Below are positions 1-41,271 of a stretch of DNA of 41,271 bases, one piece after another (positions within the stretch are counted from its first letter, which is position 1; the number at the start of each line of letters is the position of its first letter). Source of the stretch: an uncultured Clostridia bacterium (lineage in GTDB: Bacteria; Bacillota; Clostridia; Christensenellales; Borkfalkiaceae); assembly GCA_944341075.1 (NCBI GenBank), contig CALVLV010000017.1:1-41271 (forward strand). The letters are read 5' to 3'. The position numbers were made by a program, and so were the translations under genes. The notes under the pieces are model-generated. The model searched no databases. It worked only from the letters and a program-made list of their open reading frames with translations, and had not been told where the DNA came from.

Positions 1-86
1 AATACATTTTTTCCTTGCTCTTCGCCGAAAGTTTCAATACAGTCTTTCTCTAAAAAAGGCAGATTCGTATTTTCAAACTCACTCAT
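1..86 (-). CDS. Cut-off unknown protein (N-terminus only)
   Basis: Only the first 28 codons are in the window, reading leftward from an ATG at 84-86. The visible residues begin MSEFENTNLPFLEKDC and match no family I can name. Its ATG lies inside the end of the AbrB-like gene (8-base overlap in another frame), so the two are almost certainly one transcript and translationally coupled. In Bacillota, AbrB-type regulators of this size often sit directly ahead of the gene they control, so this may be the regulated partner, but that is inference. Confidence 0.55.
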   Translation of the reverse strand, partial: MSEFENTNLPFLEKDCIETFGEEQGKNV

Positions 87-303
87 TGCTACCGTCCTCC
101 ATCTTCTGAAAGATGTCCGACGCAAATTTCTGCAACACGTCCGATTTGGTCACGGCGATCCCCCACTTTTCGTCGCCGAGTACAATGAGCGTGTCTCCCG
201 CCTTAATATCAAATTTATCTCGCGCCTCGCGCGGAATGACGATCTGTCCGCGCTCTCCTACCTTTACCGTACCGAAGATATAATGCCCTTTGGGAATTTC
301 CAT
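79..303 (-). CDS. AbrB/SpoVT-family DNA-binding regulator
   Basis: A 74-residue protein with the SpoVT-AbrB swapped-hairpin core: a first strand, the loop GERGQIVIPREAR (residues 16-28) and a second strand ending in the hydrophobic run GDTLIVLGD. Proteins of this family dimerise and bind DNA as transition-state regulators or antitoxin-type repressors. The start is supported by AAAGGAG eight bases upstream. Upstream lies an inverted repeat (318-326 and 334-342, TTCATACAA/TTGTATGAA) that may be its own operator. The next gene overlaps its stop by 8 bases. No toxin domain is visible in the short piece of that partner, so antitoxin status is not claimed. Confidence 0.85.
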   Translation of the reverse strand: MEIPKGHYIFGTVKVGERGQIVIPREARDKFDIKAGDTLIVLGDEKWGIAVTKSDVLQKFASDIFQKMEDGSNE

Positions 304-317
304 TGCTGTTTTCTCCT

Positions 318-342
318 TTCATACAATTCATATTTGTATGAA
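318..342. promoter_or_regulatory. Inverted repeat ahead of the AbrB-like gene
   Basis: Arms TTCATACAA (318-326) and TTGTATGAA (334-342) are perfectly complementary around a 7-base centre. It sits 15 bases upstream of the AbrB-like start, just 5' of the Shine-Dalgarno sequence, the usual place for an autoregulatory operator. It could instead act as an mRNA hairpin. Confidence 0.5.
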
Positions 343-501
343 TTATCATATCACAGTTCAGGCGCAATGCCAAGCACAAAAAATCAAATCAACATAAAAA
401 AGGGATCAACCGTTATAGTTAGTCCCTTATTAGATTTAATCGGATTTCTCTGCATTGAACTTTTCCTTATATCCAAAGTAACCACCTTGTCCACCATTTG
501 C

Positions 502-519
502 ATATCCAAGCAAACTACG
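502..519 (-). repeat. Arm-type repeat inside island end (copy 1)
   Basis: On the minus strand this reads GTAGTTTGCTTGGATATG. The same 18 bases recur at 3437-3454, and a relative lies at about 3468-3486. Each copy lies 110-150 bases to the left of an rlmD-tail copy (632 and 3601), which is where integrase or excisionase arm sites are expected in an integrative element. Confidence 0.5.
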
Positions 520-527
520 CGTTTTAC

Positions 528-570
528 AAAAATGAACGAAGAGAGCGTCTTTCCGAAGAAAAGCGCTCTC
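528..570 (-). terminator. UUCG-loop terminator after rlmD-tail copy 1
   Basis: On the minus strand GAGAGCGCTTTTC pairs with GAAAGACGCTCTC across a TTCG tetraloop (541-570), with one mismatch and one wobble. A run of T follows (complement of AAAAA at 528-532). It lies about 60 bases beyond the stop codon of the first rlmD-tail copy, where a terminator of the interrupted gene would be expected. Confidence 0.65.
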
Positions 571-617
571 CATACATTTCGTTAAAATCAATATATAGTG
601 TTTTAATTCGATATACA

Positions 618-664
618 AATACAATATATGTCTATTTTCGACATAGCAAAACCAGCGTTTCCAC
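618..664 (-). repeat. rlmD 3'-end att copy 1
   Basis: On the minus strand the segment 664-632 encodes VETLVLLCRK-stop, the last ten residues of rlmD, followed by ATATATTGTATTT which is also shared with the real rlmD end. The centre is TATGTC-gaaaata-GACATA (645-627): inverted 6-base arms around a 7-base spacer, the layout of a tyrosine-recombinase core site. Codon choices differ from the true rlmD end (GTGGAAACG against GTCGAGACA), as expected if this tail came in with an element. Confidence 0.75.
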
Positions 665-907
665 CCAGGTAGACACGTCATTTTGAATATATAAAAGTCA
701 TTTAAACAACTTCATTTTATCTCAAACTATAGGCGGAGATAACCACTGAGCTATTGTCCCCGTTTCACATTTATTTTTTTTACAACCTTCTCTATTCCAT
801 TTCTTTTTTTATTCCCATCAATTTATAAGAACATTTAAAGTTAACATATAAACTACCAAAGGCATATATCATTCAAATATTACTTTTATACTTATCCAAG
901 GAATGAG

Positions 908-936
908 TTGTAATTTTTTTATAATTTTGATATAAT
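908..936 (+). promoter_or_regulatory. Promoter of the HEPN gene
   Basis: TTGTAA (908-913), a 17-base spacer and TATAAT (931-936) form a good sigma-70-type promoter. The start of transcription would fall near 943, leaving about 100 bases of leader before the ATG at 1047. Confidence 0.65.
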
Positions 937-1046
937 AAATTTATCAAATTTTTAGAAGAGCTAACTTTTAAAAATCTTCAATCAATAATCTTTAACTCTG
1001 CTAACCATATTTTTAGTATCAAATTTTAAAGGATGAATGTGATATT

Positions 1047-2882
1047 ATGCTTAAAGTGATACCAGGTCATTGGAATTATGACAAATCCATGGAGATGTTT
1101 TGGCTTTTTTACCAAATCACTGATGAACTTCTGAGTGAAACCACTTCAGACACATATGCCTTACCGCTGCATAACGCAATCACTCTGCTTAATGAAATGG
1201 ATGAGGTCTATTCACTTTTAGACAACTATGGAATCGTTAAGGAATATTTTACAAATTATCTTGCTCCAATAATTGATGAATTTATTGCTTGTACAGAAAA
1301 AGACTACATTTTAAAAAAAATGTTAGGAGATAGACTTAACAGTATTAGAACTGGTTTTTATGAATCGTTAACAAATCCGATTTTGTTGAGCCGTTGGATC
1401 GGTATTTTTAGACAAGCATGCAGTGCCAAAAAATACCGAGATAACTACAAGAACGAAATAGAACATTTAATATTAACAAATAGCCCCGATAAGAACAATT
1501 TGATATATTGTACAAAAAACTATTATATTTCATTGCTTAATGCAGGATACTCTAGAGAATATTTGTATACATGTGCTAAAAGATTTTTTAATAATCCCAA
1601 AAAGTCCGTTACTCTAGCACAAATTTCCTCGTATTTTAAACAGTTTAACACCTCTAAAAAAGCATATGAATTTTTAGTTCTGCTTAATACAGAGTCTTTT
1701 GATTATATTGATGGTCTCAGTGATAATATTAACATCAAAATGGACATCAAGAAAATTTCAACTATCGAAGAGCGTAAAGAGCTTTGTAAAGATCGGCTAG
1801 TTTCAGATATGTTTGTTGACTATGATAAGCGTCTACACCAAGCAAAAGCGCATGAAAAAGTTGAAATTGTTGTTTTTAAAGATATCGCACTTGATCCATA
1901 TATAGCAGCAAATAACTTTATAGAGCATTTGCGTTTTTTGCAAATGTTTATGGTATATTTTAAACATTTCTATGCCACAAATCAAGTTTATAAATTTTTA
2001 CTAAAAGATGACAATGGCAATTACCACGAATTTAAACTTCCTTATAAACTCAGAAAACGTCCATACATCCAACAAAACTTAATGGATAAGCGAATCACTA
2101 ATATTCTTGCACAGAAAGCGATGACCCCTTTTGCATTCATTTCCCTTGCTCATGCTATTGAAATGCATGCTGAGTCTCTTGAATCTAAAAATTATAGTGC
2201 GCTGATAAGAACTTTCTGGACAGCATTAGAAACCTTATTTTTAAATCCATCTGTTAATAGTGGGCGTGAAAATGTAATTAATAGTGTCATTTCAATTATC
2301 CAAAAAACCTATTTACTGAAAATCACACGCCTCATATATTCTCAAGTTTGTGAAACGCTTCCATCACAAGAATTAGAAAAGTTTGATATTAAAACATATA
2401 AATCTTTTTTGTTATTTTTTTCGTCACATGAGGCTGGATCAGAAGAAATGAAAAAACTCTATTCTTGCTTGGGTGACAATATCTTATTACGCTCCAGAAT
2501 ATACAATTTAAGAAATTCCCTAAAATCCGGGAAGAAAATTTCCGAATTTCTTTCAAAACATGAAACGAAAATTAACTGGCAACTAAAACGCTTGTATCGA
2601 ATCCGTAATATAGCCACACATTTAGGGAGTGAGGCCGGTGGATTAAGTATAGCTGTTAATCATCTGCATAGTTATTTCGATTATATAGTTAATTATATGT
2701 TATGCAAATCGGAAAATGGCGATATTATTGTTGACATTTCAACATTAGTTTTAGAAACTATAAATGATAATAGAATTCATAATGAACTTTTGAAGTCAAA
2801 TGAACCACTCTCAGCCTCTAATTACATGAAATATTTTTTCGGACCTGATAGCCGTCTAATTGACTATCAATTTGAACATTGA
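1047..2882 (+). CDS. Orphan HEPN-domain protein, candidate anti-phage RNase
   Basis: A 611-residue, mostly helical protein that I cannot place in a named family over its full length. The last third looks like an ApeA-like HEPN domain: an N-terminal helix with the pattern FWTALETLF (residues 390-398, acidic E395) and, after about 120 residues, the catalytic motif RNIATH (R520, N521, H525), a textbook R-N-x3-H. HEPN domains with this motif are metal-independent RNases common in abortive-infection and toxin systems. Residues 1-370 have no motif I recognise and could be the sensor. No signal peptide or membrane segment is seen. The gene is strongly AT-rich unlike its neighbours, has its own promoter and terminator, and stands alone between two rlmD-tail repeats, so it is probably transferred cargo. 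AAAGG lies 14 bases before the ATG, a rather long spacing. Confidence 0.7.
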   Translation: MLKVIPGHWNYDKSMEMFWLFYQITDELLSETTSDTYALPLHNAITLLNEMDEVYSLLDNYGIVKEYFTNYLAPIIDEFIACTEKDYILKKMLGDRLNSIRTGFYESLTNPILLSRWIGIFRQACSAKKYRDNYKNEIEHLILTNSPDKNNLIYCTKNYYISLLNAGYSREYLYTCAKRFFNNPKKSVTLAQISSYFKQFNTSKKAYEFLVLLNTESFDYIDGLSDNINIKMDIKKISTIEERKELCKDRLVSDMFVDYDKRLHQAKAHEKVEIVVFKDIALDPYIAANNFIEHLRFLQMFMVYFKHFYATNQVYKFLLKDDNGNYHEFKLPYKLRKRPYIQQNLMDKRITNILAQKAMTPFAFISLAHAIEMHAESLESKNYSALIRTFWTALETLFLNPSVNSGRENVINSVISIIQKTYLLKITRLIYSQVCETLPSQELEKFDIKTYKSFLLFFSSHEAGSEEMKKLYSCLGDNILLRSRIYNLRNSLKSGKKISEFLSKHETKINWQLKRLYRIRNIATHLGSEAGGLSIAVNHLHSYFDYIVNYMLCKSENGDIIVDISTLVLETINDNRIHNELLKSNEPLSASNYMKYFFGPDSRLIDYQFEH

Positions 2883-2972
2883 CCAAGAAAATATCTAAAC
2901 TATTATCTTATTCAACAGTTTAATTAAATTTTAGCTTGACTTAGGTATTTTATTAATACTTGTATCAATCCT

Positions 2973-3016
2973 CATAAAAAATAACAGAAATTTTAATAAT
3001 AGCTTCTGTTTTTATG
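2973..3016. terminator. Terminator of the HEPN gene
   Basis: AACAGAA (2983-2989) pairs with TTCTGTT (3004-3010), extended outward by CATAAAAA and TTTTTATG. The A-rich and T-rich flanks would let it work in both directions. It lies 100 bases after the stop codon. Confidence 0.6.
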
Positions 3017-3203
3017 AAATATTGTTAAACTAATGCATTTTACTCTTTAAGCAAGACCTTATTCGGTAACATATCCAAAATTACTACCCTAACACTTAAT
3101 TGAAATATCTACTCATACTATGCGGGGCAATTTTATGTACTGTAACATAACAAAATTACAATGATATCGTATCGCTTAATGGATATAAAAAAATTTTTGC
3201 ATG

Positions 3204-3232
3204 AAAAAGGTCAAAAACCGAAGTTATTGACC
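3204..3232 (-). terminator. UUCG-loop terminator after rlmD-tail copy 2
   Basis: On the minus strand GGTCAA-t-AAC, loop TTCG, GTT-t-TTGACC is followed by TTTTT (complement of 3204-3208). It lies about 20 bases past the stop codon of the second rlmD-tail copy (3254), so it may be the native terminator of an rlmD gene. Confidence 0.65.
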
Positions 3233-3253
3233 TAAAATTACTTCTCTTTACTC

Positions 3254-3286
3254 TTATTTTCGACATAGCAAAACCAGCGTTTCCAC
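3254..3286 (-). repeat. rlmD 3'-end att copy 2
   Basis: On the minus strand it encodes VETLVLLCRK followed by a TAA stop (3256-3254). It matches copy 1 over GTGGAAACG and the following core through GAAAATA, then diverges (AGAGTA instead of GACATA). So it keeps the left arm and the 7-base spacer but not the right arm, consistent with being the opposite junction of an integrated element. Confidence 0.75.
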
Positions 3287-3436
3287 TCATATCGTCGCCC
3301 TGATTGAGATATTTTAGATATATGCTTGACTGTTTTGTTTCGATATACCCATTCTACCATGTATCACGGGTTTAGTTATCTCCATTTTTATGCCGAATAC
3401 CGCAAAAATTCGCTCGATTAAAATGCCCGTTTTTTA

Positions 3437-3486
3437 CATATCCAAGCAAACTACCTGTATTTTTCCTGACATACCGAAGCAATCTA
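3437..3486 (-). repeat. Arm-type repeats near rlmD (copies 2 and 3)
   Basis: On the minus strand two near-identical units follow each other: GGTAGATTGCTTCGGTATGT (about 3486-3467) and GGTAGTTTGCTTGGATATGT (3456-3437). The second matches the unit at 502-519. Tandem direct repeats next to a core site are typical of integrase or excisionase arm sites. Confidence 0.5.
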
Positions 3487-3585
3487 CCCGACAGTTCTAA
3501 AAATACGGTAGCAGGTGAATCACACTGACTTTTCGATTATGGCTTAATCCATTGCATACAATATATTGTGGTCAATATTAAAATT

Positions 3586-3633
3586 AAATACAATATATGG
3601 CTATTTTCGACATAGCAAAACCAGTGTCTCGAC
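3586..3633 (-). repeat. rlmD 3' end: att copy 3 (integration target)
   Basis: This is the genuine end of rlmD, encoding HVETLVLLCRK-stop. The core TATGTC-gaaaata-GCCATA has one arm mismatch compared with copy 1, and the following ATATATTGTATTT is shared with copy 1. The 3' end of the rlmD/rumA gene is a known integration site for integrative conjugative elements of the Tn5252 type in streptococci (established knowledge). Confidence 0.75.
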
Positions 3634-4995
3634 GTGCTTTGTCTGGGGGAACATGTCGTAGGGCTGGATATAGTTTATGGAATACGCGCTTGTTGCGGCA
3701 TAAGCAAGCACCTTTTTTAAAACGCCGTCCTCCTCTGCAAGGGTGCCGACCAGCAGCCCGAGGTCGCGCGCGAGCGTGGCGGGATTGCACGATACGAGAA
3801 TGACTTTATCTGCCCCGCTACACTTTACCGCCTGCACGACGGAGCGCTCCATGCCCTTGCGGGGAGGGTCGCACACTATCACCCTGCGCTCGCCAGCAGT
3901 GCGTGCAAACACGCCCGAAAGTTCGTTTTCCACCTTTCCGCAGATATTGAACATGCGCCCCGAAAGGCCGTTCAGCTCCTTGAGTTCGTCTGCGCAGGCA
4001 GAGGCCTCGGGCACGATCTCCACGCCGTATGCCGCCTTGCAGGCGCGCGCGAGCAGGGCGGTGAGCATGCCTCCGCCGCTGTACAGGTCAACGGCCACGG
4101 CGCCGCCGTCGGCCGCCTCCTCCGCAATGCGTTTATACAGCTCGGTGCGCACCCCGTCGTTGACCTGCAGAAAGGTATTGGCGCCCGCGCGGAACTTTAT
4201 GCCCATGTCTTCCGATTCAAAAAAGCCCTCGCCGCACACGGTGTGCCATTCCTGCCCGAATATGGCGTTGCCCTGCGATTTGTTTATGTTTAGCAGCAGC
4301 GTAACCTGCCCGAGTTCGGCCGTGAGCATGTCTGCAAGCGGGGTGCAGTCCACCATATGCGCGGCTACAAGTACGGCTATGTACCTGCCGCCCACCTCCC
4401 TTACGGCTATGCGGCGGATATCGCCCCTGCGGGTGAGCTCGTCGTACCCTTTAAGCCCGTTGCCCGCCATATATGCCTTGACGAGCGCTATTATTTTGCC
4501 GCACCACTCAGCCTGTATGGGGCAATCTTCTGCGGGGACTATGCGGTGCGAGCGGGGCGCATAGAAGCCGACCGCGGTGTTGCCCGACCCATCCGTGCCC
4601 ACGGGCAGCACCAGCTTGTTGCGGTAGCTATACTGCGCGGGGCTGGGGATTGCGGGGCGCACTTCCGCCTCTATGCCGCCTATCTTTTTGAGCGTGCCCG
4701 CGACCAGCGAAGTTTTGAAAGCAAGCTGGGCGGCATACGACATGTGCTGCAACTGGCAGCCGCCGCACTTTGAAAACACGGGGCAGCGCGGCTGAACGCG
4801 CTCTGGCGAGGGCGAAAGCACGCCCAGGCACTTGCCGTAAGCCACATTGCCCTTTACCGAAAGAATTTTTATGCTGACCTGTTCGCCGACGATGCAACCG
4901 GGCACAAACACCTTGCAGCCATGAAAGTCAAACACAGCCTCGCCCTCGGTGCCGTATCCGCAGGCCACAGCGGTTATAATATCGTTTTTTTGCAT
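3601..4995 (-). CDS. rlmD: 23S rRNA (uracil-5-)-methyltransferase, RlmD/RumA family
   Basis: A 464-residue SAM-dependent enzyme that methylates a uracil of 23S rRNA (U1939 or a paralogous site; the exact site cannot be told from sequence). An N-terminal TRAM-like region is followed by four cysteines for a [4Fe-4S] cluster (C71, C77, C80 and probably C158), the SAM loop VDLYSGGGMLTALLA and the catalytic loop VSCNPATLARDL with nucleophile C403. The end IQPYDMFPQTKHVE is family-typical. The ATG at 4993-4995 is preferred over an upstream ATG at 5157 because the extra segment only reads through repeats and a hairpin. The only Shine-Dalgarno candidate (GGAGG, complement of 5007-5011) is in the 3' arm of a perfect 17-bp hairpin. 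Its 3' end is the integration site of the flanking island. Confidence 0.93.
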   Translation of the reverse strand: MQKNDIITAVACGYGTEGEAVFDFHGCKVFVPGCIVGEQVSIKILSVKGNVAYGKCLGVLSPSPERVQPRCPVFSKCGGCQLQHMSYAAQLAFKTSLVAGTLKKIGGIEAEVRPAIPSPAQYSYRNKLVLPVGTDGSGNTAVGFYAPRSHRIVPAEDCPIQAEWCGKIIALVKAYMAGNGLKGYDELTRRGDIRRIAVREVGGRYIAVLVAAHMVDCTPLADMLTAELGQVTLLLNINKSQGNAIFGQEWHTVCGEGFFESEDMGIKFRAGANTFLQVNDGVRTELYKRIAEEAADGGAVAVDLYSGGGMLTALLARACKAAYGVEIVPEASACADELKELNGLSGRMFNICGKVENELSGVFARTAGERRVIVCDPPRKGMERSVVQAVKCSGADKVILVSCNPATLARDLGLLVGTLAEEDGVLKKVLAYAATSAYSINYIQPYDMFPQTKHVETLVLLCRK

Positions 4996-4998
4996 AGA

Positions 4999-5037
4999 AA
5001 AGCCGCCCTCCGCGGTGCCGCCGCGGAGGGCGGCTTT
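4999..5037 (-). promoter_or_regulatory. 17-bp hairpin holding the rlmD ribosome binding site
   Basis: AAAGCCGCCCTCCGCGG (4999-5015) and CCGCGGAGGGCGGCTTT (5021-5037) pair perfectly around a 5-base loop. On the minus strand the 3' arm contains GGAGGGCGG, 11 bases before the rlmD ATG, and is followed by CTTTTCT. It can be read as a weak intrinsic terminator for the upstream gene, as a fold that hides the rlmD ribosome binding site, or both. Confidence 0.7.
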
Positions 5038-5064
5038 AATAACCTTTATAATAACGCAATAGTT

Positions 5065-5137
5065 GCGGCATATGTGCCGCCCTTTTAATTCAGCCGCGGC
5101 ATACTGCGCAGCCTTTTGATTGCGGCATATGTGCCGC
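5065..5137. repeat. Two copies of the GCGGCATATGTGCCGC palindrome
   Basis: The same 16-bp near-palindrome occurs at 5065-5080 and 5122-5137, about 57 bases apart, between the stop codon of the membrane-protein gene and rlmD. The same or closely related units recur at 6021, 14052, 19276 and 19350. Confidence 0.6.
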
Positions 5138-5170
5138 CCGATTTTTGCCGCACGCAAAATTTTGCGCGGG

Positions 5171-6007
5171 CTATTTTTTGATTTTTGCCACCAGCATGTT
5201 CACAAAGCCCTGCGCGCGGAACATGACGTAGTCGTAAAACCACAGAAAGAGCGAGCCGAGCACTATTATGAACAGCCAGATATAGTTATTTACGAAGTCG
5301 AAGAACGCCGACTGGCCGAAACTGCCGCCCAGCACGCCGCCGAACACGATTAGGTACATTACGTACAGCGTTACATCGAACCACACCATCTTTACTGCAA
5401 GCGCCAGCCACTTGTTCACCTTATAGCGCAGCTGGAAGCTGTTTACCAGCGGGTGCAGCCCGAAGAACATTATAAACGGAATTAGGTTCCAGAACTGACC
5501 GATGGCGCCGAACAGCACGGCGAGCAGCACCGTGCCGAGGTAGGCGAGAAAGTCGCCCAGGTAAAAGCGCTTTGAGAGCGGCACCATGAGCGCGATCTCC
5601 GCAATGATATAGCCCGTTGCCACAAGCACGTTGCTTAAAAGGCCGAGCGTTAAAAACACCACGGCAAACGCGCACGATATGGCCGAAAGGGCTATGCGGA
5701 AGGAGCGCGAATACTTGCTTTTGGGCATGGGGTCGGGCTTTTGCCACAGCGGGGCGCGCTTTTTCTTTTCTGCGCCCTCTGCACCGCCCTCCGCCTTGCC
5801 GCTTTTTGCGCCGTCTGCACCGCCGGCTGCGCTGTCCGCAGCGGCGCCGTTCACACTACCGTCCGCCGCTGTTCCGGCATTTTCCTGCGGCTGCGCGGGC
5901 GATGTTCCGTTTTGCGCGCCCTGCCCTTCGCCTTCGGGAGCCTGATCGTTTTGTTGGGAAAATTCGCCGCCGAAGGGATCTTCGGCGCCGTTTGTATTAT
6001 CGTTCAT
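5171..6007 (-). CDS. Membrane protein with long disordered N-terminus
   Basis: A 278-residue protein I do not recognise. Residues 1 to about 95 are low-complexity, rich in Gly, Ala, Glu, Gln and Asn and probably disordered. They are followed by a basic patch (KKKRAPLWQ, PKSKYSRSF) and five or six hydrophobic segments starting near residue 105. The cytoplasmic tail ends VAKIKK. The pattern suggests an integral membrane protein with an acidic cytoplasmic extension; no catalytic motif is seen. AAGGCGG lies just ahead of the ATG at 6005-6007. It follows the J-like gene on the same strand with 50 bases between, part of which is a repeat palindrome (6021-6036), so it is likely in the trpS operon. 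Confidence 0.75.
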   Translation of the reverse strand: MNDNTNGAEDPFGGEFSQQNDQAPEGEGQGAQNGTSPAQPQENAGTAADGSVNGAAADSAAGGADGAKSGKAEGGAEGAEKKKRAPLWQKPDPMPKSKYSRSFRIALSAISCAFAVVFLTLGLLSNVLVATGYIIAEIALMVPLSKRFYLGDFLAYLGTVLLAVLFGAIGQFWNLIPFIMFFGLHPLVNSFQLRYKVNKWLALAVKMVWFDVTLYVMYLIVFGGVLGGSFGQSAFFDFVNNYIWLFIIVLGSLFLWFYDYVMFRAQGFVNMLVAKIKK

Positions 6008-6020
6008 ATCCGCCTTGCAT

Positions 6021-6036
6021 GCGGCATATGTGCCGC
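6021..6036. repeat. GCGGCATATGTGCCGC palindrome
   Basis: An exact copy of the 16-bp unit seen at 5065 and 5122, placed between two genes just after the stop codon of the J-like gene. Confidence 0.55.
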
Positions 6037-6057
6037 CGAAAGGAAAAAATTATTTGT

Positions 6058-6672
6058 TTACCTGCAGCAATTGCAGAGCATATTAACGCACATGTTTATG
6101 GCGCAGCACTGTATGCACCACGAGCAGAAGTTGCCGCCCATCTGATCCTGGTCGGCCGACTGCATGGTCTGCCCCTCATATACGCCGCGGTTTTCGCCCT
6201 GGGGCTGCTGGGCGGCGCCCTTTATCCTGTCGGAAAGTTTGCGATAGGCTTCCTTATACTTGTCGTTGTCCGGCTCGAGCTGCATGGCTATTTCAAGCTG
6301 CTTTTTGCTTTCGTTCATCCAGTTCTTTTTATAAAACACCACGCTCTGAAGGTAGTGCCAGCGCGCGCTGCGCTCGTTGAACGAGTCGAGCACCCTCTGC
6401 GCCTCCTGAATGTCGCCCGAGCGTATCAGCTCCTCCACCCTGTCGAATGAGGTGCCGCCTTCGGCGGCGGTCTGGTCTTCGGCAAGCTCGCTCATCAGTT
6501 CGTTATACGCCGTATCAAGCTTGGTGAGCATGCGGGCGGCCTCGTTGCCCTCTTCGCCGTCCTTAAAGCGGTCTTCAAGGTACTTGGCGCGCAGGCGGGC
6601 ATAAGCTTCCTTTATCTCCTCTTCGGTTGCGCCCTCTGAAAGGCCTAAAAGTTCAAGATTGGACTTCTTCAT
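6058..6672 (-). CDS. J-domain-like protein with Cys-rich tail, HPD motif absent
   Basis: A 204-residue protein. Residues 4 to about 60 follow the J-domain pattern (LELLGLSEGATEEEIKEAY, then a third helix), but the HPD tripeptide that drives Hsp70 ATPase is replaced by LED in KYLEDRF, so it should not stimulate DnaK in the normal way. Residues 75-150 look like helical TPR-type repeats (WHYLQSVVFYKKNW). The last 24 residues contain eight cysteines and could bind metal or become lipid-modified. The start at 6670-6672 overlaps the stop of the DUF5685 gene as ATGA, with GGGAG upstream, better than a GTG at 6699. The close pairing with DUF5685 suggests a shared job, otherwise unknown. Confidence 0.8.
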   Translation of the reverse strand: MKKSNLELLGLSEGATEEEIKEAYARLRAKYLEDRFKDGEEGNEAARMLTKLDTAYNELMSELAEDQTAAEGGTSFDRVEELIRSGDIQEAQRVLDSFNERSARWHYLQSVVFYKKNWMNESKKQLEIAMQLEPDNDKYKEAYRKLSDRIKGAAQQPQGENRGVYEGQTMQSADQDQMGGNFCSWCIQCCAINMCVNMLCNCCR

Positions 6673-7535
6673 TTTTTCTCTGTTCTCCCGTTTTGGCACG
6701 CCCCGTAAACCATCTGGCGGGTCTTTAAAGGTATTCCGCGCAGAATTATGTTATCCGTGAGGTCGTGATTGAAATAGAATTTGATGTTTGCAAGGCAGCG
6801 GCGCATATCGGCAAACAGGCTGTCGAATATGAACACCAGCTCGGCCTCGCCCTTGGCCACAGCCTGTTTTTTTGTGGCCGTGCCGTAGTTTAAATACAGC
6901 ACGTTATAGCGCCCCTTTTTTACGTCCTTATCGTAGTCGTCGAGGGCGTCGGCAAGGTATATCCACTTGCCAATGGCATAGAAAAGCCCGTCTGTGTATT
7001 CGGTGGCAAAATCCCCCAGCGCATAGCGCGAAAGCTGCGCCATCATTGCGGCGGTAGGTTCGCACGCCATATCTATTATGGCGCATTTATCTTTTTCAAG
7101 GGCGGCCTGCGCACCCATCTGCGCGGAGATTATCTCTGCCACCTCAGGGTGCTTTGCAAGCACCTTTTTATACCCCTTGTTGTATAAAAACCTGAGCATG
7201 CCGCGCGCGTCGCCGTCAGCCCTGTCGTCTGAAAGTTTGTGGTAGGCGAGCGCGGTATTTACGCAGGCGAGAAGGTTTGTTATGTCGTCCCGCTCGGTCA
7301 TGGGGCGGCGGCGTATGGGGTGAACGGGGCAGCGGCGCTGTACTATTTTTACGTCCTGCCCGCATATATTGTGAATTATTGCCGACATGAACGCTATATC
7401 GTACGTCAGCGCCGTGCGCGCCAGCTGGCCGCACTCCTTTGAGATGCTGCGGCACACGCCGCAGTACAGCGCCTTATAAAGCGTTTCGTCCTTTATGAAC
7501 AGATACGGTCTGTCCGGCGAAATATATCCGAACAT
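6669..7535 (-). CDS. DUF5685 family protein
   Basis: A 288-residue protein beginning MFGYISPDRPYLFIKDE, the typical N-terminus of the DUF5685 family, with YCGVCRSISKECG (residues 29-41), a later RRCPVHPIRRRP segment and YLADALDDYDKDVKKGRYN, in which clustered Asp residues resemble metal or diphosphate-binding helices of prenyl-synthase-like folds. No activity is established. It starts 10 bases after trpS with AAAGGAG and overlaps the J-like gene by ATGA, so the three form an operon. Confidence 0.85.
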   Translation of the reverse strand: MFGYISPDRPYLFIKDETLYKALYCGVCRSISKECGQLARTALTYDIAFMSAIIHNICGQDVKIVQRRCPVHPIRRRPMTERDDITNLLACVNTALAYHKLSDDRADGDARGMLRFLYNKGYKKVLAKHPEVAEIISAQMGAQAALEKDKCAIIDMACEPTAAMMAQLSRYALGDFATEYTDGLFYAIGKWIYLADALDDYDKDVKKGRYNVLYLNYGTATKKQAVAKGEAELVFIFDSLFADMRRCLANIKFYFNHDLTDNIILRGIPLKTRQMVYGACQNGRTEKK

Positions 7536-7544
7536 ATAGCTCCT

Positions 7545-8555
7545 TTAAAGCTGGTAAAAACCTATTTTGCGGTATACCTTTGAAAGCGTGGCAGAGGCAA
7601 CTTTGTATGCCCTTTCGGCACCCGCTTTGAGTATGCCGTTGAGGTAGTCCTTTTCGGCAAGCAGGCGGGCCTGCTCGGCCTGGACGGGTATCAGCTTTGC
7701 CGCAACGGCCTCGCCCACGGCGGTTTTGAAGTCGCCGTAGCCCACGCCCGCAAACTGCCGCTCGGCCTCCTCTATGCTCTTGCCGGTGAACGCCGTGTAT
7801 ATGGAGAGCAGGTTGCTTACGCCCGGCTTATTTTCGGGGTCGTAGCGCACCTCGCTGTCGCTGTCGGTGACGGCGCGGCGGAACTTACGCATTATGACGT
7901 CCTTGTCGTCGTCCATAAAGATGGTGCCTGCGGGATTTTCGGCAGACTTGCTCATCTTTTTTGAAGGATCCAAAAGGTCGCCTATCTTTGCGCCCACCTT
8001 GGGGTAAACGCCTTCAGGCACCACAAACGTGGGGGAATATATGTTGTTGAAGCGTATGGCAATGTCGCGCGTGATCTCAAGGTGCTGGCGCTGGTCTATG
8101 CCCACGGGCACCACGTCAGACTTATACAGCAATATATCTGCCGCCATTAAAACGGGGTAGTCCATGAGGCCCATGTTTATATTATCTGCATGTTTTGCGC
8201 TTTTATCTTTGAACTGCGTCATGCGCTCCATTTCGCCCACATACGTAAAGGTGTTGAGCACCCACGCAAGCTCTGCATGGCAGGGCACGTGCGACTGCAC
8301 ATATATGGTGCACTTTTCGGGGTCGAGCCCGCACGCAAGATACAACGCCACCAGCGCCAGCGTCTTTTGCCTGAGCTGGGCGGGGACTTGCCGCACGGTT
8401 ATGGCGTGCATGTTTGCCACCGCAAAAAAACAGTCGTATTCGTCCTGCATGGCCACCATGTTGCGTATGGCTCCTATGTAGTTGCCTATAGTCAGCGCGT
8501 TGGTGGGCTGCACGGCAGAATAAAGCCTCTTTTTTTGTTGAATCGTCTCTTCCAT
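7545..8555 (-). CDS. trpS: Tryptophanyl-tRNA synthetase
   Basis: A 336-residue class Ic aminoacyl-tRNA synthetase that charges tRNA-Trp. It shows the HIGH-type motif TIGN (22-25, in PTNALTIGNYIGA), the DYPVLMAADILLY segment, the VGIDQRQHLEITRDIA tRNA/tryptophan loop and KMSKS at residues 200-204. Length is normal for the family. GGGAG lies close to the ATG. No T-box leader was found upstream, although trpS genes of Bacillota often have one; transcription seems to start from an ordinary promoter near 8641-8669. Confidence 0.96.
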   Translation of the reverse strand: MEETIQQKKRLYSAVQPTNALTIGNYIGAIRNMVAMQDEYDCFFAVANMHAITVRQVPAQLRQKTLALVALYLACGLDPEKCTIYVQSHVPCHAELAWVLNTFTYVGEMERMTQFKDKSAKHADNINMGLMDYPVLMAADILLYKSDVVPVGIDQRQHLEITRDIAIRFNNIYSPTFVVPEGVYPKVGAKIGDLLDPSKKMSKSAENPAGTIFMDDDKDVIMRKFRRAVTDSDSEVRYDPENKPGVSNLLSIYTAFTGKSIEEAERQFAGVGYGDFKTAVGEAVAAKLIPVQAEQARLLAEKDYLNGILKAGAERAYKVASATLSKVYRKIGFYQL

Positions 8556-8640
8556 ATTACTCCCGTAAGGGCGCCTGCGCCCCGCGCGGCATATTCCTGC
8601 GCCGCTATATGCAGGCGATAATTACCGATCGTATGCAAAC

Positions 8641-8669
8641 ATTTTACCATACAAATATGCAAAAAGCAA
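8641..8669 (-). promoter_or_regulatory. Promoter of trpS operon
   Basis: On the minus strand TTGCTT (8669-8664), a 17-base spacer and TAAAAT (8646-8641) preceded by TG one base away (extended -10). The leader to trpS would be about 80 bases and contains a GC-rich hairpin but no T-box. Confidence 0.6.
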
Positions 8670-8803
8670 CGCAATTGCCCGCAGTTTTGTTTCAATCACC
8701 AAAGTAAGCGGGTTTTATCACCTTATTATCACCATGCGCCTGCAATGCGGGGCCGCCTTGGCAGAAAAAGCCGCAAGGGGCGTTTTTCAATTTAAATATA
8801 TTT

Positions 8804-8838
8804 AAAGCCGCGGCGCGCAAAAAGCGCGCCGCGGCTTT
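8804..8838. terminator. Bidirectional terminator
   Basis: AAAGCCGCGGCGCGC (8804-8818) and GCGCGCCGCGGCTTT (8824-8838) pair perfectly over 15 bp around AAAAA. It lies 13 bases after the stop of the small gene at 8851-9042. Confidence 0.75.
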
Positions 8839-8850
8839 AGAAAAATCATA

Positions 8851-9042
8851 TTATACAGTAAACTCGGCCTTGAGCCGCTGCAACAGGGCGAAATACTCCG
8901 CCCGTGCAACTTCCGGCATGTCCCTGTCTATATAATACACACACTTTTTTACCGAGTAGCTTATGGCCTTGTAATACTTCATGCTGTTGCCCGACTGTTC
9001 TATCCCCCGTATCACATACTGCGGTATTGAATAATCTTCCAC
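8851..9042 (-). CDS. Small unknown protein, divergent from XRE repressor
   Basis: A 63-residue soluble protein with no family I can name; it is mixed charge, mostly helical, with KYYKAISYSVKKCVYYIDRD in the middle. The GTG at 9040-9042 is preferred as start because GGAGGGG lies directly ahead at good spacing; longer versions from an ATG at 9066 or a TTG at 9123 lack a ribosome binding site and would run into the operator. It is transcribed away from the XRE gene from a promoter whose spacer is an operator-like inverted repeat, so it is probably repressed by that regulator. A toxin or phage-remnant role is possible but unproven. Confidence 0.65.
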   Translation of the reverse strand: MEDYSIPQYVIRGIEQSGNSMKYYKAISYSVKKCVYYIDRDMPEVARAEYFALLQRLKAEFTV

Positions 9043-9088
9043 TTTTCCCCTCCGTGAAACTGACATGACGGCTGTTGTAAACACCGAC

Positions 9089-9117
9089 AATATATCACAT
9101 AATATGTGATAAGTCAA
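9089..9117 (-). promoter_or_regulatory. Promoter with operator in its spacer
   Basis: On the minus strand TTGACT (9117-9112), a 17-base spacer and TATATT (9094-9089). The spacer coincides with the inverted repeat TATCACAT-aat-ATGTGATA (9093-9111), so a bound repressor would block RNA polymerase directly. Confidence 0.75.
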
Positions 9118-9125
9118 ACGCAAAA

Positions 9126-9143
9126 CACATTTTATGTGATAAT
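9126..9143 (+). promoter_or_regulatory. Extended -10 promoter and second operator of the XRE gene
   Basis: CACAT-ttt-ATGTG (9126-9138) repeats the half-sites and 3-base centre of the neighbouring operator. It overlaps TG-t-GATAAT (9135-9143), an extended -10 element. Transcription would start at about 9150, which is the A of the ATG, so the mRNA is probably leaderless. Confidence 0.6.
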
Positions 9144-9149
9144 GAACAT

Positions 9150-9383
9150 ATGAGAGTGAAGAACGAGGGCAAGGGGCTGACCGAGATTCAGCGGCGACTG
9201 CGCGAAGAAATAAAGAACAGCGGGCTTACGCAGAGGGAGATAGCCGAGGCGATAGGCGTATCCGCACAGACGATATCGCGCTATATGTGCGACGACGTAT
9301 TTCCCGCGCTGGACACGCTGGCGCGGCTGTGTCTGTTTTTGGATATTTCCGCCGACTATATTCTGGGCATAAAGTCTGAATGA
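9150..9383 (+). CDS. XRE-family transcriptional repressor
   Basis: A 77-residue Cro/CI-type helix-turn-helix protein: residues 8-72 carry LREEIKNSGLTQREIAEAIG, the recognition helix VSAQTISRYMCDD and the closing helices PALDTLARLCLFLDISADYILG. It is essentially a DNA-binding domain with no extra effector domain. No Shine-Dalgarno precedes the ATG, in line with a leaderless transcript. Two operator-like inverted repeats between it and the divergent small gene suggest that it represses both itself and its neighbour. Whether it belongs to a decayed prophage or a local switch cannot be told. Confidence 0.88.
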   Translation: MRVKNEGKGLTEIQRRLREEIKNSGLTQREIAEAIGVSAQTISRYMCDDVFPALDTLARLCLFLDISADYILGIKSE

Positions 9384-9407
9384 GCGCGCAGGCTTGCTCT
9401 GCGCGCG

Positions 9408-9448
9408 GGCAGGTGCATGCCGCAGACGCCCGCGGCATGCGCCTGCCC
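9408..9448. repeat. Large inverted repeat after the XRE gene
   Basis: GGCAGGTGCATGCCGC and GCGGCATGCGCCTGCC pair with one mismatch around 8 bases, about 25 bases after the XRE stop codon. There is no T-run, so it is not a clear terminator. Confidence 0.5.
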
Positions 9449-9505
9449 GCCATACCCGCGTAAAAGCGCCATATATGCGGGGCAATTTTAAAAATATAAA
9501 CATAA

Positions 9506-9536
9506 CGGCCGCGGCGCATGCAATGCGCCGCGGCCG
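9506..9536 (-). terminator. Terminator of thrC
   Basis: CGGCCGCGGCGCAT (9506-9519) and ATGCGCCGCGGCCG (9523-9536) pair perfectly around GCA. On the minus strand an A/T-rich stretch ending in TTTTT follows; in the plus direction ATTATTTTAC follows, so it may serve both converging genes. Confidence 0.7.
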
Positions 9537-9581
9537 ATTATTTTACTTAAAAATCACCGATAGTTTCGCTATATACGGGGG

Positions 9582-11066
9582 TCATTTGCCCTCTACAAAC
9601 TCCAGCACTTCTTCAAACAGCTGGTCGCGTTTTGCCGTCTTTGTAAAGCGGACGGGCTTATCCCTAAGCCCCGAAAGGCTCTTGGGCACTGCCATTGCCG
9701 TGGCGGCGTGCAGCCTTTTTATGCCCTTGAAACTGTCTTTTACGTCGTTGCCCGTAACGGCGTACAATACGTCCTGCGGGAACTTATAGGGATTGGCGGT
9801 GGAAACGACGACCATCTTCACCGTGTCCTTTTTGTTCTTTTCGAACCAGTCGAGCGCCACCTTCATGGCGCAGCCTGTGTGGGTGTCCATGGTATAGCCG
9901 GTATCGCAGAATACGTCGTAGACGGTCTCCACCACCTCGTCCTCGTTGGCGAAGCCGCCGTCGAAGGTCTGGTTTATTGCCGCCTTTTCCTCTGCGGTGA
10001 TGGTATAGCTGCCCTTTTCGCGCAGCTCCTTCATAAGTTCCGAGGTGCGCTCCGAATTCCTGCCGCACACTTCGAATATAAGCCTTTCAAGGTTGGACGA
10101 GATGAGTATGTCCATCGAGGGCGAAGTCGTCTTATAAAATTCGCGGTGGGTGTCGTAGGTGCCGCCCGAAAGGAAGTCGGTGAGCACGTTGTTGAGGTTG
10201 GACGCGCAGTGCAGCCTGCGGACGGGCAGGCCCATGCGCTTTGCATAGTAGGCGGCGAGTATGTTGCCGAAGTTGCCCGTGGGAACGGAGAAGTCTACGC
10301 CCTCGCCCATCTCTATCTGGCCGCCGCTAACAAGGTCGAGGTATGCCGAAAAATAGTAGGCTATCTGCGGGGCGAGCCTGCCGAAGTTGATGGAGTTTGC
10401 CGAGGAGAGTATATACCCCTTCTCCTTTAATATCTTTGCGTACTCCTCGTTTGAAAATATCTTTTTAACGGCAGTCTGGCAGTCGTCGAAGTTGCCCTTT
10501 ACGGCAACGACGTTTACGTTGGAGCCCTCCTGCGTGCACATCTGCAGTTTCTGCATCTTGGAAACGCCGTCGTCGGGGTAGAACACCATTATCTTTATGC
10601 CCTCGGCGTCCCTGAAGCCTTCGAGCGCGGCCTTGCCCGTATCGCCCGAAGTTGCAACGAGAATGAGTATCTTTTCCTTTATGCCGCAGATATCGCACCC
10701 CTTGCGCAGAAGGTAGGGCAGCACGGTGAGCGCCATATCCTTGAACGCGCAGGTGGGGCCGTGCCACAGCTCTAAAAGGTAGATGCCGTCGTCTATCCTC
10801 ACCAGCGGGGCGGGGTCGCCCTCGAATTTGGAATACGCCGCCTCCAGCGCCGATAACAGCTCTGCGCCGTCGTATTCGTCAAGATATTTTGAAAGCACCT
10901 TTGCCGCCCTTTCGGGGTAAGACATGGCAAGCATTTCATCTAATTCCTGCCGCGATACGGAAGGGAAACTTTCGGGAACGAACAGGCCGCCGTCATCGGC
11001 CAGCCCCTTGACTATTGCCATTGCGCCCGTAACTTTTTCGCCGCCGCGAGTACTTATAAAATTCAT
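9582..11066 (-). CDS. thrC: Threonine synthase
   Basis: A 494-residue PLP enzyme of the long threonine-synthase type, converting O-phosphohomoserine to threonine. The N-terminus MNFISTRGG and ADDGGLFVPE are family-typical; the PLP lysine is K109 in CAFKDMAL; ATSGDTGKAALEG binds the cofactor phosphate; SSANSINFGRLAPQ and SVPTGNFGNILAAYYAK follow. AGGAG lies 7 bases before the ATG at 11064-11066, which fixes the start; 13 upstream codons without support are excluded. No other threonine-pathway gene adjoins it, and no T-box or attenuator was noticed. Confidence 0.96.
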   Translation of the reverse strand: MNFISTRGGEKVTGAMAIVKGLADDGGLFVPESFPSVSRQELDEMLAMSYPERAAKVLSKYLDEYDGAELLSALEAAYSKFEGDPAPLVRIDDGIYLLELWHGPTCAFKDMALTVLPYLLRKGCDICGIKEKILILVATSGDTGKAALEGFRDAEGIKIMVFYPDDGVSKMQKLQMCTQEGSNVNVVAVKGNFDDCQTAVKKIFSNEEYAKILKEKGYILSSANSINFGRLAPQIAYYFSAYLDLVSGGQIEMGEGVDFSVPTGNFGNILAAYYAKRMGLPVRRLHCASNLNNVLTDFLSGGTYDTHREFYKTTSPSMDILISSNLERLIFEVCGRNSERTSELMKELREKGSYTITAEEKAAINQTFDGGFANEDEVVETVYDVFCDTGYTMDTHTGCAMKVALDWFEKNKKDTVKMVVVSTANPYKFPQDVLYAVTGNDVKDSFKGIKRLHAATAMAVPKSLSGLRDKPVRFTKTAKRDQLFEEVLEFVEGK

Positions 11067-11106
11067 CTTATTCTCCTGAAAAAATTCCCTGCCGCCTTTG
11101 TGCATT

Positions 11107-11145
11107 AAAACAAGGGGAGCGCAGGCCTTTGAACGCGCGCTCCCC
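11107..11145 (-). terminator. Terminator of the P-loop gene
   Basis: On the minus strand GGGGAGCGC (11145-11137) pairs with GCGCTCCCC (11122-11114), followed by TTGTTTT. It lies 20 bases after the stop codon of the P-loop gene and 40 bases before thrC, so thrC probably has its own promoter. Confidence 0.7.
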
Positions 11146-11164
11146 CAAGGTACGGGTTTGTGGT

Positions 11165-11572
11165 TTATGCGTATTTTGCAATAAATTCGGGCAGGCTTTC
11201 AACAGGGCAGCTGCAGGTTATGGTGATAACTATGTTGTTATCTGCCGCAAGCTTTTCAAGCATATAGAATATGCCCGCCATTTCAGAAAGTTCTTTGCCC
11301 GCCATGCGCGCGATGCCGTCTATGTAGATATATTCATAATCGTGGTTGCCGGCCGCTATGCCCTTTACGAATCCGCAGAGGGCGTCTTCGCCCGCAATGT
11401 TATAATCGGTTACGTCTATAAAGCGCACGGCACGGTTGAGATCGTACATATACCTCTTTGTGTCGGTTATAAACGCAAGCACGCCCTTTGCGGTTGCGGC
11501 GTCTTTATTGGCTGCGTCTATAAGCTTTTTGGTCTTGCCTGTGCCTTTTGCGCCCGTTATGATCTTGATCAT
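11165..11572 (-). CDS. Small P-loop ATP-binding protein
   Basis: A 135-residue protein with Walker A GAKGTGKT (residues 7-14) and a probable Walker B strand YEYIYIDGIARM. It matches a conserved Clostridia family of short P-loop proteins (GVLAFITDTKRYMYDLNRAVRF, with FVKGIAAGN) of unknown function, resembling a minimal RecA-like core. AAGGAGG lies 8 bases before the ATG. The gene stands alone with its own promoter and terminator. Confidence 0.82.
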   Translation of the reverse strand: MIKIITGAKGTGKTKKLIDAANKDAATAKGVLAFITDTKRYMYDLNRAVRFIDVTDYNIAGEDALCGFVKGIAAGNHDYEYIYIDGIARMAGKELSEMAGIFYMLEKLAADNNIVITITCSCPVESLPEFIAKYA

Positions 11573-11589
11573 GTAATAATCCTCCTTGC

Positions 11590-11650
11590 CATACCATATC
11601 GGGTATGTGATCTATACATATATTTTAACAGCATTGCGGAGGAATTTCAA
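11590..11650 (-). promoter_or_regulatory. Promoter and leader inverted repeat of P-loop gene
   Basis: On the minus strand TTGAAA (11650-11645), a 17-base spacer and TAAAAT (11627-11622). Downstream in the leader, CATACC and GGTATG (11590-11595, 11602-11607) form an inverted repeat that could be an operator or a small hairpin. Confidence 0.5.
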
Positions 11651-11742
11651 TACCTTTGTAAAAATTTACTCAAAATTTTTGCGTTTTTTAACAGAAATTT
11701 TGCTGATTTTGCGGCAAGTATGTTTTACGCACGCCTTAAAGC

Positions 11743-12945
11743 TCACTTGAGCGCCTTTACAAAGGCCTCTATGCGCCTTAAGCCCTCCTCCATCTCTTCC
11801 ATGGAGAGCGCGTACGAAAGGCGGACGCAGTCGTCGGCGCCGAAGCATACGCCGGGCGTGAGGGCAACTTTTGCATGCGCGAGCAGCATTTCGCACATAT
11901 CCATGCTGCCCGAAATTACTTTGCCTTCAAAGCTCTTGCCGTACAGCTTGTCGCACACGAGCATGACGTAGAACGCGCCTTCGGGCTTTACGTAGTCCAG
12001 GCCGAGGGGCTTCATATTGTCGAGCATCTCCATCATCCTGTCGCGGCGGGCGGCAAACGCCTTTACCATCTCCTCCATGGGCCCGGTGGGGCCTTCAAGG
12101 GCGGCGACTGCGGCATACTGCGTCATGGTGTTTACGTTAGAGGTGGCGTGGCTCTGGAAGGAAGCTATGGCCTTGGCTATCTCCGGCGCGGCGGCAAGGT
12201 AGCCCAGCCTCCAGCCCGTCATGGCGTACGACTTGGACACACCGTTGACGGTTATTGTCAGCTCCTTCATTTTGGGGGAAACGGTGCCTATGGAGAAGTG
12301 CTTCTGCCCGCCGTAGATGAGCTTTTCGTAGATCTCGTCGGCGAGCACGAGGATGTCGTGCTTTTCACACACGGCGGCTATGGCCCTTATCTCCTCTTCG
12401 GAATAAACGGCGCCCGTGGGGTTGTTGGGGCTGTTGAAGATGAGCATCTTCGTCTTGGGGGTGACGGCCTCTTCAAGCTGGGCGGCCGTCATTTTAAAGC
12501 CCGACTGGCGGGTGGTGTACACATATACGGGCACGCCGCCGCAGCACTTTACCACCTCGGGATAGGTCAGCCAGTAGGGCGCGGGGATTATCACCTCGTC
12601 GCCGGGGTCTACCGTTGCGAACACCGCGTTGAATATAGAGTGCTTTGCGCCGTTGGAGATTATTATCTGCGAGGGTTCGTAGTCCAGCCCGTTATCCTGC
12701 TTGAACTTTTTGCACACCGCCTTTTTGAGCGCGGGCAGGCCTGCCGCCGCCACATACTTGGTGTGACCGGCATCGAGCGCGTCCTTTGCCGCCTGAATGA
12801 TGTGCGCGGGGGTGATGAAGTCGGGTTCGCCGACGCCGAAGGATATTACGTTTTCGCCCGCGGCCTTGAGTTCTGCCGCCTTTGCCGACATGGCAAGCGT
12901 CATAGAGGGTGAAATGGTTGAAACTCGCTGTGAAATTTTTGACAT
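11743..12945 (-). CDS. aspC: Aspartate aminotransferase (class I PLP)
   Basis: A 400-residue fold-type I aminotransferase of the AspB/AspC Ib subgroup, exchanging the amino group between aspartate and 2-oxoglutarate. It shows ENVISFGVGEPDF near the N-terminus, NGAKHSIFNA, the substrate loop APYWLTYPE, NSPNNPTGAVY, the DEIYEKLIYGG motif, PLP lysine K238 in SKSYAMTGWRLGY, and the carboxylate-binding arginine in DCVRLSYA. AAGGAAG precedes the ATG at 12943-12945. A consensus-like promoter lies about 100 bases upstream. Aminotransferase specificity cannot be fixed from sequence alone. Confidence 0.92.
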   Translation of the reverse strand: MSKISQRVSTISPSMTLAMSAKAAELKAAGENVISFGVGEPDFITPAHIIQAAKDALDAGHTKYVAAAGLPALKKAVCKKFKQDNGLDYEPSQIIISNGAKHSIFNAVFATVDPGDEVIIPAPYWLTYPEVVKCCGGVPVYVYTTRQSGFKMTAAQLEEAVTPKTKMLIFNSPNNPTGAVYSEEEIRAIAAVCEKHDILVLADEIYEKLIYGGQKHFSIGTVSPKMKELTITVNGVSKSYAMTGWRLGYLAAAPEIAKAIASFQSHATSNVNTMTQYAAVAALEGPTGPMEEMVKAFAARRDRMMEMLDNMKPLGLDYVKPEGAFYVMLVCDKLYGKSFEGKVISGSMDMCEMLLAHAKVALTPGVCFGADDCVRLSYALSMEEMEEGLRRIEAFVKALK

Positions 12946-13042
12946 ATGTGCACTTCCTTTGGGCAGCGGGAAAAACGCGCGTACGCGCACCGAAAATGCA
13001 CCCCGCGTTTAAGTTTTTGCCCGCTTTTTGATTTTCCATTCA

Positions 13043-13071
13043 ATTATACATAATTTAACTGTCTTTGACAA
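13043..13071 (-). promoter_or_regulatory. Promoter of aspC
   Basis: On the minus strand TTGTCA (13071-13066), a 17-base spacer and TATAAT (13048-13043). Confidence 0.65.
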
Positions 13072-13246
13072 ATGTTTGAATAAAATTTGTATTTGCCCGC
13101 TTTTTTGTGATTAAATATGCATATTTTTGTTATTTTATAAAAACAGATATTTTTTTACCGCAATAAAAAGGGGCTCCCCTTGTGTAAATGGAGCTGGCTT
13201 GCACGAACATGCGAGGGCAAGACGGTGGGATTGCAGCCACACTATA

Positions 13247-13358
13247 GCCTCCTCTATCAGGGGAGGTGGCGCGACCGCAGATTGCGGCGGTAGGATTTTT
13301 TGAGATTTTTTGAGATTTCTCCACTCCACTCACTTCGTTCGTTTCGGTCGAAATGACA
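13247..13358. repeat. GGGAGG/GAGATTTC repeat (copy 1)
   Basis: The unit begins GCCTCCTCTATCAGGGGAGG, continues with a second hairpin (CCGCA/TGCGG) and CGGTAGGATT, then GAGATTTCTCCACTC and a small hairpin ending GGTCGAAATGACA. The same order recurs at 23714-23808, with a different but still paired second stem. Confidence 0.7.
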
Positions 13359-13502
13359 AACCGCATTCTCGGCGCCCCTGCCTAAGGGGAGCTGGCAGGT
13401 TGGAGGGTAGCGACAACCTGTCTGATGGGTTTGATTAAACGGCTTAAATTGCCAAAATTGTTCTTGCCTTGACTTTGCGCCGCACCATTCAAACCCTTTC
13501 TT

Positions 13503-13653
13503 TAATTCCTCCCCTTAGGCAGGGGAGGCTCGGTATAGGGCAAGACGGTGAGATTGCAACCACAATATATCGCACATAAACGACAGATAGGTAAGTGAGT
13601 GCCCTATATGTCATTTCGACTAAGTGAGCATAGCGAACGCACGGAGAAATCTC
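13503..13653. repeat. GGGAGG/GAGATTTC repeat (inverted copy)
   Basis: CTCCCCTTAGGCAGGGGAGG near 13507, GGTGAGATTGCAACC, and the reverse form GTCATTTCGAC...GGAGAAATCTC (about 13611-13653). These are the complements of the modules in copy 1, in broken order. Confidence 0.55.
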
Positions 13654-13663
13654 GTACGACAAA

Positions 13664-13700
13664 AATAAGCGGGGCGCATCCAAAGTGCGCCCCGCTTATT
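13664..13700. terminator. Terminator of the feo operon
   Basis: AATAAGCGGGGCGCA (13664-13678) and TGCGCCCCGCTTATT (13686-13700) pair perfectly over 15 bp; T-runs exist on both sides. It lies about 90 bases past the stop codon of the last feo gene. Confidence 0.75.
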
Positions 13701-13790
13701 TTGCGAATTATTTAGGAGTTTGAGATGTACTGCGTGTAAACTGTATGGATTAATTCGGCCGCCTGCAAACCCGGCCTGCGGCGCCGCACG

Positions 13791-13970
13791 CTATTTTTTA
13801 GTGTGCCTTTTGCGCTTTGCGGCATTGCACGCCGCGCAGTGCGGGCAGGACGAACAGCCGCAGTCGCAGCCGCCGCCCTTGCCGCTGACCTTGTTATAGA
13901 TGAGGTAGCCGGCTATGGCGAGCATGGCAAGCCCCACCACTACTATGGTTACAATTTCAAAAGGCCCCAT
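13791..13970 (-). CDS. FeoB-associated Cys-rich membrane protein
   Basis: A 59-residue protein: one membrane helix (residues 5-25, EIVTIVVVGLAMLAIAGYLI), then NKVSGKGGG and a cysteine cluster CDCGCSSCPHCAAC (seven Cys), ending in a basic tail. This is the FeoB-associated Cys-rich membrane protein family (PF12669), found beside feoB in Bacillota. It may shuttle or sense iron at the inner face of the membrane, but its role is not settled. AAAGGAGG is 6 bases before the ATG at 13968-13970. It is the last gene of the feo operon, about 110 bases after feoB. Confidence 0.9.
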   Translation of the reverse strand: MGPFEIVTIVVVGLAMLAIAGYLIYNKVSGKGGGCDCGCSSCPHCAACNAAKRKRHTKK

Positions 13971-14051
13971 GATATGCCTCCTTTAACGATATTTTACGCC
14001 GGAAGCCCCGCAATGCGCGCCGCCTCCGCCGCTGCGGGCAAATTTACGATT

Positions 14052-14069
14052 GCCCGCCATATATGCCGC
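14052..14069. repeat. GCCCGCCATATATGCCGC repeat unit
   Basis: A variant of the short palindrome family, just past the stop codon of feoB. An identical 18-base unit lies at 19350-19367. Confidence 0.55.
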
Positions 14070-14081
14070 AACCAAAGCGCG

Positions 14082-16363
<2,282 letters not shown>

Positions 16364-16367
<4 letters not shown>

Positions 16368-16594
16368 TTTACCGCCTCCGTTTCAACGCACTGTGCCTCG
16401 CTCTTCCTCAGCGTGAGCTGATAGCCGCGCAGCGTAACTTCCAGGGGGTCGCCCAGCGGCGCCTTTTTTACCAGCACCACGTCTGCGCCGGGCGTGACGC
16501 CCATATCGAACAGACGCCTGCGCACCCTGCCCTCGCCGCCTACGGCGGTCACTCTTCCGCGCTCGCCGACGGCAAAATTGCATAACAATTTCAT
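16364..16594 (-). CDS. feoA: FeoA domain protein (feoA1)
   Basis: A 76-residue SH3-like FeoA protein that supports FeoB activity in the cytoplasm. It has the typical VRRRLFDMGVTPGADVVLVKKAPLGDPLEV core and RGYQLTLRKSEA end. AGGAGAG lies 5 bases before the ATG at 16592-16594. Its stop overlaps feoB as ATGA. It is the second of two feoA genes in the operon and the more typical one. Confidence 0.94.
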
Positions 16595-16638
16595 TATACT
16601 CTCCTTTTGATTACTGCAAGAGAACAATGCGTCCGCCT

Positions 16639-16738
16639 TATTCCCTTACAGTATTCCACGCGGCAAAACCGCCGCCTTTATTTTAGCCGCAAGCCGCACC
16701 ATGTTGCCCGAAAAGCGCATATAGCTTTAAGGGAATAC
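16639..16738 (-). ncRNA. Candidate two-state leader between the feoA genes
   Basis: In the 207-base gap between feoA2 and feoA1 the minus-strand RNA segment GTATTCCCTTA (16738-16728) can pair with GGAATAC (16657-16651, 7 bp) or with TAAGGGAATA (16648-16639, 10 bp). The pairings exclude each other and enclose a GC-rich hairpin region. This resembles a riboswitch-like alternative fold ahead of feoA1-feoB, but no known class was recognised and no terminator arm was found. Confidence 0.3.
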
Positions 16739-16801
16739 AGCTGCGCACGCGGTTTTTACCCGTTTTGCATCACCTTTTATTGCCCTTTTGCTCCGCGCCT
16801 T

Positions 16802-17023
16802 TCAGGCGGCCATTGCCACCATTATGTGCGAGGCTAACGTTCTGTCCAGGCACAGCCTGCCCTCCTTTACCAGCAGGATCACATTTCCGCCGTCAGAAGA
16901 GAGCACGGTGACCCGCGCGCCCGCGGTTATGCCAAGTTCTGAAAGGTGCCTTTTTACCCTGTCTTCGGCGCTTATCCTCTTTATCTCAACCGCCGCGCCC
17001 TGCGGTGCTATTGAAAGCGGCAT
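16802..17023 (-). CDS. FeoA domain protein (feoA2)
   Basis: A 73-residue FeoA-type protein (MPLSIAPQGAAVEIKRI, RVKRHLSELGITAGARVTVL, then DRTLASHIMV). It is more distant from the feoA1 type but keeps the LSELGI-x-GA core. AGGAG is 7 bases before the ATG at 17021-17023. It is first in the feo operon, directly after the strong promoter with DtxR-like sites. Two FeoA paralogues upstream of one FeoB are common in Clostridia; they may form a mixed complex. Confidence 0.9.
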   Translation of the reverse strand: MPLSIAPQGAAVEIKRISAEDRVKRHLSELGITAGARVTVLSSDGGNVILLVKEGRLCLDRTLASHIMVAMAA

Positions 17024-17152
17024 CTTAAAACTCCTTTTGTGTGCGATTTGCGTGCGATACCTGCCGTGAGCCGCCCGAGAACATGCGCTTTTTGCGCGCA
17101 CCGCCCCGGCCCGCATGCCGCACCTGTATATCATATGCCCGTACGTTAAAAA

Positions 17153-17241
17153 TTAACCAAGGTTTATTAACAACATTGATTATAATAACTAAAAACGCGT
17201 TTGTCAACTGTTTGAACGGAAAAATTAACCAAAGCTAATAA
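17153..17241 (-). promoter_or_regulatory. feo operon promoter with two DtxR-like sites
   Basis: On the minus strand TTGACA (17207-17202), a 17-base spacer and TATAAT (17184-17179) are full consensus. Two related sites flank it: TTAACC-aa-GGTTTATTAA (17153-17170), overlapping the expected start of transcription, and TTAACCAAAGCTAATAA (17225-17241), upstream of the -35. Both resemble DtxR/IdeR operators with TTAGGTTA-type half-sites. A DtxR-family gene lies 390 bases away, so iron-dependent repression is a reasonable inference. Confidence 0.7.
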
Positions 17242-17564
17242 AATTATCCGTCATGCCGCAAAGGGGCGGGGCAGGCGATAGCGTGACTGAGGGATTGTTT
17301 CTTATTTTGAGATTTCTCCATGCGCCGCCGAAGCTTCTTGCTGCGGCGGCTTAGTCGAAATGACGTTGAGGGGCTTATTCTTTGTCATTGGCGCTATTGC
17401 GCCGCCTGCGGCTCCCTACGAGTGAGCGGAATTATTCTTATATAGTCATTTCGACCAAGGGCGTAGCCCGCGTGGAGAAATCTCTGCCAGCCTCCCATAC
17501 ACGCAATGAAGGCATGGGGTGAGGGTATTCTTTACAAAGCAGGAAATTTTTCTCCATACAAAAA
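17242..17564. repeat. Gap with two GAGATTTC/GTCGAAATGAC repeats
   Basis: The stretch between the feo promoter and the dtxR terminator has no gene. It holds GAGATTTCTCC...GTCGAAATGAC at 17309-17364, with the stem CCGCCG/CGGCGG, and the reverse form GTCATTTCGAC...GGAGAAATCTC at 17445-17484. Confidence 0.6.
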
Positions 17565-17587
17565 GGCCCGCGCTGGCAAGCGCGGGC
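17561..17587 (-). terminator. Terminator of the DtxR-family gene
   Basis: On the minus strand GCCCGCGC (17587-17580) and GCGCGGGC (17573-17566) pair around TTGCCA, followed by CTTTTTG. It lies 42 bases past the stop codon. Confidence 0.75.
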
Positions 17588-17628
17588 TTCAAATCACTAT
17601 GATATCACTATATATTATATATATTCTG

Positions 17629-17997
17629 TTACTTTTTTGCGTTACCGATATATTCCTGCATCATTTTATAAGTTTCGGCCGATATAACGTGCTCCATTTT
17701 GCAGGCGTCGGCGTCGGCGACTTCGGGCGAAACGCCCATTCTGCCCAAAAATTCACGTATGGTGCAGTGCCTTTCGTACACGCTTTCGGCATAATTTTTG
17801 CCGCTTTCGGTGAGGTGGATGTGCATGCCGTCGGTCACTACGTAGCCGCGGGCGATGAGTATTTTTATAGCCTTCTGCACGGCGGGCTGCGAAACGCCCA
17901 CTGCGCGCGCCACGTCTATTCTGTGAACGGCGTCCTGCTTGCCGGAAAGGAGCAGTATAGTTTCAAGATAGTCCTCTATAGATTGGCTGTGCTTCAT
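17629..17997 (-). CDS. DtxR/MntR-family metal-dependent repressor
   Basis: A 122-residue short form of the family (no SH3 domain). Residues 5-65 form a winged helix (SIEDYLETILLLSGK, VHRIDVARAVGVSQPAVQKAIKILIARGYV, MHIHLTESG); residues 66-122 form the dimer and metal domain (YERHCTIREFLGRMGVSPEVADADACKMEHVISAETY), with the C-x2-E-H pattern of the metal site. Iron or manganese specificity cannot be decided from sequence, but its place beside a feo operon with two DtxR-like operators suggests Fe2+. A consensus promoter lies 60 bases upstream, and it has its own terminator. Confidence 0.9.
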   Translation of the reverse strand: MKHSQSIEDYLETILLLSGKQDAVHRIDVARAVGVSQPAVQKAIKILIARGYVVTDGMHIHLTESGKNYAESVYERHCTIREFLGRMGVSPEVADADACKMEHVISAETYKMMQEYIGNAKK

Positions 17998-18063
17998 ATA
18001 TCCCCCTCCGTACTTAAAATGATTTTTTCGCTGCGGCGCGGCATGCGGGTAAAACTTATTTAT

Positions 18064-18092
18064 ATTTTATCACAGCCGCGGGGCGTTGTCAA
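18064..18092 (-). promoter_or_regulatory. Promoter of the DtxR-family gene
   Basis: On the minus strand TTGACA (18092-18087), a 17-base spacer and TAAAAT (18069-18064) with TG one base ahead. The leader is about 60 bases. Confidence 0.7.
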
Positions 18093-18172
18093 GCCCGATA
18101 AAAAAGTGCATGGTTGCACGGCGGAATATCAAAACACCCGCACATATGCCCCGATCAATACAAAAAATCAGG

Positions 18173-19240
18173 TCATTCGGCAAGCTGTTTTTCACGCTCG
18201 GCCACGGTGAGCGCCTCCACCATCTGGTCTATGTCGCCCTGCATGAACGTGTCGATGGAATACAGCGAAAACCCTATGCGGTGGTCGGTCACGCGGCCCT
18301 GCGGAAAGTTGTATGTGCGTATGCGCTCGCTGCGGTCGCCCGTGCCTACAAGGCTCTTGCGGCGGCTGTCGTATTCGCTGCGGTTCTGCGAGCTGTAGTA
18401 GTCGTACAGGCGGGAGCGCAGTACCTTGAAGGCCTTGTCCTTATTTTTAAGCTGGCTGCGCTCGTCCTGACAGGTGACGACTATGCCCGTGGGAAAGTGC
18501 GTTATGCGTATGGCCGTCTCCGTCTTGTTTACCTTCTGGCCGCCTGCGCCGGACGAGCGGTACACGTCCACCCTTATATCTTCGTCGCGTATCTCCACGT
18601 CTACGTCCTCGGCCTCGGGGAGCACCGCCACCGTGGCGGTGGATGTGTGCACCCTGCCCTGCGACTCCGTTTCGGGCACGCGCTGCACGCGGTGCACGCC
18701 GCTTTCGAACTTTAAAAGCTTATAGGCGCCCTTGCCGCTTACGTTGAACACAACTTCCTTTACGCCGCCAAGTTCGGTCTGGTTGAGGTCGACCACCTCC
18801 GTTTTAAGGCGGTGCTTTTCGCAGTAGCCAAGGTACATGCGGTAAAGTTCTGCGGCAAACAGCGCGGCCTCGTCGCCGCCCGCGCCGCCGCGTATCTCCA
18901 CTATGCAGTTCCTTTCGTCGTTCTTGTCCTTGGGCAGCAGCAGTATTTTAAGCTCGCCCTCTATCTTCTCCAGCTGTTTTTTAAGCGACTGCGCCTCTTC
19001 CTCCATCAGCGCGCGCATCTCGGGGTCGGCCTCTCCCTTTGCCGCCTCCTGCGTAGACTTAAGGCTGCCTTCCGCCTTTTTATACTCGGCGTACTTTTCC
19101 GCCGTTTCGGCTATTTCGGACTGCTCCTTGGCTATCTTAGTCCATCCGGCGCTGTCGGCTATGACGGCGGGGTCGGCCATCTGCTCAGACAGCGACTTGT
19201 ATTTGTTGTAGATATCTTCAAGCTTTTCAAAAAATACCAT
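18173..19240 (-). CDS. prfA: Peptide chain release factor 1
   Basis: A 355-residue class I release factor reading UAA and UAG. The GGQ motif that triggers peptide release is at residues 233-235 (SSGAGGQKVNK). The stop-codon reading tripeptide of the P-x-T type is PET (189-191, in RVPETESQGR), and HTSTATVAVLPE follows; RF2 would have SPF. Length is normal. Only a weak GGAA precedes the ATG. PrmC, which methylates this GGQ glutamine, is the next gene upstream on the same strand, but a 535-base gap with repeats separates them. Confidence 0.96.
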   Translation of the reverse strand: MVFFEKLEDIYNKYKSLSEQMADPAVIADSAGWTKIAKEQSEIAETAEKYAEYKKAEGSLKSTQEAAKGEADPEMRALMEEEAQSLKKQLEKIEGELKILLLPKDKNDERNCIVEIRGGAGGDEAALFAAELYRMYLGYCEKHRLKTEVVDLNQTELGGVKEVVFNVSGKGAYKLLKFESGVHRVQRVPETESQGRVHTSTATVAVLPEAEDVDVEIRDEDIRVDVYRSSGAGGQKVNKTETAIRITHFPTGIVVTCQDERSQLKNKDKAFKVLRSRLYDYYSSQNRSEYDSRRKSLVGTGDRSERIRTYNFPQGRVTDHRIGFSLYSIDTFMQGDIDQMVEALTVAEREKQLAE

Positions 19241-19275
19241 ATATTTTTCCGTTAAAAGGTCTTTTACAAATCGGG

Positions 19276-19367
19276 CGGCACATATGCCGCGAATAAACGC
19301 AATACGGCCCGCAGCTCAGGCTGCGCCTGCAATGCCAAAAACGCAGATTGCCCGCCATATATGCCGC
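19276..19367. repeat. Two short palindrome units before prfA
   Basis: GCGGCACATATGCCGC at 19276-19291 and GCCCGCCATATATGCCGC at 19350-19367, each followed by (A)ATAAACGC. They belong to the family seen at 5065, 5122, 6021 and 14052. Confidence 0.55.
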
Positions 19368-19417
19368 AAATAAACGCATTTGCGCCGCATGCCGAATAAT
19401 TTAAAACAGATATTTAA

Positions 19418-19446
19418 GCGGCGGCGCGGCCCAGCCGCGCCGCCGC
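19418..19446 (-). terminator. GC hairpin, possible terminator after YqhQ-PrmC
   Basis: GCGGCGGCGCGGC and GCCGCGCCGCCGC pair over 13 bp around CCA. On the minus strand TTAAATATCTGTTTT follows, a broken T-run. It could end transcripts coming from the fused gene before prfA. Confidence 0.5.
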
Positions 19447-19461
19447 GCAACATTATTTTTT

Positions 19462-19551
19462 GAGATTTCTCCACTCGCTATCGCTCGGTCGTAAGGAGCG
19501 AAGCGACGGAATAGCTATTGTTCGCACTAAGTGCGCAATAGCGTCAATGAC
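19462..19551. repeat. GAGATTTC-type repeat
   Basis: Begins GAGATTTCTCCACTCGCTAT, continues through a hairpin ATAGCTATTG/CAATAGC and ends GTCAATGACA. It shares its first 30 bases with the copy at 23770. Confidence 0.6.
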
Positions 19552-19618
19552 ATATTATTTTTTTAAAATAAATTATGTTGCAAGGCGGGTTTCCAGTGCC
19601 AAAACACGCGGGGCAAAA

Positions 19619-19775
19619 ACTTAAGAGAAGCAATACTTCCAGCCCATAACGGGTTCAGAGATGCGAGCAGTACGCGGAGCCGGCGGAAGGCGCGAAGGAG
19701 TTTACTGAGACGTAAATGACTGAGCGCACCCGTAACAGCGACAATGTAATGCGACGCATATATGAAGCCGAGCGG
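19619..19775 (+). repeat. GA-stem element (copy 1)
   Basis: The unit runs from ACTTAAGAGAAGCAA to the stop codon of YqhQ-PrmC. Its core is GCGC (19690-19693), GAAGGAG, TTTAC, loop, GTAAA, TGACTGA, GCGC (19724-19727). Both helices pair perfectly, and GAAGGAG opposite TGACTGA gives two tandem G.A/A.G steps around A-T and G-C pairs. It aligns with copies at 30553 and 32836, with compensatory changes. Confidence 0.7.
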
Positions 19776-21599
19776 CTAAAACGCTATCTTTAAAAAGCGG
19801 TCTTTCCCCTCCATATCCTTCACCACAATGGCATAGTCACGCTTTTCGAATATGCGGAGCACGTCGGCGGCCTGGTCTTCGCCCACCTCTAAAATGAGCA
19901 TGCCGCCGCGGGCAACGTAGCGGTTGATGTCCTTGGCGAGGCGGCGGTAGAAGTCGAGGCCGTCCTCACCGCCGTCGAGGGCGATGCGCGGCTCGAAGTC
20001 CTTTACCTCGCGCGCGAGCGCGGCCACCTCTTCCGTGCGGATGTAGGGGGGATTGCACACTATAAGGTTGAACCTGCCGCGGATATTTTCAAACAAATCG
20101 GTCTGCACAAAGTGCACCACGGCGCTGTTTAAGTTGGCGTTTTCTTTGGCGAGCATCAAGGCGGCGTCGGATACGTCCGCCGCGGTGACGGAGATATTTT
20201 TGCCCGCGCAGCCCTTGGCTATGGCTATGGCAAGGCAGCCGCTGCCCGTGCACATATCAAGCACCTTGTCGCCCTCCTCCACCGCCTTTATGGCAATTTC
20301 GGCAAGCTCTTCGGTTTCGGGGCGGGGTATAAGCACCCTTTCATCCACCTTTATTTTGCAGCCGCAGAAGTCCACGTCGCCTATTATATACCACAGCGGC
20401 CTGCCCGTGAGGCGTTCGGCCACGATAGAGGCTATCTTTTTGCTCTCCGCGGGGGAAACTATGCGCTCCTGCGAAAGTTCGCTGCGGGATATGCCCAGCG
20501 TGAGCGAATATATCCACTCGGCGTCGCTTTCGTCTATTCCGTTTTCGGCAAAGAGTTTTTTGGTTTCGGCAAGCTTTTGCGAGAGTATGCCCGCCGTTAT
20601 AAATTCCGTTTCGGGCATTTCGGGGTCGGCATCCATTGCAAGCACCTTTTCAAACGCCGCTATGGCAACTTCGGCCATGCTTTCGTCCGGTTCGCGGGTG
20701 GTGAACACCTTTTGGATGAGAAAACCGGGCGCCTTGAATATGAGTGAAATTTTTCCGTTGAATTTTGCCACCAGCTTGAGCGCCTCGTACGAAACGCCGG
20801 CGATGACGGGCAGAAGAACAAGCTCTATGCCCAGCTTGGCAAGGAACTCAAGCGCGCCGTTTTCTATGCGGTGCACGCCTATGCCCCAGTTGACCAGCGA
20901 AATTACGAGTATGTTTATTGCAAGCACTATAAAAAGGAAGGACGTGCCGCAGCGCGCGTGCAGGCGCGAACACTTCATCACGTTTTCGGTGGTGAGCGGC
21001 AGTCCGCTTTCGTAACAGGTTATGGTCTTATGCTCGGCGCCGTGATACATATACAGCCTGCGTATGTCCTTTAAAATGAGGATAAGGCCGAGGTATGCAA
21101 AAAATATAACAAGTTTGAACACGCCGAGCAAAACGTATTCCCACGCGCTGCCCGAAAGTGAGGGAAACAGCTCCTTGAGGCCGCTGACGCCGAGGTTGGG
21201 CAGCACCATGAACAGCGCCACCGCGAGTATCACGCCCAGAAAGACCGATATGGTAGAAACTACCGTCATCAGGTTGATCCTGAACTTTTCGGCAAGCCAC
21301 TTTTCGAACCTGCCCGACTCCTCCTCTTCGCCGTAGACGGCAGCGGAACGCATCAACGTGCGCGTACCGCGCACAAGGCTTGCCACCATGTTTACAATGC
21401 CGCGCACGAAGGGTATTTTTGACGCGCGCGAAAGCGCGGGCGTGGTTTTAAGGCGCTTTGCCTCTACCTGTATCTGCCCGTCGGGGTCGCGCACGGCGGT
21501 AGCCATGCACGTCTTGCCCATCATCATAACGCCTTCAAGCACGGCCTGCCCGCCTATGGAGCAGGATATTTTCTTTTTCTTTTTTACTTTTTCTGCCAT
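19776..21599 (-). CDS. prmC: YqhQ (DUF1385) - PrmC fusion protein
   Basis: A 607-residue protein joining two families normally encoded by neighbouring genes. Residues 1 to about 300 are a DUF1385/YqhQ membrane protein (SIGGQAVLEGVMMMG, FVRGIVNM, four or so hydrophobic segments, MYHGAEHKTITCYE, CSRLHARCGTSFLF). Residues about 320-607 are PrmC/HemK, which methylates the glutamine of the GGQ motif of release factors: an N-terminal helical domain, RPLWYIIGDVDFCG, VLIPRPETEEL, SAM loop DMCTGSGCLAIAIA and NPPY at 516-519. The frame is continuous with no frameshift sign. The order rpmE, YqhQ-PrmC, prfA keeps the usual Clostridia cluster. The fusion would tether release-factor methylation to the membrane. 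Only a weak ribosome binding site precedes the ATG. Confidence 0.9.
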   Translation of the reverse strand: MAEKVKKKKKISCSIGGQAVLEGVMMMGKTCMATAVRDPDGQIQVEAKRLKTTPALSRASKIPFVRGIVNMVASLVRGTRTLMRSAAVYGEEEESGRFEKWLAEKFRINLMTVVSTISVFLGVILAVALFMVLPNLGVSGLKELFPSLSGSAWEYVLLGVFKLVIFFAYLGLILILKDIRRLYMYHGAEHKTITCYESGLPLTTENVMKCSRLHARCGTSFLFIVLAINILVISLVNWGIGVHRIENGALEFLAKLGIELVLLPVIAGVSYEALKLVAKFNGKISLIFKAPGFLIQKVFTTREPDESMAEVAIAAFEKVLAMDADPEMPETEFITAGILSQKLAETKKLFAENGIDESDAEWIYSLTLGISRSELSQERIVSPAESKKIASIVAERLTGRPLWYIIGDVDFCGCKIKVDERVLIPRPETEELAEIAIKAVEEGDKVLDMCTGSGCLAIAIAKGCAGKNISVTAADVSDAALMLAKENANLNSAVVHFVQTDLFENIRGRFNLIVCNPPYIRTEEVAALAREVKDFEPRIALDGGEDGLDFYRRLAKDINRYVARGGMLILEVGEDQAADVLRIFEKRDYAIVVKDMEGKDRFLKIAF

Positions 21600-21811
21600 A
21601 TTCTATATGCCGGCGACGGCGCAGTCCCCGCAGCTATTGCGGCCCGCAAAGACACGCAGTCCGCTTATATTGTATGCCGCGGCAGGGTTGTACCTGCGCC
21701 CGATGTAAAAAATATTCCGCAACCGCACGCGGCACGGCAAATCGCCGTCCGCTTAAAAATGCGGCCCTTAGCGCAATATTCTTGCGTATATTATTGCGTA
21801 TACCGAAAATA

Positions 21812-21840
21812 AGCGGCGCCAAAATAGTTTTGGAGCCGCT
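21812..21840 (-). terminator. Terminator of rpmE
   Basis: AGCGGC-g-CCAAAA (21812-21824) pairs with TTTTGG-a-GCCGCT (21828-21840); on the minus strand TATTTT follows. It lies 14 bases after the rpmE stop codon and partly separates it from the fused gene. Confidence 0.7.
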
Positions 21841-21853
21841 CTTTCCTACATTG

Positions 21854-22057
21854 TTACATATTGTATCTTTTCTTGAACTTGTCTACACGGCCGCCTGTAT
21901 CAACGAGCTTCTGCCTGCCTGTAAAGAAGGGGTGGCACTTATTGCAGATATCCACCTTGAGCGTTTCAACGTTTTTGGTGGTACCCGTCTTAAAGGTTTC
22001 GCCGCAAGCGCATACAACCGTTACTTCGTGATATTTAGGATGTATATCGGGCTTCAC
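21854..22057 (-). CDS. rpmE: Ribosomal protein L31 (zinc type)
   Basis: A 67-residue bL31 of the Cys-containing type: [19 protein letters not shown], a later [13 protein letters not shown] and KRYNM at the end. The CxC and CxxC pairs hold zinc. The second GTG (22055-22057) is preferred as the start: GAGGTG lies 6 bases ahead and the protein then begins like other L31 proteins, whereas the GTG at 22066 lies inside that ribosome binding site. Confidence 0.93.
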
Positions 22058-22092
22058 TTTATTCACCTCGCGTTAGATTTCAATGCTAAATT

Positions 22093-22121
22093 ATTATATA
22101 TCATAATTTATGGGCAGTCAA
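22093..22121 (-). promoter_or_regulatory. Promoter of rpmE
   Basis: On the minus strand TTGACT (22121-22116), a 17-base spacer and TATAAT (22098-22093). Confidence 0.65.
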
Positions 22122-22300
22122 TCATTTTTCCGCCCGCCGCCCAAAATAATTTTTTTGCCTGCTTGCGCGCCCGCCCGCATGGTAGCCTGCCGCCGCTTTT
22201 TTATGCCTTGCCGCCGCAAAATATGTGCCTTGCGCGGCGTATTTTACAAAAAAATGCAAATTGCGCGCCAAAAGCTGCACTTTTTTTTACCGCCTTTTAG

Positions 22301-22329
22301 TTGCCTTTGGCAAAAAATATTAGTATAAT
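22301..22329 (+). promoter_or_regulatory. Promoter of the dehydrogenase gene
   Basis: TTGCCT (22301-22306), a 17-base spacer and TATAAT (22324-22329). Transcription would start near 22336, only a few bases before the ATG at 22340, so the mRNA is leaderless or nearly so. Confidence 0.6.
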
Positions 22330-22339
22330 GAAAGCAGAA

Positions 22340-23359
22340 ATGGATAACTGGATTTTAAAAAACACCGCGATGCTTGTCAACGACCCCGTAAAGGAGCAGC
22401 CCGTTGCGGCAGACGAGGTGAAGGTAAAAGTTACTTATGTGCTGGCATCCAACTACGATGCAGTGCTGTATTCGGGCGACGGCGGGGCGAAATATCCCAA
22501 GACGATAGGCCGCTTTGCCGTGGGCAGGGTGACTGAGGCAGGCGCCGGGTGTTACGGTGTAGAACGCAATATGCGCGTTCTGCTTCAGCCGACGCGCAGT
22601 TGCGGCAACTGCCTTGAATGCAAGACGGGCAAGGAAGAATACTGCTCCTCCCCGGCAATAGCGGGCAGGGACTTTGACGGCTTTTTGCGCGACTTTGTTG
22701 TGTGCAAATATACTGACGTGGCGCCGCTGCCCGATTCGGTGGGCGACACAGAGGCGCTGTGCACCGAGGCGGTGGCGCTTGCCGAAAAGGTGTACGACAG
22801 GCTGGAACTGCCCGCGGGCAGCAGGGTTGCAGTGATAGGCGGCAACTTTGCCGGCAACATAATGGCGCAGGTGCTGCAATACCACAAGCTTATACCCATT
22901 GTTATAGACAACAGCCCCGTGGCGCTTGACAAGGCGCGCGGCTGCGGGATATACTACTCTTTTGCCGCCGACGACGACCTGCACGAAAACATAAAAGAGG
23001 CCACCAGCGGTATGCTGTGCGACGCGGCGATATATACCACCTGCTCAAGGCTTGACCCCGCGCTTACAATACGCGTGCTTTCAGAGGGCAAGCAGGCAGT
23101 GCTGGCGGGTTTTGCACCCATATCGTTCAACATACCCGCGCGCGAACTGTGCGAAAAGAACGCCTCGGTATTCTGCGCCATGAACGGCTACGGCTATACA
23201 GACACGGCCATAAACCTTCTGGTGCACAAGGCTGTAGATATTTCGGTATTCGAAAAAGAGACGCTTACCGAGTTCGACCCCAACGCCATATACAAGACTT
23301 TGGGCGACGTGAGCACCGTGCGCAGCGGCAAGATGACGATATTTAAGTTGATAATCTAA
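22340..23359 (+). CDS. Zinc-type medium-chain dehydrogenase
   Basis: A 339-residue protein of the medium-chain dehydrogenase/reductase superfamily. The structural-zinc cysteines are all present (C88, C91, C94, C102 in CGNCLECKTGKEEYC), and the nucleotide-binding Rossmann turn is VAVIGGNFAGNIMAQ. The catalytic-zinc ligands are less clear: the usual GHE segment of the N-terminal domain is replaced around KYPKTIGRFAVGRV, so it may act without catalytic zinc. The substrate is unknown. The ATG at 22340 is chosen because the upstream ATG at 22328 lies inside the -10 box; no Shine-Dalgarno is present. It is a single gene followed by a long structured intergenic region. Confidence 0.82.
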   Translation: MDNWILKNTAMLVNDPVKEQPVAADEVKVKVTYVLASNYDAVLYSGDGGAKYPKTIGRFAVGRVTEAGAGCYGVERNMRVLLQPTRSCGNCLECKTGKEEYCSSPAIAGRDFDGFLRDFVVCKYTDVAPLPDSVGDTEALCTEAVALAEKVYDRLELPAGSRVAVIGGNFAGNIMAQVLQYHKLIPIVIDNSPVALDKARGCGIYYSFAADDDLHENIKEATSGMLCDAAIYTTCSRLDPALTIRVLSEGKQAVLAGFAPISFNIPARELCEKNASVFCAMNGYGYTDTAINLLVHKAVDISVFEKETLTEFDPNAIYKTLGDVSTVRSGKMTIFKLII

Positions 23360-23363
23360 AGAG

Positions 23364-23690
23364 TTCACGAATTTGACGGCGGGCCGCGCCGTTAAAATTC
23401 CGTGAGTTTGAGGGGCCTTTTCGCGCGTCGTGCGACAACAACCGACGCGCTCGGCGGGACGAACGAGCCGCTTCATAACACAACGGGCACCCGTTGTGTG
23501 TGGCGAAGTGAGATGAGTGAGCGCATACGTCCTTGCGCGAACGGTGACCGCGTGAGGAGCGCAAGCGACGCTACTTTGCGGAGGGTTCCCTTTGGGAAAC
23601 CGCAAAACCGCCATGTTTTTACCTTAATGGCGGTGAGACGGTGACACGGGCAAACAAAGTGCGACCGTAGCGAAGGGGTTCGGTTACACG
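23364..23690 (+). repeat. Structured element sharing its first stem with the five-stem family
   Basis: Starts TTCACGAATTT, stem ACGGC/GCCGT, AAAATTCCGTGAGTTTGAGG, matching the head of the elements at 30191 and 38640. It then holds several perfect stems: GCGCGTCG/CGACGCGC, ACAACGGG/CCCGTTGT, CTTGCGC/GCGCAAG, CCGCCAT/ATGGCGG, and an outer pair CGCTAC/GTAGCG. It follows the dehydrogenase stop codon by 4 bases. Confidence 0.55.
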
Positions 23691-23713
23691 TCAAAAAATC
23701 TTTCCGCAATACA

Positions 23714-23808
23714 GCCTCCTCTATTAGGGGAGGTGCCGCGGCCGCAGGTCGCGGCGGTGGGATTTTTTTGAGATTTCTCCACTCGCTATCGCTCGGTCGA
23801 AATGACAA
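23714..23808. repeat. GGGAGG/GAGATTTC repeat (copy 2)
   Basis: GCCTCCTCTATTAGGGGAGG, a second stem GCCGCG/CGCGGC, CGGTGGGATT, then GAGATTTCTCCACTC and GGTCGAAATGACA. It is collinear with the copy at 13247. Confidence 0.7.
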
Positions 23809-24051
23809 GGAGGAACGCCACACCATTCGTACCCCTCCGTCTTGCCTTCGGCAATCCACCTCCCCTTAGGCAGGGGAGGCACGGTATAAGGCAAGTTTCC
23901 TCCACTCAGGCAGGGGGGGGGGACTTGGGCGCGTAGTGTTGCCCGCTTAATTTAATTGCTTACCGCTTATCACCCATCACGCTTGCCGACAGGCAAACTC
24001 ATCACTAATTCAAAATTGCCCCGCATATATGGCACGATCAACATAAATTAC

Positions 24052-24075
24052 AGCCGCACAAGGGCGGCTTTTTTA
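24052..24075 (+). terminator. Small intrinsic terminator
   Basis: AGCCGC and GCGGCT (24052-24057, 24064-24069) followed by a T-run, 40 bases before the HAD phosphatase gene. Confidence 0.5.
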
Positions 24076-24116
24076 AACGATATTTTACAGAAAGAAAAAA
24101 TTTTTTAACAACATTT

Positions 24117-24905
24117 ATGAACATAAAATGCATTGCAAGCGACCTTGACGGAACGCTTCTTCCGCCAACCAAAATAATGCCCGCGGAGATTTTTCCGCTG
24201 ATAGACGAAATGTACCGCCGCGGCATAGTATTCACCCCGGCAAGCGGCAGGCAGCTGCCCAACCTTAAAAAACTGTTTGCGCCCGCGCTTGAAAAAATTG
24301 CCATAATTGCAGAAAACGGCGGACTGTGCTGGCACGAGGGGAAGGTGATATACTGCAACCCCACCCCGGCAGACGACATACTGTATGCGCTTGACATAAT
24401 AAAGCGCGAAAAAGACCTGTTTCCGCTGTGCAGCGGCGTAGACTGCGCCTTTTACGATGACGGCGACCCCGAATTTGAAGAAAAGGTTGCCCTTTCTTAC
24501 TCCTCGGCAAAGCGTGTGGACGACATTGAAAGCGCCGTGCGCAACAACACCATACTTAAAATTTCGGTATGGGACAAGCAGCCGGCGGCCGAACATGCGG
24601 CGGGCGTGCTTATACCCGCCATAAAGGGCCTGCGCACAAAGGTTTCGGGCTACGACTGGCTGGACGTGTGCACCCCCACCGCCAACAAGGGCGAGGCGCT
24701 TAAAGCGCTGCTTGAACGCATAGGCGCCGCAAGAGGGCAGTGCGTGGCGTTCGGCGACCACATGAACGACCTTGAGATGCTCGAGGCGAGCGGGCAGGCC
24801 TACGTGACGGCAAACGGCTTCCCCGAGCTGAAAAAGGCCATACCAAGCATTATACCTTCCAACGCCGAATCCGGCGTAATACGCAAAATAAAGGAGCTTT
24901 TATGA
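24117..24905 (+). CDS. Cof-type HAD hydrolase
   Basis: A 262-residue HAD-superfamily phosphatase of the Cof (C2B cap) type, acting on small phosphorylated metabolites such as sugar phosphates or nucleotides. The nucleophile D9 and general acid D11 are in SDLDGTLL, motif II is TPASGR, K in ANKGEALK (motif III) and motif IV is AFGDHMNDLEML. Length is normal for the family. It overlaps yfcE-like by ATGA, so the two are co-translated. The substrate cannot be told. Confidence 0.92.
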   Translation: MNIKCIASDLDGTLLPPTKIMPAEIFPLIDEMYRRGIVFTPASGRQLPNLKKLFAPALEKIAIIAENGGLCWHEGKVIYCNPTPADDILYALDIIKREKDLFPLCSGVDCAFYDDGDPEFEEKVALSYSSAKRVDDIESAVRNNTILKISVWDKQPAAEHAAGVLIPAIKGLRTKVSGYDWLDVCTPTANKGEALKALLERIGAARGQCVAFGDHMNDLEMLEASGQAYVTANGFPELKKAIPSIIPSNAESGVIRKIKELL

Positions 24906-25429
24906 AACTGTTTATAGCCTCTGACCTGCACGGTTCGGCAAAATTCTGCAGAATGATGCTGGAGGCGTTCGAGCGGGAGCGCGCCGACAAGATAGCCCTT
25001 TTGGGCGACATACTTTACCACGGCCCGCGCAATCCCCTGCCCGACGGCTACGCCCCGCAGGAGGCCGCGGCGCTTTTGAACAACTACAGGCAGAAGATTG
25101 TATGCGTGCGCGGCAATTGCGACAGCGAGGTAGACCAGATGGTGCTGGATTTCCCCATACTGTCCGACTATGCGCTTATATGCATCGACGGCATAAACAT
25201 GTACCTTTCGCACGGGCACCGCGACATACCGCCGATGACGGACAGCGACGTATACCTGACCGGCCACACGCACGTGCCGCTGATAGAAAAAAGCGGCTGG
25301 CTGCACCTTAACCCCGGCAGCCTGAGTCTGCCCAAGGAGGGCAGCGAACGCGGCTATATGATCTACGAAAACCGCACCTTTACCTTTAAAACGCTTGAAG
25401 GCAGGGAATACAGGCAGATAACGGTATAA
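24902..25429 (+). CDS. YfcE-family metallophosphoesterase
   Basis: A 175-residue protein of the YfcE/MJ0936 phosphodiesterase family, with two metals. It shows D8 and H10 (ASDLHG), LLGDILYHGPRNP, the GNCDSEVD motif, LSHGHRD and GHTHVP. The enzyme cleaves phosphodiesters in vitro; the natural substrate is unknown. It overlaps the HAD phosphatase gene upstream and is followed 34 bases later by an aldo/keto reductase, so the three form an operon. Confidence 0.92.
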   Translation: MKLFIASDLHGSAKFCRMMLEAFERERADKIALLGDILYHGPRNPLPDGYAPQEAAALLNNYRQKIVCVRGNCDSEVDQMVLDFPILSDYALICIDGINMYLSHGHRDIPPMTDSDVYLTGHTHVPLIEKSGWLHLNPGSLSLPKEGSERGYMIYENRTFTFKTLEGREYRQITV

Positions 25430-25463
25430 TGCACTACGGCGGCTTTTGCCACAGAGGCGGAAA

Positions 25464-26318
25464 ATGCAGTACTTTACGCTGAACAACGGAATAAAGATGC
25501 CGGCATACGGACTTGGCGTGTTCCGCATGGAGGGCGCCGAATGTGAAAGGGCGGTGCTTGCCGCAATTGAAAACGGCTACCGCATGATAGACACCGCCGC
25601 GGCATACGGCAACGAAGAGGACGTGGGCAGGGCAATAAAAAAGTGCGGCGTGCCGCGCGGAGAACTGTTTGTTACCACCAAGCTGTGGTATGCCGACTGC
25701 GGCCGCGGAAGGGCAAAGCGCGCGCTGGAGCGTTCGCTTGAAAGGTTGGGACTTGACTATGTTGACCTGTACCTGATACACGAACCATACGGCTGGCTGA
25801 ACGGTGCATGGAAGGACATGCAGGAGAGCCTTGCAGAGGGCAAGACGCGCGCCATAGGCGTTTCCAACTTCGGCGAGCGCGAACTTGAAAAGCTGGCTGC
25901 ACATTCGGGCATAGTGCCCGCCGTAAACCAGATAGAGCTGCACCCCTACTTTCAGCGCAGCGGCCTTTTACGGTATATGCGCGCAAAGGGCATACTTGCC
26001 GAGGCATGGGCGCCGCTCGCCGCGGGTAAAAGCGGCATATTTGGCGACCCCGTGCTGAATAAGATAGCCGAAGAACACGGCTGCACGGCAGCGCAGGTTG
26101 CGCTGGCATGGCTGCACGCGCAGGGCGCGGCCGTGATACCCAAAACGGTCAACCCCGACCGCATGCGCGAAAATGCCGCCTTTGCAAAAGTAAAACTCAC
26201 CGATGGCGACATGCTTGAAATTGCCGCCCTTGACAGGGGCGAGAGCCTGTTCCCGTGGGACAAAGGCTGGCGCAGACCGCTGCGCAAGGTTATGGGATTT
26301 TTTCACACAGGTTTTTAA
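25464..26318 (+). CDS. Aldo/keto reductase
   Basis: A 284-residue NADPH-dependent TIM-barrel reductase. The catalytic tetrad is complete: D43 and Y48 (YRMIDTAAAYGNE), K73 (VTTKLWY) and H106 (LYLIHEPY). The NADP-binding end IPKTVNPDRMRENA is also present. It most resembles the 2,5-diketo-gluconate reductase/glyoxal reductase group (AKR5). GAGGCGG precedes the ATG at 25464; ORF codons upstream of it are not used. It ends the HAD-YfcE-AKR operon. Confidence 0.93.
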   Translation: MQYFTLNNGIKMPAYGLGVFRMEGAECERAVLAAIENGYRMIDTAAAYGNEEDVGRAIKKCGVPRGELFVTTKLWYADCGRGRAKRALERSLERLGLDYVDLYLIHEPYGWLNGAWKDMQESLAEGKTRAIGVSNFGERELEKLAAHSGIVPAVNQIELHPYFQRSGLLRYMRAKGILAEAWAPLAAGKSGIFGDPVLNKIAEEHGCTAAQVALAWLHAQGAAVIPKTVNPDRMRENAAFAKVKLTDGDMLEIAALDRGESLFPWDKGWRRPLRKVMGFFHTGF

Positions 26319-26350
26319 GCTGACTGCGGCTGCAATAAATACGCAAAATA

Positions 26351-26385
26351 AAAATGCCGATGCACGCACGTGCATCGGCATTTTT
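26351..26385. terminator. Bidirectional terminator
   Basis: ATGCCGATGCACG (26354-26366) and CGTGCATCGGCAT (26369-26381) pair perfectly, with A-run and T-run flanks. It separates two converging genes. Confidence 0.85.
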
Positions 26386-26394
26386 CCGTTTTTC

Positions 26395-26619
26395 TCACTG
26401 GAAGCAGAGTTTTTTGAAGAGAAGGCACCAGATCATATCCAGCCAGCCGATAATGATACCGGAAGGAATGGTTACGATAATGCAGACAATGAGCCTGATA
26501 AGACCGCGCTTTTTGATCCAAGTACTCCACCTTACCACAATTTCCACTACCCAGTTTACGCCGGGGATAAGGAGGAGAATGATCTGCACAAGGCGAGGAA
26601 GTTTGTTAAACCAAGTCAT
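26395..26619 (-). CDS. Small two-helix membrane protein
   Basis: A 74-residue protein with two hydrophobic helices (LVQIILLLIPGVNWVVEIVV and LIRLIVCIIVTIPSGIIIGW) joined by a basic loop (RWSTWIKKRG). Similar small proteins occur in many Bacillota, with no known function. AAGGAG is 6 bases before the ATG at 26617-26619, and a promoter lies about 45 bases upstream. Confidence 0.8.
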   Translation of the reverse strand: MTWFNKLPRLVQIILLLIPGVNWVVEIVVRWSTWIKKRGLIRLIVCIIVTIPSGIIIGWLDMIWCLLFKKLCFQ

Positions 26620-26669
26620 AGTATTCTCCTTGAAAAATTTTAACACACTTTTATGTATGTTATAATTAT

Positions 26670-26697
26670 ATTATATCACAATATGGTGGTATGTCAA
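26670..26697 (-). promoter_or_regulatory. Promoter of the small membrane protein gene
   Basis: On the minus strand TTGACA (26697-26692), a 16-base spacer and TATAAT (26675-26670). Confidence 0.7.
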
Positions 26698-26820
26698 CAA
26701 AAAATTTTCCCATAAGTTTTATACAAATTTATCATGCGATATTGAAATGCGCCACGCGGCGACATTACTCTTGCCAAACTGCGGCAAATTTATCGCTGCC
26801 CGCCTTTCAACATATACAAA

Positions 26821-26850
26821 AAGCCCCCGACGGTTACATCGGGGACTTTT
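26821..26850 (-). terminator. Terminator after rplQ
   Basis: On the minus strand CCCCGA and TCGGGG (26844-26839, 26830-26825) pair, within AAAAG...CTTTTT. It ends the alpha part of the ribosomal superoperon, 14 bases after rplQ. Confidence 0.8.
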
Positions 26851-26863
26851 GACGCAGTTGCAA

Positions 26864-27370
26864 TTAAACGAGCTCTATTATGGCCTCTTCGGCAACGTCG
26901 CCGCGGCGCTCGCCGAGAAGGTAGATGCGGGTGTAACCGCCGCCCTGGCCTAACTCTTCCTTGCGCTGGGCGTATTTGGGAGCTATTTCGTTGAACAGCT
27001 TTTCCATAAGGGGATGCTGAACGTCTGCGGTGCGTGCGCGGAATTCGGACTTCTTTTCAGAGAAGGCCTTTACTTCCTGAAGATCGCGCAGTTTTGCCAT
27101 GATGGCGCGGCGCACTGCAAGCTTTTTGGGGGTATCCTTTATGGTCTTTACAGTTACTTCCTTACCATTTTTATCGGTGGTCTTAACGTCGATCTCCTCG
27201 TTGAGGTCGTATACGCTGATGGCCTTGGTGATTATTTTTTCAACATAGGGCTGCAGAGCCTTTGCCCTTGCAGCGGTCGTCTTTATTTTGCCGTACCACA
27301 GCAGTTCTGACGCCTGATTTCTGAGCATAGCCATTCTCTGCTTGGTGGTTCTACCTAATTTACCGGGCAT
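26864..27370 (-). CDS. rplQ: Ribosomal protein L17
   Basis: A 168-residue bL17, last gene of the superoperon. The start MPGKLGRTTKQRMAMLRNQ and the end GGGYTRIYLLGERRGD are typical. It is longer than the common 115-130 residues because of an insertion around residues 55-85 (NEEIDVKTTDKNGKEVTV) between the conserved halves. It follows rpoA by 5 bases. Confidence 0.95.
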   Translation of the reverse strand: MPGKLGRTTKQRMAMLRNQASELLWYGKIKTTAARAKALQPYVEKIITKAISVYDLNEEIDVKTTDKNGKEVTVKTIKDTPKKLAVRRAIMAKLRDLQEVKAFSEKKSEFRARTADVQHPLMEKLFNEIAPKYAQRKEELGQGGGYTRIYLLGERRGDVAEEAIIELV

Positions 27371-27375
27371 TTTAA

Positions 27376-28329
27376 TTAGTCCTCCTTGTTGGCGAGCGAA
27401 AGTCCGTAAGATTCGAGCTTCTGAATTACTTCATCGAGCGACTTCCTGCCGAGATTGCGCACTTTCAGCATTTCGTCTTCCGTCTTCCTCGTCAGATCTT
27501 CAACCGTGTGTATATTTGCGCGCTTTAAGCAGTTGTAGGAGCGCACCGAAAGATCCATGTCCTCGATCGCCATGGCGAGCACCTGCTGCTGCTTGTCGTC
27601 CTCGTTTTTAACGAGAATGTCCATGCCCTTTATCGTATCGGAAAGATTTACGAAAAGGCTTATATGGTCCTGCATTATCTTGGCCGCAAGGGAAACTATC
27701 TCCTTTGCGCTGAACGCGCCGTTAGTCCATACCTCTAAAACAAGCTTGTCGTAGTCGGTATTCTGGCCCACGCGCGTATTTTCCACGTTGTAGTTTACCT
27801 TTTTTACGGGGGTGTAGATAGAGTCTATGGGAATATAGTCTATCAGGTCAGAGCTGGTGTGGTCTGCGCCCTTATAGCCCCTGCCCCTGCCTATGGTTAT
27901 TTCCATATCTATCTTGTGGCCGGCGTCTACGGTGCATATGTGCTGGTCGCCGTTGATTATCTCTATCTCGGCGTCCTGCTCAATGTCGCTCGCCTTTACG
28001 TCGGCGGGGCCTTCCTTATACAGGTGAACTACTTTAACGTAATCTTTATCTGTTACCTTGGTTTTGATAGCCAGCGTTTTGAGGTTGAGAATTATTTCCG
28101 TCACGTCCTCTTTTACGCCGGGCACGGCGGAAAACTCGTGCTTTACGCTGCCGTCCAAAAATCTTATTCCCTGCGCCGCCGCACCGGGGAGCGCGGACAG
28201 GAGTATTCTTCTAAGGCAGTTGCCTATTGTAAGACCGAAGCCCTTTTCAAGCGGTTCTACTACGACCTTTGCGTAAGACTGGTCTTCGCTTTCTTCCACT
28301 TCGATTTTGGGCATATCCATTTCGATCAT
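27376..28329 (-). CDS. rpoA: RNA polymerase alpha subunit
   Basis: A 317-residue alpha subunit: the N-terminal dimerisation domain ([25 protein letters not shown]) and, after a linker, the C-terminal domain that contacts UP elements and activators ([33 protein letters not shown]). AAGGAGG precedes the ATG at 28327-28329. Confidence 0.97.
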
Positions 28330-28354
28330 TATACTACCTCCTTATCGGGTTTTA

Positions 28355-28981
28355 TTACTTGGAGTACAGCTCGACTATCATATGTTCGGAAATCTGGCTG
28401 TCGATATCTGCCCTTACGGGAAGCTCCAATACTTTGCCTTCGAGCTTTTCGCTGTCGAATTCCAGCCACTTGGGCATATTTGCCGCGGGTTTGGTGCCCT
28501 TTAATTCGGCAAAGAACTTGTTGCCCGCCTTGCTTTCCTTAACGGCGATAACGTCGCCTTTTTTAACTATATAAGAGGGAATGTTTACCTTTTTGCCGTT
28601 TACGGTGAAATGACCGTGGTTTACCAGCTGCCTTGCCTGTGCGCGCGACGCGCCTATGCCCAGGCGGAAGATAACGTTATCAAGCCTTCTTTCAAGAAGG
28701 GAGAGCATGTTTTCACCGGTGATGCCCTTCATTCTGTCGGCATCTTCGTAGTACTGCCTGAACTGGCCTTCCTGCACGCCGTAGATACGCTTAACCTTCT
28801 GCTTTTCGCGGAGCTGCTGGCCGTATTCCGAAACCTTCTTTCTGCCGGTGCCGTGCTGACCGGGGGCCATGGGCCTCTTTTCAAAGGGGCACTTGCCCGT
28901 ATAACATTTATCGCCCTTTAAAAAGAGCTTTCCGCCTTCCCTTCTGCAAAGGCGGCACTTTGCTTCTCTGTATGTTGCCAT
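28355..28981 (-). CDS. rpsD: Ribosomal protein S4 (zinc type)
   Basis: A 208-residue uS4 with four N-terminal cysteines (C9, C12, C26, C31) that bind zinc, then [17 protein letters not shown] and the S4 RNA-binding domain ([28 protein letters not shown]). It assembles early on 16S rRNA and in other bacteria represses its own operon. Confidence 0.97.
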
Positions 28982-29000
28982 ATTATTCTTTCACTCCTTA

Positions 29001-29402
29001 TTAAACTCTGCGGCGTTTGGGGGGTCTGCAACCGTTGTGGGGGATGGGGGATACGTCGGAAATGAGCGTTATTTCAACGTCGCATGCGGCGATGGCGCGA
29101 ATTGCCGATTCCCTGCCTGCGCCGGGACCTTTAACGTACACTTCAACCGAGCGGAGCCCGTGTTCCTTTGCTGCCTTTACTGCAGTTTCCGTTGCCATCT
29201 GTGCGGCGAACGGAGTGCCCTTGCGGCTGCCCTTGTAGCCAAGGCTGCCTGCGCTTGACCATGCTATTGCGTTGCCCTGCGCGTCGGTAACCGTTACTAA
29301 GGTGTTGTTGAAAGACGACTGAATATGAACCTGACCTTTATCAACCTTTTTAAGCTCTCTGCGCTTTCTGGTGGTTGCGGTAGTCCTTTTAGTTGCTGCC
29401 AT
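29001..29402 (-). CDS. rpsK: Ribosomal protein S11
   Basis: A 133-residue uS11 of the 30S platform, with [31 protein letters not shown] and the end [11 protein letters not shown]. Confidence 0.97.
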
Positions 29403-29420
29403 TTATCTGCGACCTCCTTA

Positions 29421-29795
29421 TTACTTTGCGCCCTTCTTCTTGGCGACTGTGCGACGAGGGCCCTTCCTCGTCCTTGCATTTCTCTTGGTGGACTGTCCGC
29501 GTACGGGAAGGCCCTTTCTGTGCCTGATGCCGCGGTAGCAGCCTATTTCCATGAGGCGCTTTATGTTGAGGGATACTTCCGAGCGCAGTTCGCCCTCTAC
29601 CCTCACGTTATGGTCGATATATTCCCTGAGCTTGGAAACGGTGGTTTCGTCCAGATCCTTGACCCTGGTATCGGGGTCTACGCCTGTTGCGGCAAGAATC
29701 TTCTGGGAAGTTTTGAGGCCTATACCGTAGATATAGGTGAGACCGATTTCAATTCTCTTCTCTCTGGGTAAATCCACACCGGCAATACGTGCCAT
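29421..29795 (-). CDS. rpsM: Ribosomal protein S13
   Basis: A 124-residue uS13 of the 30S head: [20 protein letters not shown], the helix-two-turn-helix region and [14 protein letters not shown], with the usual basic tail. CGGAGG precedes the ATG, and a promoter lies just upstream, so alpha-operon genes can be transcribed separately. Confidence 0.97.
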
Positions 29796-29830
29796 AGATT
29801 TAAATTCCTCCGTTGAATAATTCTGATTAT

Positions 29831-29859
29831 AATATAGTGGTTATTTTTGTGTATGTCAA
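29831..29859 (-). promoter_or_regulatory. Promoter ahead of rpsM
   Basis: On the minus strand TTGACA (29859-29854), a 17-base spacer and TATATT (29836-29831). It lies between rpmJ and rpsM, so rpsM-rpsK-rpsD-rpoA-rplQ may form an independent transcript. Confidence 0.65.
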
Positions 29860-30052
29860 CCGCAGCCGCACAGGCGCGCAAAAAATTGTGGAATGAGCGC
29901 GCACCCTGCGTACAGCGAAATTATTTTTGACGTTATGCCCGCATGCATCTCAGGCGCGCGGGCAGCAGGAGCGAAGGCCCCTTAGTTATTTTATAACATG
30001 CAAAACGGCGAACGCCGCCTTGCGTACAGGGCGCCTTTAAAAGCCGCCCTGC

Positions 30053-30169
30053 TCAGCCCTGGCGCTGCTTATGGCTCTTGTTCTTGGAGCAGATCACCAT
30101 AACTTTGCCGTTCCTTTTGATGATCTTGCACTTATCGCACATAGGCTTTACAGAAGGTCTAACTTTCAT
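30053..30169 (-). CDS. rpmJ: Ribosomal protein L36 (zinc type)
   Basis: A 38-residue bL36, [19 protein letters not shown] and so on, with zinc ligands C11, C14, C27 and H33. The start is the ATG at 30167-30169. It sits between infA and rpsM as usual, but 620 bases of repeats separate it from infA. Confidence 0.95.
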
Positions 30170-30190
30170 AATTGTCTCCTCGTGATTTTT

Positions 30191-30382
30191 TTCACAAATT
30201 TTTCGTTCGGGCCGCGCCCGAAAAATTTCGTGAGTTTGAGAAACCAGGTTTCTCTGGCGGCATTTTTAGCGCCCACCATTATAGGAATGCCGCCATTCAC
30301 TTCCGGTGAGCCGGCTTGCGCCGCAAATGTAGACGCGCTTATCGGCGAACTAAATTCGCCTTGCGCACGTTAATTATTTTAA
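30191..30382 (+). repeat. Five-stem pseudoknotted element (copy 1)
   Basis: Stems in order: P1 CACAAATTTTTCG (30193-30205)/CGAAAAATTTCGTG (30219-30232); P2 GAGAAACC/GGTTTCTC (30238-30254); P3 TGGCGGCATT/AATGCCGCCA (30255-30264, 30286-30295); P4 CCGG-tgag-CCGG (30303-30314); P5 GGCGAA/TTCGCC (30344-30360); then TTGCGCACGTTAATTATTTT. The P3 loop (AGCGC 30268-30272, CATT 30277-30280) can pair with AATG (30326-30329) and GCGCT (30335-30339). The copy at 38640 has the same plan with different arms. Confidence 0.75.
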
Positions 30383-30410
30383 TAGTTCACGAAAAGTCTT
30401 TCCATAATCG

Positions 30411-30480
30411 TGCCTCCCTTAATAAGGGAGGTGGTATATTCGAACTTGTGAGAATATACCGGTGGGATTCGGCAAATCTT
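30411..30480. repeat. GGGAGG-type repeat (copy 3)
   Basis: GCCTCCCTTAATAAGGGAGG, a second perfect stem GGTATATTC/GAATATACC, then CGGTGGGATT. It matches the first half of the copies at 13247 and 23714, with a wholly different but paired second stem. Confidence 0.65.
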
Positions 30481-30552
30481 TTTCCGTGAGAATTTTTTGC
30501 GGAGCGGCAGTATGCCGCGCAGTCGAAAAATCTTTTCGCTTCCGCCGATGAA

Positions 30553-30789
30553 AACTTCAGAGAAGCAAGCAGAGCGCTTCTTATGCCCTGATAACCCTTG
30601 AAGAAACGAGCAAAATCCCCCCTGGCTTGCCTTTGGCAAGCCTTCCCCCCTTTGGAAAGGGAGGCAAGAGGAGCGTGCGGAACGTTGCGAAGGAGTTTAC
30701 TTAGAGGTAAATGACCGAAGGTTGCCGCAACGCAACAATGCTATGCGACGCTTATATGAAGTTTAGCGGTTAGCGTAGAATGTTGCGGT
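30553..30789 (+). repeat. GA-stem element (copy 2, interrupted)
   Basis: Starts ACTTCAGAGAAGCAA and resumes at GGAGCGTGCGGAA after an inserted hairpin unit (about 30611-30668). The core is GCGTGCGG (30673-30680), GAAGGAG (30689-30695), TTTAC/GTAAA (30696-30711), TGACCGA and CCGCAA (30725-30730). It ends at the infA stop codon. Confidence 0.65.
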
Positions 30790-31011
30790 TTACGATTTGC
30801 TGCGCCACGTTATACGCCCCTTAGTCAGGTCGTACGGGCTCATCTCCAGCTTTACCATGTCGCCTTCTATAATTCTTATATAGTTCATGCGAAGTTTGCC
30901 GGAAATATAGGCCGTTATAACGTAGCCGTTTGCAAGCTGAACTTTGAAATTGGCGTTGGGAAGGCACTCTATTACCTTGCCCTCTGCTTCAATTACGTCG
31001 TTTTTAGACAC
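30790..31011 (-). CDS. infA: Translation initiation factor IF-1
   Basis: A 73-residue OB-fold factor binding the 30S A site: [22 protein letters not shown], then [20 protein letters not shown] and [21 protein letters not shown]. It starts with GTG (31009-31011) immediately after the stop codon of the KOW gene, with GGAGGAA ahead. Confidence 0.96.
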
Positions 31012-31335
31012 TTAATCGTTCCTCCGCTGAGTTTCTGCGGCCCCTGCGGGCGCGCTGTCTGCCGCGGCGCCGTAGTTTTTGAGCGCCGAATATACCTCGC
31101 TGTCGAACACTTTTCCGCCGCTTTCAAACTTTGCCGCGATAGACGGTACGCAATCTGGCAGCAGCCTTACGTGTTTCAAGCTCTTTTTTTTGGGCGAGGC
31201 CAGCTTTTTATACTTGCCGTCGCATACCAGTACGAAGCCGCCTTCAGGCACGCCGCATATCAGGTAATACCGCCCCTCGTCCCTGCCCTGTGTGCTCACG
31301 CACACGCCGCCGGGCACAGCCTTTTTTACTTTCAT
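31012..31335 (-). CDS. KOW-domain RNA-binding protein
   Basis: A 107-residue protein of the KOW/L14e-like family that lies between map and infA in many Clostridia. The KOW strand pair is at the start (VPGGVCVSTQGRDEGRYYLI, FVLVCDGKYKKLASPKKKSLKHVRLL). The C-terminal 25 residues are Ala-rich. A role in translation or RNA binding is inferred from the fold and context only. The ATG at 31333-31335 lies 8 bases after the map stop codon without a good ribosome binding site, suggesting translational coupling. Confidence 0.85.
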   Translation of the reverse strand: MKVKKAVPGGVCVSTQGRDEGRYYLICGVPEGGFVLVCDGKYKKLASPKKKSLKHVRLLPDCVPSIAAKFESGGKVFDSEVYSALKNYGAAADSAPAGAAETQRRND

Positions 31336-31343
31336 GTTACATT

Positions 31344-32093
31344 TTACAGCGTGAGTATCTCTACGCCGTCTTCCGTGATGAGCACGGTATTTTCGTAATG
31401 CGCGGCGGGCTTGCCGTCTGCCGTGCGTATCGTCCAGCCGTCTTCGGGATCCTGCCATACCCTCCACGTGCCCATGTTTATCATGGGTTCGATGCAGATG
31501 GTCATGCCCGCCTTAAGGCGGAGGCCGGTGCCCCTGCGGCCGTAGTTGGGCACGGCGGGATCTTCATGCATATCCCTGCCGATGCCGTGGCCGGTGAGCG
31601 CCCTTACAACGCCGTACCCGAACGATTCGGCGTAAGTTTGAACGGCGTAGCCTATGTCGTACAGCGGCGTACCTGCGCGCAGGCCTTCGACTGCTTTAAA
31701 AAAGCACTCTTCGGTGACCTTTACAAGCTTGCGCTTTCCCTCCGACACGTTGCCGATGAGGAAGGTGCGGGCGGCGTCGCCGTTGTAGCCGTTCTTTTCC
31801 ACGGTTATGTCCACGCTTACGATGTCGCCGTCTACGAGTATTACGTCGTCTGACGGTATGCCGTGCACCACCACGTCGTTGACCGATACGCACGCGCTGG
31901 CGGGGAAACCTTCGTACCCCAGGCTTGAGGGCGTTGCGCCGCAGGAGGTTATGTACCTGTATACCAGGTCGTCCACCTCCTTGGTGGTCATGCCGGCCTT
32001 TATGTTTTTGCCTACAAAGTCAAGCGTTTCTTTGACTATCCTGCAGGATTCGCGCATGAGCGCTATCTCCTGCGGGGACTTTATATGGATCAT
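31344..32093 (-). CDS. map: Methionine aminopeptidase, type I
   Basis: A 249-residue enzyme removing the initiator methionine from nascent proteins. The metal ligands are visible: D in VSVDITVEKNGYNGDAART (two Asp), H in TGHGIGRDMHE, E in CIEPMINMG and the final E in ENTVLITEDGVEIL. It follows adk by one base and precedes the KOW gene. Confidence 0.97.
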   Translation of the reverse strand: MIHIKSPQEIALMRESCRIVKETLDFVGKNIKAGMTTKEVDDLVYRYITSCGATPSSLGYEGFPASACVSVNDVVVHGIPSDDVILVDGDIVSVDITVEKNGYNGDAARTFLIGNVSEGKRKLVKVTEECFFKAVEGLRAGTPLYDIGYAVQTYAESFGYGVVRALTGHGIGRDMHEDPAVPNYGRRGTGLRLKAGMTICIEPMINMGTWRVWQDPEDGWTIRTADGKPAAHYENTVLITEDGVEILTL

Positions 32094-32094
32094 A

Positions 32095-32736
32095 TCACTT
32101 ATTGAAGTTATCGAGCTTTTCGCAGATCATGGCGAAGACCTCTTCGGGGGAGGCGTTGCCGCACTCCACAGTGAGGAGCTTGCCCTGAGCCGCATAGTAG
32201 TCGATGAGGGGTGCCGTCTGAGTATTGTAAGTCTCCAGCCTGGCGCCGACCGTTTCGGGGTTGTCGTCCGCCCTCTGGTAGAGGGGCCTGCCGCACTTAT
32301 CGCAAGTGGTTTTGCCGCCGAGCGTAGAGATGTGGTAGCTTGCACCGCAGCTGCATACGCGCCTGCCGCAGATCCTGTCCATGAGCAGGGCGGTGTCTAC
32401 GGAGATGTTCACGCACGCGTCCACGCGGGCGAATTCATCGAGCTGCTGTGCCTGGAAGAGGTTGCGGGGGAAACCGTCGAGCATGAAGCCCGCTTTTACA
32501 TCGTCCTCCTCCAGCCTGTTTTTGACTATTTCGCAGGTGACCTCGTCGGGGACGAGTTTGCCCGCGTCTATATAGCTTTTGGCTACCTTGCCGATGGGCG
32601 TGCCGCCCTTGATGTTTGCCCTGAATATATCGCCTGTAGAGATATGAACGAGGCCGTACTTGCCTTCAAGGAAGGCCGCCTGAGTGCCTTTGCCTGCGCC
32701 GGGGGCGCCCAACAAAACAATATTCATATTTTTCAC
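32095..32736 (-). CDS. adk: Adenylate kinase with zinc lid
   Basis: A 213-residue kinase interconverting AMP, ADP and ATP. The P-loop is GAPGAGKGT and the AMP site includes TGDIFRANI and GFPRNLFQA. The lid holds four cysteines (C128, C130, C145, C148), as in Gram-positive zinc-lid enzymes, but the first pair is C-x-C rather than the usual C-x2-C. It follows secY after a gap of 219 bases containing repeats. Confidence 0.97.
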   Translation of the reverse strand: MKNMNIVLLGAPGAGKGTQAAFLEGKYGLVHISTGDIFRANIKGGTPIGKVAKSYIDAGKLVPDEVTCEIVKNRLEEDDVKAGFMLDGFPRNLFQAQQLDEFARVDACVNISVDTALLMDRICGRRVCSCGASYHISTLGGKTTCDKCGRPLYQRADDNPETVGARLETYNTQTAPLIDYYAAQGKLLTVECGNASPEEVFAMICEKLDNFNK

Positions 32737-32760
32737 ACCCTATATTATAACTGCTTGCGC

Positions 32761-32808
32761 CGTAAAAGTGCAAGGCCGAATTTAGTTCGGCCGTTAAGTA
32801 CTTTTACG
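32761..32808. repeat. Double-stem hairpin related to the five-stem element
   Basis: Outer stem CGTAAAAGT/ACTTTTACG (32761-32769, 32800-32808) and inner stem GGCCGAA-tttag-TTCGGCC (32774-32792). The inner hairpin with its GTGCAAGG lead is the inverse complement of stem P5 and its tail in the element at 30191, with the same loop. Confidence 0.55.
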
Positions 32809-32835
32809 ACCAAAATCAATTTACCGCACCCAATC

Positions 32836-32955
32836 GGTGCAGAGAAGCAAGCAAGACGCGGAGCGTGCGGAATGCTGCGAAGGAGTGTACACAGACGTAC
32901 ATGACCGAGCAGACCCGCAAGCGCGACAACGTATTGCGCCGCTTATATGTGCCGA
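32836..32955 (+). repeat. GA-stem element (copy 3)
   Basis: Core: GCGTGCGG (32863-32870)/CCGCAAGC (32915-32922); CTGC (32875-32878)/GCAG (32909-32912); GAAGGAG opposite TGACCGA; TGTAC (32886-32890)/GTACA (32897-32901). Compared with copy 1, TTTAC/GTAAA became TGTAC/GTACA and GCGC/GCGC became CTGC/GCAG: paired changes. It ends at the secY stop codon. Confidence 0.7.
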
Positions 32956-34323
32956 TTACTTGAGGAAGCCTTTGTAATTCTTCATCATCAGCTGGCTCTG
33001 CAACTGCTTTTCAAGTTCGAGCGCAACCGATACGACGATGAGGATACCCGTGGTGGAGAACACGCTGAGAAGGCTGGTATCGGACGTTATGTTCAGCGAT
33101 ACGACTATCATGCTGAGTATGGAGGGAATGAACGCAACGAGCGAAAGATATATGGCGCCGAAAAGCGTTATCCTGTTGGATATCCTCTTTAAATACTCTG
33201 CGGTGGGCTTGCCGGGGCGGATGCCCTGGATGAAGCCGCCGTTCTGCTGAATGGTCTTGGATACGTCCTCCGGGTTGAACTGCATCGACGAATAGAAGAA
33301 CGCGAATGCGAAAATGAGCAGGCAGAGAACTACCATGTATATGAGCTGGCCGTACCAATAGGGGGACGAACCCGAGAACCAGTTGGTAACGCCCTGCTCG
33401 AAGCCGCTGCCCGGCCAGAACAGGCTGGCGAGCATGCCGGGGAAGCTGATGAGCGCGAACGCGAAGATGAGGGGCATTACGCCGCCGCCCGCGATCCTTA
33501 TGGGTATCACGGTGGACTGGCCGCCATACATCTTGCGGCCCTTTACCTGCTTTGCGTACTGCACGGGGATGCGCCTTTCGGAGAGGTCTACCGCAACGAT
33601 GGCGGTAAATTCCAGAAGGGTGAGCACCACGAAGCCGATGAGCAGCCACAGGGGCTCAAGGCCGTGTTCGCCGCTGAACAGTTCTGCGAACTTTTCAACG
33701 ATGGCGATGCCCGCCGTGGAGATGATGCCGACAAAGATTATCAGCGATATGCCGTTGCCTACGCCGTATTCGGTGATCCTTTCGCCGATGAACATTACGA
33801 GCATTGCGCCCGCGGTGTATACGACTACGAGGAACACGCCTGCTATCCACGTTGCGGCCTCGTCTGAAATGATGCCGCTTGCGCCGCCGCCGAACATTAC
33901 GGTGTTGATGGCGTCTTCGCCTGCGGCTATGTTGACTATGATGCCTATAGCCTGAGCTATTGCAAGGGCTATGGTTACGTAACGGGTTATCTGGGCGATC
34001 TTCCTGCGGCCCTCTTCGCCTTCACGCGAAAGGCGCTCGAGAGCGGGTATGCCCACCGTTAAAAGCTGGATTATGATGGACGCGTTGATGTACGGGCTGA
34101 TACCCAATGCAAACAGCGTTGCGTTGGAAAGCGAGGAACCCGTAATGGACGACATCAGTTCGAGGAAGGAATACTGCTCTATGGCATCGCCGAATACGGT
34201 TGAATCTATGCCCGGGACGGGGATATAGCAACCGATCCTGAAAACCAGCAGAAGGAGCAGGGTTATCCATATCTTCTTGCGGATTTCCTTCACTTTAAAA
34301 CAATTCTTTATTGTTTCAAACAT
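32956..34323 (-). CDS. secY: Protein translocase subunit SecY
   Basis: A 455-residue ten-helix channel of the Sec translocon. Visible are the N-terminal CFKVKEIRKKIWIT start, the plug-side region PGIDSTVFGDA, INASIIIQLLTVGIPALERL in helix 2, the long cytoplasmic loop with VQYAKQVKGRKMYGG, and GFIQGIRPGKPTAEYL between helices 8 and 9. It ends the ribosomal block before adk-map. Confidence 0.97.
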   Translation of the reverse strand: MFETIKNCFKVKEIRKKIWITLLLLLVFRIGCYIPVPGIDSTVFGDAIEQYSFLELMSSITGSSLSNATLFALGISPYINASIIIQLLTVGIPALERLSREGEEGRRKIAQITRYVTIALAIAQAIGIIVNIAAGEDAINTVMFGGGASGIISDEAATWIAGVFLVVVYTAGAMLVMFIGERITEYGVGNGISLIIFVGIISTAGIAIVEKFAELFSGEHGLEPLWLLIGFVVLTLLEFTAIVAVDLSERRIPVQYAKQVKGRKMYGGQSTVIPIRIAGGGVMPLIFAFALISFPGMLASLFWPGSGFEQGVTNWFSGSSPYWYGQLIYMVVLCLLIFAFAFFYSSMQFNPEDVSKTIQQNGGFIQGIRPGKPTAEYLKRISNRITLFGAIYLSLVAFIPSILSMIVVSLNITSDTSLLSVFSTTGILIVVSVALELEKQLQSQLMMKNYKGFLK

Positions 34324-34366
34324 TTTAACCCCTTTGCAGCGAAAACTTCCGCCGCGGTTGAATTAA

Positions 34367-34813
34367 TTAAAGGACTTCCGCCGTGCCGCCTGCCTTTTCT
34401 ATTGCCGCCTTGGCAGATTCAGAAAATTTAGCCGCCTTAACGGTTATCGCATTTTTAAGCTCGCCGTTGCCCAGGACTTTGAGGCCCGAGTTGTGCTTGA
34501 TGTACTTGGCGAGGTTGTTTTCGACCACGTAGTCGTAGTCTACCACCGTGCCTGCGGGCACGTTTTCAAGCTGGGAAAGGTTTACGATGAGGTAGCAGGT
34601 AGACCACTTGTTGTGAAAGCCGCGCTTGGGCACGCGTCTTGCGATGGGCATCTGGCCGCCTTCGAATCCGGGACGTACGCCGCCGCCCGAACGCGCCCAC
34701 TGGCCCTTGTGGCCCTTGCCGCTGGTCTTGCCCGTGCCGCTGCCTATGCCGCGGCCAAGCCTTTTGACTGCCTTTTTGGAACCCTCTGCAGGGGATAAAG
34801 TATCAATTCTCAT
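34367..34813 (-). CDS. rplO: Ribosomal protein L15
   Basis: A 148-residue uL15 with the glycine- and basic-rich start KRLGRGIGSGTGKTSGKGHKG and FEGGQMPIARRVPKRGF, typical in order and length. Confidence 0.96.
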   Translation of the reverse strand: MRIDTLSPAEGSKKAVKRLGRGIGSGTGKTSGKGHKGQWARSGGGVRPGFEGGQMPIARRVPKRGFHNKWSTCYLIVNLSQLENVPAGTVVDYDYVVENNLAKYIKHNSGLKVLGNGELKNAITVKAAKFSESAKAAIEKAGGTAEVL

Positions 34814-34829
34814 AACCTTGTATGCCTCC

Positions 34830-35003
34830 TTATACTTTTTCCACCTTGAGAAGGTGCGAAACTTTTTTGATCTGACCCATTATTGCGGGGTTTTCTTCAA
34901 AAACCTTTTCCGAGCGGATCTTTTTTAAACCGAGCGCGGCAACGGTGGCCTTTACGGACTTGACTTCGTTGCAGTAGCTCTTTATAAGCGTTACTTTTAT
35001 CAT
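34830..35003 (-). CDS. rpmD: Ribosomal protein L30
   Basis: A 57-residue uL30, starting MIKVTLIKSYCN and ending HLLKVEKV. GGAGG is 7 bases before the ATG at 35001-35003. It lies between rpsE and rplO as usual. Confidence 0.94.
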   Translation of the reverse strand: MIKVTLIKSYCNEVKSVKATVAALGLKKIRSEKVFEENPAIMGQIKKVSHLLKVEKV

Positions 35004-35020
35004 TGCATTGCCTCCGTGGG

Positions 35021-35557
35021 TTAACCTAAGAGCTCTTCGGCAGTCTTGCCGCGCGCTGCTGCTATCTGCTCGGCGGTCTTAAGCTCCCTGAGCCCCTCTA
35101 TGGCTGCCTTTACGCAGTTGATGGGGTTGTTGGTGCCGTGCGACTTGGTACGTATATCCTTTATGCCCACGGCCTCCATAACGGCGCGCACGGGGCCGCC
35201 GGCTATAACGCCGGTACCTTCTTCGGCGGGCATCATGAGTACCTTGCCCCTGCCGAACACGCCGGTAACGGTGTGGGGGATAGAGGTATCCTTCATGTTC
35301 ACCTTGAACATGTTCTTCTTGGCCTGGGCGGTGGCCTTTTCTATTGCCACGGGAACTTCCTTGGCCTTGCCTACGCCGCAGCCGATGGAGCCCTTGCCGT
35401 CGCCTACCACAACCAGCGCCGCAAAGCGCATGTTGCGGCCGCCTTTAACGGTTTTGGATACCCTGTTTACCTGTATGAGCTTGCTGATGATGCCGTCGTC
35501 TTCAGCCCTCTTGAACCTTGATTCCCTTCTTGCAGGTCTTTCTTTCTTTTCTTCCAT
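35021..35557 (-). CDS. rpsE: Ribosomal protein S5
   Basis: A 178-residue uS5 of the decoding-site region: [38 protein letters not shown] and [17 protein letters not shown]. The N-terminus carries a short charged extension ([13 protein letters not shown]). Confidence 0.97.
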
Positions 35558-35569
35558 TTTGTCAGCTCC

Positions 35570-35938
35570 TTAGAAATTAAGTCCGGCTTCCCTTGCGCCT
35601 TCGGCAACCGCCTGCACCCTGCCGGTGTACAGGTAGCCGCCCCTGTCGAAAACGACTTCCTTGACGCCCTTTTCAAGGGCGCGCTCTGCAGCCGTTTTGC
35701 CTACAAGCTTAGCAGCTTCCGTCTTGGTAAGATCTGCAACCCGGGCCTTGAGCTCCTTTTCCATTGTAGATGCGGAAACGAGCGTTACGCCCTTTACGTC
35801 GTCAATCACCTGAACGTAGATGTGGTTGAGGCTGCGGTATACGCAGAAACGGGGGGTTTCTGCCGTGCCCGAGATCTTCTTCCTCACGCGCGCATGGCGG
35901 CGCTTGCGTTCGGTGTTCTTATCTATCATCTTAATCAT
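35570..35938 (-). CDS. rplR: Ribosomal protein L18
   Basis: A 122-residue uL18 that binds 5S r[23 protein letters not shown], then [10 protein letters not shown] and [20 protein letters not shown]. Confidence 0.97.
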
Positions 35939-36023
35939 ATATGTCTCCTTTGAGCAATCCGCCGCAACTTTTACGCGGCGAGTCGTTCGGATATCCCCTC
36001 CGCAGGGGAACTGCTACCCGAAA

Positions 36024-36572
36024 TTACTTCTTGCCCTTGCCTCCCGTCTTGCCTTCCTTGCGCTCGATCACTTCGTCGCTGTATGCGATGCCGTAACCGT
36101 GGTAAGGTTCGGGAACTCTTATGTTGCGGATGTCTGCGGCGGTCTGGCCGACGAGCGTCTTATCTATGCCGCTGACTACGATTTCGTTGGCGCTGGGGCA
36201 TTCGAGCTTTACGCCTGCGGGCTCGGCAAACTCTACGGGGTGCGAAAAACCTACGTTGAGCACTACCTTGTTGCCCTGCTTGGCGACCTTCCAGCCTACG
36301 CCGTTTACCTTGAGGCTCTTTTTATAGCCTTCGGTCACGCCCACCACCATATTGTGGATGAGCGCCCTGTAGAGGCCGTGCTTTGCGTCAAGCTCCATTG
36401 AATCGTGCTTTTTGAGGACGAGCACTTCGTTGCCCTCTACCTTTACATCTATATCGCCCGCTATCTTCTGGCTGAGCGTGCCCTTTGCGCCCTTTACGGT
36501 TACGGTGTCGCCGTCGAAGCTGACGGTAACGCCTGCGGGCAGGTTCACGGGTAATTTACCGATTCTTGACAT
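36024..36572 (-). CDS. rplF: Ribosomal protein L6
   Basis: A 182-residue uL6: SRIGKLPVNLPAGV start, two L6 domains, and the RVPEPYHGYGIAYSDEVIERK signature near the end. It is separated from rplR by 85 bases with no gene. Confidence 0.97.
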   Translation of the reverse strand: MSRIGKLPVNLPAGVTVSFDGDTVTVKGAKGTLSQKIAGDIDVKVEGNEVLVLKKHDSMELDAKHGLYRALIHNMVVGVTEGYKKSLKVNGVGWKVAKQGNKVVLNVGFSHPVEFAEPAGVKLECPSANEIVVSGIDKTLVGQTAADIRNIRVPEPYHGYGIAYSDEVIERKEGKTGGKGKK

Positions 36573-36585
36573 TTAAATTACCTCC

Positions 36586-36978
36586 TTACCAGATATAGCA
36601 GAGCACTTCGCCGCCTACGTTTGCGGCCTTTGCCTGCTTATCCGTCATTATACCCTTGTTGGTGGAAATAACGGCAATACCCATGCCGTTCATTACCTTG
36701 GGCATGTTTTCTACGCCGGCATAGGTGCGCAGGCCGGGCTTGGATACCCTTTTGAGTCCGTTGATGACGGGCTGCTTTTTGCCTGCGTACTTGAGGGTGA
36801 TGACCAGCTTGCCGTTGAAGCCGTCTTCAACCAGCTTTACGTCTGATACAAAGCCCTCTGCGAGCATTATGTCTGCGATGGCCTTCTTCATGTTGGATGA
36901 AGGGATCTCCACCGTCTCTTTGTTTACCATGAGCGCGTTTCTTACGCGTGTGAGCATATCTGCTATGGGATCGGTCAT
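36586..36978 (-). CDS. rpsH: Ribosomal protein S8
   Basis: A 130-residue uS8: [18 protein letters not shown] start, and [19 protein letters not shown] near the end, which contacts 16S rRNA. Confidence 0.97.
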
Positions 36979-36990
36979 CTTGGCACCTCC

Positions 36991-37176
36991 TTACCAGCTC
37001 GACTTTTTAACGCCGGGAATTTCGCCCTTGTATGCAAGGTTGCGGAAGCAGATACGGCATACGCCGTATTTGCGGAGCACGGCGTGCGGCCTGCCGCAGA
37101 TAGAGCACCTTGTGTATGCCCTGGTAGAAAATTTAGCGGGCCTCTGCTGCTTGTTTATCATTGATTTCTTTGCCAT
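36991..37176 (-). CDS. rpsZ: Ribosomal protein S14, zinc type (S14Z)
   Basis: A 61-residue uS14 of the short zinc form, with C24, C27, C40 and C43 ([20 protein letters not shown]). It lies between rplE and rpsH, the usual place in Bacillota. Confidence 0.97.
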
Positions 37177-37187
37177 AATCTATCTCC

Positions 37188-37757
37188 TTACCTCTTGAAG
37201 GGCATACCCATGGCCCTTAAAAGCTCTCTTGCTTCTTCATCGGTCTTTGCGGTGGTGACAAAGCATATGTCCATGCCGCGGATCTTTTCAACCTGGTCGT
37301 ACTGGATCTCGGGGAATATAAGCTGTTCCTTTACGCCCATGCAGTAGTTGCCCCTGCCGTCGAAGCTGTCTGTGGGAACGCCGCGGAAGTCGCGCACGCG
37401 GGGAAGCGCGATGGATACGAGCTTATCGTAGAAGTCGTACATCATCTTGCCGCGCAGCGTAACCTTTATGCCCACGGTCATGCCCTCGCGCACCTTGAAG
37501 TTTGCAACGGACTTTTTGGCAACGGTGAGCACGGGCTGCTGGCCGGTTATCTGCTTTATTTCGCCCTGCGTGGTCTGAATGGACTTTGCGTTGTCCTTTA
37601 TGTCGCCGAGGCCGGTGTTGATGACTATTTTCACCAGCTTGGGAACCTGCATCACATTGGTGTAGCCGAATTTTTTGGTAAGGTAGGGAACGACCTCTTC
37701 CGCATACTGCTTGGCTACTCTGCTTTTATATACTTTTTCCGTAGTTGCTTTTGCCAT
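37188..37757 (-). CDS. rplE: Ribosomal protein L5
   Basis: A 189-residue uL5 that anchors 5S r[42 protein letters not shown] and [17 protein letters not shown]. It is about ten residues longer at the N-terminus than the commonest forms. Confidence 0.97.
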
Positions 37758-37768
37758 ATTCGTTCACC

Positions 37769-38194
37769 TTACTCCTCAGCCTTTTCTTCCTGCGCCTTGG
37801 CCTCTGCCTTAGCGGCGCGCTTGCGGGTACGCTTTTTAGGCTCTTCCTTCTTGGCCTCTTTGCCAGCCTTCTTTGCGGTGTAAGCCTTGTCGAGCACGGC
37901 GCCGCACTTGGGGCACACGCGCACACGCTTGCCGTCCTGCAGGCCGCTCTTTACCCTTACCGCCTTGTCGCAGGCGGGGCAGACTACCATTACGTTAGAT
38001 ACGTCTATGGCGCCTTCCTTTTCTATTATCTTAGAAACTTCGTTGCCGCGGCGCGCCTTCTGCGCCTTGTGCTGTGTGTTTATTCCTTCTACGGTTACCT
38101 TTCCGCTCTTGGGAGAAGTGGCGATTACCTTGCCCTGCTTGCCCGCATACTTACCGGTGATAACCAGAACATTATCATTCAATTTTACGTTCAT
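37769..38194 (-). CDS. rplX: Ribosomal protein L24 with long charged tail
   Basis: A 141-residue uL24. The KOW-containing core (VLVITGKYAGKQGKVIATSP) and a zinc-ribbon pair (CPACDK and CPKCGAV) fill residues 1 to about 105. The remaining 36 residues are almost only Lys, Ala, Glu and Arg, a low-complexity tail not found in the usual 100-105 residue protein. Confidence 0.95.
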   Translation of the reverse strand: MNVKLNDNVLVITGKYAGKQGKVIATSPKSGKVTVEGINTQHKAQKARRGNEVSKIIEKEGAIDVSNVMVVCPACDKAVRVKSGLQDGKRVRVCPKCGAVLDKAYTAKKAGKEAKKEEPKKRTRKRAAKAEAKAQEEKAEE

Positions 38195-38209
38195 AGCTTT
38201 AACTTCTCC

Positions 38210-38578
38210 TTAAAGAACTTCGGGCGCAAGGGAGATTATCTTCATATAGTTCTTTTCTCTCAGTTCCCTTGCGATCGGGCCGAAGATACGGGTGCCTCTC
38301 GGCTCCTTGTTCTGATTTATTATAACGGCTGCGTTGTCGTCGAACCTGATGTATGTGCCGTCGCCGCGCCTGATGCCCTTGGTGCTGCGCACGATAACGG
38401 CCTTTACCACGTCGCCCTTTTTAACGGCGCCGCCGGGGGTCGCAGTCTTGACGGAGCAGACGATAACGTCGCCTATGTTGCCCGTCTTGCGGAAGCTGCC
38501 GCCCAGCACCTTTATGCACATGAGCTCTTTTGCGCCGCTGTTGTCTGCGGCCTTGAGCCTAGTCTGGGGTTGTATCAT
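38210..38578 (-). CDS. rplN: Ribosomal protein L14
   Basis: A 122-residue uL14: [36 protein letters not shown] and the end [23 protein letters not shown]. The gap upstream to rpsQ is 508 bases instead of the few bases usual in this operon. Confidence 0.97.
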
Positions 38579-38639
38579 ATAAATTCTCCTAAATTATTTT
38601 AATGTAATAATCATTTATGAACTTACAACATAATCTTTT

Positions 38640-38826
38640 TTCACGAAATTTTCGCCTTGGCCGAATGCGAAAATTTCCGTGAGTTTGAGGGACGCCGTCC
38701 CTCTTTGCGCAATCTTCAGCGCCCCCGATTATTTTATTGCGCAAATTCACCCTGCTGAGGCGCAGGTATGCGCAAATCGGGGCCTGCTGCGGCGGGAAAC
38801 CCGCCTTGCAACGTGATTTATTTTAA
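38640..38826 (+). repeat. Five-stem pseudoknotted element (copy 2)
   Basis: P1 CACGAAATTTTCGC (38642-38655)/GCGAAAATTTCCGTG (38667-38681); P2 GAGGGAC/GTCCCTC (38687-38703); P3 TTTGCGCAAT/ATTGCGCAAA (38704-38713, 38736-38745); P4 CCTGC/GCAGG around TGAGGC (38751-38766); P5 GGCGGG/CCCGCC (38791-38805); then TTGCAACGTGATTTATTTTAA. The P3 loop GCCCCGATT (38722-38730) pairs perfectly with AATCGGGGC (38775-38783), and AGC (38718-38720) with GCT (38786-38788). Confidence 0.75.
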
Positions 38827-38922
38827 ACGTCCGCGCAATTCCCACAGAAATATTGCCGTACAACGCGTTTTCGTGAAGTTATCCAGCGGATTGCCCCGCC
38901 GTGCGCAAATTATCACGCTTAA

Positions 38923-38931
38923 ATTATATCA
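38923..38931 (-). promoter_or_regulatory. Possible extended -10 promoter ahead of rplN
   Basis: On the minus strand TG-a-TATAAT (38931-38923). No matching -35 box is seen. If used, it would start a separate spc transcript about 340 bases upstream of rplN. Confidence 0.35.
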
Positions 38932-39086
38932 AGCGTTTTACCGCCGCTTTTACCGCGGAGAGCGAAGCGGACGGCCGCGCATTGGCCGGCATGAAAACAA
39001 TCGTGGAAACAACTTTTTATAAAAAGGCGCATGCCGGGGCGCCCGTATGGCCGCGCCCGTGCAATTGCCGCGGAAATATGCCGCGA

Positions 39087-39344
39087 TTACTTTGCCTTTT
39101 CTACTATTTCCGCTACCCTCCAGTTCTTGTCTTTGGAGAGCTTGCGGGTCTCTACTATGCGAACCTTGTCGCCCACGCCGCAGGCGTTTTCTTCGTCGTG
39201 CGCCTTGAACTTGGTGGTCTTGGTTATCGTCTTTTTATACAGGGGGTGCTTGCTCTTTTCGGTAACGGCAACAACTACCGTTTTATCCATCTTGTCGGAT
39301 ACCACAACACCCGTTCTTTCCTTTCTGAGAGTAGTCCTTTCCAT
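39087..39344 (-). CDS. rpsQ: Ribosomal protein S17
   Basis: An 85-residue uS17, [20 protein letters not shown] start and an OB-fold with [19 protein letters not shown] and [17 protein letters not shown]. Confidence 0.96.
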
Positions 39345-39354
39345 GTTTTACTCC

Positions 39355-39549
39355 TTAGCCTTTAAGCTGCCTTGCACGGATGACCGTGTTCACCCTTGCG
39401 ATGTCCTTTTTTACAAGGTTTATCGAGAGGGGGTTGTCGAGCTGGCCGCTTGCGTGGCGGAAACGCAGGTTGAAGAGCTCGGTTTTGAGTTCCTGCAACT
39501 TTGCGGCGAGTTCCGCGTCGCTCAAATTAACTATTTCCTTAGCTTTCAT
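39355..39549 (-). CDS. rpmC: Ribosomal protein L29
   Basis: A 64-residue uL29, [14 protein letters not shown] start and [15 protein letters not shown] in the middle, at the exit-tunnel rim. The ATG at 39547-39549 overlaps the end of rplP by 11 bases, so the two are coupled; upstream in-frame codons belong to the rplP overlap. Confidence 0.95.
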
Positions 39550-39988
39550 TAGCTTCACCGCCTTCCGCTGCGGGTGCAGCGGCTTCTTTCTTGACAAACT
39601 TGCACTTTACTGGCAGCTTGTGGCTGGCAAGGCGCATTGCCTCCCTTGCCACGTCTTCAGATACGCCCGCCATTTCGAACAATACTCTGTCGGGCTTTAC
39701 GATGGCCACCCAGTATTCAACGGCACCTTTACCTGAACCCATACGGGATTCTGCGGGGTGCTTGGTGATGGGCTTGTGGGGGAATATATCTATCCATACC
39801 TTGCCGCCGCGCTTGATGAACCTGGTCATCGCGATACGCGCAGCCTCTATCTGGTTGGAAGTGATCCTGCCGCCCTCTTCGGCTACGAGGCCGTATTCGC
39901 CGTAGGCGATTATATTGCCCTTGTGGGCGCGGCCGCGGATCTTGCCGCGGTGCTGCTTTCTTCTTTTAACTCTCTTGGGGATTAACAT
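39539..39988 (-). CDS. rplP: Ribosomal protein L16
   Basis: A 149-residue uL16: [19 protein letters not shown] start, [17 protein letters not shown] and [13 protein letters not shown]. The last dozen residues ([14 protein letters not shown]) are a low-complexity extension. Confidence 0.97.
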
Positions 39989-39989
39989 A

Positions 39990-40661
39990 TCAGTCTTCGC
40001 CTCCGTCTGAGATTATCAGCCTCTTGCTGCCGGAAAGAACTTCGCCTTTGTATATCCAGCACTTTACGCCGAGCACGCCGAACGTGGTGTGCGCTTCGGC
40101 AAAGCCGTAATCAATGTCTGCGCGGATCGTCTGAAGGGGAATGGAGCCCTCGTGGTAGCTTTCGCTGCCGGCGATCTCCCTGCCGTCGAGCCTGCCCGAT
40201 ACGGTGATCTTTACGCCCCTGACGCCCGTTTTGGAAACCTTTGAAATCTGCTGCTTGATTGCCCTGCGGTATGAAACGCGCTTTTCGAGCTGGGCGGCAA
40301 CCGCCTCGGCAACGAGCTGTGCGTCCTGGTCTACCTTTTCAACTTTTTTGACGTTGATTATGATGACCTTGCCCTTGGTGAGCTTTGCAAGCGACTTCTT
40401 TATTACGTCTATTTCCGAACCGCCCTTGCCGATGAGCACGCCGGGACGGCCGGTGTATATGGTAACTTCTACCTTGTTGGCTGCGCGCACCAGCGTTATT
40501 TTGCTGATGGCTGCCTCGTAATACTTCTTTTTAAGGAAGGTACGTATCACGTTGTCTTCCTTGAGGTGTTTGGCGAAATCTCTCTTGTCTGCATACCACT
40601 GGGTGTCCCATGCAGAGATAACGCCTACCCTTAAACCGTGAGGATTAACTTTCTGTCCCAT
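39990..40661 (-). CDS. rpsC: Ribosomal protein S3
   Basis: A 223-residue uS3 at the mRNA entry site: [20 protein letters not shown] start, the KH domain ([20 protein letters not shown]) and [20 protein letters not shown] in the C-terminal domain. Confidence 0.97.
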
Positions 40662-40672
40662 ACATACTCTCC

Positions 40673-41062
40673 TTAAATGTTCTTAGCGTCAAGAATGACA
40701 GTGATGTGGCTCGTCCTTTTGAGGATGGCCCTGCCGCGGCCCTTGGAAACGGGCTGCATTCTCTTGAGGTGAGGGCCGCCGTTTGCAAACGCTTCGGCCA
40801 CTACAAGGTCGCCCCTGTCCATGCCGTTGTTGTGCTCGGCGTTGGCTGCCGCGGAAAGGAGAACTTTTTTGACCTCTTCGCTGCCGCCCTTGTTGCAATA
40901 GGTGAGTATGGCTTCGGCTTCCTCTACGCTCTTGCCCCTGATGAGGGCGAGAACAGTCCTCACCTTGTAGGGCGAGATCCTTATATATTTTGCCGTTGCA
41001 TAGGGACGTTTGTCCTTATTTGCGGCTATCCTTTCAACCTTTTTGTTCATGTTGCTTGCCAT
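40673..41062 (-). CDS. rplV: Ribosomal protein L22
   Basis: A 129-residue uL22 lining the exit tunnel: [20 protein letters not shown] and the beta-hairpin end [27 protein letters not shown] is 5 bases before the ATG at 41060-41062; longer readings overlap rpsS. Confidence 0.96.
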
Positions 41063-41073
41063 AACTACTCTCC

Positions 41074-41271
41074 TTACTTCTTGGTGGTCTTGGCTGCGTG
41101 ACCCTTGAACGTGCGGGTGGGAGCGAACTCGCCCAGCTTGCAACCTACCATGTCTTCGGTGATGTATACGGGAACGTGCTTGCGGCCGTCGTATACGGCT
41201 ATGGTGTGACCTACCATCTGGGGGAATATAGTGGTAGCCCTTGACCACGTTTTAACGACCTTCTTTTCGCC
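41074..41271 (-). CDS. rpsS: Ribosomal protein S19 (C-terminal part)
   Basis: The last 65 codons of uS19, cut at the right edge of the window: [20 protein letters not shown], then [20 protein letters not shown] and a basic end. It begins the visible part of the S10-spc block. Confidence 0.95.

What the first reader, a model, noticed from the sequence alone, without database searches (positions are those of the whole stretch)
30191..38826. Five-stem, pseudoknotted repeat with full covariation, twice inside the ribosomal superoperon
Elements at 30191-30382 and 38640-38826 share five hairpins in the same order. Arms differ by paired changes (P2 GAGAAACC/GGTTTCTC against GAGGGAC/GTCCCTC; P3 TGGCGGCATT/AATGCCGCCA against TTTGCGCAAT/ATTGCGCAAA; P5 GGCGAA/TTCGCC against GGCGGG/CCCGCC), while loops and joints are conserved (AGCGCCC-x-C-x-ATTAT, TGAG, TTGC..ACGT..TTATTTTAA). 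The P3 loop pairs with the P4-P5 joint in both copies: 9 bp plus 3 bp in one, 4 plus 5 bp in the other. This is the signature of a selected structure, either a structured RNA or a DNA-hairpin mobile element. I know no named class that fits.
Basis: partly seen in the sequence, partly recalled or inferred. Interest (0 to 1): 0.87.

Follow-up and report, generated by a model that had tools for sequence, protein, structure and literature searches.

The report
Five-hairpin mobile DNA repeat
A 190-base repeat scattered through the genomes of uncultured gut bacteria folds into five hairpins whose matching arms change together, and the pattern of changes suggests that the folding matters more in DNA than in RNA, which makes it look like a small jumping DNA element whose moving enzyme is still unknown.

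Summary
The repeat is real and high-copy. Two full copies lie at 30191-30382 and 38640-38826; a broken third starts at 23364. A covariance model from 16 copies matches 80 of 93 genomes of the genus; in a sample of 396 genomes of the order, 24 match, 23 of them in one family. All five hairpins show paired changes (34 of 46 pairs). The proposed pseudoknot does not hold: a copy's own loop and joint pair no better than those of different copies. The stems look DNA-like: G-U is 1.1-2.0% of cells, against 6.7-7.8% in RNase P of the same genus counted the same way, and pairs with more G-U than A-C (9-15) hardly outnumber the reverse (7-11), against 11-29 to 1-5 in RNase P. This is a leaning, not proof. 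Elements are present or absent at the same sites in related species, form tandem arrays, and 29 of 106 start within 10 nt of a stop codon. A shorter family shares both ends. Best reading: a REP/MITE-like non-autonomous element handled as folded single-stranded DNA. Y1, Y2, TnpB, IS110 and reverse-transcriptase searches gave no match in this genome, so the mover is unknown.

The parts
30191..30382 (+). full element, copy 1, between rpmJ and infA, antisense to the operon
   Evidence: 181.3 bits
30191..30233 (+). P1 hairpin TTCAC...C-GTGA with bulged C on the 3' arm
   Evidence: bulge C in 90 of 95 copies
30238..30254 (+). P2 hairpin
30255..30295 (+). P3 hairpin with conserved GCCC-containing loop
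30312..30323 (+). P4 hairpin
30335..30366 (+). P5 hairpin (outer GCGC/GCGC and inner stem)
30367..30382 (+). A+T-rich 3' tail ending TTATTTTAA
30386..30489 (+). P1-like hairpin of the shorter family B directly after the tail, split by another inserted repeat
   Evidence: read by eye; family B described
38640..38826 (+). full element, copy 2, between rplN and rpsQ, antisense to the operon
   Evidence: 172.3 bits
38640..38682 (+). P1 hairpin of copy 2
38687..38703 (+). P2 hairpin of copy 2
38704..38745 (+). P3 hairpin of copy 2
38760..38773 (+). P4 hairpin of copy 2
38785..38810 (+). P5 hairpin of copy 2
23364..23483 (+). broken third copy: P1 and the start of P2, then another inserted repeat; begins 4 nt after the TAA of the ORF 22301-23359
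   Evidence: (25.7 bits)
30056..30169 (-). rpmJ (L36), whose start lies about 20 nt from the left end of copy 1
30790..31011 (-). infA
38210..38578 (-). rplN (L14)
39087..39344 (-). rpsQ (S17)

Best explanation
This is a non-autonomous mobile DNA element of about 190 bp, high in copy number and spread through the genus, whose five hairpins are kept as folded single-stranded DNA. Shown: many copies; mixed orientation to genes; presence or absence at orthologous sites; tandem arrays; a shorter family with the same kind of ends; compensatory change that is almost wholly Watson-Crick; one conserved unpaired C that makes P1 asymmetric. Inferred: an enzyme acting in trans recognises the hairpins on one strand (P1 and its bulged C at the left end, P5 and the tail at the right) and inserts the element at A+T-rich sites a few bases after TAA-like sequence, often right behind a stop codon. 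Because the tail itself ends in TTTTAA, each insertion would recreate a target, which would explain tandem arrays. The enzyme is not identified.
For: Copy number and spread. Covariation on all helices. DNA-like change: G-U 1.1-2.0% in 89 distinct copies against 6.7-7.8% in 30 RNase P RNAs, same rules. Insertion polymorphism: the infA-rpmJ spacer is 23-25 nt in three species, 135 nt without an element in one, and 520-623 nt with an element in three; in the rpsQ-rplN spacer the model finds the element in G000 and G115, a weak match in G029 (17.8 bits, read as family B-like) and none at E<=0.01 in G002, G006, G014, G089, G107. Position: 29 of 106 copies start 0-10 nt after a stop codon. Left flank: TAA ending 3-5 nt before the element in 38 of 97 copies, G at -1 in 51%. 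Tandem arrays. Shared ends of family B. Bulged C: 90 of 95.
Against: No autonomous copy was found. The tested enzyme families do not match this genome, and no element lies in the 20 Y1 and 4 TnpB loci examined. Over all 45 model pairs, in the 38 that covary, G-U (69 cells) exceeds A-C (17), as RNA would; two positions supply 45 of the 74 G-U cells of all 45 pairs. No clear target-site duplication and no real terminal inverted repeat. TAA among the hugged stops is not significantly above stop usage (p 0.08). Conserved loops also fit a bound host protein. 13 of 93 genus genomes gave no match.
Confidence: 0.57

Rival explanations
1. A structured non-coding RNA or cis-regulatory RNA that happens to be multi-copy.
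For: Strong covariation and conserved loops; among covarying pairs of the full model G-U exceeds A-C, 69 to 17 cells; with an energy-based structure of 27 copies G-U is 3.2% and A-C 1.1% on the + strand; P1 looks like a bidirectional terminator in some copies (by eye).
Against: G-U is three to six times rarer than in RNase P of the genus and comes mostly from two positions; no pseudoknot covariation; orientation to genes is mixed; both window copies are antisense to the operon; no Rfam class.
Confidence: 0.14
2. A host-function DNA repeat (REP/BIME-like: protein or gyrase binding, transcription termination or mRNA end protection) spread by recombination and duplication, its perfect palindromes kept by template switching in replication.
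For: Left ends often sit just behind stop codons or just before ribosome-binding sites; palindromes are nearly pure Watson-Crick; adjacent units are sometimes near-identical duplications.
Against: Template switching alone does not conserve loops and joints; copies with different arms occupy the same site in sister species; matches per genome range from none to the scoring cap within one genus.
Confidence: 0.21
3. A remnant of a guide-RNA or retro-element (TnpB omega RNA, IS110 bridge RNA, group II intron or retron RNA).
For: Five stems in about 190 nt, mobile context.
Against: TnpB over cut-off in 4 of 93 genomes, IS110 in 1 of 93, reverse transcriptase in 30 of 93; no match to any of them in the window's genome.
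Confidence: 0.05

Closest known systems
REP / REPIN elements with RAYT (TnpA_REP) transposases
   Same: High-copy intergenic palindromes; an irregular stem base that helps give strand polarity; compensatory changes in hairpins (passages read of PMC8266576, and PMC3116915).
   Different: Five hairpins in about 190 bp instead of 20-50 nt units or doublets; none of GTAG, GGAG, CGTC in the last 8 nt before 89 elements; no Y1 match in this genome.
IS200/IS605-derived miniature elements (single-strand transposition)
   Same: A hairpin at each end; family B, as read in two examples, is just two end hairpins and a tail; preference for a short A+T-rich motif on the left.
   Different: Nine of the twelve Y1 loci viewed look like ordinary IS200 with other ends (the script caught a wrong frame in the other three); no Y1 match in G000; three extra internal hairpins.
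Integron attC sites
   Same: Sequence-variable folded sites with unpaired bases, lying right behind a stop codon (features recalled, not from a call).
   Different: No invariant GTT core (recalled as defining): the P1 foot is TTCAC/GTGA, TTAAC/GTTA or TTCGT in different copies; integron integrase not searched.
BOX elements of Streptococcus pneumoniae
   Same: Modular, hairpin-rich, intergenic, multi-copy (recalled; only a search listing seen).
   Different: Different taxon; no boxA-B-C pattern was looked for and no sequence comparison was made.

Membership tests
REP/REPIN-RAYT | palindrome with irregular stem or bulge | tested here: met
   bulged C in 90 of 95 copies
REP/REPIN-RAYT | GTAG, GGAG or CGTC motif at the 5' foot | tested here: not met
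   0 of 89 copies for each in the last 8 nt of the left flank
REP/REPIN-RAYT | RAYT (Y1) gene in the genome | tested here: not met
   PF01797 in 28 of 93 genomes, none in G000, which is 94.7% complete
IS200/IS605-type miniature element | hairpin at each end | tested here: met
IS200/IS605-type miniature element | autonomous relative with Y1 and the same ends | tested here: not met
   no R1 match in 20 Y1 and 4 TnpB loci; other ends in 9 of 12 loci viewed, 3 not readable
IS200/IS605-type miniature element | insertion without target duplication | tested here: inconclusive
   weak excess of shared flanks, 4% of permutations reach it
Classic MITE | terminal inverted repeats | tested here: not met
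   end identity 0.50 against 0.41 with the left end shuffled; both ends A+T-rich
Structured non-coding RNA | G-U changes clearly in excess of A-C | tested here: inconclusive
   G-U 1.1-2.0%, A-C 0.4-1.4% depending on the rule, against 6.7-7.8% and 0.8-2.2% in RNase P
Structured non-coding RNA | discrete transcript | not testable with these tools
   no expression data
Integron attC | integron integrase present | not tested
TnpB omega RNA / IS110 bridge RNA | cognate nuclease or transposase gene | tested here: not met
   over cut-off in 4 of 93 and 1 of 93 genomes, no match in G000

The most novel reading that the evidence does not exclude
A new class of mobile element that moves as a folded five-hairpin single strand of DNA, recognised by shape rather than sequence by an enzyme outside the Y1 and Y2 families, and that lands behind stop codons and behind its own copies to build arrays.
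Probability: 0.23. Interest if true: 0.8.

Novelty: new variant of a known kind. Interest (0 to 1): 0.55.

Why it matters
It looks like a natural case of strong covariation that does not point to an RNA. Pipelines that take covariation as proof of RNA would call it a new RNA class; the level of G-U change, set against an RNase P control from the same genomes, argues otherwise. If the mobile reading holds, a genus-wide, shape-recognised element with no known mover points to an undescribed enzyme and offers a small natural system for recognition of folded single-stranded DNA.

Tried and rejected
Pseudoknot between the P3 loop and the P4-P5 joint: no support over 88 copies.

P1 as a locus-fixed repeat with exchangeable cores (cassette or CRISPR-like): 9 adjacent unit pairs have P1 identity from 0.57 to 0.95, overlapping 406 non-adjacent pairs of the own genome (mean 0.80); the 0.57 comes from a unit whose P1 was cut wrongly by the script. 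No general rule.

Y1, TnpB, IS110, reverse transcriptase and Y2 as mover: 28, 4, 1, 30 and 1 of 93 genus genomes over cut-off, none in G000. The Y2 search rang in 0 of 14 control genomes, so it has no positive control.

Autonomous copy: partial hits of the own genome, of which I viewed six loci, look by eye like elements with other repeats inserted or broken ends, not elements with an enzyme gene. A script looking for widely spaced ends in the held loci gave seven rows, none followed to an enzyme.

Phage, plasmid and viral collections: no match.

Print: search listings for Coproplasma, for Borkfalkia plus repeat, and for Christensenellales with mobile-element terms showed no description of these repeats in the titles and abstract starts listed (the last two list 10 of 15 and 10 of 4,662 papers); no paper of those listings was opened. 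Listings only were seen. Passages only were read of PMC8266576 and PMC3116915. The library lacks most subscription journals.

Rows and pairs dropped: one search was given the window and 89 of the 120 loci then held; searches used the best 95 of its 126 rows (89 distinct); the best 112 (106 distinct); 97 of 106; 88 of 95; 89 of 106. In one search I counted 35 of the 45 model pairs, and I picked them by eye after seeing the per-pair counts, which flattered my reading (Watson-Crick 3039, G-U 15, A-C 13, other 36). replace it with all 45 pairs and with a rule on 'other' cells alone. The RNase P figure (8.2% and 0.6%) used pairs chosen by folding energy, which favours G-U: the reverse complement of RNase P gave 7.3% and 1.9%. 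Searches use Rfam's pairs instead.
Full report
Observation. Copy 1 is 30191-30382 and copy 2 is 38640-38826, both on the + strand. The flanking genes are rpmJ and infA, and rplN and rpsQ, all on the - strand (Pfam; positions). Both copies are thus antisense to the operon. A broken third copy starts at 23364, four bases after a TAA that ends an ORF with alcohol dehydrogenase domains. There is no Rfam match in the window at gathering score. At E<=1 in ten sources one weak match overlaps an element (Leu_leader, E 0.48, 25.8 bits against a gathering score of 50), which I take as chance.

Copy number and range. BLAST of copy 1 in the own genome gives 53 rows at E<=10, 43 of them at E<1e-5, some being pieces of one copy. 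BLAST at E<=0.001 matches 18 of 61 genomes, all in the same genus; the 24 genomes of other families give none. A covariance model from 16 copies matches 80 of 93 genus genomes at E<=0.01; 13 of the 93 reach the limit of 27 scored candidates, so true numbers there may be higher. In a sample of 396 genomes of the order, 24 match: 11 of the genus, 12 of other genera of the same family, and one marginal match in another family at E 0.003; only 6 candidates a genome were scored, so weak matches may be missed. A consensus pattern in a named collection hits 13 stretches: six of Candidatus Coproplasma (C. stercoripullorum, C. stercoravium) and seven of uncultured Clostridia assemblies. Phages, plasmids and viral contigs gave none.

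Structure. On the 16-copy alignment 90.4% of cells form a standard pair; shuffled partners give 70.5% and slid partners at most 48.5%. 34 of 46 pairs change on both sides, and each of the six helix blocks contains such pairs. The count of further pair types is not above the shuffles. P1 carries one unpaired C on its 3' arm, in 90 of 95 copies, with nothing opposite in 94 of 95, so the hairpin has a polarity. The pseudoknot fails: over 88 copies the longest loop-joint helix with G-U is 5.49 for own pairs, 5.65 for cross pairs and 5.42 for a shuffled loop; duplex energy is -5.90 for own and -6.34 for cross pairs. A short stem that could form around TTCAC...GTGAG before P4 was not counted.

RNA or DNA. 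A paired RNA tolerates G-U; the opposite strand would show the same changes as A-C. The fair comparison is: Rfam's pairs for 30 RNase P RNAs of the genus, the 45 model pairs for 89 distinct copies of the element, one rule for both (a ceiling on cells that are neither Watson-Crick, G-U nor A-C). RNase P: G-U 6.7-7.8%, A-C 0.8-2.2%, and pairs with more G-U outnumber pairs with more A-C by 11-29 to 1-5. Element: G-U 1.1-2.0%, A-C 0.4-1.4%, and 9-15 pairs to 7-11. So G-U is far rarer in the element although it is the more divergent set (65% against 82% mean identity), and the strand imbalance by pair is small. Against this: among the 38 covarying pairs of the full model G-U is 69 cells and A-C 17; 45 of the 74 G-U cells of all 45 pairs come from two positions, the inner end of P1 (24) and one pair of inner P5 (21), and 20 of 57 A-C cells from one pair of P5. 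These look like features of subfamilies or of alignment register, which I did not prove. With an energy-based structure of 27 copies G-U is 3.2% and A-C 1.1% on the + strand, 1.3% and 1.3% on the - strand; RNase P gives 8.2% and 0.6%, and 7.3% and 1.9% on its reverse complement. My earlier hand-picked set of 35 pairs (15 G-U, 13 A-C) overstated the balance. I conclude that the stems lean to DNA-level constraint; no expression data were available.

Mobility. In the infA-rpmJ spacer, G006, G014 and G107 have only 23-25 bases; G002 has 135 and no model match; G000, G029 and G115 have 520-623 bases with an element whose left end lies just before the rpmJ ribosome-binding site. The arms of the three differ, so I cannot tell independent insertions from one old insertion later replaced. 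In the rpsQ-rplN spacer the model finds the element in G000 and G115, a weak match in G029 (17.8 bits; by eye a family B-like pair of hairpins) and nothing at E<=0.01 in G002, G006, G014, G089 and G107. Tandem arrays of period 193 and 188 occur, and several more genomes show abutting matches. A shorter family B of 121 bases, read in two examples, has the same kind of left hairpin, right hairpin and tail and nothing between. It matches 8 of 8 genomes asked at E<=0.1, strongly in five, and in several places abuts the longer element (coordinates).

Placement. Of 106 distinct copies, 29 begin 0-10 nt after a stop codon (22 TAA, 7 TGA). In the other count, 54 copies have a stop and 41 a start as nearest gene end on the left; 27 of the 54 stops lie 0-10 nt away. 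On the right, 66 of 92 distances exceed 100 nt. Genes there are long open frames, not curated calls. In 97 left flanks, TAA ends 3-5 nt before the element in 38 and the base before it is G in 51%. Among 76 copies not hugging a stop, TAA ends 4-5 nt before the element in 16, against about 3.5 a position on average, or 7 for two. The excess of TAA over other stops at the hugged ends is not significant (p 0.08). I read this as a weak TAA-like target that coincides with stop codons, where insertion does least harm; the tail TTTTAA would then make each copy a target for the next. That is inference.

Mover. Y1 is in 28 of 93 genus genomes, TnpB over cut-off in 4, IS110 over cut-off in 1, reverse transcriptase in 30, Y2 over cut-off in 1; none has a match in G000. 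G000 is 94.7% complete, so a missed gene is possible. The model finds no element in 20 Y1 and 4 TnpB loci, and nine of twelve Y1 loci viewed look like ordinary IS200. No terminal inverted repeat and no convincing target duplication were found.

Verdict. Its covariation is genuine, its pseudoknot is not, and the better-supported of the two readings it offered is the DNA-hairpin mobile element. It works like REP/REPIN or IS200/IS605 miniature elements but fails their defining tests of motif and enzyme, so I do not file it there.

Noticed in passing
window 38882-39009 (- strand): A separate conserved block in the rpsQ-rplN spacer, shared by four species, that RNAalifold folds as one long imperfect hairpin; a candidate ribosomal-protein leader RNA upstream of rplN, with no Rfam match.
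   Followed up: partly
L234, L235, L236, L237, L239 (own genome): Larger versions of the element carry another hairpin repeat of about 130 bases inserted at the same point between the P4 joint and P5 (by eye); other copies (L027, L030, L034) carry one near P2 (by eye).
   Followed up: partly
L042 930-1103 and L085 1354-1488: In two species an element lies between a T-box-like leader (64.6 bits, below the gathering score of 93) or an L10 leader (62.7 bits, above 44) and the start of the next gene.
   Followed up: no
window 13306, 17303, 19456, 23764; 13508 and 23859: A four-copy dispersed repeat (TTTTTTGAGATTTCTCCACTC...; two of its copies only 62-69% alike) and a two-copy repeat: the genome holds several intergenic repeat families.
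   Followed up: no
L013, L024, L028: A further inserted repeat bounded by AAGCCGAGTGC-type inverted ends lies in the P3 loop of two copies (by eye).
   Followed up: no
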